39,042 nucleotides of DNA from contig WGLY01000019.1 of the NCBI GenBank assembly GCA_016125335.1, positions 1 through 39,042 of the forward strand, read 5' to 3'. Of the stretch, positions 1 to 39,042 are shown in pieces. The translations under genes were made by a program, and so were the position numbers. The stretch is from Frankiales bacterium. GTDB lineage: Bacteria; Actinomycetota; Actinomycetes; S36-B12; CAIYMF01. Under the pieces are notes generated by a model. That model worked only from the letters and a program-made list of their open reading frames with translations, was not told where the DNA came from and made no database searches. The stretch's first letter is position 1, and every line of letters starts with the position of its first letter.

Positions 1-146
1 GAGGGCAGATGGGGGCGACTACGAAGATCAGCGCGGCCGACCCAGCCCCGACGGTCGACTCTTCGATCAAGCCACAACCCGGGCCCCACACACAGATTCG
101 CGCGCCACGGGCCTCTTGACAACAGAGAGGTGCCATTCTGTGCCGC

Positions 147-758
147 ATGGGGGGAGTCGGGCATCGCTCCGCTGCGGCCGTTGCGGCGGTTGTCCTGTCG
201 AGCGGCTTGGTCGGTTGTACGACGAGCCAAGCGGCAGCGCCGCCAGCGCTGTACTCGCCCGTCTCCGGACATGTCGGCGAAGGCTTGGCTGGCTTTCACC
301 CAGGTGACAAGCTCAGCGTTGGCGACATACCTGTCTGCCTCGACAGCCCGGGCTCCGTCACCATCACGAATGTCGAACCCGTGGGTGAGCAGAACGGGAT
401 GACAGTGGTTGCCTTCGCCGTCCGCACGATTCCTGCCGGAGTTAGCCCCAAGGGCGAAGCCCTCGGAGACTTGACGGCGATGGGGGTCACTGCCGCTGAG
501 CAGCAGCAACGGGTCGTCTCCAATGTGTGCGGTGCGCAGTCTCGGTCCAACGTTGGCCTGACAGGCCCACCGCCCGCAGGCACAACCGAGCAGTGGGTCG
601 AGGTGGACGTGACGGTAACAGCGCCCACCCTGCCCGCGAGCGCCCAGGCGTTCCGCATTCAGTACCGCGACGCCTTGGGCCACGAGCGTTCAACCGTCTC
701 CAACGTTTCACTCGCCATGTGCGGAGGCAAGGTCGGCGACGCCTGCCAACCGCCGTAG
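147..758 (+). CDS. putative exported lipoprotein, function unknown
   Basis: A 203-residue protein with a short N-terminal hydrophobic stretch ending in a lipobox, Leu-Val-Gly-Cys with Cys24, so it is probably lipid-anchored on the outer face of the membrane. The remainder is Thr/Ser/Val-rich and reads like a beta-sandwich domain of the kind seen in actinobacterial 'DUF4352/DUF4232-like' lipoproteins, but I cannot assign a family. Four cysteines (about residues 64, 128, 192 and 199) could form disulfides. The ATG at 147 is chosen because the signal sequence begins there; an AGAGAGG at 124-130 is rather far upstream for a ribosome binding site. Codon use is less GC-rich than in the genes from 1.6 kb onward, suggesting an accessory region. 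Nothing nearby tells its job. Confidence 0.7.
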   Translation: MGGVGHRSAAAVAAVVLSSGLVGCTTSQAAAPPALYSPVSGHVGEGLAGFHPGDKLSVGDIPVCLDSPGSVTITNVEPVGEQNGMTVVAFAVRTIPAGVSPKGEALGDLTAMGVTAAEQQQRVVSNVCGAQSRSNVGLTGPPPAGTTEQWVEVDVTVTAPTLPASAQAFRIQYRDALGHERSTVSNVSLAMCGGKVGDACQPP

Positions 759-806
759 ACGCAACAGGAATGCCGATAGCGTGCCGCTCCGGGGCGCGCA
801 GAACCG

Positions 807-1187
807 TTAGCGGGTGATAGGCGCGTTGGGATCCAGCCGCCAGTTGAGCGGTTCTCCAGCGGGTACCAGTGCCCAGGCAGTCCAACCCGAGTCGTTCAGC
901 CGACGGCGCATGAACCGTCCCTCGCCGAGCGTGGCGAACCGCTCGTCCTGCAGCGGCGCAGTGGTCACTGCTCGACCCTGGTTCTGAATCTGCCTCTTGT
1001 GGAGGCCAGCATCGCGCAACGCACGGTTGGCCGTCGACGCGCTGTCGCCGAGGACGGCGATCTGCGAGGCCCAGCCGTCTGCGGCCCTGTCTTCGACCTC
1101 GAACACGTAGACGAGTAGCACGTCTCGATCCTGCACCGAGTCGCATGCGGCAGGCGAGTGAGATGAGCCGTTCGCGCTCGCGGTCAC
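807..1187 (-). CDS. small hypothetical protein translationally coupled to the PASTA ORF
   Basis: About 126 residues if it starts at the GTG at 1187, whose bases overlap the stop of the preceding ORF as GTGA. The open frame continues upstream, but that part is only a shadow of the PASTA ORF. The protein-like part begins around a Gln-Asp-Arg-Asp-Val-Leu-Leu-Val-Tyr-Val stretch and continues through an alternating hydrophobic/charged region to the C terminus. No membrane segment or known motif was recognised. It may instead be the C-terminal half of a single PASTA-containing protein split by a frameshift near 1187. Confidence 0.5.
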   Translation of the reverse strand: MTASANGSSHSPAACDSVQDRDVLLVYVFEVEDRAADGWASQIAVLGDSASTANRALRDAGLHKRQIQNQGRAVTTAPLQDERFATLGEGRFMRRRLNDSGWTAWALVPAGEPLNWRLDPNAPITR

Positions 1188-1546
1188 GATGTCTTGCAGG
1201 CATTGCTGTGGGGATCTCCGACCGTCAGGGTCGCGGTCGAGGAACGCGTCACGGTCGCGGCCGCCCCAGGCACCTGCGTTGCCACGACCATCGAGCCTGT
1301 GGGCGAGGCAGTGGTGGCATCCACGGACAAACCGTCGGCGGTGAGCATGGCGACGGCCGTGTTGATGTCCATCCCGGTGACCTGGGGAAGGACTGCCGTC
1401 GCAGGCGATGCCGGCCAAGGCGCGCCGGCATTGACGCTGACCATGTGATGGACCTGGATCGTGCTCCCCGCTGCGACGCCTTCGAGCGGACGGGGGAAGC
1501 CGAGGCGGCGGCATACCCGTTGACACGTCACAGGGTCAACGGTCAT
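1184..1546 (-). CDS. PASTA-repeat protein, short or truncated
   Basis: About 120 residues from the ATG at 1546. The C-terminal half matches a single PASTA repeat: Leu-Pro-Gln-Val-Thr-Gly-Met followed by an Ala-Val-Ala-Met-Leu helix, then a Val-Val-Ala-Thr-Gln-Val-Pro-Gly-Ala motif and a final Leu-Thr-Val-Gly strand. PASTA repeats usually sit outside the cell on Ser/Thr kinases, penicillin-binding proteins or lipoproteins and can bind peptidoglycan fragments. Here there is no signal peptide or membrane helix, and the N-terminal 45 residues are Arg/Cys-rich and unlike an export signal, so this may be the remnant of a longer gene. The stop overlaps the next GTG. It follows cheW after a 77-base gap but looks unrelated to chemotaxis. 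Confidence 0.5.
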   Translation of the reverse strand: MTVDPVTCQRVCRRLGFPRPLEGVAAGSTIQVHHMVSVNAGAPWPASPATAVLPQVTGMDINTAVAMLTADGLSVDATTASPTGSMVVATQVPGAAATVTRSSTATLTVGDPHSNACKTS

Positions 1547-1623
1547 CGCGGCAGGATGCGAGAACCGAGTCGACGTGCCGCTCGAGCTCGCCTGCGCGGG
1601 CGACGGGTGAGGGACGCGCCTTC

Positions 1624-2388
1624 TCAGGAGGGGGCCGGCGGGCGCACCAGCGCCAGCACGTCCGCCCCGAGCCGCTCCTGCGGGGGGCGCTCGGCGTCGG
1701 ACTCGAGCTCGGCCGCCGAGGGCAGCTCCACGAGCAGCACCGGCTCGCCGCCCTCGGGTCGCAGCACGCCCCGGGCGTAGCCGGGCAGGCTCTCCGGCAC
1801 GCGCTCGTCCTCGAGCGGGAGCTCGTCGGCGGCCAGCACCGCGAGCACGCGGTCGACGACGACGCCGACGTGACGCCGGTACACCGGCAGCAGCACGTCC
1901 CCGACCTCGTCGGGGTCCTGGCGCAGGTCCACCACCGGCACCGACCTGCCGCGCGCGTCCACGAGCGCCACCCCGCGCCCGAGCGGGTGGCTCCGGTCGG
2001 CGAGCAGCTCGATCCGGGCCGCGCGCACCACCTCGTGCACCTCGCCCACGGCGGCGGCGAAGACAGTGGAGCCGACGGCGAAGAGCACGTAGCCCTGCGG
2101 GTCGGGTGCCGCGGCGCGCGGCGCGCGGCGCTCCGCCCCGGACGTCGTCGCGGCCGCGTCGGATGAGTCGGCAGCAGCCGTGCGGTCGCTCCACGGCCGG
2201 CCGGGGCGGCGTCGTTCCACGCCACCCGGCGCACCCGGGACCGGCGCCGCGGCCGGGTCGTTACTGCGTGGCGGAGCCGGGTCGCCACCGAGTGGCGGAG
2301 CTGGGGTCGCCTCGTCGGTGGCGGGCACGGGCGCGGCGGGCACGGGGGCGGGCGCGAACCGCGAGGCCGGCGCCGCCTCCGGGCTCAT
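1624..2388 (-). CDS. cheW: CheW-like chemotaxis coupling protein
   Basis: CheW-type adaptor (254 residues) that would bridge chemoreceptors and the CheA kinase in the cytoplasm. The first ~95 residues are a Pro/Ala-rich, probably disordered extension. The CheW beta-barrel domain follows, from a Gly-Tyr-Val-Leu-Phe-Ala-Val-Gly strand through Val-His-Glu-Val-Val-Arg, a Val-Pro-Val-Val-Asp-Leu-Arg strand and a Val-Gly-Val-Val-Val-Asp-Arg-Val-Leu strand. CheW proteins are usually about 150-170 residues, so the extension is notable. The ATG at 2388 overlaps the cheR stop (ATGA), so it is co-translated with cheR as the last gene of cheB-cheR-cheW. No receptor or cheA gene is in the window, and the poor match to typical CheW N termini leaves some doubt about its partner. 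Confidence 0.85.
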   Translation of the reverse strand: MSPEAAPASRFAPAPVPAAPVPATDEATPAPPLGGDPAPPRSNDPAAAPVPGAPGGVERRRPGRPWSDRTAAADSSDAAATTSGAERRAPRAAAPDPQGYVLFAVGSTVFAAAVGEVHEVVRAARIELLADRSHPLGRGVALVDARGRSVPVVDLRQDPDEVGDVLLPVYRRHVGVVVDRVLAVLAADELPLEDERVPESLPGYARGVLRPEGGEPVLLVELPSAAELESDAERPPQERLGADVLALVRPPAPS

Positions 2389-3821
2389 CCGCCCTCCTCG
2401 GCCGCGCGCCGGTCGCACTGGTCCGCCAGGCGGCGGCACAGCGCCACGAGCTGAGCCACGTCGCAGCCGTCGAGCAGGTCCACGAGGTCGGCCGGCGGAG
2501 TCTGCGGCAGGGTCGCGGCCGCCGAGCGGTACTCGCGGGCGGCGGCGGCGTGCTCGCCGCAGCGGGAGAGCGCCCCGGCCAGCTGGAACCGGGCGTGCCC
2601 GGCCTTGGGCGCGAGGTAGACGGCCTTGCGCAGCGCGACGAGCGCGCCCTCGTCGTCGCCCACGGTGGCCCGGGCCCGGCCCTCGACGACGTACGCCTCC
2701 ACCTCGAACGGGCTGGCCATGGCGGCCGAGGCCGCCAGCCGCGCGGCCTCGGCGTAACGGGCCAGCGCGAGGGCGGCGCGCGCCTGCCCGAGCAGGTCGG
2801 TGGCGGTGTCCGGGTCCGGCACGGAGTCGGTCGGACGCACGACGGGCTGCGGCGCCTCGGGCCAGCTGCGCCGGTCGCGCCGCTCGGCCCGCACGACGGC
2901 GCGCCGGTGGGGCCGCGGTGCGGCGGGGGCCTCGCCCTCGGCGGGGGCGGCCGCCGGCACGGCGGGCGAGTCCTTGCGGTAGGCGAAGGCGTCCCCGAGG
3001 GTCACGAGCGTGAACGCGTCGGTCACCTGCCAGAGGGTCTCGGCGTGGCCCACCAGCAGGTATCCGCCCGCGCCGAGGACGGTGTGGAAGCGGCCCACCA
3101 GCTCGCGCATGGTGTCGCGGGAGAAGTAGATGGTGACGTTGCGGCACACCACCAGGTCGACCTCGCCGGGGCCGAACGGCGGCTCGTCCGCGACGAGGTT
3201 GTGCAGGCGCACGTCGACGAGGTCGCGCACCGCGGGCACCACGGAGCGGGTGCCGTCGGGCTCGGTGGTGAACCAGGCCGCGAGCCGCTCGTCGTCCACC
3301 AGGCTCAGCGAGCGCCCGGCGTAGCGCGCCCGCCGGGTGGCCTCGACGGCCTGGGTGGCGAGGTCCGTGGCCAGGATGCGCACCTGCGGCGCCTCGGGCA
3401 GCGACGCCGCGACCTCGGCGGCCAGGATCGCCAGCGAGTACGGCTCCTCGCCGCTCGAGCAGCCCGCGCTCCACACCGTGAGCGGGCGGCCGCGTGCCAC
3501 CGCGCGGCGCATCAGCTCGGGCAGCAGGCGTCGGGCCAGCGCGGTCATCTGCGGCGGGTTGCGGAAGAAGTGCGTCTCCGGGACGGTCACCGCGTCCAGC
3601 AGCCGCTGGCGCTCCTCGGCGCCGGCCGGCGTGCTGATGCGGGCGAGGTAGGCGCCGAGCTCCGCTGCGCCGCTGGCCGCGAGCCGCTCGGCGATCACCG
3701 CCGAGAGCGTGGGACGCCGGCTCTGGTCGAACACCAGGCCCGCCTCGTGCGCGAGGTAGCCGGCCAGCGCGGCGAACTCCGCGTCGGTCAGCGCCTGCGG
3801 GCCCACCGCGACGCCGCTCAC
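2385..3821 (-). CDS. cheR: CheR-type chemoreceptor glutamate methyltransferase with C-terminal TPR-like region
   Basis: S-adenosylmethionine-dependent methyltransferase that adds methyl groups to glutamates of chemoreceptors for adaptation. Of about 478 residues, an N-terminal helical domain comes first (1-75), then the family signature Pro-Glu-Thr-His-Phe-Phe-Arg-Asn (81-88), the SAM-binding Ser-Ala-Gly-Cys-Ser-Ser-Gly-Glu-Glu-Pro-Tyr-Ser loop (118-129) and a Cys-Arg-Asn-Val strand. After residue ~330 there are Ala-rich helical pairs (for example Lys-Ala-Val-Tyr-Leu-Ala-Pro) that look like tetratricopeptide repeats, as in longer CheR proteins where they mediate protein contacts. GTG 3821 is used because it follows the cheB stop by one base; GTG 3806 is an alternative with better spacing from GAGG. 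Confidence 0.92.
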   Translation of the reverse strand: MSGVAVGPQALTDAEFAALAGYLAHEAGLVFDQSRRPTLSAVIAERLAASGAAELGAYLARISTPAGAEERQRLLDAVTVPETHFFRNPPQMTALARRLLPELMRRAVARGRPLTVWSAGCSSGEEPYSLAILAAEVAASLPEAPQVRILATDLATQAVEATRRARYAGRSLSLVDDERLAAWFTTEPDGTRSVVPAVRDLVDVRLHNLVADEPPFGPGEVDLVVCRNVTIYFSRDTMRELVGRFHTVLGAGGYLLVGHAETLWQVTDAFTLVTLGDAFAYRKDSPAVPAAAPAEGEAPAAPRPHRRAVVRAERRDRRSWPEAPQPVVRPTDSVPDPDTATDLLGQARAALALARYAEAARLAASAAMASPFEVEAYVVEGRARATVGDDEGALVALRKAVYLAPKAGHARFQLAGALSRCGEHAAAAREYRSAAATLPQTPPADLVDLLDGCDVAQLVALCRRLADQCDRRAAEEGG

Positions 3822-3822
3822 C

Positions 3823-4965
3823 TCACACCGCCTCGGGCACGCAGAGGCGCTCGACCGCGAGCAGGATGCGCTCGGAGATCTCCGGCAGCGGCAGCTCGAC
3901 GTCGAGCCCGTCGAGGGCGGCCGCGGCGGCGGGCATGCCCCACACGGCGCTCGTGCGCTCGTCCTGGCCGATGGTGAACGCCCCCACGCGCCGCAGCGCG
4001 AGCATCCCGGCCGCGCCGTCGCGACCCATCCCGGTGAGCAGCACGCCCACCGCCCGCTCGCGGCACACCTCCGCCACCGAGCGCAGCGTGCGGTCGATCT
4101 CCGGGATGTGGAACTGCGCGGGGTGCGGCTCCTCGATGCGGATCCGCAGGCCGCCCTCCACCACGAGGTTGCCGTCGCTGGGTGCGAGCACCACGTGGCC
4201 CGGGCGCAGCCGGTCGCCGTTGAGCGCCACCGAGACCGGCATCGGGACGACGCCGTCGAGCCACTTGGCCAGCCCCTCCACGAAGCCGTCGGCCATGTGC
4301 TGCACGACGAGCACCGGGGCGGGCAGGTCGGCGGGCAGCGCGCCCAGCACGGCGGCCAGCGCGGGCGGGCCGCCCGTGGAGGCGCCGATGACGACGATCG
4401 GCGGCCGCCGGCGGCGCGCCCGGCGCGCCTCCTCGGCGTCGCCCGGTCCCGAAGGCTGCTCGGTCGCGACGACCCGCGGCGGGGCGGGCGCGGCGAGCAC
4501 GGTGCCCAGGCCCCGCTCGCGCAGGCGCCCGCGAGGATGCGTGATGACGCGCACCCGGCTGGCCACCCGCAGGTGCCGCCCGAGGGCCCGGGCGTAGGGC
4601 GCGGCGCCGAGGCGCTCGGTGCCGGGGGCGACGACGTCGACGGCCCCGGCCGCGAGCGCCGCCGCGGCGTTGTCGGCGGCCGCACCCGTCAGCACGATCG
4701 GGGTGGCCCGTCGTCCCATCACCAGCTCGACGAGGTCGAGGCCGCCGGCGTCGAGGGCGAGGTCGAGCAGCACGGTGTCGGGACGTCGCTCGCTCACGAG
4801 CGTCACGGCGTCCTCGACCGAGCGGCTCGTGCCGACCACGGAGACGCCCACGGCCTCGAGCAGCTGGGCCAGCCTCGTGGCGCGCACGTGCGTGCCGGCC
4901 ACGACCACCGTCGAGACGACGGTGAGCGGCTCGGGCGGGCTGCCGTCACGACGCGACGCCGTCAC
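3823..4965 (-). CDS. cheB: CheB-type methylesterase with degenerate receiver domain
   Basis: Receptor-modifying methylesterase/deamidase, opposing CheR. The C-terminal half carries the catalytic triad in the expected motifs: Ser196 in Gly-Ala-Ser-Thr-Gly-Gly-Pro, His223 in Gln-His-Met and Asp316 in Gly-Met-Gly-Arg-Asp-Gly. The N-terminal ~125 residues fold-match a response-regulator receiver and keep the phosphoacceptor-position Asp68, but the usual Asp-Asp pair after strand 1 is Ala-Gly (23-24) and the conserved Lys is missing (Val-Ala-Pro-Gly). Phosphorylation control is therefore probably altered or lost. GTG start at 4965 has GGAGG at 4972-4976. First gene of the operon; a sigma-28-like promoter lies upstream at 5018-5046. 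Confidence 0.9.
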   Translation of the reverse strand: MTASRRDGSPPEPLTVVSTVVVAGTHVRATRLAQLLEAVGVSVVGTSRSVEDAVTLVSERRPDTVLLDLALDAGGLDLVELVMGRRATPIVLTGAAADNAAAALAAGAVDVVAPGTERLGAAPYARALGRHLRVASRVRVITHPRGRLRERGLGTVLAAPAPPRVVATEQPSGPGDAEEARRARRRRPPIVVIGASTGGPPALAAVLGALPADLPAPVLVVQHMADGFVEGLAKWLDGVVPMPVSVALNGDRLRPGHVVLAPSDGNLVVEGGLRIRIEEPHPAQFHIPEIDRTLRSVAEVCRERAVGVLLTGMGRDGAAGMLALRRVGAFTIGQDERTSAVWGMPAAAAALDGLDVELPLPEISERILLAVERLCVPEAV

Positions 4966-5017
4966 CTGCCACCTCCGCTCCCGAGCGGGGCGACGCGTCC
5001 GCGCGCCCCTCGTAGCC

Positions 5018-5046
5018 GATTCGTCACGATCGGGCTAGTACTTGAG
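5018..5046 (-). promoter_or_regulatory. candidate sigma-28 (FliA/WhiG-type) promoter of cheB-cheR-cheW
   Basis: Read on the minus strand, CTCAAGT (5046-5040) is followed after 14 bases by GACGAATC (5025-5018). This resembles the flagellar sigma consensus TAAA-N15-GCCGATAA, and CTCAAG is an acceptable -35. Transcription would start about 45 bases before the cheB GTG. The rest of the 316-base gap 4966-5281 shows no other gene. The match is by eye and imperfect in the -10. Confidence 0.4.
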
Positions 5047-5222
5047 GGGGATGCCCGCGTCGGAACGGCATCCTGGAGCGCCCGCTCGCCACCCCAGAGG
5101 CACTCGGACGAACGACGTTCGCCCCACGGCCGGACGACCGGACGGCCCTCCGCCGGCTCGACTCGAGCGCCCCGGGCCAGACAGGGATCTCCGCCTGGCG
5201 TGAGTTCCCGTAGGACACGTGT

Positions 5223-5248
5223 CAACCTTTCGCCCTGTCCCGCGTCTA
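5223..5248 (+). promoter_or_regulatory. candidate ECF-type autoregulatory promoter
   Basis: CAACC (5223-5227) and CGTCTA (5243-5248) are separated by 15 bases, the layout of ECF sigma promoters (AAC-type -35, CGTC-type -10). It sits about 35 bases before the ATG of the sigma factor at 5282, so self-activation is likely. Confidence 0.5.
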
Positions 5249-5281
5249 TGCCCCCGACATCACGCCGAGAAGGGGTCCGCC

Positions 5282-5815
5282 ATGAGAGGCACGAGCGACG
5301 CGTGGGGGTCCGTCGACGCCCCCCCGTCGCGAGATGCGGCGGTCACCTCGTTGTTCCATGCGCACTACCGGCGCCTGCTCGGCCTGGCCGGTCTCCTGGT
5401 CGACGACCGGGGGACGGCCGAGGAGGTCGTGCAGGACGCTTTTGAAAGGCTGTACCGCGGATGGGGTTCGCTGCGGGACCCCGGCGCGGCAGTGGCCTAC
5501 CTGGACAGGAGCGTCGTGAATGGGGCTCGCTCGCGGCTCCGTCGACGACTCACCGAACGCTCCCACCGTCCCCCGGAAGGGGATCCATGGCCGTCCGCCG
5601 AGGCAACGGCGGTCGACAGCCGGCAGCGCGACCATCTGGTGGCTGCAGTCCGGCAACTGCCGCAGCGACAGCGCGAAGTGATCGTGCTGCGCTACTACCT
5701 CGACCTCTCCGAGGACCAGATCGCGCACTGGCTGGGTGTCAGTCCCGGTTCGGTGAAGAAGCACGCCCACCGAGCCACGACCGCCCTGCAGAAGCGGATG
5801 GAGGCCTGGGCATGA
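5282..5815 (+). CDS. ECF RNA polymerase sigma factor, SigE-like family
   Basis: A 177-residue extracytoplasmic-function sigma factor that would direct RNA polymerase to a small stress or surface regulon. Region 2 is visible from Phe-His-Ala-His-Tyr-Arg-Arg-Leu (~20-27) through Glu-Glu-Val-Val-Gln-Asp-Ala-Phe. Region 4 runs from Leu-Pro-Gln-Arg-Gln-Arg-Glu-Val-Ile-Val-Leu-Arg-Tyr-Tyr through Val-Ser-Pro-Gly-Ser-Val-Lys-Lys-His, a typical helix-turn-helix. Region 3 is absent, as expected. The ATG at 5282 is preferred over upstream GTG 5219 because GAAGGGG lies 8 bases before it. The stop overlaps the next gene (ATGA), which encodes a single-pass membrane protein, probably its regulator. Confidence 0.9.
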   Translation: MRGTSDAWGSVDAPPSRDAAVTSLFHAHYRRLLGLAGLLVDDRGTAEEVVQDAFERLYRGWGSLRDPGAAVAYLDRSVVNGARSRLRRRLTERSHRPPEGDPWPSAEATAVDSRQRDHLVAAVRQLPQRQREVIVLRYYLDLSEDQIAHWLGVSPGSVKKHAHRATTALQKRMEAWA

Positions 5816-6639
5816 ACGATTTCGCCTCGGCGCTCTCCGCCGCGCTGCACGACGAAGCCAAGGAGATCGCCATGTCCGCCGACATGCTCGACGCTGAGCA
5901 CCGGCTCCACGATTCGATGCGCAGCGCTAAGCGTCATCGTCGCATCTGGACGATCGCACTCGCGACCGCTGCTCTCCTCGTCGTGACAACGGGCGCACTG
6001 GTCGCCCTCAACCGACCAGGAAGCCGGCCGAGTCCGCCTGTCGTGTCGCCAAGTCCGACTGCATCCGCAGTCACCTTCCCGCTGGACGCCTGGCAGCTGA
6101 CGCCGAGCCTGACCGCAGCGCTGCCCGGGTGGGCGGCGACTGCGCAGGCGGTCGCGGCGAGCCCGGACGGATACACCTATCAGCAGCAGCTCTGCGACGG
6201 CCCCTGTCCGAACGGTCAGGACCGAGGTGTCTGGATCTTCGACGTGCCGTACATGTATCCGTTGGGTGCCACGAGGATCACGACGCCGACGTACGCCCAG
6301 TACGTGACGGCGTGGGAACAGGTGCAGTCACGCGGCTACGGCACGGTCGACGCCGTCACCTCGACCTCGGTGGACGGCAAGCCGGCAACGACGATGATCG
6401 TTGAAGTGGCTCAGGACGCCCCCGGATTGGTCCGGTGCGGAGCAGCGACGGACCGCAAGCAGGAAGGCGGATGCTTCAACCTCAGCTCAGGGCAGACGCT
6501 CTACCTGGCCATCGTCGACCAGGGTGTCGGTCAGCCTCCTACCCTGCTGTACGAGAGCCGCAGCACCACCAACACGGGCGACGCTCCCGCTGTCGCCGAG
6601 GAGTTCGCCACCTGGCTCGCCACGGTGCGGTTCTCGTGA
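5812..6639 (+). CDS. single-pass membrane protein, probable partner (anti-sigma-like) of the ECF sigma factor
   Basis: A 275-residue protein with a cytoplasmic N-terminal segment of about 42 residues (Ala/Glu-rich, ending in a His-Arg-Arg basic cluster), one transmembrane helix (about 44-65), a Pro/Ser linker and an extracellular domain of about 190 residues containing four cysteines. This topology and the 4-base overlap with the sigma gene match the usual ECF sigma/membrane-anchored anti-sigma arrangement. No zinc-binding anti-sigma motif (His-x3-Cys-x2-Cys) is present in the N-terminal part, so the sigma-binding role is inferred from position only. The outer domain is not recognised. Confidence 0.6.
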   Translation: MNDFASALSAALHDEAKEIAMSADMLDAEHRLHDSMRSAKRHRRIWTIALATAALLVVTTGALVALNRPGSRPSPPVVSPSPTASAVTFPLDAWQLTPSLTAALPGWAATAQAVAASPDGYTYQQQLCDGPCPNGQDRGVWIFDVPYMYPLGATRITTPTYAQYVTAWEQVQSRGYGTVDAVTSTSVDGKPATTMIVEVAQDAPGLVRCGAATDRKQEGGCFNLSSGQTLYLAIVDQGVGQPPTLLYESRSTTNTGDAPAVAEEFATWLATVRFS

Positions 6640-6676
6640 CTCTCGAAGACTGGGCGCAGCCTCGCAGGCACACCGC

Positions 6677-6711
6677 GGGGCTGCGCCCCCCGTCAAGCTC
6701 CGTGAAGGAGC
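6677..6711. terminator. paired small hairpins between convergent genes
   Basis: GGGGC-TGC-GCCCC (6677-6689) and GCTCC-GTGAA-GGAGC (6697-6711) sit between the convergent stops at 6639 and 6721. Both stems are only five base pairs and there is no T-run, so a terminator role is tentative. Confidence 0.35.
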
Positions 6712-6720
6712 GGCGACGGC

Positions 6721-7401
6721 TCAGGTGAGCGAGAAGACCGCCGGGTCCGAGAGCACCTTGCCGTTGCGGCCGACGAGCTTGTAGTTGCCCGCCTTCGCGG
6801 CCGGCTCGTTGGCGGGGCAGCCCGGCTGCGACAGGCGCCCGAGCCAGGTGACCGACACCGAGAACGACTGCCCCGGCGCGATCGTCTCGACCTGCGGCGT
6901 GCCGCCGGGGTTGCAGTCGTCCGACGACCACACGTGGGCGGTGCCGGAGGTGATGATGAGCTCGTTCTGCGCCGCGCCGATGTCGCGCTTGCAGGCGGTG
7001 CTCGAGGTGTTCTCGATCTTCATCCGCAGCCGGGGCGTGGAGCCCACCGGGTAGGACGCGGCGTCGGTCGAGGCCGTCACGGTGATCTGCGAGTCGGTGC
7101 AGGCGGGCGTGCCGGTGGGCGTGGCTGACGGGCTCGACGTCGCGGAGCGGGTCGCGCTGGGCGACTTCGACGGCTTCTTCGTCGTCGACGCCGTGGGGCT
7201 CGGCGTCCGGGTGGGGGACGTCGTCGGCGAGGCGCTCGGGGAGTCGGTCGGGGCGGACACCGGCGTCCCGTCGGCGCTGCGGCCGGTGAGCAGCCAGCGG
7301 ACGCCGAGGGCGAGGGCGAGCACGACGAGCAGCACGAGCAGCCGGCGCCACCAGTAGACGCCCGCGGGGCGGGGTCCCGTGGGGCGCAGCAGCGTGCTCA
7401 C
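6721..7401 (-). CDS. membrane-anchored protein with Ser/Thr/Pro linker and beta-sandwich domain
   Basis: A 226-residue protein: basic N terminus, one hydrophobic helix (about 20-38), a low-complexity Ser/Thr/Pro linker (about 45-98) and a C-terminal domain of about 125 residues with four cysteines. The domain begins Asp-Ser-Gln-Ile-Thr-Val-Thr-Ala-Ser and contains an Ile-Ala-Pro-Gly-Gln-Ser motif. It resembles DUF4232/BsuPI-type beta-sandwich domains that occur outside the cell, but the family is not certain. The GTG at 7401 is preceded by TACCGT at 7408-7413 with a 6-base gap, so the mRNA may be leaderless. It is divergent from mutY. Confidence 0.7.
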   Translation of the reverse strand: MSTLLRPTGPRPAGVYWWRRLLVLLVVLALALGVRWLLTGRSADGTPVSAPTDSPSASPTTSPTRTPSPTASTTKKPSKSPSATRSATSSPSATPTGTPACTDSQITVTASTDAASYPVGSTPRLRMKIENTSSTACKRDIGAAQNELIITSGTAHVWSSDDCNPGGTPQVETIAPGQSFSVSVTWLGRLSQPGCPANEPAAKAGNYKLVGRNGKVLSDPAVFSLT

Positions 7402-7407
7402 CCCCGC

Positions 7408-7413
7408 ACGGTA
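7408..7413 (-). promoter_or_regulatory. leaderless -10 hexamer, TACCGT
   Basis: TACCGT on the minus strand lies 6 bases before the GTG at 7401, placing the expected transcription start at or next to the start codon. Confidence 0.45.
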
Positions 7414-7460
7414 CCCGGGCCGGGCGCCCGCGTGGCGGCGGTGCGAGGATGCCGCGCGAG

Positions 7461-8417
7461 ATGCCCACCTCGTCCCTGCACGATCCGCTCCTCGCCTGGT
7501 ACGCCGGGCACGCCCGCGACCTGCCGTGGCGACGGCCCGCCCGTGACGCCTGGGGCGTGCTGGTCAGCGAGGTGATGCTCCAGCAGACCCCCGTCGAGCG
7601 CGTGGTGCCGGCCTGGGAGGCCTGGCTCGCGCGCTGGCCTCAGCCGGCCGACCTCGCGGCCGACTCCCCGGGCGAGGCCGTGCGCATGTGGGGTCGGCTG
7701 GGCTACCCCCGCCGCGCCCTGCGCCTGCACGCCGCGGCCGTCGCCTGCGTCGAGCGGTTCGACGGCCGGGTGCCCGCGACCTACGACGACCTGCGCTCGC
7801 TGCCCGGGGTGGGCGACTACACGGCCGCCGCCGTGCTCGCCTTCGCCCACGGCCGGCGCGCGGTGGTGCTCGACACCAACGTGCGCCGCGTGCTGGCGCG
7901 GCTGCTGGGCGGCAGCGAGCACCCCAGCCCGTCGGTGACCGCCGCCGAGCGCGCGCGGGCCGAGGCCGTGCTGCCCGACGACGACGCCACGGCCGCGACC
8001 TGGTCGGTCGCGACGATGGAGCTCGGCGCGCTGGTGTGCACGGCCACGGCACCGGGCTGCGGGGGCTGCCCGGTGCGCGGGTGGTGCGCCTGGCTCGCGG
8101 CCGGGCGGCCCGCCTACGACGGACCGGCCCGTCCGGTGCAGCGCTTCGCCGGGACCGACCGCCAGGTGCGCGGGCTGCTGATGGCCGTGCTGCGCGAGGC
8201 CGACGGCCCGGTCGCGGCGCCGGCCCTGGACGCCGTCTGGGACGACGCGGTGCAGCGGGCCCGCGCGCTGGACAGCCTGGTGGCCGACGGCCTGGTGGAC
8301 CCGCGGCCGGACGGCACGTTCTCGCTGCCCGGCTCCGGTGCCGACCGCACCCCGCCGGCCCCGGACGCGCCGAGGGCGGCGCACCGCTCGGGTGCGCCGC
8401 CCTCGGGCGTGCGGTAG
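7461..8417 (+). CDS. mutY: A/G-specific adenine DNA glycosylase MutY (short form)
   Basis: Removes adenine mispaired with 8-oxoguanine in base excision repair. In 318 residues the sequence shows the catalytic Glu37 in Val-Ser-Glu-Val-Met-Leu-Gln-Gln-Thr, the helix-hairpin-helix Leu-Pro-Gly-Val-Gly-Asp-Tyr-Thr (114-121), the catalytic Asp138 in Leu-Asp-Thr-Asn-Val and the 4Fe-4S ligands C193-x6-C200-x2-C203-x5-C209. The C-terminal NUDIX-like 8-oxoG recognition domain of E. coli MutY is largely missing; a short winged-helix-like tail replaces it, as is usual in actinobacteria. The ATG at 7461 is favoured over 7449 by a GAGGAT element at 7445-7450. The last 15 codons are made of a perfect terminator hairpin. 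Confidence 0.93.
   Translation: MPTSSLHDPLLAWYAGHARDLPWRRPARDAWGVLVSEVMLQQTPVERVVPAWEAWLARWPQPADLAADSPGEAVRMWGRLGYPRRALRLHAAAVACVERFDGRVPATYDDLRSLPGVGDYTAAAVLAFAHGRRAVVLDTNVRRVLARLLGGSEHPSPSVTAAERARAEAVLPDDDATAATWSVATMELGALVCTATAPGCGGCPVRGWCAWLAAGRPAYDGPARPVQRFAGTDRQVRGLLMAVLREADGPVAAPALDAVWDDAVQRARALDSLVADGLVDPRPDGTFSLPGSGADRTPPAPDAPRAAHRSGAPPSGVR
8371..8405. terminator. bidirectional GC hairpin inside the mutY 3' end
   Basis: A perfect 15-bp stem (8371-8385 pairing with 8391-8405) with a 5-base loop lies within the last codons of mutY, 13 bases before the facing clpC stop. It can end transcription from either side. No U-tract is present, as is common in high-GC actinobacteria. Confidence 0.7.
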
Positions 8418-8418
8418 G

Positions 8419-10962
<2,544 letters not shown>

Positions 10963-11010
10963 CTGCACTCTCCCTCACCAGCGAGCGGCCGCTGCGCAGC
11001 CGGTCACGCA

Positions 11011-11016
11011 AGACTA
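11011..11016 (-). promoter_or_regulatory. candidate clpC -10 element, TAGTCT
   Basis: TAGTCT on the minus strand lies about 50 bases before the clpC ATG. No convincing -35 was seen at the expected distance. Confidence 0.35.
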
Positions 11017-11053
11017 GCCCGGCACCTGTCGGGCCTCATGTCGCAGAACCCCC

Positions 11054-11071
11054 GGTTCGCTGCGGGCGTTC
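11054..11071 (-). promoter_or_regulatory. candidate ClgR-like operator upstream of clpC
   Basis: The stretch contains CGC (11058-11060), five bases, then GCG (11066-11068), followed by TTC. The core CGC-N5-GCG agrees with operators of the Clp gene regulator ClgR known from Corynebacterium, Streptomyces and mycobacteria, though the central A is not conserved. It lies about 95 bases upstream of the clpC start. Nothing else was recognised in 10963-11273 beyond the -10 elements. Confidence 0.3.
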
Positions 11072-11261
11072 CGCCTCGTGTTACGCCGTGGGTGAACCGG
11101 TCCGGAGCCCCCTGCGGTCATCGGCGCGATCGGGCCGGTGATCAAGGCCTGACCTGCGACGTCCTCCCGACGGCGGACCCCACGCGCGGTGGCCCCCGGC
11201 CGGGCGTCGCCCGGCCGCTACCGGGCGGGCGCGGGGCCGGGACGGTCCGGTGGGCGGACGG

Positions 11262-11267
11262 TAGCGT
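11262..11267 (+). promoter_or_regulatory. leaderless -10 hexamer, TAGCGT
   Basis: TAGCGT ends 6 bases before the GTG at 11274, so the SDR-like gene is probably transcribed without a leader. Confidence 0.5.
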
Positions 11268-11273
11268 CGGGGC

Positions 11274-11924
11274 GTGATCACCGTGATCGTCGGCACCGGC
11301 CCCGGCATGGGGATGGCGCTGGCCCGCCGCTTCGGCCGCGAGGGGCACGAGCTCGCCCTCCTGGTGCGCGACCCGGCCGCGGGAGCGGCCTTCGTCGAGG
11401 AGCTCGCCGGCCTCGGCGTGCGCGCCCTCGCCCACGTGGCCGACGCCGGCGACGAGGACTCCCTGCGCGCCGCGTTCGCGGCCGTCCGCGCGCGCCAGGG
11501 CGAGCCCGACGTCGTCATCGTCAACACCCCCGTGGGCGGCCCGGGCACGCCCTCCGACGTCGCCGCGGCCGACCTCGAGGCCGGCTTCCGGGTCGGCGTC
11601 CTGGGGGCGGTCTGGTCGCTGCAGGAGGTGCTGCCCGCGATGCGCGAGCGCGACCAGGGCGTGGTGCTGGCCACCGGGTCCGGCGTGGCCCTGCACCCGT
11701 GGCCGGGCGGCACCGTCGTCACGGTGGTGAAGTCCGCCCTGCGCGCCTACGTGCTCGCCGCGGCGCGAGAGCTCGAGGGCACCGGCGTCCACGTGGCCAC
11801 GGTGACGGTCGACGGCGTCCTCGGCGGTCCCGGGTTCGAGCCGGACACGGTGGCGGAGCGGTTTTGGCAGCTCGCCGTCCAGCCCCGCGGGTCCTTCGAC
11901 GCCGAGGTGGTCCACCGCGGCTGA
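11274..11924 (+). CDS. SDR-like NAD(P)-binding protein lacking the catalytic Tyr
   Basis: A 216-residue Rossmann-fold protein of the short-chain dehydrogenase/reductase type. The cofactor loop Gly-Thr-Gly-Pro-Gly-Met-Gly (7-13) is intact and a Val-Asn-Thr-Pro strand stands where classical SDRs have Asn-Asn-Ala-Gly. The Ser position may be kept in Thr-Gly-Ser-Gly, but four residues before the conserved Lys there is Val where the Tyr of the Tyr-x3-Lys pair is expected. Oxidoreductase activity by the normal mechanism is therefore doubtful. GTG start at 11274 follows a -10 hexamer and gives a leaderless message. Its neighbours (clpC, GNAT, lsr2) do not define a pathway. Confidence 0.75.
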   Translation: MITVIVGTGPGMGMALARRFGREGHELALLVRDPAAGAAFVEELAGLGVRALAHVADAGDEDSLRAAFAAVRARQGEPDVVIVNTPVGGPGTPSDVAAADLEAGFRVGVLGAVWSLQEVLPAMRERDQGVVLATGSGVALHPWPGGTVVTVVKSALRAYVLAAARELEGTGVHVATVTVDGVLGGPGFEPDTVAERFWQLAVQPRGSFDAEVVHRG

Positions 11925-11961
11925 CCCGCGCCGGCACGGGTGAGCGAGACGACCCCGCGCC

Positions 11962-12420
11962 TCAGCCGGCCGGACGCGGCGGCACGTCTGGGCGCAGGTC
12001 GCGCTCCATCCAGCGCTCGGGGTAGGCGAGCTCGGAGTACCCCACCCCGCGGTAGACCTCGTGCGCGTCGAGCGTGGCCAGGATCTGGCGCGGCACACCG
12101 GCGTCGTCGAGGGAGCCGGTGATCACGCGCATGAGCCAGGTGCCCACGCCCTGCCCGCGCCGGCCCTCGTCCACGATGACGTCGCAGATCCACGCGAAGG
12201 TGGCTCGGTCGGTCACCGCGCGGGCGAAGCCGATCTGGCGGTCGCCGTCGTAGACGCCGAACACCCACGAGGAGCGGATCGAGGCCGCGACGGCGTCGCG
12301 GGTGCGCGCGTTCGCCCAGTAGCCCTGGCGCACCACGAGGTCCACGGTGGTGTCGAGGTCGACCCGGTCCGGGTCGTCGTCGATCTCGAGCCCGTCCTCG
12401 CGCCGGGCGAGGACGGTCAT
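11962..12420 (-). CDS. GNAT family N-acetyltransferase
   Basis: A 152-residue acetyl-CoA-dependent acyltransferase of the GNAT fold, with the acetyl-CoA-binding motif A Arg-Arg-Gly-Gln-Gly-Val-Gly at about residues 87-93. A preceding Trp-Ile-Cys-Asp-Val-Ile-Val strand and a Tyr-Arg-Gly-Val-Gly-Tyr segment near the end are also typical. The substrate is not predictable. It starts only 7 bases after the lsr2 stop, so it is probably co-transcribed with lsr2. Confidence 0.85.
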   Translation of the reverse strand: MTVLARREDGLEIDDDPDRVDLDTTVDLVVRQGYWANARTRDAVAASIRSSWVFGVYDGDRQIGFARAVTDRATFAWICDVIVDEGRRGQGVGTWLMRVITGSLDDAGVPRQILATLDAHEVYRGVGYSELAYPERWMERDLRPDVPPRPAG

Positions 12421-12427
12421 CGGGCGC

Positions 12428-12760
12428 TCACGCGTGCGCGGCCTGGAACTTGGCCTGCAGGTCCGCGCTGATGCGGCCGCGCTCGTTCACGGCGATCCCC
12501 TGCGACTTCGCCCACTCGCGGATCTCCGCGGGGCTGGTGCCCGATCCCCCGCGCGCGGACCGGGTCCGGGGCGAGCGCCGGGGCGCGCCCACACGGCGGC
12601 CGTGCCCGACGTAGGGCGCGAGCAGGTCGCGCAGCGCGGCGGCGTTGTCGTGGCTGAGGTCGATCTCGTAGGAGACGCCGTCGAGCGAGAACGGCACCGT
12701 CTCGTCCGCCGTGCCGCCGTCGAGGTCGTCGACGAGGACGACCTGCACCTTCTGGGCCAT
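12428..12760 (-). CDS. lsr2: Lsr2-type nucleoid-associated DNA-bridging protein
   Basis: Actinobacterial H-NS analogue that bridges AT-rich DNA and silences acquired genes. The 110 residues match the family end to end: [13 protein letters not shown] dimerisation strand at the start and a basic linker (Arg-Arg-Ser-Pro-Arg-Thr-Arg-Ser). The C-terminal DNA-binding domain has Glu-Ile-Arg-Glu-Trp-Ala, with Arg-Gly-Arg as the AT-hook-like minor-groove contact. The ATG at 12760 is preferred to the upstream frame extension because it has GGAAGGTGG about 7 bases upstream. It is divergent from ppc across a segment unusually rich in AATT cores. Confidence 0.95.
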
Positions 12761-12829
12761 GCCGGGTGCCACCTTCCGCTGGGGCGGGACGCGACCCGCC
12801 CGGTCCGGCGCCGGGTGCGGCGCCACCGG

Positions 12830-12835
12830 AGATTA
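12830..12835 (-). promoter_or_regulatory. candidate lsr2 -10 element, TAATCT
   Basis: TAATCT on the minus strand lies about 70 bases before the lsr2 ATG and next to the first AATT core. The -35 is not clear. Confidence 0.4.
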
Positions 12836-12841
12836 GCGCGC

Positions 12842-12954
12842 AATTCCCACGGAAGCGAAATTCATCGGGCAATTCCGGGTGGAATTCCGGACGAAAGGAG
12901 AGGGCTCGCGGAACGGTTTCCCACCGGAATTGCTCGCCTTTCCCCGTCGGAATT
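12842..12954. promoter_or_regulatory. AATT-rich island between lsr2 and ppc, candidate Lsr2 autoregulatory site
   Basis: Six AATT cores occur in 113 bases (starting at 12842, 12859, 12871, 12883, 12928 and 12951), three of them spaced exactly 12 bases apart and one within the palindrome GGAATTCC (12881-12888). Such density is very unusual in this GC-rich window. Lsr2 prefers AT-rich DNA, so repression of its own promoter is plausible. This occupies much of the 242-base gap between lsr2 and ppc. Confidence 0.45.
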
Positions 12955-12989
12955 GCGCCGCGCCCCGGCGCCGCACCTGCGGCGGCCGC

Positions 12990-12995
12990 TAGGCT
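12990..12995 (+). promoter_or_regulatory. leaderless -10 hexamer for ppc, TAGGCT
   Basis: TAGGCT ends 7 bases before the GTG at 13003, in the same arrangement seen at several other genes here, which is the reason for choosing that ppc start. Confidence 0.5.
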
Positions 12996-13002
12996 GGCCG
13001 AG

Positions 13003-15885
13003 GTGCGTCAGCGACGCCGCGCCGTCCCGCAGCCCACCGGACGGACGCCCGTGACCAGCCACACCTCCTCCCCCGCCACCCGGCCCGTGACGTCGGACGC
13101 CGCCCCGCGGCCCGACCGTCCCACAGTCGGCAACGGCGACCCCGTGCCCGAGGACATCAGCGCCCTGCGGGCCGACATCCGCGCGCTCGGCGAGCTGCTC
13201 GGGGCCACGCTCGTGCGCCAGGACTCCGCCGAGCTGCTCGCGCTCGTCGAGCAGGTGCGGGCCACGGCGCGCACCGACCTCGCCGCCACGAGCGACCTGC
13301 TGCACGGGGTGGACCTGCCCACGGCCATCCGGCTCGCCCGGGCGTTCTCGACGTACTTCCACCTCGCGAACGTGACCGAGCAGGTGCACCGCTCGCGGGT
13401 GCTGCGCGGCGCCCGGCGCACCGACGGCGACCCGCTCTCGGCTGCCGCGCGCCGGATCGAGGCGGCGATCGCCGCGGGCGAGGTCACGCCGGAGGCGGTC
13501 TCGGCCGGTGTCTCGCGGCTCTCGGCGCGCCCGGTGTTCACCGCGCACCCCACGGAGGCGGCCCGGCGGTCGGTGCTGCTCAAGCTGCGCGCCATCGCCG
13601 ACCTGCTCGACGCCGCGGAGCGCGACGGCATGACCCTCGAGCACCCCCGCGTGGCGCGCCGGGCCGCCGAGCTGGTCGACCTGCTGTGGCAGACCGACGA
13701 GCTGCGCCTGGAGCGCCCCGAGGTGCTCGACGAGGCGCGCAACGCGCTCTACTACCTCGACGACCTCGCCCGCGGCCCGGTCGCGGAGGTGCTCGACGAC
13801 CTCGCCCTCGCGCTGGCCTCGGTCGGCGTCGAGCTGCCGTCCGACGCCCGCCCGCTCTCCTTCGGGTCGTGGATCGGCGGCGACCGCGACGGCAACCCGT
13901 TCGTGACGCCGGACGTCACGCGACGCGTGGTGGACCTGGTGCGCGACCACGCCGTGCGCGACCTGCTGCCCGTGATCGACCGCCTCCTCGACGACCTGTC
14001 GGTCTCGGAGCGGCTCAACGACGTCAGCCCGCAGCTGCGCGCCTCGCTCGAGGCGGACCTCGCGGCCATCACCGAGCTCGACCCGCGCTACCGCAGGCTC
14101 AACGCCGAGGAGCCCTACCGCCTCAAGCTCACCTGCGTGCGGGCGAAGCTGGTGGCGACCCGCGCGCGGATCGCGAGCGCGACGCCGCACCGCCCGGGCC
14201 GCGACTACGCCGCCACCCGCGAGCTGCTCGACGACCTCGTGCTGGTGCGCGAGTCGCTGGCGACCCACCGGGGCGAGCTCGAGGCGACCGGCGTGGTGGA
14301 TCGCGCGATCCGCACCGTGGCGGCGTTCGGGCTCTCGCTCGTGACCCTCGACGTCCGCGAGCACGCCGCGATGCACCACAGCGCCGTGGGCGCGCTGGTC
14401 GACCGGCTCGGCGAGCAGGGCTGGCGCTACGAGGACCTGCCGCGCGAGCACCGCACCCGCCTGCTGTCGGCCGAGCTCGCCTCGCGCCGCCCGCTCGCCC
14501 CCACCCCGCCCCCGCTGGAGGGCGACGACCTGCGCACCTACGGCGCCTTCGTCGCCATCCGCGAGGCGCTCGACCAGCACGGGCCGGAGGTCTGCGAGAC
14601 CTACATCGTGTCGATGACCAAGGGCGTCGACGACGTCCTGGCCGCGGTGGTGCTCGCCCGCGAGGCGGGACTGGTCGACCTCGCGGCCGACGTCGCGCGG
14701 ATCGGGTTCGTGCCACTGCTGGAGACGGTGGACGAGCTGCGCCGGGCCGGCGACCTGCTCGACGGCCTGCTCTCGGACCCCTCCTACCGGCGCATCGTGG
14801 CGCTGCGCGGCGACGTGCAGGAGGTGATGCTCGGCTACAGCGACTCCAACAAGGACGCCGGGATCACGACGTCGCAGTGGGAGATCCACCTCGCGCAGCG
14901 GCGCCTGCGCGACGTCGCCCGGGCCCACGACGTCCGGCTGCGGCTCTTCCACGGGCGCGGCGGCACCGTCGGCCGCGGCGGCGGGCCGACGTACGACGCC
15001 GTGCTCTCGCAGCCGTGGGGCGTGCTCGACGGCGAGATCAAGCTCACCGAGCAGGGCGAGGTGATCAGCGACAAGTACCTGCTCCCCACGCTGGCCCGGG
15101 AGAACCTCGAGCTGCTGCTCGCCGCGGTTGTCGAGTCGACCGTGCTGCACCAGGTGCCGCGCGCCGGCGCGGACCGGCTCGCCCGCTGGGACCCGGTGAT
15201 GGACCTGGTGTCGGCCGAGGCCCAGCGCGCCTACCGCGGCCTCGTCGACGACCCCGACCTGCCGCGCTACTTCGCGACGTCGACCCCGGTGGAGGAGCTG
15301 GGCGACCTGCACCTCGGGTCGCGCCCGTCGCGGCGCGCCACCGCCGAGGGCAGCATCGGGTCGCTGCGGGCCATCCCGTGGGTGTTCGGCTGGACGCAGT
15401 CGCGCCAGATCGTGCCCGGGTGGTTCGGCGTCGGCAGCGGGCTGCGGGCCGCCCGGGAGGCCGGCCACGGCGAGGAGCTCGCGCACATGCACGAGCAGTG
15501 GCACTTCTTCCGCAACTTCGTGTCCAACGTCGAGATGACGCTGGCCAAGACCGACCTCACGGTGGCGCGCGAGTACGTCGACCAGCTGGTGCCGCCCGAG
15601 CTGCACCACGTGTTCGACGCCGTCGTCGCCGAGCACGAGGTCACCCAGGCCGAGGTGCTCGCGCTGACCGGCGGCGGCAGCGTGCTCGGGTCCCAGCCGA
15701 CGCTCGCCTCCACCCTGGCCACGCGCGACCGCTACCTGCTCCCCCTCCAGCTGCTCCAGGTGCAGCTGCTGCGCCGGGTGCGCGAGGCGCGCGCGGGCGA
15801 CGGCGCCGACGTCGACCCCACGCTGCGCCGCGCGCTGCTGCTCACGGTCAACGGCATCGCGACGGGCCTGCGCAACACCGGCTGA
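13003..15885 (+). CDS. ppc: phosphoenolpyruvate carboxylase
   Basis: Carboxylates phosphoenolpyruvate with bicarbonate to oxaloacetate, replenishing the TCA cycle. The sequence has the catalytic His182 in Thr-Ala-His-Pro-Thr-Glu-Ala, the Gly-Gly-Asp-Arg-Asp-Gly-Asn-Pro segment, Tyr-Ser-Asp-Ser-Asn-Lys-Asp-Ala-Gly, the mobile-loop [13 protein letters not shown], and a C terminus ending Leu-Arg-Asn-Thr-Gly as in other PEPCs. About 960 residues from GTG 13003; GTG 13051 or 13087 would give 944 or 932. The first ~55 residues are Pro/Thr-rich and probably disordered. It ends 7 bases before a strong hairpin and converges on a membrane-protein gene. Confidence 0.96.
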
Positions 15886-15892
15886 GACCGAC

Positions 15893-15947
15893 GTCACTGG
15901 TGAAACGGTCGTCTCCCGGCCCGGGAAGCGACCGTTTCACCAGTGAC
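15893..15947. terminator. long perfect inverted repeat between convergent genes
   Basis: GTCACTGGTGAAACGGTCG (15893-15911) is perfectly complementary to 15929-15947, a 19-bp stem. The 17-base loop itself contains a CCCGG/CCGGG palindrome. It fills the gap between the ppc stop and the facing stop at 15956, so it probably ends transcription from both sides. The stem is less GC-rich and longer than the other terminators here, and it could be a copy of a dispersed palindromic element. Confidence 0.6.
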
Positions 15948-15955
15948 ATCGCGGG

Positions 15956-16450
15956 TCAGCGGCGGCGGCGGCGCGCGGGCGGGGGCGGGGGCTTCGTGGG
16001 CGCGGGCGGGTCGCGGAAGGCCATCACGAGCGCGACGAGGCCGGCGAGCGGCACGACGCAGAACGCGGTGTACGCCGGTTGCCCGGTGCTCGCGGCCGCG
16101 CCGAGGTTGCCCACGAGCGCGATCACCTGGAAGAGCGCGGCCCACTTCCACATGTCGGTGTCGGCGTAGAACGCGAGCCCGGCGCCCACGACGACGACGA
16201 GCGCCACGACGAGGCCGAACACGCCGCCGCCGATCACCGCGGCCGGCGTGCCGGTCAGCCCGGACAGCAGGGGCGAGAGCAGGGACGCGACCCCGGTGAA
16301 CCCGCCGAGGAGCAGCGCGGCCCACACCAGGACGCCGGACAGCCGCCACCACCGCGGCACCGCGACGTCCGACGGCCGGATCCGGTGCCGCAGGAACCAG
16401 GTGGCCACGAGCAGCACGACCGCCGCCGACGCGGCGTAGAGCCACGTCAT
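15956..16450 (-). CDS. four-helix membrane protein, function unknown
   Basis: A 164-residue protein with four predicted transmembrane helices (about 3-20, 38-62, 72-94 and 125-144), an Asp-Thr-Asp-Met-Trp-Lys-Trp segment before a fifth, weaker hydrophobic stretch, and a C-terminal tail of Pro followed by consecutive Arg residues. No family was recognised. It lies 34 bases downstream of the argA-like gene on the same strand and may be the last gene of the lysS unit. Confidence 0.7.
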   Translation of the reverse strand: MTWLYAASAAVVLLVATWFLRHRIRPSDVAVPRWWRLSGVLVWAALLLGGFTGVASLLSPLLSGLTGTPAAVIGGGVFGLVVALVVVVGAGLAFYADTDMWKWAALFQVIALVGNLGAAASTGQPAYTAFCVVPLAGLVALVMAFRDPPAPTKPPPPPARRRRR

Positions 16451-16484
16451 CGGTCCCCTCCGCGGCAGCCCGCGCGCTGCGTCA

Positions 16485-16994
16485 TCACAGCACCAGCAGC
16501 ATCCGGTGGTTGCCCAGCGTGTTGGGCTTCACCCGCTCGAGGTCGAGGAACTCCGCGACGCCCTCGTCGTAGGACTGGAGCAGCTGCTCGAACACGGCGT
16601 GCTCCACCGGGGCCCCCTCGATCTCGACGAAGCCGTGACGGCCGAAGAACCCGGTCTCGAAGGTGAGGCAGAAGACGCGCTTGACGCCGAGGTCGCGGGC
16701 GCGCTGCACCAGGTGCTCGAGCAGGACGCCGCCCACCCCCTGGCCGCGCAGCGACGGCTCGACCGCCACGGTGCGCACCTCGGCGAGGTCCTCCCACATC
16801 ACGTGCACGGCACCGCAGGCGACCACGGCGCCGTCGAGCTCGCCGACGACGAACTCCGGCACCGACTCGTAGAGCGTCACCGTGGCCTTGGACAGCAGCC
16901 GGCGGTCCGGGGCGTAGGTGTCGACGAGGCGGCGGATGGACGCGACGTCGGACGTGCGCGCCGGGCGGATCCGGAGCCTGCTGGCCGGGCTCAT
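16485..16994 (-). CDS. argA: amino-acid N-acetyltransferase (short ArgA type)
   Basis: A 169-residue GNAT protein similar to the single-domain N-acetylglutamate synthases of actinobacteria (first step of arginine synthesis). Features: [10 protein letters not shown] at the start, Glu-Val-Arg-Thr-Val-Ala-Val strand, acetyl-CoA loop Leu-Arg-Gly-Gln-Gly-Val-Gly-Gly (about 84-91), [12 protein letters not shown] and Phe-Phe-Gly-Arg-His-Gly-Phe. The Phe/Glu/Phe-Phe-x-Arg-His-Gly-Phe block is characteristic of this subgroup. The ATG at 16994 overlaps the lysS stop (ATGA), so it is coupled to lysS translation. Confidence 0.82.
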
Positions 16995-18496
16995 TCCGGC
17001 TTCACGAGGGGGAAGAGGATGGTCTCGCGGATGTTGAGGCCGGTGAGGTTCATGAGCAGGCGGTCGATGCCCATGCCCACCCCGCCGGACGGCGGCATGC
17101 CGTACTCCAGCGCCCGCAGGAAGTCCTCGTCGACCTGCATCGCCTCGACGTCGCCGCCCGCCTTGAGCAGCGACTGCGCGACGAGCCGCTCGCGCTGCAC
17201 CACGGGGTCGACGAGCTCGGAGTACCCCGTGCCCTGCTCGGTGCCGTCGATGTAGAGGTCCCACTTCTCCACGACGCCGGGGATCTCGCGGTGCGCCCGC
17301 ACCAGGGGCGAGGTGTCCTCGGGGTAGTCCATGACGAAGGTGGGGCGCGTGAAGGTGGGCACGACGTGGTGCTCGAGCAGCTCCTCGACGTACTTGCCGG
17401 GCACCCACGTGTGCTCGGGCTTGATGCCGACCGCCTCGCACAGCTCGGCGAGCACGTCGACCGGCGTCTGCGGCGTGATCTCCCGGCCCACCGCGGCCGA
17501 CACCGACGGGTAGACCGAGAGCTGGTCCCACTCGCCGGAGAAGTCGCGCGCCTGGCCGTCGAACCGGGTGAACTCCAGCGACCCGTGCGCAGCGATCGTC
17601 GCCTCCTGGATCACCTCGCGCAGCGTGCGCGCCATGTCGTGGTAGTCGCTGTAGGCGGCGTAGAACTCGAGCATCGCGAACTCCGGCGAGTGCGTGGAGT
17701 CGGCGCCCTCGTTGCGGAAGTTCCGGTTGATCTCGAAGACCCGCTCGAGGCCCCCGACGACGCAGCGCTTGAGGAACAGCTCCGGCGCGATGCGCAGGTA
17801 GAGGTCCATGTCGAGCGCGTTGGAGTGCGTGACGAAGGGCCGCGCGGTGGCGCCGCCGTGGAGGGTCTGCAGCATCGGGGTCTCGACCTCGAGGTAGCCG
17901 CGGTCGGCGAAGCTGCGCCGCAGCGCCCCCACGGTGCGCACCCGCAGCTGGGCGACCTCGCGCGCCTGCGGGCGGACGACGAGGTCCACGTAGCGCTGGC
18001 GCACCCTCGTCTCCTCGGCGAGGGGCTTGTGCTCCACCGGCAGGGGCCGCAGCGTCTTGGCCGCGAGCTGCCAGGAGTCGGCGAGCACGCTCAGCTCGCC
18101 GCGGCGCGAGGTGATGACCTCGCCCTGCACCGCCACGTGGTCGCCGAGGTCGACGTCGGCCTTCCAGTCGGCGAGGCGCTGCTCGCCGACGCGGTCGAGG
18201 CTGAGCATCGCCTGGAGCTCGGTGCCGTCGCCCGCGCGCAAGGTGGCGAAGCACAGCTTGCCGGTGTTGCGGACGAAGATCACGCGGCCCGCGACCGCGA
18301 CCTGCTCGCCGGTGGCGGTGTCCGGCGCGAGGTCCGGGTGCGCCGCGCGCACCTGGGCGATGGTGTGGGTGACCGGGACCCGGACCGGATACGGCTGCTG
18401 GCCGGAGTCGAGCAGGCGCTGGCGCTTCTCGCGACGCACCCGCATCTGCTCGGGGACGTCGTCCTCGGCATCGGCGGGCGGCGCGGCGTCGGTCAT
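16991..18496 (-). CDS. lysS: lysine--tRNA ligase, class II
   Basis: Charges tRNA-Lys. Of 501 residues, the N-terminal OB-fold anticodon-binding domain includes Val-Ala-Gly-Arg-Val and Gly-Lys-Leu-Cys-Phe-Ala. The class II core follows: motif 2 [14 protein letters not shown] and motif 3 Gly-Val-Gly-Met-Gly-Ile-Asp-Arg-Leu. Length and motif order are normal. The ATG at 18496 has no Shine-Dalgarno but has TAACCT 7 bases upstream, so a leaderless message is likely. It is divergent from the methyltransferase gene at 18552 and followed by the argA-like gene. Confidence 0.96.
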
Positions 18497-18503
18497 GCGC
18501 GCA

Positions 18504-18544
18504 AGGTTAACGGGGCCCGTCCCGTCCGACGTCGGGGATAGCGT
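18504..18544. promoter_or_regulatory. divergent leaderless -10 elements, lysS and methyltransferase
   Basis: Minus-strand TAACCT (18509-18504) lies 7 bases before the lysS ATG. Plus-strand TAGCGT (18539-18544) lies 7 bases before the ATG at 18552. The whole 55-base gap serves two back-to-back leaderless promoters. Confidence 0.5.
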
Positions 18545-18551
18545 CGGGGCC

Positions 18552-19301
18552 ATGCCGACCCCCTCCTTCGACGACCGCAAGCTCTCCTTCGGTGCCGCGG
18601 CCGCGACCTACGCGCGCTTCCGCCCCGGCTACCCGGCCGAGGCGGTGCGGTGGATCCTCGAGGCCGCCCGCACCGACGTGCGCACGGTCGCCGACGTCGG
18701 AGCCGGCACCGGCGCGCTCACCCGGCTGCTGGCGGGGCTCGGGCTCGACGTCACGGCCTACGAGCCGGACCCGGGGATGCTCGAGGCGCTCGGCGCGTCG
18801 CTGCCCGAGGTAGCGCGGCAGGTCGCCCACGCCGAGCAGCTGCCGCTGGCCGACTCCGCGGTCGACGCCGTCCTCGTCGGCCAGGCCTGGCACTGGTTCG
18901 ACAAGCCGGCCGCCGCCGCCGAGTTCGTCCGGGTGGTGCGGCCCGGCGGCGTGATCGGGATGGTGTGGAACGTGCGCGACGACCGCGTGCCGTGGATGGG
19001 CGAGCTGTCGGACCTCATCGACGGCGAGGACAGCATGCGCAGCAGCCGGGCCGACGCGCTCGCGCAGATCGCGGAGGTGCACCCCACGGTCGAGCGCCGC
19101 GACTTCCCGCACGAGGTGCCGATGACGCCCGACGAGGTCGTCGGGCTGGTCTCCACGTTCTCCTACGTCCGCCTGCGGGAGGACTCCGACGACGTCTACG
19201 CCGCGGTCCGCGCGCTGCTGGCCACCCACCCCTCCACCGCGGGCCGCGACGTGGTCGCCGTGCCCTACGTGACCGCCGCCTACCGCGTCCCGGTCGACTG
19301 A
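18552..19301 (+). CDS. class I SAM-dependent methyltransferase
   Basis: A 249-residue methyltransferase of the methyltransferase-11/25 type. SAM-binding motif I is Asp-Val-Gly-Ala-Gly-Thr-Gly (48-54), followed by Tyr-Glu-Pro-Asp (motif II acidic residue) and a Leu-Val-Gly-Gln-Ala-Trp-His-Trp-Phe segment. This last motif, together with a Phe-Gly-x-x-Ala-x-x-Tyr N terminus, is typical of uncharacterised methyltransferases annotated as UbiE/COQ5-like. The substrate is unknown. Leaderless start at 18552 with TAGCGT upstream. Confidence 0.85.
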
Positions 19302-19463
19302 TCCGAGGGCCGGCCGAGGCAGCCCGCGCCGCACCGTCGACGGCGGCCTGCGCCGTCCGGGGGTCGCGCGCCGCGCGGCCCCTTCCGGGCAGGTCCGCCG
19401 CGGCGTAGCGTGCGCGCGTCCCGCGCGCTCGACCCGATCGCGCCCGAGCTCCAGGAGCATGTC

Positions 19464-20378
19464 GTGAGGCGTTCGACGGCGGCCGCGGCAGCGGCCCTCT
19501 CCCTCGCCGTGGTGGGCCTCGCCGCCCCCGCGGTCCAGGCTCGGCAGGCGCCCGAGCGCACGGTCACGGTGGACAAGTCCGTCATGGGCACGCGGGTGTC
19601 GTCCCACGCCTCGCGGCAGTCCTCCGCGCAGACCATCTCCTACCACCGCGGGCCGGTCCTCACCGCGAGCACAGGCGTCGCCGCGTACTACATCTGGTAC
19701 GGCTCGTGGGCGGACTCCTCGAAGGCGATCATCACCGACTTCGGGATCAGCCTCGGCGGCTCGCCCTACTTCAACATCAACACGACGTACTACGACGGCG
19801 CGGGCCGCAAGGTCGTCAACAAGGTCACGCTGGCCGGGCAAACCGTGGCGCCGTACACCAAGGGCAACGCCCTGTCGGACGCGCAGATCCAGCAGATCGT
19901 GGGCGAGTCGATCTCCTCCGGCTCGCTGCCCGCGGACCCCAACGGGATCTACGTCGTGCTCACGGCTCCCGGGATCACGGAGACCAGCGGCTTCCTCACC
20001 CAGTACTGCGGCTGGCACACCCACGCCACCCTCAGCGGCCAGGACGTCAAGTACGCCTTCGTCGGCGACGCGGCCGGCCCGAGCCTGGGCAACTGCGCGT
20101 GGCAGACGACGGCGTCGCCCAACGGCGACCCCGGTGCCGACGCGCTCGTGAGCGTGCTGGCGCACGAGATCGAGGAGGCGACGACCGACCCCGACCTCAA
20201 CGCCTGGTACGACCGGCGCGGCAACGAGAACGCCGACAAGTGCGCGTGGACGTTCGGCACCACGTACTCGGCCGCCGGCGGGGGCATCGCCAACATGCGG
20301 CTGGGCTCGCGCGACTTCCTGGTGCAGCAGAACTGGAAGGCCGGCAGCTCGCAGGGCTGCGCGCTGAGCTACCCGTGA
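19464..20378 (+). CDS. exported EXORDIUM / phosphate-induced protein 1-like protein
   Basis: A 304-residue secreted protein with a signal peptide (basic start, Ala/Leu core to about residue 26, Ala-x-Ala-type cleavage site). The mature part resembles the plant EXORDIUM/PHI-1 family: Tyr-His-Arg-Gly-Pro-Val-Leu-Thr (60-67), Ile-Trp-Tyr-Gly-Ser-Trp (77-82), an Ile-Ile-Thr-Asp-Phe helix, Leu-Ser-Asp-Ala-Gln-Ile and a Cys-Gly-Trp-His segment (182-185). Near the end His-Glu-Ile-Glu-Glu-Ala-Thr-Thr-Asp-Pro (234-243) could bind a metal or form an active site, with Asn-Ala-Asp-Lys-Cys (256-260) after it. GTG 19464 has AGGAG six bases upstream. Biochemical role unknown; it converges on coaX. Confidence 0.75.
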   Translation: MRRSTAAAAAALSLAVVGLAAPAVQARQAPERTVTVDKSVMGTRVSSHASRQSSAQTISYHRGPVLTASTGVAAYYIWYGSWADSSKAIITDFGISLGGSPYFNINTTYYDGAGRKVVNKVTLAGQTVAPYTKGNALSDAQIQQIVGESISSGSLPADPNGIYVVLTAPGITETSGFLTQYCGWHTHATLSGQDVKYAFVGDAAGPSLGNCAWQTTASPNGDPGADALVSVLAHEIEEATTDPDLNAWYDRRGNENADKCAWTFGTTYSAAGGGIANMRLGSRDFLVQQNWKAGSSQGCALSYP

Positions 20379-20383
20379 CGGCC

Positions 20384-20420
20384 GACGGCGGGCCGGCGCA
20401 CGAGGCGCCGGCCCGCCGTC
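20384..20420. terminator. bidirectional GC hairpin
   Basis: GACGGCGGGCCGGCGC (20384-20399) pairs perfectly with 20405-20420, a 16-bp stem with a 5-base loop, midway between the convergent EXORDIUM-like gene and coaX. Confidence 0.75.
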
Positions 20421-20424
20421 GCGG

Positions 20425-21183
<759 letters not shown>

Positions 21184-21223
21184 GGGGTCTCCTTGGTGCG
21201 TGCCGGCAGGGCCGGCGGCGCGG

Positions 21224-22150
21224 TCACGTCGAGGCGGTCCGGTCGAGCGGTCGCAGGTCGGCGCCCACGTCGAGCACCGGGGCGGAGTGGGTCAGCGCCC
21301 CCACGGCGACGTAGTCGACGCCGGTGGCCCCCACGGCGGCGGCGTCCTCGAGGGTGAGGCCGCCGCTCGCCTCGAGCAGGGCACGGGGGCGGCCGGTGGC
21401 CGCGGCGTGCTCGGCGGCGATGCCCACCGCGAGCCGCATCGTCGCGGGGACGAAGTTGTCGAGCAGCACCAGGTCGGCGCCCGCGTCGAGCACCTCGCCG
21501 AGCTGCTCGAGGGAGTCCACCTCGACCTCGACGGGCAGCCCGGGCCACATCGCGCGCACCGCGTCGAAGGCGGCGGCGACGCCGCCCGCGGCCACCACGT
21601 GGTTGTCCTTGACCAGTGCGGCGTCCGACAGCGACATCCGGTGGTTGACGCCGCCCCCGCAGCGCACGGCGTACTTCTCCAGCACCCGCAGGCCCGGGGT
21701 GGTCTTGCGGGTGTCGCGCACCCGGGTGGGGGTGCCGGCGAGCGCGTCGGCCCACCGGGCCGTCGCCGTGGCGACGCCGGAGAGGTGGCAGAGCAGGTTG
21801 AGCGCCGTGCGCTCGGCGGTGAGCAGGTCGCGGGTGCGGCCGGTGACGGTGAGCAGGACGTCGCCGGGACCCACCCGCGAGCCGTCCGCGGTGACGACCT
21901 GCACCGCGGCGTCGCCGTCCGAGACGGCGTCGAACACGGCGGCGGCCACCGGCACCCCGGCCGCCACACCGGTGCCCCGCGCGACGAGGTCCATCGTCGA
22001 GCGCTGCTCGGCCGGCACGGTCGCGGCGGACGTGACGTCGACCCCGCCGTCGAGGTCCTCGGCCACCGTCCGGCGGATGAGGTCCTCGATCGCGGCGGGG
22101 TCGAGGCCCGCGGCGCGCAGGGCCGACTCGACGTCGGGTCGCAGGGTCAT
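21224..22150 (-). CDS. nadC: nicotinate-nucleotide pyrophosphorylase (carboxylating)
   Basis: Converts quinolinate and PRPP to nicotinate mononucleotide, CO2 and PPi in de novo NAD synthesis. The 308 residues contain the substrate-binding segment Arg-Asp-Thr-Arg-Lys-Thr-Thr-Pro-Gly-Leu-Arg, then Gly-Gly-Gly-Val-Asn-His-Arg, Lys-Asp-Asn-His and, near the end, Ala-Ser-Gly-Gly. The ATG at 22150 overlaps the nadB stop (ATGA). Confidence 0.96.
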   Translation of the reverse strand: MTLRPDVESALRAAGLDPAAIEDLIRRTVAEDLDGGVDVTSAATVPAEQRSTMDLVARGTGVAAGVPVAAAVFDAVSDGDAAVQVVTADGSRVGPGDVLLTVTGRTRDLLTAERTALNLLCHLSGVATATARWADALAGTPTRVRDTRKTTPGLRVLEKYAVRCGGGVNHRMSLSDAALVKDNHVVAAGGVAAAFDAVRAMWPGLPVEVEVDSLEQLGEVLDAGADLVLLDNFVPATMRLAVGIAAEHAAATGRPRALLEASGGLTLEDAAAVGATGVDYVAVGALTHSAPVLDVGADLRPLDRTAST

Positions 22151-23814
22151 GACGCCTCTCCCGGGCTGCTGAGCGCGGCCACCGGCACGTCCTCACGCCG
22201 CGTCACCAGGACGCCGTCGGCGTCGAGCACGGTGCTCAGCCGGACGTGCCACGTCTCGTCGTCGGTGTCGGGGTAGTCCTCGCGCCAGTGCGAGCCCCGG
22301 GTCTCCTTGCGCATCTTGGCGTTCGCCGTGAGCACCGTCGCCACGGTGTGCAGGTTGGTGGTCTCCCACGCCTCGGTGTGCGGGTCCGACGACGTCGTGC
22401 GACCGACCGCCTCGAGCACTCCCAGCGTCGCCGACATCGAGTCGCGCGAGCGCAGCACGCCGACGCCCTCCGTCATCGCCGCCTGGAGCGGGCGGCGCGC
22501 CGCCTCGGAGAGCACCGAGCCCCGCGTCGTCGGATCGACCGGGTCGCGGCGCTCCGGCAGCCCGGCGGCGAGGGGGTCGCCGATGCGCGAGCCGAACACC
22601 AGGCCCTCGAGCAGGGAGTTGGAGGCCAGCCGGTTCGCCCCGTGCACCCCGGTGCAGGCGCACTCGCCGACGGCGAAGAGGCCGGGCACGCTGCTGCGGC
22701 CGTGCGCGTCGGTGCGCACCCCGCCCGACGCGTAGTGCTGCGCGGGCGCCACCGGGATCAGGTCGCGGGAGGGGTCGACGCCGATGCGCCGCAGCGAGGC
22801 GAGGATCGTCGGGAAGCGCGTCTCCCACATCGCGGAGCCGAAGCCGCGCGCGTCGAGCCACACGTGGCGGGCGCCCGTCTCGCGCATGCGCCGCATGATG
22901 GCTTTGGCCACGACGTCGCGCGGCGCGAGGTCCGCGAGCGGGTGCTGCCCCTCCATGAAGCGCACCCCGGCGTCGTCGCGCAGCACCGCGCCCTCGCCGC
23001 GCACGGCCTCGCTCACCAGCGGCTGCTGGCCGCGCGCGTCCGGCCCGAGCCACAGCACCGTGGGGTGGAACTGGACGAACTCGAGGTCGGCCACCGCCGC
23101 CCCGGCGCGCAGCGCGAGCGCCATGCCGTCGCCGGTCGCGACCGAGGGGTTGGTCGAGAGGCTGAACACCTGGCCGAGACCGCCCGTGGCCAGCACCACG
23201 GCGGGCGCGAGCACGGCACCCACGCCGTCGCGCTGGCCCTCGCCCATCACGTGCAGCGTGATGCCCTGCGCCGCGCCGCGGTCGTCCACGAGCAGGTCGA
23301 GCGCGAGCGCGTTGACGATCAGCTCGATGCCGGCGTGGCCGGCCACGGCGGCCACGAGGGCTCGCGAGATCTCGGCACCCGTGGCGTCGCCGCCGGCGTG
23401 GACGATGCGGTCGCGCAGGTGGCCGCCCTCGCGGGTGAGCGCGATGCCGCCCGCGGCGTCGGTGTCGAACCGGGCGCCGATCTCGATGAGCCGGCGCACG
23501 GCGTCCGGGCCCTCGGTCACCAGCGCCCGCACCGCCACCGGGTCGCACAGGCCGGCCCCGGCCACCAGGGTGTCGTGCTCGTGCTCGGCCGGGGAGTCGT
23601 CGTCGGCCAGGGCGGCCGCGATCCCGCCCTGCGCCCACCGGGTCGACCCCTCGTCCACCTGCGCCTTGGTGACCAGCAGCACGCGGTGGCCGGCCGCGCG
23701 CGCGTTGAGCGCCGTCGTGAGGCCGGCGACGCCGGAGCCGACGACGACGACGTCGGTCTCCGTGGTCCAGCCGGGGGCCGGCGCGGCGAGGCGCTGGGGC
23801 AGGTGCAGGCTCAC
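22147..23814 (-). CDS. nadB: L-aspartate oxidase
   Basis: FAD flavoenzyme oxidising L-aspartate to iminoaspartate for quinolinate synthesis. It has the dinucleotide-binding Val-Val-Gly-Ser-Gly-Val-Ala-Gly-Leu near residue 25, Ser-Thr-Arg-Trp-Ala-Gln-Gly-Gly-Ile, the Gln-Phe-His-Pro-Thr strand, and Gln-His-Tyr-Ala-Ser-Gly-Gly-Val followed by Gly-Glu-Cys-Ala-Cys-Thr-Gly-Val-His-Gly-Ala-Asn-Arg-Leu-Ala. It is 555 residues. GTG start 23814 overlaps the panC stop as GTGA. The partner nadA (quinolinate synthase) is not in this operon or window and must be elsewhere. Confidence 0.96.
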   Translation of the reverse strand: MSLHLPQRLAAPAPGWTTETDVVVVGSGVAGLTTALNARAAGHRVLLVTKAQVDEGSTRWAQGGIAAALADDDSPAEHEHDTLVAGAGLCDPVAVRALVTEGPDAVRRLIEIGARFDTDAAGGIALTREGGHLRDRIVHAGGDATGAEISRALVAAVAGHAGIELIVNALALDLLVDDRGAAQGITLHVMGEGQRDGVGAVLAPAVVLATGGLGQVFSLSTNPSVATGDGMALALRAGAAVADLEFVQFHPTVLWLGPDARGQQPLVSEAVRGEGAVLRDDAGVRFMEGQHPLADLAPRDVVAKAIMRRMRETGARHVWLDARGFGSAMWETRFPTILASLRRIGVDPSRDLIPVAPAQHYASGGVRTDAHGRSSVPGLFAVGECACTGVHGANRLASNSLLEGLVFGSRIGDPLAAGLPERRDPVDPTTRGSVLSEAARRPLQAAMTEGVGVLRSRDSMSATLGVLEAVGRTTSSDPHTEAWETTNLHTVATVLTANAKMRKETRGSHWREDYPDTDDETWHVRLSTVLDADGVLVTRREDVPVAALSSPGEAS

Positions 23815-24680
23815 GCGGTGCCTCCGAGGGCGATGCGGACGTTGTCGATGAGGCGGACGCCGCCGAGCCGCACGGCGACCAGCAGCCGGGCCTCGCCCTG
23901 CTCCGGCGGCGCGCCCAGCTCGGGATCGGTCACCACGGCGTAGTCGGTCACGAGGTCCGGCACGCTGTCGAGGTGCACCTGCACGGCGGACACGACGTCG
24001 CGCGGGCTCCCGCCCTGCCGGGCCACCGTCCGCCCCCGCTCGAGGGCCTGCGGCACGACCGCGGCCGCCCGCCGGTGCTCGGCGTCGAGGTAGGCGTTGC
24101 GGCTGGAGAGGGCCACCCCGTCGTCGTCGCGCACGGTGGGGACGCCCACCACCTCCACCGGGAGGTCCAGGTCGCGCACCATCCGCCGCACCAGCACGAG
24201 CTGCTGGTAGTCCTTCTCGCCCAGCACCACCACCTGCGCGCCGGTGAGCAGCACCAGCTTGGCGACGACCGTGAGCACGCCGCGGAAGTGGCCCGGCCGC
24301 ACCGCACCCTCGAGCAGCGTGCCGAGCGGGCCGGGGTCGACGGTCACCTGCGGCTTCGGGTCGCGGTAGACCGTCTCCACCGACGGCGCGAAGACGAGGT
24401 CGGCGCCCTCGCGCGCGCACACCTCGACGTCGGACTCCAGCGAGCGGGGGTAGCGCTCGAGGTCCTCGCCGGCCGCGAACTGGGTGGGGTTCACGAAGAC
24501 GGTCACGGTGACGTGGCCGTCGGGGCCGAGCAGCGCGCGGGCCTCGCGCACCAGCCGCGCGTGCCCCTCGTGCAGCGCGCCCATGGTGAGCACGACCGCG
24601 CGCGCGGTGCCCGGCCGCAGGTCGGCGTACGCCTGGCGCAGGCCCGACCTCGAGGTGACCACCCGGGTCTCGGAGCTCAT
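23811..24680 (-). CDS. panC: pantothenate synthetase
   Basis: ATP-dependent condensation of pantoate and beta-alanine to pantothenate. The 289 residues show Met-Gly-Ala-Leu-His-Glu-Gly-His (33-40, the HIGH-like ATP motif), Val-Asn-Pro-Thr-Gln-Phe, Gly-Glu-Lys-Asp-Tyr-Gln-Gln and Leu-Ser-Ser-Arg-Asn-Ala-Tyr-Leu (KMSKS-like). The ATG at 24680 overlaps the stop of the DUF2520 gene, consistent with tight coupling in the same operon. Confidence 0.96.
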   Translation of the reverse strand: MSSETRVVTSRSGLRQAYADLRPGTARAVVLTMGALHEGHARLVREARALLGPDGHVTVTVFVNPTQFAAGEDLERYPRSLESDVEVCAREGADLVFAPSVETVYRDPKPQVTVDPGPLGTLLEGAVRPGHFRGVLTVVAKLVLLTGAQVVVLGEKDYQQLVLVRRMVRDLDLPVEVVGVPTVRDDDGVALSSRNAYLDAEHRRAAAVVPQALERGRTVARQGGSPRDVVSAVQVHLDSVPDLVTDYAVVTDPELGAPPEQGEARLLVAVRLGGVRLIDNVRIALGGTA

Positions 24681-25597
24681 CGCCGTTCGTCCTCCGTCCG
24701 CACGAGGACGTCGAGCAGCGCCTCGGCCCGCTCGGCCCGCAGGATCCCGGCCGCGAGCGCGCGGTCGGCCGTCACGCGCGCGAGCGCGACGTAGGCGGCG
24801 CGCGCCTCCGGGTCGACCTCGGCCAGGTCGGCCACGTGGGCGGCCACCGTGCCCGCGTCGCCGCGGGCCACCGGACCGGTGAGCGCCTGGTCGCCGTAGC
24901 GCAGCGCGTTGTCGAGCGCCGCGGACAGCAGCGGGGCCACGAGGCGCGAGGGCTGGTCGACGCCGGCGGAGCGCAGCAGGTCGAGCGTCTGCGCGACGAG
25001 GGTGACGAGGTGGTTGGCGCCGTGCGCGAGCGCCGCGTGGTAGAGCACGCGATTGCCCTCGCTCACCCACACGGGGTCGCCGCCCATCTCCACCACGAGC
25101 GCCTCGGCCACCGGGCGCAGCTGGTCCGGCGCGGTGACGCCGAAGGGGCAGGCCGACAGCCGCGCGAGGTCCACCGACGTGCCGGTGAACGTCATGACGG
25201 GGTGCAGGGCCAGCGGGAGGGCGCCGGCCCGCGTGGCGGGGTCGAGCACGCCGTAGCCGAAGCGGCCGCTGGCGTGGGCGAGGAACTGACCGGGGCGCAC
25301 GGCGCCGGTCTCGGCCAGCCCGGACACCAGCCCGGGCAGCACGTCGTCCGGCACGGTGAGCAGCGCGAGGTCGGCGGCGGCGAGGACCTCCGGCACCGGC
25401 ACCAGCGGCACGCCCGGCAGCAGCGCCTCGGCGCGCAGCCGCGACACCTCCGAGACGGCGTAGGCCGCGACCACGTGGTGCCCGGCGCGGGCGAGCGCGG
25501 CGCCGAGCACGGCCCCGGCACGACCGGTGCCCACGACGCCGACGCGCAGCCGCGGCGGTGCGGCAGCGTCGGGCGCGGGGGGCGGTGCCTCGGTCAC
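24677..25597 (-). CDS. Rossmann-like plus DUF2520 domain protein
   Basis: A 306-residue protein: N-terminal Rossmann-like NAD(P)-binding domain with Gly-Val-Val-Gly-Thr-Gly-Arg-Ala-Gly near residue 20, a Leu-Leu-Thr-Val-Pro-Asp-Asp strand, then a DUF2520 helical domain with His-Pro-Val-Met-Thr-Phe and Ala-Ala-Leu-Ala-His-Gly-Ala-Asn-His. In actinobacteria this family regularly precedes panC; it resembles ketopantoate-reductase/6-phosphogluconate-dehydrogenase-type folds, but its reaction is unproven. GTG 25597 is chosen for GGAAGG five bases upstream; GTG 25627 is an alternative. Confidence 0.88.
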   Translation of the reverse strand: MTEAPPPAPDAAAPPRLRVGVVGTGRAGAVLGAALARAGHHVVAAYAVSEVSRLRAEALLPGVPLVPVPEVLAAADLALLTVPDDVLPGLVSGLAETGAVRPGQFLAHASGRFGYGVLDPATRAGALPLALHPVMTFTGTSVDLARLSACPFGVTAPDQLRPVAEALVVEMGGDPVWVSEGNRVLYHAALAHGANHLVTLVAQTLDLLRSAGVDQPSRLVAPLLSAALDNALRYGDQALTGPVARGDAGTVAAHVADLAEVDPEARAAYVALARVTADRALAAGILRAERAEALLDVLVRTEDERR

Positions 25598-25667
25598 GGT
25601 CGCCTTCCGTGTCGTTCCGTGCCCCACGTCGGGGTCCCGGACGTGACGGCCAGCCTAACGACGCGGC

Positions 25668-25673
25668 TACCGT
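25668..25673 (+). promoter_or_regulatory. leaderless -10 hexamer, TACCGT
   Basis: TACCGT ends 6 bases before the GTG at 25680, giving a leaderless transcript of the MidA-like gene. Confidence 0.45.
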
Positions 25674-25679
25674 GCCGAC

Positions 25680-26717
25680 GTGGTGGTCGAGCACGTGCAC
25701 CCAGGCCCGGCGCGGCCCTGGTCGTCGGCGTGGCGCGACGCCGCGCTCGGCCCGCGCGGGTTCTACACCGCGGGCGGCGGCGCCCGCCCCGGGCCGGCGG
25801 CGTACTTCCGCACCTCCGTGCACGTCGGGGACTCCCTGCACCGTGCCGTGGCGAGGCTGGTGCACGGCGTCGACGAGCGGCTCGGGCGGCCCGCTCGCCT
25901 CGACCTCGTCGACGTCGGCGCCGCCGACGGCGGCCTGCTCACGGGCGTCCTCGCAGCGCTGGCGCCCGAGCTGGCCGCGCGCACCCGGGCCGTCGGCGTC
26001 GACGTGCGCGCGCGCCCCGCGGGCCTCGACGCCGCGGTGTCGTGGGTCGAGGGCGAGGCACCGGCGGCCGTGCCGGGCGACCTGCACGGGCTCCTGCTGG
26101 CGCACGAGTGGCTCGACGACGTCCCCCTCGACGTCGTGCAGGTCGACGACGCCGGCCGGGCGCGGCTGGTGCTGGTGCACGAGGACGGGCACGAGGTGCC
26201 CGGGCCGGCCCTCGACGAGCCGGCGGGATGGTCGGGCCACGGCCTCGACGCGGGCCGCACCGCCGACTGGCTCGACCGGTACGCCGAGCTCGAGGAGCCG
26301 GGCGACCGCGCCGAGGTCGGGCTCGCGCGCGACCTCGCCTGGGCCGCGCTCGTGTCGCGCGTCGCCCGCGGCACCGTCCTCGCCGTCGACTACGCGACGC
26401 CGTCCACGGCCCGCGACCGCACCCTGACGGGGGTGGGAGCGCGCGGCGCGCGCGTGGCTCCCGTGCCGGACGGCAGCGTGAACCTCACCGCGCACGTCCG
26501 CTTCGACTCGCTGCGCGACGCAGTCCCCGGCACGTCCCTCGCGCGGCAGGCCGACGCCCTCGCCGCGCTCGGCGTCGACCCGCGCCTGCCCGACCCGGCG
26601 CTCGCCACGAGCGACCCGGCCGCCTACGCCGACGCCCTGGTGCGGGCGTCCGAGGCCTCAGAGCTGCTCGACCCCGCCGGGCTCGGCGCCTTCACCTGGG
26701 CCCGGGTCGACGTCTGA
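25680..26717 (+). CDS. MidA/NDUFAF7-like SAM-dependent methyltransferase
   Basis: A 345-residue protein of the COG1565 type. The N terminus has Phe-Tyr-Thr-Ala-Gly-Gly-Gly followed by Ala-Tyr-Phe-Arg-Thr-Ser, as in this family. The SAM-binding strand is Leu-Val-Asp-Val-Gly-Ala-Ala-Asp-Gly-Gly-Leu-Leu (about 76-87), with Ala-His-Glu-Trp-Leu-Asp-Asp-Val-Pro and Val-Asp-Tyr-Ala downstream. The mitochondrial member NDUFAF7 methylates an Arg of the complex I subunit homologous to NuoD. A NuoD-like gene lies about 2 kb downstream on the same strand, so a substrate link is tempting. Its last 60 bases overlap the convergent PH-domain gene. Confidence 0.82.
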   Translation: MVVEHVHPGPARPWSSAWRDAALGPRGFYTAGGGARPGPAAYFRTSVHVGDSLHRAVARLVHGVDERLGRPARLDLVDVGAADGGLLTGVLAALAPELAARTRAVGVDVRARPAGLDAAVSWVEGEAPAAVPGDLHGLLLAHEWLDDVPLDVVQVDDAGRARLVLVHEDGHEVPGPALDEPAGWSGHGLDAGRTADWLDRYAELEEPGDRAEVGLARDLAWAALVSRVARGTVLAVDYATPSTARDRTLTGVGARGARVAPVPDGSVNLTAHVRFDSLRDAVPGTSLARQADALAALGVDPRLPDPALATSDPAAYADALVRASEASELLDPAGLGAFTWARVDV

Positions 26718-28133
26718 GGCGGCCGCGGGCGGGGGCGTCGCGGCGAGGTGCTGCTGGGCGACCCAGCGCAGCGAGCGGTCGGCGCCGCGCGCGGCCGCCG
26801 CGCGGTCGGCCTGCTCCTGCGCCAGCCGGCGCGCCTCGAGCGCGTCCCGGTGGTGGCCGGTGATGCGCACGGCGCCCGGCGTGGAGTCGGCGTGCACCGA
26901 GGCCAGGCCCAGGCTGCGCTGCCACGGCCCCTGCGTGACGCGCACGGACTGCGTGCGCGCGTGCGGGACGACGTCCCACCTCTCGGTGATGCGGCCGCCG
27001 CGGGTGATGAAGACGTCGTCGGTCCAGCCGACGGCGAGCTGCCGCCACTGGATCCACGCCCGGCGCCGGCTGCGCTCGGGCGCGGGCTCCAGCGGGATCG
27101 CCATGATGTCGACGCCGGGCAGCACCCGCCCCACGATCGCGAGCGCCACGGGCCACGGCGCCACGGGCAGCAGCACGTTCTCGGTGTAGCTCTGGTTGCC
27201 CGACCCCTGCGCGCTCGTGGACACGCCGGCCACGTTGAGCCGCACCCGCACCCAGCCGCGCCGCCGCCAGAGGAACGGCTGGACGAAGCCCACCGCCTGC
27301 ACCCGGCCGGGCGGGACGGTCTGCCGCGTGCGCTGGAGCAGGCCGTGGCGCAGGCGCAGGCCGTCGGGCGACTCGGCCACGGTGAAGTCGTAGTAGCGGG
27401 AGAACTGCGCGAACACGCTGAACAGCGGGACACCGCCGGTCACGAGCAGCAGCAGGCCCACGGTGCCCTCGGTGAGCACCGTGATGAGGATGACGAACGC
27501 GGTCAGCAGGAGCAGCGCGAAGGTCTCGGCGCGCAGCAGCAGCGACACCACGAGGTCGCCCGCGGGCACCGAGGCGAGCAGGTTCTCCGGCGCCTCCTCG
27601 GCGTCGTGCCGCACGCCGGCCGAGCGCGCGATGATCTCGTTGCGCAGGGCGTTGGCCTCGGCCAGCGTGAGGAACTGGAGCGTCACCTTCGAGTCGCCCG
27701 CGCCGGCCACCTCCACGCGCACCTCGGCCAGGCCGGCGAGCCGCGCGAGCAGCGGCTGGAGCACGTCCACCGACTGCAGGCGCGAGAGCTGGAGCCGTCG
27801 CTGCTGGAGCGAGAGCACTCCGGAGTCGACCCGCAGGTCGCCGTCGTCGTCGAACCAGAATGTGAGCCGGCGCCACTGGAGGTAGGCGACGCCGGTGCCC
27901 ACCACCGTGAACAACAGGAATCCCAGCACCGCCAGGAGGAGCGCGCCACCACCCACGGACACCTTGAACTGCACCGTGAGGGTCACGGCCAGCGCGACAC
28001 CGGCCGGCCACCAGCTCACCCCGTGGATGAACGGTGTCAGGGGATGGACCCGGCGCCGGCCGTGCTCGTCGGGGCCCGACGCCCCCGGGCGGAAGACCTC
28101 GAACGAGAGCGGGTCCTCGTGCTGGCCGCTCAC
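26658..28133 (-). CDS. bacterial PH-domain membrane protein (YdbT-like)
   Basis: A 491-residue membrane protein with paired hydrophobic helices near residues 38-80 and 185-235 alternating with bacterial PH (bPH2, formerly DUF304) domains. The clearest PH strand is Leu-Gln-Gln-Arg-Arg-Leu-Gln-Leu-Ser-Arg-Leu-Gln-Ser-Val-Asp; others are Gly-Arg-Val-Gln-Ala-Val and Val-Val-Pro-His-Ala-Arg-Thr-Gln-Ser-Val, which suggests three such units as in YdbT. Role unknown; YdbS/YdbT pairs are linked to resistance to antimicrobial compounds in Bacillus. GTG 28133 overlaps the stop of the smaller PH gene (GTGA). The 3' end overlaps the methyltransferase gene. Confidence 0.85.
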   Translation of the reverse strand: MSGQHEDPLSFEVFRPGASGPDEHGRRRVHPLTPFIHGVSWWPAGVALAVTLTVQFKVSVGGGALLLAVLGFLLFTVVGTGVAYLQWRRLTFWFDDDGDLRVDSGVLSLQQRRLQLSRLQSVDVLQPLLARLAGLAEVRVEVAGAGDSKVTLQFLTLAEANALRNEIIARSAGVRHDAEEAPENLLASVPAGDLVVSLLLRAETFALLLLTAFVILITVLTEGTVGLLLLVTGGVPLFSVFAQFSRYYDFTVAESPDGLRLRHGLLQRTRQTVPPGRVQAVGFVQPFLWRRRGWVRVRLNVAGVSTSAQGSGNQSYTENVLLPVAPWPVALAIVGRVLPGVDIMAIPLEPAPERSRRRAWIQWRQLAVGWTDDVFITRGGRITERWDVVPHARTQSVRVTQGPWQRSLGLASVHADSTPGAVRITGHHRDALEARRLAQEQADRAAAARGADRSLRWVAQQHLAATPPPAAASDVDPGPGEGAEPGGVEQL

Positions 28134-28636
28134 AGCCCCGCCGACCTCTGCTCCCCGCGCCGGGCGAGCCGGTCGCGCAGGTCCGCCGCGACGTCCGGTG
28201 TCAGCCCGGGGATGCGCGCGTCGGTCGTCGCTGCGGCGGTGTGCAGCTGGACGGTCGTGATGCCCAGCATGCGGTGCACCGGTCCGGCGGTCAGGTCGAC
28301 GAGCTGCATGCGGCCGTAGGGCACGATCACGAGGCGGCGGAACAGGATCCCGCTCGTCACGAGCAGGTCGTCCGCCCGCTCGGAGTACCCCCACGAGCGC
28401 ACCCGTCGTCCGATCAGCCACCAGGCCCACGCCGTCACCACCACGACGACGACGGCCACGGCGACCGGCACCCACACGGGGACGCGGGGTATCAGCGCCA
28501 GCGCCACCACGGCCGCGACGCCCACGAGCACACCGAACCCGAGGTCGACCCGGTACGCGGTGGCCAGCTTCGGGGAGACGCGGATCCAGTCCGCGCCGAC
28601 GGGTGCGAACGCGAGCTCGGTCATGCGGCTGTCCAC
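28130..28636 (-). CDS. bacterial PH-domain membrane protein (YdbS-like)
   Basis: A 168-residue protein with two transmembrane helices (about 30-50 and 54-75) followed by one bPH2 domain: [13 protein letters not shown], then [11 protein letters not shown], and [10 protein letters not shown]. It is the small partner of the downstream YdbT-like protein. GTG 28636 is used because TAGGTT lies 6 bases upstream (leaderless); ATG 28624 is the alternative. Confidence 0.85.
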
Positions 28637-28642
28637 GGCACC

Positions 28643-28648
28643 AACCTA
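28643..28648 (-). promoter_or_regulatory. leaderless -10 hexamer, TAGGTT
   Basis: TAGGTT on the minus strand, 6 bases before the GTG at 28636. A plus-strand GAGCAT (28663-28668), 6 bases before the ATG at 28675, may serve the divergent NuoD-like gene. Confidence 0.45.
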
Positions 28649-28674
28649 GCCGCGGCGTCTGCGAGCATGCCCGC

Positions 28675-29844
28675 ATGAGTCCGGCGGCGACGCGCGAGAT
28701 CACCCTGGCGGTCGGGTCCGTGGCACTGGCCGCCCAGGCGGCCGACGGCACCGAGCTGGTGCCGGTCGAGCTCGGCCCGCAGCACCCGTCGGCGCACGGG
28801 CTCCTGCGCCTGCGCCTCACCCTCGAGGGGGACGTCGTCGTCGCGGCGCAGCCGCTGGTCGGGGCCATGCACCGCGGGGCGGAGAAGCTGTTCGAGTCGC
28901 GCGACTACCGGCAGGCCATGGTGCTGGCCGACCGGCACGACTGGCTCTCCGCCTTCGGCAACGAGCTGGGGATCGCGCTGGCCGTCGAGCGCATGCTCGG
29001 GATGGACGTCCCGTCGCGGGCGACGTGGGCGCGCACCCTGCTGGCCGAGCTCACGCGGGTGGGCAGCCACCTGGCGTTCCTCGGCTCGTCCCCCGTCGTC
29101 GGTGCGGAGTCGGTGTACTACCTGCACGACGAGCGCGAGGCCGTCGTCGCGGTGCTCGAGGAGGCCACCGGCGGGCGCCTGCACGTCATGGCCGCCCAGG
29201 TGGGCGGGCTCAAGCAGGACCTCCCGGCGGGGTGGCTCGACCGGGTGGCCGCTGCCTCGGCGGTGGTGCGCGGCGGGCTCGAGCGGGTTGCCGTGCGGCT
29301 CGCCGACGCCGCGGTCCGCGACGCGCACCGCGGCGTCGGGGTGCTGCCACGCGACGTGGCCCTGGCCCACGGAGTCTCCGGTCCCGTGGCCCGGGCGTCC
29401 GGCGTCGACCTCGACCTGCGGCGCGACGAGCCCTATCTCGCGTACGCCGAGCTGGCCGACGTCCTGCGGGTGCCGCTGCGCACCGAGGGCGACGTGCTGG
29501 CCCGCGTCGAGGTGCTGCACGAGCAGACGCTCGTGGCCCTCGACCTCGTCGAGGCGTGCGTGCGCCGGCTCGCCGACGCCGAGCCGGGACCGATCAACGT
29601 GCGGCTGCCCAAGGTGCTGCGCGCGCCCGAGGGGCACACCTACGTCTGGACCGAGAACCCGCTGGGGCTCAACGGCTACCTGCTGGTGTCGCGCGGCGAG
29701 AAGACGCCGTGGCGGCTCAAGCTGCGCACCGCGTCGTTCAACAACGTCTCGGTGCTCGGCGCGCTGCTGCCCGGCCAGCGCCTCGGCGACGTCGTCGACG
29801 TGCTGGCGTCGCTGTTCTACGTCGTCGGCGACATCGACAAGTGA
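28675..29844 (+). CDS. stand-alone NuoD-like (NADH-quinone oxidoreductase subunit D family) protein
   Basis: A 389-residue member of the NuoD/49-kDa/[NiFe]-hydrogenase large-subunit family. The Gly-Pro-Gln-His-Pro-Ser-Ala-His-Gly loop (34-42) is intact and the C terminus ends Val-Val-Gly-Asp-Ile-Asp-Lys. The Cys ligands of hydrogenases are absent. Where Thermus Nqo4 has Arg-Met-Asp-Tyr (quinone-contacting Tyr87), this protein has Arg-His-Asp-Trp (Trp90), and Gly-Tyr-x-His is Gly-Ala-Met-His. No nuoC, nuoE or other complex I gene is next to it, so it is a paralogue, not part of a nuo operon. Two small membrane proteins follow it closely. Confidence 0.85.
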
Positions 29845-29894
29845 GCGTGGCGGATCCGCTTGTGCCGGAGGACGGCGTCCGCCACCCTCGACGC

Positions 29895-30098
29895 GTGGAA
29901 CGCAGCGGCCTGCCCCGACCCGACCGGACCCAGGTCCGCATCGCGCTCGCGGCGGCCGCCTGCTACGCCGTCGGCTACCCCGTCGCACTGGCGGCCGACC
30001 AGCCCTGGGGCTGGATCCTGGTCACGCTCGGCGGGGTGCTGCTCGCCGCGCTCGTCGTGGTGACCGTGCGGCGCATCGAGCGCGGCCGGGACGCCTAG
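29895..30098 (+). CDS. small two-helix membrane protein
   Basis: A 67-residue protein with a basic N terminus and two hydrophobic helices (about 14-32 and 36-58), ending Arg-Arg-Ile-Glu-Arg-Gly-Arg. GTG 29895 is chosen so that the protein begins just before the first helix; GTG 29841, overlapping the NuoD-like stop, would add 18 residues. No family recognised. Its position suggests co-transcription with the NuoD-like gene. Confidence 0.55.
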   Translation: MERSGLPRPDRTQVRIALAAAACYAVGYPVALAADQPWGWILVTLGGVLLAALVVVTVRRIERGRDA

Positions 30099-30446
30099 GT
30101 GCGCACCCGCGGGGAGCGCTGGCGGCTGCACGGAGCCCTCGTGCTCGGGCTGGCCGTGTGCGCCGTGGGCTTCACCGTCGAGCTCGGCCGCGGCCTCGAC
30201 GGGCACCTGCCCGCCTGGGTGTACGTCGTGGAGTGGCCGCTGTTCGCGGCCGGCGGCGCGTTCCTGTGGTGGCGCCTGCTGCACGACGACCCGGACGCCG
30301 ACGACCGCCCCGCCACGGCGCCGGTGCCCGACGACGCCGACCTCGCCGACGACGCGGACCTCGCGGCGTGGCGCGAGTACGTGGGACGCCTCGAGGCAGC
30401 CGAAGGGCCCGGAACCGGCAACCGGTCCGGGCCCGACGGGACCTGA
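30099..30446 (+). CDS. small two-helix membrane protein with acidic tail
   Basis: A 115-residue protein starting at the GTG directly after the previous stop. Two membrane helices (about 11-29 and 38-60, with a Trp-Trp-Arg at the inner end) precede an acidic Asp/Ala-rich tail with a Trp-Arg-Glu-Tyr-Val-Gly-Arg-Leu helix. Unknown function. Its last codons form a terminator hairpin. Confidence 0.6.
   Translation: MRTRGERWRLHGALVLGLAVCAVGFTVELGRGLDGHLPAWVYVVEWPLFAAGGAFLWWRLLHDDPDADDRPATAPVPDDADLADDADLAAWREYVGRLEAAEGPGTGNRSGPDGT
30405..30434. terminator. hairpin inside the 3' end of the small membrane-protein gene
   Basis: GGGCCCGGAACCGG (30405-30418) pairs with CCGGTCCGGGCCC (30422-30434), with one bulged A and a 3-base loop, just before the convergent stops at 30446 and 30464. 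Confidence 0.65.
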
Positions 30447-30463
30447 GTCCGCCGCCGACGAGG

Positions 30464-31066
30464 TCAGGCGACGAAGAACGTGGTGAGCGCCCCCAGCACG
30501 GCCGTCAGCGCGATCCAGTACCAGTAGTAGCCCACCACCGTGGCGTGGGTGTGGTTCTGGTCGAGCTTGCCCTGCGAGCCCCGGTTCCAGATGCCGATGC
30601 CCACCACGAGCAGCATCACCAGGTGCACGAGCAGCACGTAGGACATGACGATGAACACGCTCGCGTAGGCGCCGTCGCTCATGAGGATCGGCCAGGTCGC
30701 CGCCTGGTAGACCATCAGCGCGATCGCCGCGATCACGAGGATGACGCCGAGCAGCGCACCGGTCTGGAACCGGCCCCGCTGGCCCGCGGCGATGCCCATC
30801 TCGGCGGAGCGGTAGGCCAGCGCGCTGAGCACGACCACCCCGGCGATGAGCCACACCTGCCAGGCTTCGGCGGTCTGCCCGCCGTCGGGGATCCACCCGC
30901 CGTTGACGTTGAGCGAGCGCAGGTAGAAGTACGTGAACAGCATGCAGGCGAAGAACACCGCGTCGGCCACGATGAACAGCTGCACCGCGCGCCGCTGCTG
31001 GTGCGCGACCTGCGCGGGCGGCAGGTGGTGCGACTCGGCGGCGTGCTCGTGCTCGAGGGTGCTCAC
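30464..31066 (-). CDS. ctaE: cytochrome c oxidase subunit III
   Basis: A 200-residue, five-helix subunit III of a haem-copper oxidase. The N-terminal helix region Phe-Phe-Ala-Cys-Met-Leu-Phe-Thr-Tyr-Phe-Tyr-Leu-Arg matches the family, as does the final His-x-x-x-Val-Val-Gly-Tyr-Tyr-Trp-Tyr-Trp segment. GTG 31066 overlaps the ctaD stop (GTGA). In most actinobacteria ctaE is instead beside qcrCAB; here it follows ctaD directly, suggesting a second, self-contained oxidase cluster. Confidence 0.9.
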   Translation of the reverse strand: MSTLEHEHAAESHHLPPAQVAHQQRRAVQLFIVADAVFFACMLFTYFYLRSLNVNGGWIPDGGQTAEAWQVWLIAGVVVLSALAYRSAEMGIAAGQRGRFQTGALLGVILVIAAIALMVYQAATWPILMSDGAYASVFIVMSYVLLVHLVMLLVVGIGIWNRGSQGKLDQNHTHATVVGYYWYWIALTAVLGALTTFFVA

Positions 31067-32988
31067 GCCGTCACCTCCTCGGGCTCGGCGCCCGCGTGCG
31101 CATCGGCGCCGGCGTGCGTGGTGTGGATGGTGTCGGCCTCGCCGTAGCCGTACGGGTCACCGGTGACCACGGGGAGCACCTCGAAGTTCTCCAGCGGGGG
31201 CGGCGACGGCACGTACCACTCGAGCGTCTTGGCGCGCCACGGGTTGGGGCCCGAGGGGGCGCCGTGCCGCCACGAGTGGACGATGCAGTAGAGGAACAGC
31301 AGCATCCCGATGCCGATGGTGTAGGCGCCCAGGGTCGAGATGCGGTTCGCGACCTCGAACTGGGGCGCGTAGTCGGCGACGCGGCGCGGCATGCCCTGGA
31401 GGCCGTTGTAGAACATGGCCATGAAGGTCACGTTGAAGCCGATCATCACGACGTAGAACGACCAGCGGCCCACCCGCTCGTCGAACATGCGGCCGGTCAT
31501 CTTCGAGAACCAGTAGACGACGGCGCCCATCGCGCCGATCATCGCGCCGCCGAGCAGGGTGTAGTGGAAGTGCGCGGTGACGAACATCGCCCCGTGCAGC
31601 TCGTTGTCGGCCGGCACGTCGGACAGGAAGATGCCCGTCACGCCGCCGATCATGAAGTTCCACAGGAACCCGTAGATGAACAGCATGGGGAGCCGGGTCC
31701 AGATGTGGCCTCTCCAGATCGTGCCGATGAGGACCAGGAAGATCAGTCCTGTCGGGATCGAGATGAGCTCCGTGGTGAGCATGAACGGACCGGCGAGCGT
31801 GGGCGCCCAGCCGCTCACGAACATGTGGTGCGCCCACACCAGCACGCTCAGCACCACGAGGGCGACGATGCCGATGACCGCCAGCCGCGCGCCGAAGAGC
31901 GGCTTGCGGCTGAACACCGGGGCCATCTCGAGCACCGCGGCGGTGCCCGGGATCAGGATGACGTAGACCTCCGGGTGGCCCATGAGCCAGAAGAGGTTGG
32001 CGTACAGCCACTGGCTGCCGCCCTGGTCCGGGACGAAGAACGACGACTCCATGCTGCGGTCGAGCAGCGTGTAGATCATGCCGACCTCGAAGCACGGCAG
32101 CGCGATGAGGCCGAGCACGGAGGTGGCCACCACGCCGACGACGAAGATCGGCGTGCGGTTCCACGTCATGCCCTTGGCGCGCATGGTCATCGCGGTCACG
32201 ATGATGTTGACCGCGCCGATGCCGGACGAGATGACGAACAGCACGATGGCGATCGCGAAGGCGTCCATGCCGGGCGGGGCCTGGTCCGACAGCGGGGCGT
32301 AGGCGACCCAGCCGGTCGGGATCCCGCGCAGCGCGGCGATCGACAGGAAGATCGGGATCGCGGGGAACAGCGTCCAGAACGACAGCGCGTTCAGCCGCGG
32401 GAAGGCCATGTCACGGGCGCCGATCATGATCGGCATGATGAAGTTGCCCCAGGGTCCGACCACCATGATGATCGTCGAGACGATCATGATGATGCCGTGC
32501 ACCCCGACGAGGGAGTTGTAGACCTCGCCGCCGAACATCTTCTCGCCGCTCGACGCGAGCTCGGTGCGGATCATCATCGCCAGCAGGCCGCCGACGCCGA
32601 ACGTCGTCATCGCCAGCACGAGGTACTGGACGCCGACGACCTTGTGGTCGGTGGTGAACCGGAAGTAGCGGCCCACGCCCTGGCCCTGGCCGGCGAGGAA
32701 CATCTCGTCCTCGTGGGTCTGGTCCTTGCCCATCATCCAGCGCCAGGGGGCCACGAAGGCGCCGACGCCGACCAGGAAGCCGATCGCCCACGCCGTCTCC
32801 ATGGCGATGACGATCTGGTCGAGGCCCTTGTCGTTCTCGCCCCAGAGCGCCTGCCCGACGAACCACATGATCACGGCGAGCAGGACGCCCAGCCCGATGC
32901 CGGTCCACATGTTGAGGCGGCGCATGATGCCGCCCCCCGTGCTGACCGGTGCCGGTGCGTCCTCCCGCACCGCCGTTGCCTCAGCCAT
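31063..32988 (-). CDS. ctaD: cytochrome c oxidase subunit I, atypical (no K-pathway Lys)
   Basis: A 641-residue haem-copper oxidase core. Ligands are intact: low-spin haem His164 and His475, high-spin haem His473, CuB His338, His387 and His388, cross-link Tyr342 in Gly-His-Pro-Glu-Val-Tyr, and D-pathway Asp193 in Ala-Arg-Asp-Met-Ala-Phe-Pro. The K-pathway motif Ile-Pro-Thr-Gly-x-Lys reads Ile-Pro-Thr-Gly-Leu-Ile (411-416), so the Lys is Ile416. About 100 extra N-terminal residues hold two more helices (about 28-48 and 62-80). The ATG at 32988 overlaps ctaC by 8 bases. Confidence 0.9.
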   Translation of the reverse strand: MAEATAVREDAPAPVSTGGGIMRRLNMWTGIGLGVLLAVIMWFVGQALWGENDKGLDQIVIAMETAWAIGFLVGVGAFVAPWRWMMGKDQTHEDEMFLAGQGQGVGRYFRFTTDHKVVGVQYLVLAMTTFGVGGLLAMMIRTELASSGEKMFGGEVYNSLVGVHGIIMIVSTIIMVVGPWGNFIMPIMIGARDMAFPRLNALSFWTLFPAIPIFLSIAALRGIPTGWVAYAPLSDQAPPGMDAFAIAIVLFVISSGIGAVNIIVTAMTMRAKGMTWNRTPIFVVGVVATSVLGLIALPCFEVGMIYTLLDRSMESSFFVPDQGGSQWLYANLFWLMGHPEVYVILIPGTAAVLEMAPVFSRKPLFGARLAVIGIVALVVLSVLVWAHHMFVSGWAPTLAGPFMLTTELISIPTGLIFLVLIGTIWRGHIWTRLPMLFIYGFLWNFMIGGVTGIFLSDVPADNELHGAMFVTAHFHYTLLGGAMIGAMGAVVYWFSKMTGRMFDERVGRWSFYVVMIGFNVTFMAMFYNGLQGMPRRVADYAPQFEVANRISTLGAYTIGIGMLLFLYCIVHSWRHGAPSGPNPWRAKTLEWYVPSPPPLENFEVLPVVTGDPYGYGEADTIHTTHAGADAHAGAEPEEVTA

Positions 32989-33814
32989 TCGAGCCCTCCG
33001 CTGCTGCCGTGGTGTCGGGCGTGCCGCCGTGCGCCGTGATCCAGCTGGCCCAGTCGTTGCCGTCGAGCACCTGGACGCTGGTCTGCATGTACGAGTGGTT
33101 GAGGCCGCAGAGCTCCGCGCACCTCACGTTGAACACGCCCGCCACCGTCGGGGTGGTGCTCACCGTCGTGGTGACCGACGGGTTCGCGTCGACCTTGATG
33201 CCCATCTCGGGCAGCCAGAACGAGTGGATGACGTCGAGGCTGGTCACCTCGAAGATGACCGGCCGGTCCTTGGGCAGCGCCAGCTCGGGGCTGCTGAAGC
33301 CGCCGTCGTCCGGGTAGCTGAAGGTCCACAGCCACTGCTGCCCGGTGACCTGGATGGTGACCGGCTTGGCGTTGGGCGACAGCGTGGTGGTGGAGGTCAG
33401 CGCGGCCAGGCCCCAGATGAGCAGGAACGCGGTGAGCAGGGAGCTCACGACCACCCAGGCGACCGCGACGCGGTTGTTGCCGCGCACCGGCGGCGCGTCC
33501 TCCGGCGGCTCCTCGCCGGAGCCACGGCGCCAGTGCCGCAGCGAGTAGTAGGCGATGCCCCACACGAGCGCCATGACCGGGGCCGCGGCGATGGAGAACA
33601 CGAGGATCGTCTGCTTGACGGCGTCCTCGGTGTCCGACGCCGTCGTCGGGAGGCTCACCAGCGGCCACCAGATGCCGAAGGCGAGCAGCAGCACGGTCAG
33701 CACGACCACCACGACGCCGACGCCGAGCGCGAGCTTGCCCGCGGGTGTCGACAGCCGGTCACGCACCGGGTGCGGTGTGAGGGTCTCGCTGGACTCGTCG
33801 GTCTCAGGTGTCAC
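32981..33814 (-). CDS. ctaC: cytochrome c oxidase subunit II (CuA)
   Basis: A 277-residue subunit II accepting electrons from cytochrome c. The CuA site is complete: His197, then Cys232-Ala-Glu-Leu-Cys236, His240 and Met243. Three hydrophobic segments precede the cupredoxin domain (about 28-50, 68-90 and 115-136), one more than usual, so the first may be an uncleaved signal or an extra helix. No haem-binding Cys-x2-Cys-His extension is present (not caa3 type). GTG 33814 has GAGGAGG about 8 bases upstream. Confidence 0.9.
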   Translation of the reverse strand: MTPETDESSETLTPHPVRDRLSTPAGKLALGVGVVVVVLTVLLLAFGIWWPLVSLPTTASDTEDAVKQTILVFSIAAAPVMALVWGIAYYSLRHWRRGSGEEPPEDAPPVRGNNRVAVAWVVVSSLLTAFLLIWGLAALTSTTTLSPNAKPVTIQVTGQQWLWTFSYPDDGGFSSPELALPKDRPVIFEVTSLDVIHSFWLPEMGIKVDANPSVTTTVSTTPTVAGVFNVRCAELCGLNHSYMQTSVQVLDGNDWASWITAHGGTPDTTAAAEGSNG

Positions 33815-33874
33815 GACCTGGCCTCCTCGGGCCGGACTTGCGGGATCGGACGACGGGTGTGGGGACGTGCTGCG

Positions 33875-34573
33875 TCACACGACGTGCAGGGTTCCGGACA
33901 TGTAGCCGTAGCTGCTCATGGCGTCGCCGAACTTGGCGTACGTGCCGTCGCCGCACGGGAACTCGCAGTTCCAGGCGTAGGTGCCCGGGCCGCCCGTGAC
34001 GAACTTGAACGTGATGACGTGCGGCTGGGGCAGCGTGCCCGCGTCGTCCGCCGCCTGCGCCGCGTCGTCGGAGATGGCCGGCAGCGGGACGTTGATGTAC
34101 AGCGGGTCCTGCGCGCTCGTCGGGTAGTTGTGCACGGTGAACGTGTGGCCGACGCTCTCGGAGTCGATCTCGCTGACGGTCTTGCCGTCGACGGTGATCG
34201 TGCCCCCGAGCGTGCCCTGCACGTGCGCCAGGAACGTGTTGGGGATCGGCTCGCCGGAGTCGTACTGCTTGATCGTCACCGTGATGACCGAGTGCGCCGG
34301 CACCTGCAGGTTCGTCGTGGGGCCGTAGCTGACCCAGTCGTGCGGCCCGTTGCCGTCGTTGGTCCGGCGCCAGGTGATCTGGCTGCTGTCGCCGTACGTC
34401 GCCAGCTCGAGTGAGGCCTCGGAGGTGGCTCCGGGCGTGCTCGAGGTCTGCGACGTCACGGTGGCCTCGAGCAACGGCGGCTCGGTCGGGGCCGAGTGGA
34501 GCACCAGGGCAGCAGCCCCGACCACCACGGCACCGAGCGCGGCCGTGCCGACAGCACCGACAAGAGTGTTCAC
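33875..34573 (-). CDS. membrane-anchored cupredoxin-like protein with Cys-x3-Cys
   Basis: A 232-residue protein with an N-terminal hydrophobic helix (about 4-25) and an outer domain with cupredoxin-like elements. These are His143-Thr-Phe-Thr-Val-His148 (first metal-ligand strand), His185 in Pro-His-Val-Ile-Thr-Phe, and Trp-Asn-Cys203-Glu-Phe-Pro-Cys207-Gly-Asp-Gly, with Met219 and Met225 downstream. The Cys-x3-Cys recalls CuA, but the His four residues after the second Cys is absent. It could be an electron carrier, a copper donor or a structural subunit of the neighbouring oxidase; 60 bases separate it from ctaC. GTG 34573 is preferred, with GGGGGG 7 bases upstream. Confidence 0.7.
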   Translation of the reverse strand: MNTLVGAVGTAALGAVVVGAAALVLHSAPTEPPLLEATVTSQTSSTPGATSEASLELATYGDSSQITWRRTNDGNGPHDWVSYGPTTNLQVPAHSVITVTIKQYDSGEPIPNTFLAHVQGTLGGTITVDGKTVSEIDSESVGHTFTVHNYPTSAQDPLYINVPLPAISDDAAQAADDAGTLPQPHVITFKFVTGGPGTYAWNCEFPCGDGTYAKFGDAMSSYGYMSGTLHVV

Positions 34574-34673
34574 GCGCACACCCCCCACATGGGTGACGAA
34601 GTTCACCCGTTCGGTCCGCAGGGTGGCCCTCCTCCTGGACCCGGTCAAGCGCCGAGACCGAACTGCGACATTC

Positions 34674-34818
34674 GTCGTACGACCGGGCCTGACCTGCAGC
34701 GATGCCGCCCTGAAAGGCGCCTCGTCGGCCGTTCGGCCCGGCTCCGCCCCGCCCCGGCCGCCTCCGTGGTACGGCCGCTCCACATCTCCCGCTCAGCAGC
34801 CGCCCAGCGTCGTACGAC
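34674..34818. repeat. two copies of palindrome GTCGTACGAC
   Basis: GTCGTACGAC occurs at 34674-34683 and 34809-34818, each within a 12-base identity CGTCGTACGACC. They lie in the 300-base gap between the Asp-box lipoprotein gene and the cupredoxin-like gene, upstream of the latter, so an operator role is possible. A TTGACC at 34648-34643 (minus) could be a -35, without a convincing -10. Nothing else is seen in this gap. Confidence 0.4.
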
Positions 34819-34873
34819 CCGGTCGCAGGACGGTGGTACGGGCACTCCAGACGGGCCAGGTCGGAGAGGGCGC

Positions 34874-35944
34874 TCAGGTGCGCATCGCGCCGCCGCCGAT
34901 GGTCGCCACCCAGTCCGGGAGCGGCACCTCGGTGACGGCGGGCGCCGGGCCGAGCGCGAGGTCGAGCACCCGGCCCGCGTCGTCGTCCGCGGCGAAGGCG
35001 CGGGTGTCGGACACCGCGTCCAGGGACACCAGCCGCGTGTCGGTCGACCCGACCTGCGCCCACGCGGCACCCGGCGCAGCTGCGTAGACGGCGTCGCCGC
35101 CGCCCGACGGCGCGGCGGCGACCACGCTGGCGGGGGCGCACGACACCACCGCCTGCCCGGAGGCGGGCAGGGCCGGCCCGGCGGTCCACGGCCCGGCCGA
35201 CGACGACGCCGTCAGCACCAGCAGGTGGTCGTCGGCCTGCACCGGCACGGCGTACGACGAGCCGAGCCGGCAGGGCGGTCGCGCCGCGACGTCGCTGCCC
35301 GCGGCGCGCAGGCCGGAGTCGCGCCAGGTGGCTCCGGAGTCGTCGGACACCAGCAGCAGCGGCCCGTCGTCGTGCCGGCTCACCGTGACGAACCCGGTGC
35401 CGTCCGGCGTGAACCAGATGCCGGTGGGCGACCCGTCCCCCAGCGGGAGGCTGCCCGGCGCGGCGGCCGTCGTCCACGTGGCGGCGCCGTCGTCCTGGCG
35501 CACCAGCGACCCGTCGGCCAGCACGGCCCAGGTCGTCGAGCCGGTGCGGGCGAGCGCGCCCGCCGTGGCGGCCAGCGCCGAGGGCAGCTGGGTGGGGTTC
35601 CACTGACGGGTCGAGCCGTCCGAGGTGAGCACCGGCGAGACCGTGAGGGCCTGGAAGGGCAGCACGCCCAGGGTGAGCCGGCCCGGCTGGGCCGCGAGCA
35701 CCACCCCGCCGTCGGTGGGCACCGCCACGGGCGTGCGGTTGGTGACCGTGCGCCAGCCGTCGGTCGTGCTCAGCACGATCCAGCGCACGCCGCTGGGCCA
35801 CACGGCGTAGCCGGACTCCGGCCCGGTCATCGTCACGCGGGGCAGCGTCGCGGAGTCCGCGGGCTGCGGGGCGGGCCCGGAGGAGCACGCGGCCAGCAGC
35901 AGCGCGGCGAGGGCGAGCCCTGCCGGCAGTCGGAGACGGGTCAC
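34874..35944 (-). CDS. Asp-box (BNR repeat) lipoprotein
   Basis: A 356-residue protein with a lipoprotein signal (Leu-Ala-Ala-Cys, Cys20) followed by a beta-propeller-like domain. An Asp-box is clear in Ser-Asp-Asp-Ser-Gly-Ala-Thr-Trp, and a weaker one is Gln-Asp-Asp-Gly-Ala-Ala-Thr-Trp, the repeats found in sialidases and YCF48-type assembly factors. It lacks other sialidase active-site features, so it is probably a binding or assembly protein. GTG 35944 overlaps the SCO-fusion stop (GTGA), so the two are co-translated, linking it to oxidase maturation by position. Confidence 0.75.
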   Translation of the reverse strand: MTRLRLPAGLALAALLLAACSSGPAPQPADSATLPRVTMTGPESGYAVWPSGVRWIVLSTTDGWRTVTNRTPVAVPTDGGVVLAAQPGRLTLGVLPFQALTVSPVLTSDGSTRQWNPTQLPSALAATAGALARTGSTTWAVLADGSLVRQDDGAATWTTAAAPGSLPLGDGSPTGIWFTPDGTGFVTVSRHDDGPLLLVSDDSGATWRDSGLRAAGSDVAARPPCRLGSSYAVPVQADDHLLVLTASSSAGPWTAGPALPASGQAVVSCAPASVVAAAPSGGGDAVYAAAPGAAWAQVGSTDTRLVSLDAVSDTRAFAADDDAGRVLDLALGPAPAVTEVPLPDWVATIGGGAMRT

Positions 35945-37638
35945 AGGTGCCTGCGCAGCTCGGCGGAGATGAGGGCGACGTAGCTGGCGGAGAGGTCGTC
36001 GTTGGCGGTGTCGACGAGCACCTCGAGCTCGCGGCCGTCCGGGCCGAACAGGTAGATCGTCTGCGGGTGCCCGATCATGCCGACGTTGGGCACCGAGATG
36101 CCCTCGCCGTAGGCCGCGAGCAGGTCGCGGACCACCGCGGTGGGCCCGGTCACGAAGTGCCACTGGGCCCAGCCGTCGAGCCCGTGCTCGACGGTGAACG
36201 TGCGCACGTCCTGCACGCGGTTGAACACGGGGTTCACGTCGACCGCGAGCACCGAGACCTTCGAGGCGTCCCCGCCGAGGGAGTGCACCGCCGTCGAGAG
36301 CTGGTTCGCGATGAGCGGGCAGCTGTCGAAGCAGACGGGGTCGAGGAAGACCACCAGCGTGAGCGTCCCGCGCAGGTCGCTCATCCGCAGCGTGCTGCCG
36401 TCCTGGTCGGTGAGGGTGAACGCCGGTGCGGGCTCGGGCGGGGTCTCGCTGACCCCGCCGCTGTCGCCCACCGCCGCGAGCGCGGACTGCGGGGCGAGCA
36501 GGCCGACGGCCGCCACGACCGGCAGCACGAGCAGGCAGCCCAGCGCAGCCGCGACGCCCACCGCGCGCAGGACCGGCCGGGGCGCGGCCGCGACCGGGGC
36601 GGCGTCCGCGGCCTCGTCCGGTGCCGGCCACGGCCACGACGACAGCAGCATCAGCGCCGCCACCAGACCGGTGTCCGGGTCCGTCGCCGTGCCGCCGAAG
36701 ACGCCGAAGCCCTGGCCGAACCACCACGCGAACAGCGACAGGACGCCTCCGGCGACCACGGCCGCCCGCGGCGCGACGTCGAGCAGCAGCGCGAGGCCCA
36801 CGACGGCGAGCGCGACGACCAGCACCGCGTTCGCGGCGACGGCGTGCGGCGGCAGCGCCGTGGCCAGCGACTGGATCGGCGCGGCGGCCGGGGCGGGCAC
36901 ACCGCTCAGCGCCGTCGCGGAGAAGACGTCGAACAGGCCGGTCGGGCTCCAGTAGCCGCCCCGCGGGAGGGCCTGGAGCACGGCCCCGAGCACGAGCGTG
37001 GCCCCGACGACGCGACGCAGCCAGCGCGCGGCGGAGCCCGACGCCCAGGCCCGGTCCGGCGCGAGCAGCACCAGGCTCGCGGCGACGTAGAGCAGCGCGG
37101 CGCCGGGGGCGCCGGTGAGCCACGACGCGGCCGGGTCGGTGAGGCCGCCGACCAGCTCTCCCACCGCCCACACGAACCCGGCCCACGCGGCGGATGCCAC
37201 GAGCACGGCGCGGGCGAGCCGGCCGCGACCCCCGACCAGGATCGCGATGCCGAGGCCCACCTGGATCCACACCGTCACGGCGTCGGCGGCCACCGGGTGC
37301 TGGAGCCACATGCGCTGGAAGGGGTCCACCACGGCGTAGAGCCAGTCCGGCGCGGGGTCGAGACCCGGGGCGATGTCGACCTGGATGAACGAGGACGGCA
37401 TCTGGGGCTGGGCCTGGAGCAGCCCGTCGACCACCCAGAGCACGCCCAGCGCGACCCGCAGCACGAGCCGGCCCCGAGGCTCCGGCGTGACGGGCAGGGC
37501 GACCGACCCGCGGCGGCGCAGCAGCACGACGACGACCACCACGGCGACGACGGCGAGCAGGACGAGCAGCTGCCAGAGCAGCGCGGCGTAGAGGTCCCCC
37601 GCGAGGGCGGTGTTGCCCCCGGGCTCCATCCCTGCCAT
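35941..37638 (-). CDS. multi-pass membrane domain fused to SCO1/SenC copper chaperone domain
   Basis: A 565-residue fusion. The first ~375 residues contain about eight hydrophobic helices, with a Leu-Arg-Val-Ala-Leu-Gly-Val-Leu-Trp-Val-Val-Asp-Gly segment reminiscent of DoxX-like proteins. The C-terminal ~170 residues are a SCO/thioredoxin-fold domain with Cys436-Phe-Asp-Ser-Cys440 and the copper-binding His524 in Ile-Gly-His-Pro. SCO proteins deliver copper to CuA of subunit II, so the substrate is probably the CtaC of this locus. The ATG at 37638 follows TACGAT by 7 bases (leaderless); it is divergent from ctaG. Confidence 0.85.
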   Translation of the reverse strand: MAGMEPGGNTALAGDLYAALLWQLLVLLAVVAVVVVVVLLRRRGSVALPVTPEPRGRLVLRVALGVLWVVDGLLQAQPQMPSSFIQVDIAPGLDPAPDWLYAVVDPFQRMWLQHPVAADAVTVWIQVGLGIAILVGGRGRLARAVLVASAAWAGFVWAVGELVGGLTDPAASWLTGAPGAALLYVAASLVLLAPDRAWASGSAARWLRRVVGATLVLGAVLQALPRGGYWSPTGLFDVFSATALSGVPAPAAAPIQSLATALPPHAVAANAVLVVALAVVGLALLLDVAPRAAVVAGGVLSLFAWWFGQGFGVFGGTATDPDTGLVAALMLLSSWPWPAPDEAADAAPVAAAPRPVLRAVGVAAALGCLLVLPVVAAVGLLAPQSALAAVGDSGGVSETPPEPAPAFTLTDQDGSTLRMSDLRGTLTLVVFLDPVCFDSCPLIANQLSTAVHSLGGDASKVSVLAVDVNPVFNRVQDVRTFTVEHGLDGWAQWHFVTGPTAVVRDLLAAYGEGISVPNVGMIGHPQTIYLFGPDGRELEVLVDTANDDLSASYVALISAELRRHL

Positions 37639-37646
37639 GGCCAGGG

Positions 37647-37652
37647 ATCGTA
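37647..37652 (-). promoter_or_regulatory. leaderless -10 hexamer, TACGAT
   Basis: TACGAT on the minus strand, 8 bases before the ATG at 37638 (transcription start expected close to the ATG). Confidence 0.5.
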
Positions 37653-37750
37653 AGCGCACGTCGCAGGACGGACGACCCGATCCCAGGTCACGGTTCGTTC
37701 GCAACGACGCGGGCGCGCTCGGAACCCGAGCGGGGAGGCGGCGACGGGTC

Positions 37751-37756
37751 TAGCGT
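37751..37756 (+). promoter_or_regulatory. leaderless -10 hexamer for ctaG, TAGCGT
   Basis: TAGCGT lies 8 bases before the ctaG GTG at 37765. The 126-base divergent gap thus holds promoters for both ctaG and the SCO fusion. Confidence 0.45.
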
Positions 37757-37764
37757 GCTCCGCC

Positions 37765-38634
37765 GTGGAGCACACCTGGGAGTTCGTCACCCACTGGGTC
37801 TTCGCGCCGTCGCTGGTGCTGCTCCTCGCCGCGGTGACGACCGCGTACCTGCTGGGCGCGCGCGAGGTGTCGCGCCGGAGCCCCGCCCAGCCGTGGCCGG
37901 TGCGGCACACGGTGTTCTTCCTGCTCGGGATCCTCGTCGTCGTCCTCGCGACGATGGGCCCGGTGGGCAGCTACGACGACGAGTTCTTCTGGTCGCACAT
38001 GGCCTCGCACATCCTGCTGATGATGCTGGCCGCCCCCCTGCTGCTGCTCGGCGAGCCCGTCCTGCTCGTGCTGCGGGTGTCCAGCCGCGAGCTGCGGCGC
38101 ACGGTCGTCGTGCCCGTGCTGCACAGCCGGGTGGTGCGCTTCCTCACCCGGCCGGTCGTCGGCTGGCTCGTGTTCGCCGGCGTGCTCTACGGCACGCACT
38201 TCACCGGGTTCTTCGAGTACGCCCTCGAGCACCCCCTGGTGCACGACTACGTCGAGCACTCGCTCTACCTCGGCGCGGGGCTGCTCTACTTCTACCCTCT
38301 GCTCGGCGTCGGCCCGGGCGCCACCGGCATGGCGCCGTTCGCGAAGGTCGTGTCGCTGTTCACGATGATGCTGCCCGAGGCGGCTGTCGGCTTCGCGATC
38401 TACATGTCCTCGAGCGTGCTGTACCCCTTCTACTCGACCGTCGAGGACCGGCCCTGGGGCCCGTCGACGGCGCTCGACGACCAGCACCTCGGCGGGGCGT
38501 TCATGTGGTCGTCGGCCATGATCTTCGACGCCATCTGGATCAGCGTCGCCGTGTGGGCGTGGCTTCAGGCCGAGGAGCACAAGGCGCGCCGCATCGACGC
38601 CCAGATCGCCGCCGGCCGCATCGCGACGTCGTAG
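37765..38634 (+). CDS. ctaG: CtaG-family cytochrome c oxidase assembly protein
   Basis: A 289-residue multi-pass protein of the caa3-type CtaG family (distinct from Cox11). It has about seven helices, with conserved His/Met-rich turns: His-Met-Ala-Ser-His-Ile-Leu-Leu-Met-Met (about 77-86), His-Phe-Thr-Gly-Phe-Phe-Glu, His-Asp-Tyr-Val-Glu-His, Tyr-Pro-Leu-Leu-Gly-Val and Met-Met-Leu-Pro-Glu. Such proteins help insert copper into haem-copper oxidases, which fits the neighbouring SCO fusion and ctaCDE. GTG 37765, leaderless. Confidence 0.9.
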   Translation: MEHTWEFVTHWVFAPSLVLLLAAVTTAYLLGAREVSRRSPAQPWPVRHTVFFLLGILVVVLATMGPVGSYDDEFFWSHMASHILLMMLAAPLLLLGEPVLLVLRVSSRELRRTVVVPVLHSRVVRFLTRPVVGWLVFAGVLYGTHFTGFFEYALEHPLVHDYVEHSLYLGAGLLYFYPLLGVGPGATGMAPFAKVVSLFTMMLPEAAVGFAIYMSSSVLYPFYSTVEDRPWGPSTALDDQHLGGAFMWSSAMIFDAIWISVAVWAWLQAEEHKARRIDAQIAAGRIATS

Positions 38635-38775
38635 CACCGCGCTCCGCGACCTGGATCGAGGACTGCGCAGGCGTGCCCGAGGCCGTCACTCCGGGGTCTC
38701 CGCTCGTGATCAGCCGGTCCACGCCCTGTGGATAGTCGATCGGCGAAATCCCTTGGGATTGCTGGGGATTGGGGG

Positions 38776-38804
38776 TTGTGCCTGTCGGTGGTCTCCGGTA
38801 GCAT
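38776..38804 (+). promoter_or_regulatory. sigma-70 type promoter
   Basis: TTGTGC (38776-38781), 17 bases, TAGCAT (38799-38804). Directly followed by the SOS-like box. This and that box are what I see in the 215-base gap 38635-38849. Confidence 0.5.
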
Positions 38805-38820
38805 TCCTACATTCGTTCGA
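38805..38820 (+). promoter_or_regulatory. SOS-like (LexA) operator
   Basis: TCCTAC-ATTC-GTTCGA matches the actinobacterial LexA consensus TCGAAC-N4-GTTCGA at 10 of 12 positions, with the right half perfect. It abuts the -10 hexamer and would overlap the transcription start. Confidence 0.5.
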
Positions 38821-38849
38821 ACCCCAGCCGACCTCGTGGGAGGTGCCCG

Positions 38850-39042
38850 ATGACCGCCGTCGACGACCGGGACACCACCCCTTCCTTCGGCCCGGTGGGC
38901 CTCGGCTTCCACCCGGACTGGGACGTGCACGACCCGATCGCGTGGCTGACCGGCGACCCGGTCGCACTGCTGCCGCTGCTCGAGCAGCCGGTGGACGCGA
39001 CCGACCTGATCCTGCTCGAGCAGGTCGACGTCGAGGCGATCA
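38850..39042 (+). CDS. N-terminal part of a probable DUF222/HNH-type protein (cut by window end)
   Basis: Only the first 64 residues are visible, from the ATG at 38850 with GGGAGG 7 bases upstream. They run through Phe-His-Pro-Asp-Trp-Asp-Val-His and a helix around Asp-Leu-Ile-Leu-Leu-Glu-Gln-Val. A helix of this kind and an upstream LexA-like box are typical of DUF222/13E12-repeat proteins, which often carry an HNH nuclease at the C terminus. The rest lies outside the window, so the assignment is tentative. Confidence 0.5.
   Translation, partial: MTAVDDRDTTPSFGPVGLGFHPDWDVHDPIAWLTGDPVALLPLLEQPVDATDLILLEQVDVEAI

Follow-up and report, generated by a model that had tools for sequence, protein, structure and literature searches.

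An A-family haem-copper oxidase clade with an apparently dismantled K pathway and a new pair of acidic residues

How does a haem-copper oxidase supply its active site with protons when the lysine of the K pathway is gone? The question is raised by the window, the whole stretch of 39,042 nucleotides analysed here, in which an open reading frame for oxidase subunit I starts with an ATG at position 32988 of the minus strand. The gene order is cupredoxin, subunit II, subunit I, subunit III. A further protein with a SCO1/SenC domain likely serves copper delivery, and is tied to the operon only by its position.

30464..31066, minus strand: subunit III (COX3), from a Pfam match
31063..32988, minus strand: subunit I gene, ctaD-like, for a K-pathway-less A-family oxidase of 641 residues (open reading frame, profile matches and fold)
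32749..32910, minus strand: two extra N-terminal helices of subunit I (residues 27-49 and 53-75; span, residues 27-80) in the predicted model
32981..33814, minus strand: subunit II with a complete CuA site (profile match and alignment)
33875..34783, minus strand: membrane-anchored cupredoxin-like protein, first gene of the conserved block (modelled part 33878-34579)
35941..37704, minus strand: protein whose N-terminal part is long and hydrophobic and whose C-terminal domain is of the SCO1/SenC type (domain match)

By sequence and predicted fold the window enzyme descends with the A family, yet it departs from the K channel printed for that family. Subunit I matches Pfam COX1 with 410 bits; against CtaD_CoxA (TIGR02891) and cyt_aa3_Actin (NF050116) it reaches 555 and 437.8 bits, below the respective cut-offs of 670.75 and 880. 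The predicted model (mean pLDDT 87.5) finds its best fold match in 3omi, a mutant enzyme of R. sphaeroides (Z 53.7, rmsd 1.1, 497 residues); the wild type 2gsm gives Z 53.5, and the K362M mutant 3om3, also among the best fold matches, Z 53.2. K362M resembles the window enzyme in having an apolar residue in place of Lys, but it is a laboratory mutant, unlike a natural clade with further changes. NOR is absent from the best 50 rows of each subunit I fold search, an observation that excludes nothing. Fold, metal ligands, HPEVY, D pathway and a CuA subunit II are common to the window and A1-type CtaD/CoxA enzymes (R. sphaeroides, P. denitrificans, actinobacterial aa3). Unlike these, the window lacks the Lys, Ser and Trp of the K pathway and the Glu of subunit II, and has Glu407, Asp457 and two extra N-terminal helices. 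The N-terminal extension amounts to about 105-110 residues, in line with the initial annotation, which had described about 100 added residues with two helices; the helix pair is the known '2TM' form of COX1, as this is described in PMC8239418 (Degli Esposti et al., 2021).

Comparison with Lys-bearing relatives locates the losses in both subunits.

31741..31743, minus strand: Ile416 (ATC) at the position of the K-pathway Lys (alignment with Lys-bearing relatives)
31930..31932, minus strand: Leu353 at the position of the K-pathway Ser, Ser291 in P. denitrificans (alignment; numbering of PMC3084760)
33464..33466, minus strand: Ala117 of subunit II, replacing the K-pathway entrance Glu (alignment)

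Ile416 lies three residues past the Thr of IPTG, where Lys-bearing relatives carry Lys, and is followed by Phe-Leu-Val-Leu as against Phe/Val-Phe-Asn-Trp. Both points had been read from the window alone in the initial annotation and hold up in the alignment, and the best 30 loci by likeness to the window protein are all without the Lys. The A-type K channel as defined in PMC3084760 comprises Lys354, Thr351, Ser291 and Tyr280 (P. denitrificans numbering); the window has the Thr and Tyr (Thr413, Tyr342), and Lys and Ser are missing. We compared 69 clade rows, picked for the absence of Lys and the presence of Glu407, with 68 Lys-bearing rows, excluding ten rows refetched from the same genomes. 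The Lys position is occupied by Leu in 46 clade rows, Ile in 11, Val in 9 and Phe in 3. At the Ser position (353) the clade has Met in 34 rows, Leu in 29, Phe and Ala in 2 each and Ile and Gly in 1 each, compared with Ser in 62 and Thr in 6 of the Lys-bearing rows. The Trp four residues after Lys (position 420) is lost to an apolar residue in 69/69 clade rows and kept in 68/68 Lys-bearing rows; the PTG Thr is kept in 39/69 clade rows and is Phe, Val or Ile in 30/69. Among 60 clade members with a readable subunit II (one more is masked), only 2, both from Elusimicrobia, have the entrance Glu, versus 44/44 Lys-bearing members. Dereplication at 95% left 153 rows, 75 with Lys and 78 without, and gave the same picture: Ser or Thr at 353 and Trp at 420 each occur in one of 74 Lys-less Glu407 rows (L183 in both cases, with Thr at 353) and in 75/75 Lys-bearing rows. 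These alignments show a K pathway that appears dismantled across the clade: apolar side chains nearly always replace Lys, helix VI Ser and Trp, and subunit II has mostly lost its entrance Glu. The initial annotation even understated the case, because Ser on helix VI, the Trp past the Lys and the Glu of subunit II have disappeared as well.

One alternative is a remodelled K-like path, apolar at the classical places, in which waters and other groups such as Glu354 would still conduct protons from the inside. Glu354, one residue after the lost helix VI Ser, is Glu in 65 and Asp in 4 of the 69 clade rows, and Table 2 of PMC3084760 lists for the B and C families a K-like path that contains no Lys. 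Lys-bearing enzymes carry Glu354 too, however (Glu or Asp in 64/68 rows), and for that reason it was ruled out as a substitute for the Lys. The range of residues at 353, the apolar residues at 420 and the Phe, Val or Ile at the PTG Thr in 30/69 rows also speak against such a path, as does the absence from all 69 clade rows of a Tyr at the Ser place, which is found in the B-family-like L154. We consider this explanation unlikely.

In place of the lost residues, though elsewhere in the protein, the clade carries two acids.

31768..31770, minus strand: Glu407, present in the Lys-less clade and absent from Lys-bearing enzymes (alignment)
31618..31620, minus strand: Asp457, present in the Lys-less clade with one exception, L183, and absent from Lys-bearing enzymes (alignment)

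For these counts the rows were split by Lys alone, as the 69-row clade set would be circular for the Glu. In a first test, before the Chloroflexota sample was drawn, Glu407 was present in 68/69 Lys-less rows (exception, L118) and 0/59 Lys-bearing rows, and Asp457 in the same 68 and again 0/59. A later sample of 30 Chloroflexota loci, the nearest to a Lys-less query in a set of 251 genomes, had Glu407 in 18/18 Lys-less loci, two of them (L173 and L181) copies of earlier loci, and in 0/12 Lys-bearing loci. Over all 187 rows, near-copies included, the figures are 102/107 and 0/80; after dereplication they are 74/78 and 0/75, and Asp457 accompanies Glu407 in 73 of the 74 rows (L183 has Ser) and occurs in 0/75 Lys-bearing rows. 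The Lys is missing without Glu407 in four of the dereplicated rows: L118, a Bradyrhizobium plasmid with Gln for Lys; L148, from Elusimicrobia, with Leu; and the B-family- or NOR-like L154 and L156. Phe526 was at first found in 68/68 rows, and was dropped as a clade marker because three later Lys-less loci (L166, L170 and L191) have His or Ala there. Glu407 is located on helix VIII, 19 residues past His388. Asp457 sits where helix IX ends and precedes by four residues Asp461, a site by the haem a3 propionates. The helix order of the predicted model suggests that Glu407 lies near the binuclear centre, facing helix IX, and that both acids would be found at mid-membrane depth or further out.

A sequencing error, a pseudogene or a decayed copy has nothing in its favour beyond the missing Lys, and we give it practically no weight. 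The frame is open, dN/dS is about 0.10 and 0.16, indicating purifying selection, and the Lys is missing from the 30 nearest loci. The two closest homologues, at 83% and 77% identity, both have Ile at the Lys position; close homologues that keep the Lys, which would have pointed to an error, were not among them. An error is refuted because relatives share the Lys-less state. The canonical CtaD of the window's own genome, at 41% identity, bears the Lys.

Trees were computed on thinned sets (91 of 128 rows, 120 of 187 rows, and 64 of those 120) with the trait columns left in; L003 and L061, both partial, and L008 were left out of later alignments. In the 91-row tree 57 Lys-less rows stand apart from all Lys-bearing rows, the sole other Lys-less row being L118, and in the 120-row tree the Lys label needs four changes. 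The 64-row tree has a branch, supported at 100/99, that sets 36 Glu407 rows apart, so that the change defines a clade, as the initial annotation had asked; the group tested in this tree was chosen once a tree was known. Adding L183 to the Glu407 group was rejected (p-AU 0.015, 64-row tree). In L183 the Lys is replaced by Ile and Glu407 is present, Asp457 is missing, and the Trp and the subunit II Glu are kept; because of these two retained residues and its place outside the Glu407 group, it looks like a separate loss of Lys with gain of the same Glu. This apparent convergence is suggestive only, because the branch of L183 is long and the group was defined with a tree in view. Actinomycetota, Chloroflexota and Elusimicrobiota all contribute members to the Lys-less group. 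The remaining relatives without the Lys are A2-like (YSHPAVY) and come from Chloroflexota, Elusimicrobiota and a record with the title Acidimicrobiia; the window differs from the A2 type in its HPEVY, and 42 A2-type rows of the first test keep Lys.

The active site and the D pathway have a different fate from the K pathway.

31963..31977, minus strand: HPEVY block, residues 338-342, with a CuB His, D-pathway Glu340 and active-site Tyr342 (alignment)
32410..32412, minus strand: Asp193, the D-pathway entrance Asp (alignment)

The window protein keeps His164, His338, His387/388, His473, His475, Asp193, Asn200, Asn182 and Asn261, in agreement with the initial annotation, which had listed the haem and CuB ligands, the HPEVY motif and the D-pathway Asp as retained. 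The hallmark of the A family, six His ligands and the Tyr of HPxVY on helix VI, is present in 69/69 clade rows, window included, and the CuA Cys, His and Met of subunit II are kept in 61/61 clade members. The D-channel residues named in PMC3084760 are Asp124, Asn113, Asn131, Asn199, Tyr35, Ser134, Ser193 and Glu278 (P. denitrificans numbering), and the window offers Asp193, Asn182, Asn200, Asn261, Tyr122, Ser203, Ser254/255 and Glu340. Across the 69 clade rows Tyr122, Asn182 and Asn261 are kept throughout, Asp193 and Asn200 in 67, and Glu340, the A1 mark within HPEVY, in 60 including the window; the nine rows with another residue at 340 are A2-like.

These retained residues bear on whether the chemistry itself has changed, so that the protein would be an NO reductase or some other enzyme and no O2 reductase. 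cNOR is likewise described as having no proton path from the inside (PMC3431322), and a normal CtaD often accompanies the Lys-less enzyme (8/10 genomes, and the window's own genome). Neither NOR motif given in PMC3084760 is found, however: H-X-Arom-X-E is replaced by HPEVY, and in HH-X-Arom-Arom-X17-E the place of the Glu is taken by Ile (residue 409), which rules out membership of the NOR family. The active-site Tyr is kept in 69/69 rows, and one genome, G084, yielded no other terminal oxidase in the COX1 and CydA family searches. The pattern of the B and C families, a Tyr at the Ser place and no D channel, is likewise not that of the window, which has Leu353 and a D channel. A change of chemistry therefore seems very improbable to us. 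Like cNOR (NorB), the window enzyme lacks a K pathway and carries a helix VIII acid close to the active site; unlike cNOR it has the Tyr, the D pathway and a CuA subunit II.

In eight loci (L127, L128, L175, L176, L179, L180, L182 and L191) the D-entry Asp has become Arg and the Asn seven residues on has become Glu, with Glu340 kept. They form one branch with support 99 in the 120-row tree. We call it D132R/N139E, after R. sphaeroides numbering. The acid at the D entrance has shifted inward in this branch and has not disappeared. Since an Arg replaces the entry Asp, normal D-pathway uptake cannot hold unchanged for these eight.

In laboratory enzymes K-pathway mutation is inhibitory; K mutants block haem a3 reduction, and the oxidative phase uses the D pathway, as set out in PMC12901375. 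The account in PMC8079940 adds that the first reduction still takes place when the Lys has been mutated away, and that the K channel may carry no more than one proton per cycle. An enzyme without a K channel must therefore supply that proton, and the charge compensation by the Lys, otherwise. The reading we prefer, to which we give about even odds (roughly 0.5), is that the enzyme is a functional cytochrome c oxidase of the A family (A1-like) whose K pathway has been dismantled, which takes its protons through the D pathway and in which Glu407 and Asp457 serve the active site. In its favour are the joint occurrence of Lys loss and the two acids, the supported Glu407 branch, the fold, purifying selection and genomes such as G084 in which no other terminal oxidase was found by the two family searches. 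Electrons would pass from the membrane cupredoxin of the operon, or from a c-type cytochrome, to CuA and on to haem a. The D pathway would admit the N-side protons, pumped and chemical alike. Charge compensation, and the delivery of a proton to the Tyr and binuclear centre on reduction, would pass from the Lys to Glu407, close to that centre, and Asp457, close to the haem a3 propionates. Proton pumping is probably kept. The initial annotation had offered another path or a changed function: the retained Tyr, CuA and D pathway favour unchanged O2 reduction, and the new Glu407 and Asp457 a changed proton route. Against uptake through the D pathway alone stand the eight members with Arg for the entry Asp and the nine of 69 clade rows without Glu340. 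The preferred reading is also weakened by the loci that lack the Lys without having Glu407, by L183 with its missing Asp457 and retained Trp and subunit II Glu, and by the Lys-bearing CtaD that most holder genomes examined have besides.

In the main rival reading the same acids would instead take part in an uptake like that of NO reductases, in which the protons of the K route would come from the outer (P) side, through the region of the haem a3 propionates to Asp457, Glu407 and the binuclear centre, in steps that would be non-electrogenic. Counted without gaps from the second His of the HH pair (His259), Ser277 of NorB falls on Thr406 of the window, adjoining Glu407, and if the NorB haem His is 347, as we assume, Asp457 is one residue from the place of Thr330. 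For cNOR, which draws its chemical protons from the periplasm, a path PropD-Thr330-Ser277-Glu280 has been proposed (PMC3431322). The probable mid-membrane or more outward location of both acids is consistent with such a route, and the D132R/N139E branch is without both normal inner entrance residues. However, PMC3431322 judged that cNOR path the less likely one, its cavity being dry in simulation; the Glu of NOR itself is at +21 from the His, where the window has Ile; most members retain the D-pathway residues; and the correspondence is one of gapless residue counting. We hold this alternative as a tentative possibility, well short of even odds. Somewhat more doubtful is the full extension of the idea: an O2-reducing A-family branch without a K pathway that takes the protons of the Lys route from outside by way of Asp457 and Glu407, as NO reductases do, with the D132R/N139E sub-branch, changed at both classical inner entrances, linking oxygen reductases to an NO-reductase-like proton topology.

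The preferred reading, an oxidase fed by the D pathway, includes the cupredoxin as a possible source of electrons. Its gene was present in 53 of 54 HPEVY-type clade members with subunit II in reach, the exception (L032) lying at a contig end, and BLAST to 1e-6 gave a cupredoxin match in 0/7 A2-like Lys-less and 0/44 Lys-bearing loci. Within the D132R/N139E branch it occurred in 6/6 neighbourhoods read, in one of them (L201) behind subunit III. An alignment of 24 members shows HTF, W-x-C, P-C-G, two Met late in the sequence and neighbouring Gly as invariant. The predicted model has an N-terminal helix, and its best Foldseek matches are auracyanin and rusticyanin; VIA matched it to nitrosocyanin with Z 9.3, and Z values of 9.3 and below are middling and warrant the term cupredoxin-like only. 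The protein may be an electron donor or a bound subunit of the oxidase.

At least 60 of 148 genomes, the window's own included, carry a match of at least 44% identity to the window protein; among the matches listed, those of canonical type have 43% identity or less. Holders include Actinobacteria bacterium IMCC19121, a Candidatus Nanopelagicales bacterium, Dictyobacter kobayashii and other Ktedonobacteria, Thermoflexus and Elusimicrobia. The Lys-less oxidase is often not the only one, since eight of ten holder genomes examined also have a Lys-bearing COX1/CtaD; in the other two, both Elusimicrobia, none was found. In G084 (99% complete) there is a single COX1-family match, Lys-less with Glu407, and no CydA match was found in this family search of the assembly, which may miss an oxidase. 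The Lys-less enzyme is thus the only terminal oxidase found in G084 by the COX1 and CydA searches. G078 (83% complete) and the Elusimicrobia genome G152, which has no completeness figure, similarly have a single Lys-less COX1 and no CydA match in the assembly; in G135, G043 and G108 the Lys-less type is the sole COX1 found and CydA is present.

K-channel variants and losses within family A have been reported before, in PMC8239418, where one scenario on the archaeal family A tree would need seven K-channel losses. The need for the Lys is therefore no rule of nature, and the initial statement that A-type oxidases need it was too strong, even if Table 2 of PMC3084760 gives each of the A, B and C families a K channel of the classical or an alternative kind. 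The variants in the main text of PMC8239418 differ from the window clade in that losses are discussed there on the archaeal tree and no helix VIII Glu is named. The literature searched, chiefly freely accessible papers, yielded no description of a clade without the Lys in actinobacteria or Chloroflexota, nor of Glu407 paired with Asp457. K-channel variation in family A is thus known in outline, and the novelty in print of the Lys-less Glu407 clade itself is not proven. A natural clade in which the K channel has been erased in both subunits bears on why two inner proton routes exist at all. It lets one ask what the Lys does beyond conducting protons, and raises the question of whether Glu407 and Asp457 can rescue a Lys-less mutant; the clade is a natural test of how haem-copper proton pumps work.

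Three features of the window lie near the oxidase block or encode putative copper proteins:

28603–29844, plus strand: protein encoded close to the oxidase block, with a match to the complex I 49 kDa family
33875–34783: cupredoxin-like gene, its product with a pair of Cys (C-x3-C) and Met residues late in the sequence
35941–37704: SCO1/SenC domain protein, the domain preceded by a long hydrophobic part

The product of the cupredoxin-like gene has a fold near those of rusticyanin, auracyanin and nitrosocyanin, and a gene of this type accompanies 53 of the 54 HPEVY-type Lys-less operons in reach. A protein similar to the SCO1/SenC product (31% over 540 aa) is found near the oxidase operon of L045, another subunit I locus.

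The window's own genome holds a partial COX1 (L003; contig C33, 15835–16206) that shares 85% identity with the C-terminal part of the genome's normal CtaD; this is either a truncated copy or an assembly remnant. L052 and L061 are two differing copies of the Lys-less type, closely spaced on a single contig, and such a pair also occurs on contig C68 of genome G007. The paired copies are approximately 79–81% and 52–53% identical to the window protein, and in both pairs the closer-matching copy is cut or partial.

In two proteins that have no helix VIII Glu (position 407), the K-pathway Lys is missing. The first is encoded on a plasmid:

1489–3396, Bradyrhizobium sp. 195 plasmid p195_2: ctaD (L118)

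Here Lys is replaced by Gln and the D-entry Asp by Asn, while HPEVY is retained; the plasmid is predicted to be conjugative. This is a separate, plasmid-borne double loss of Lys and D-entry Asp. The second is the second COX1 of Elusimicrobia genome G151 (L148/L203), with Lys to Leu and helix VI Ser to Ala; the search of G151 gave no COX1 that keeps the Lys.

The A2-like subunit I of genome G294 (L183) has Ile for Lys and shares the new Glu of the main Lys-less clade, and is placed outside that clade in the tree. It retains both the Trp four residues after the Lys position and the entrance Glu of subunit II, which gives it the look of an intermediate stage. Elsewhere in the tree, L109, from a record titled Bifidobacterium breve, clusters with Solirubrobacteraceae A2 oxidases; the record is probably mislabelled.

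In one branch of Lys-less oxidases (L127, L128, L175, L176, L179, L180, L182 and L191; sequence type GARRMAFPRLE), the D-entry Asp is replaced by Arg and the Asn seven residues on by Glu. These eight proteins are altered at both classical inner proton entrances.
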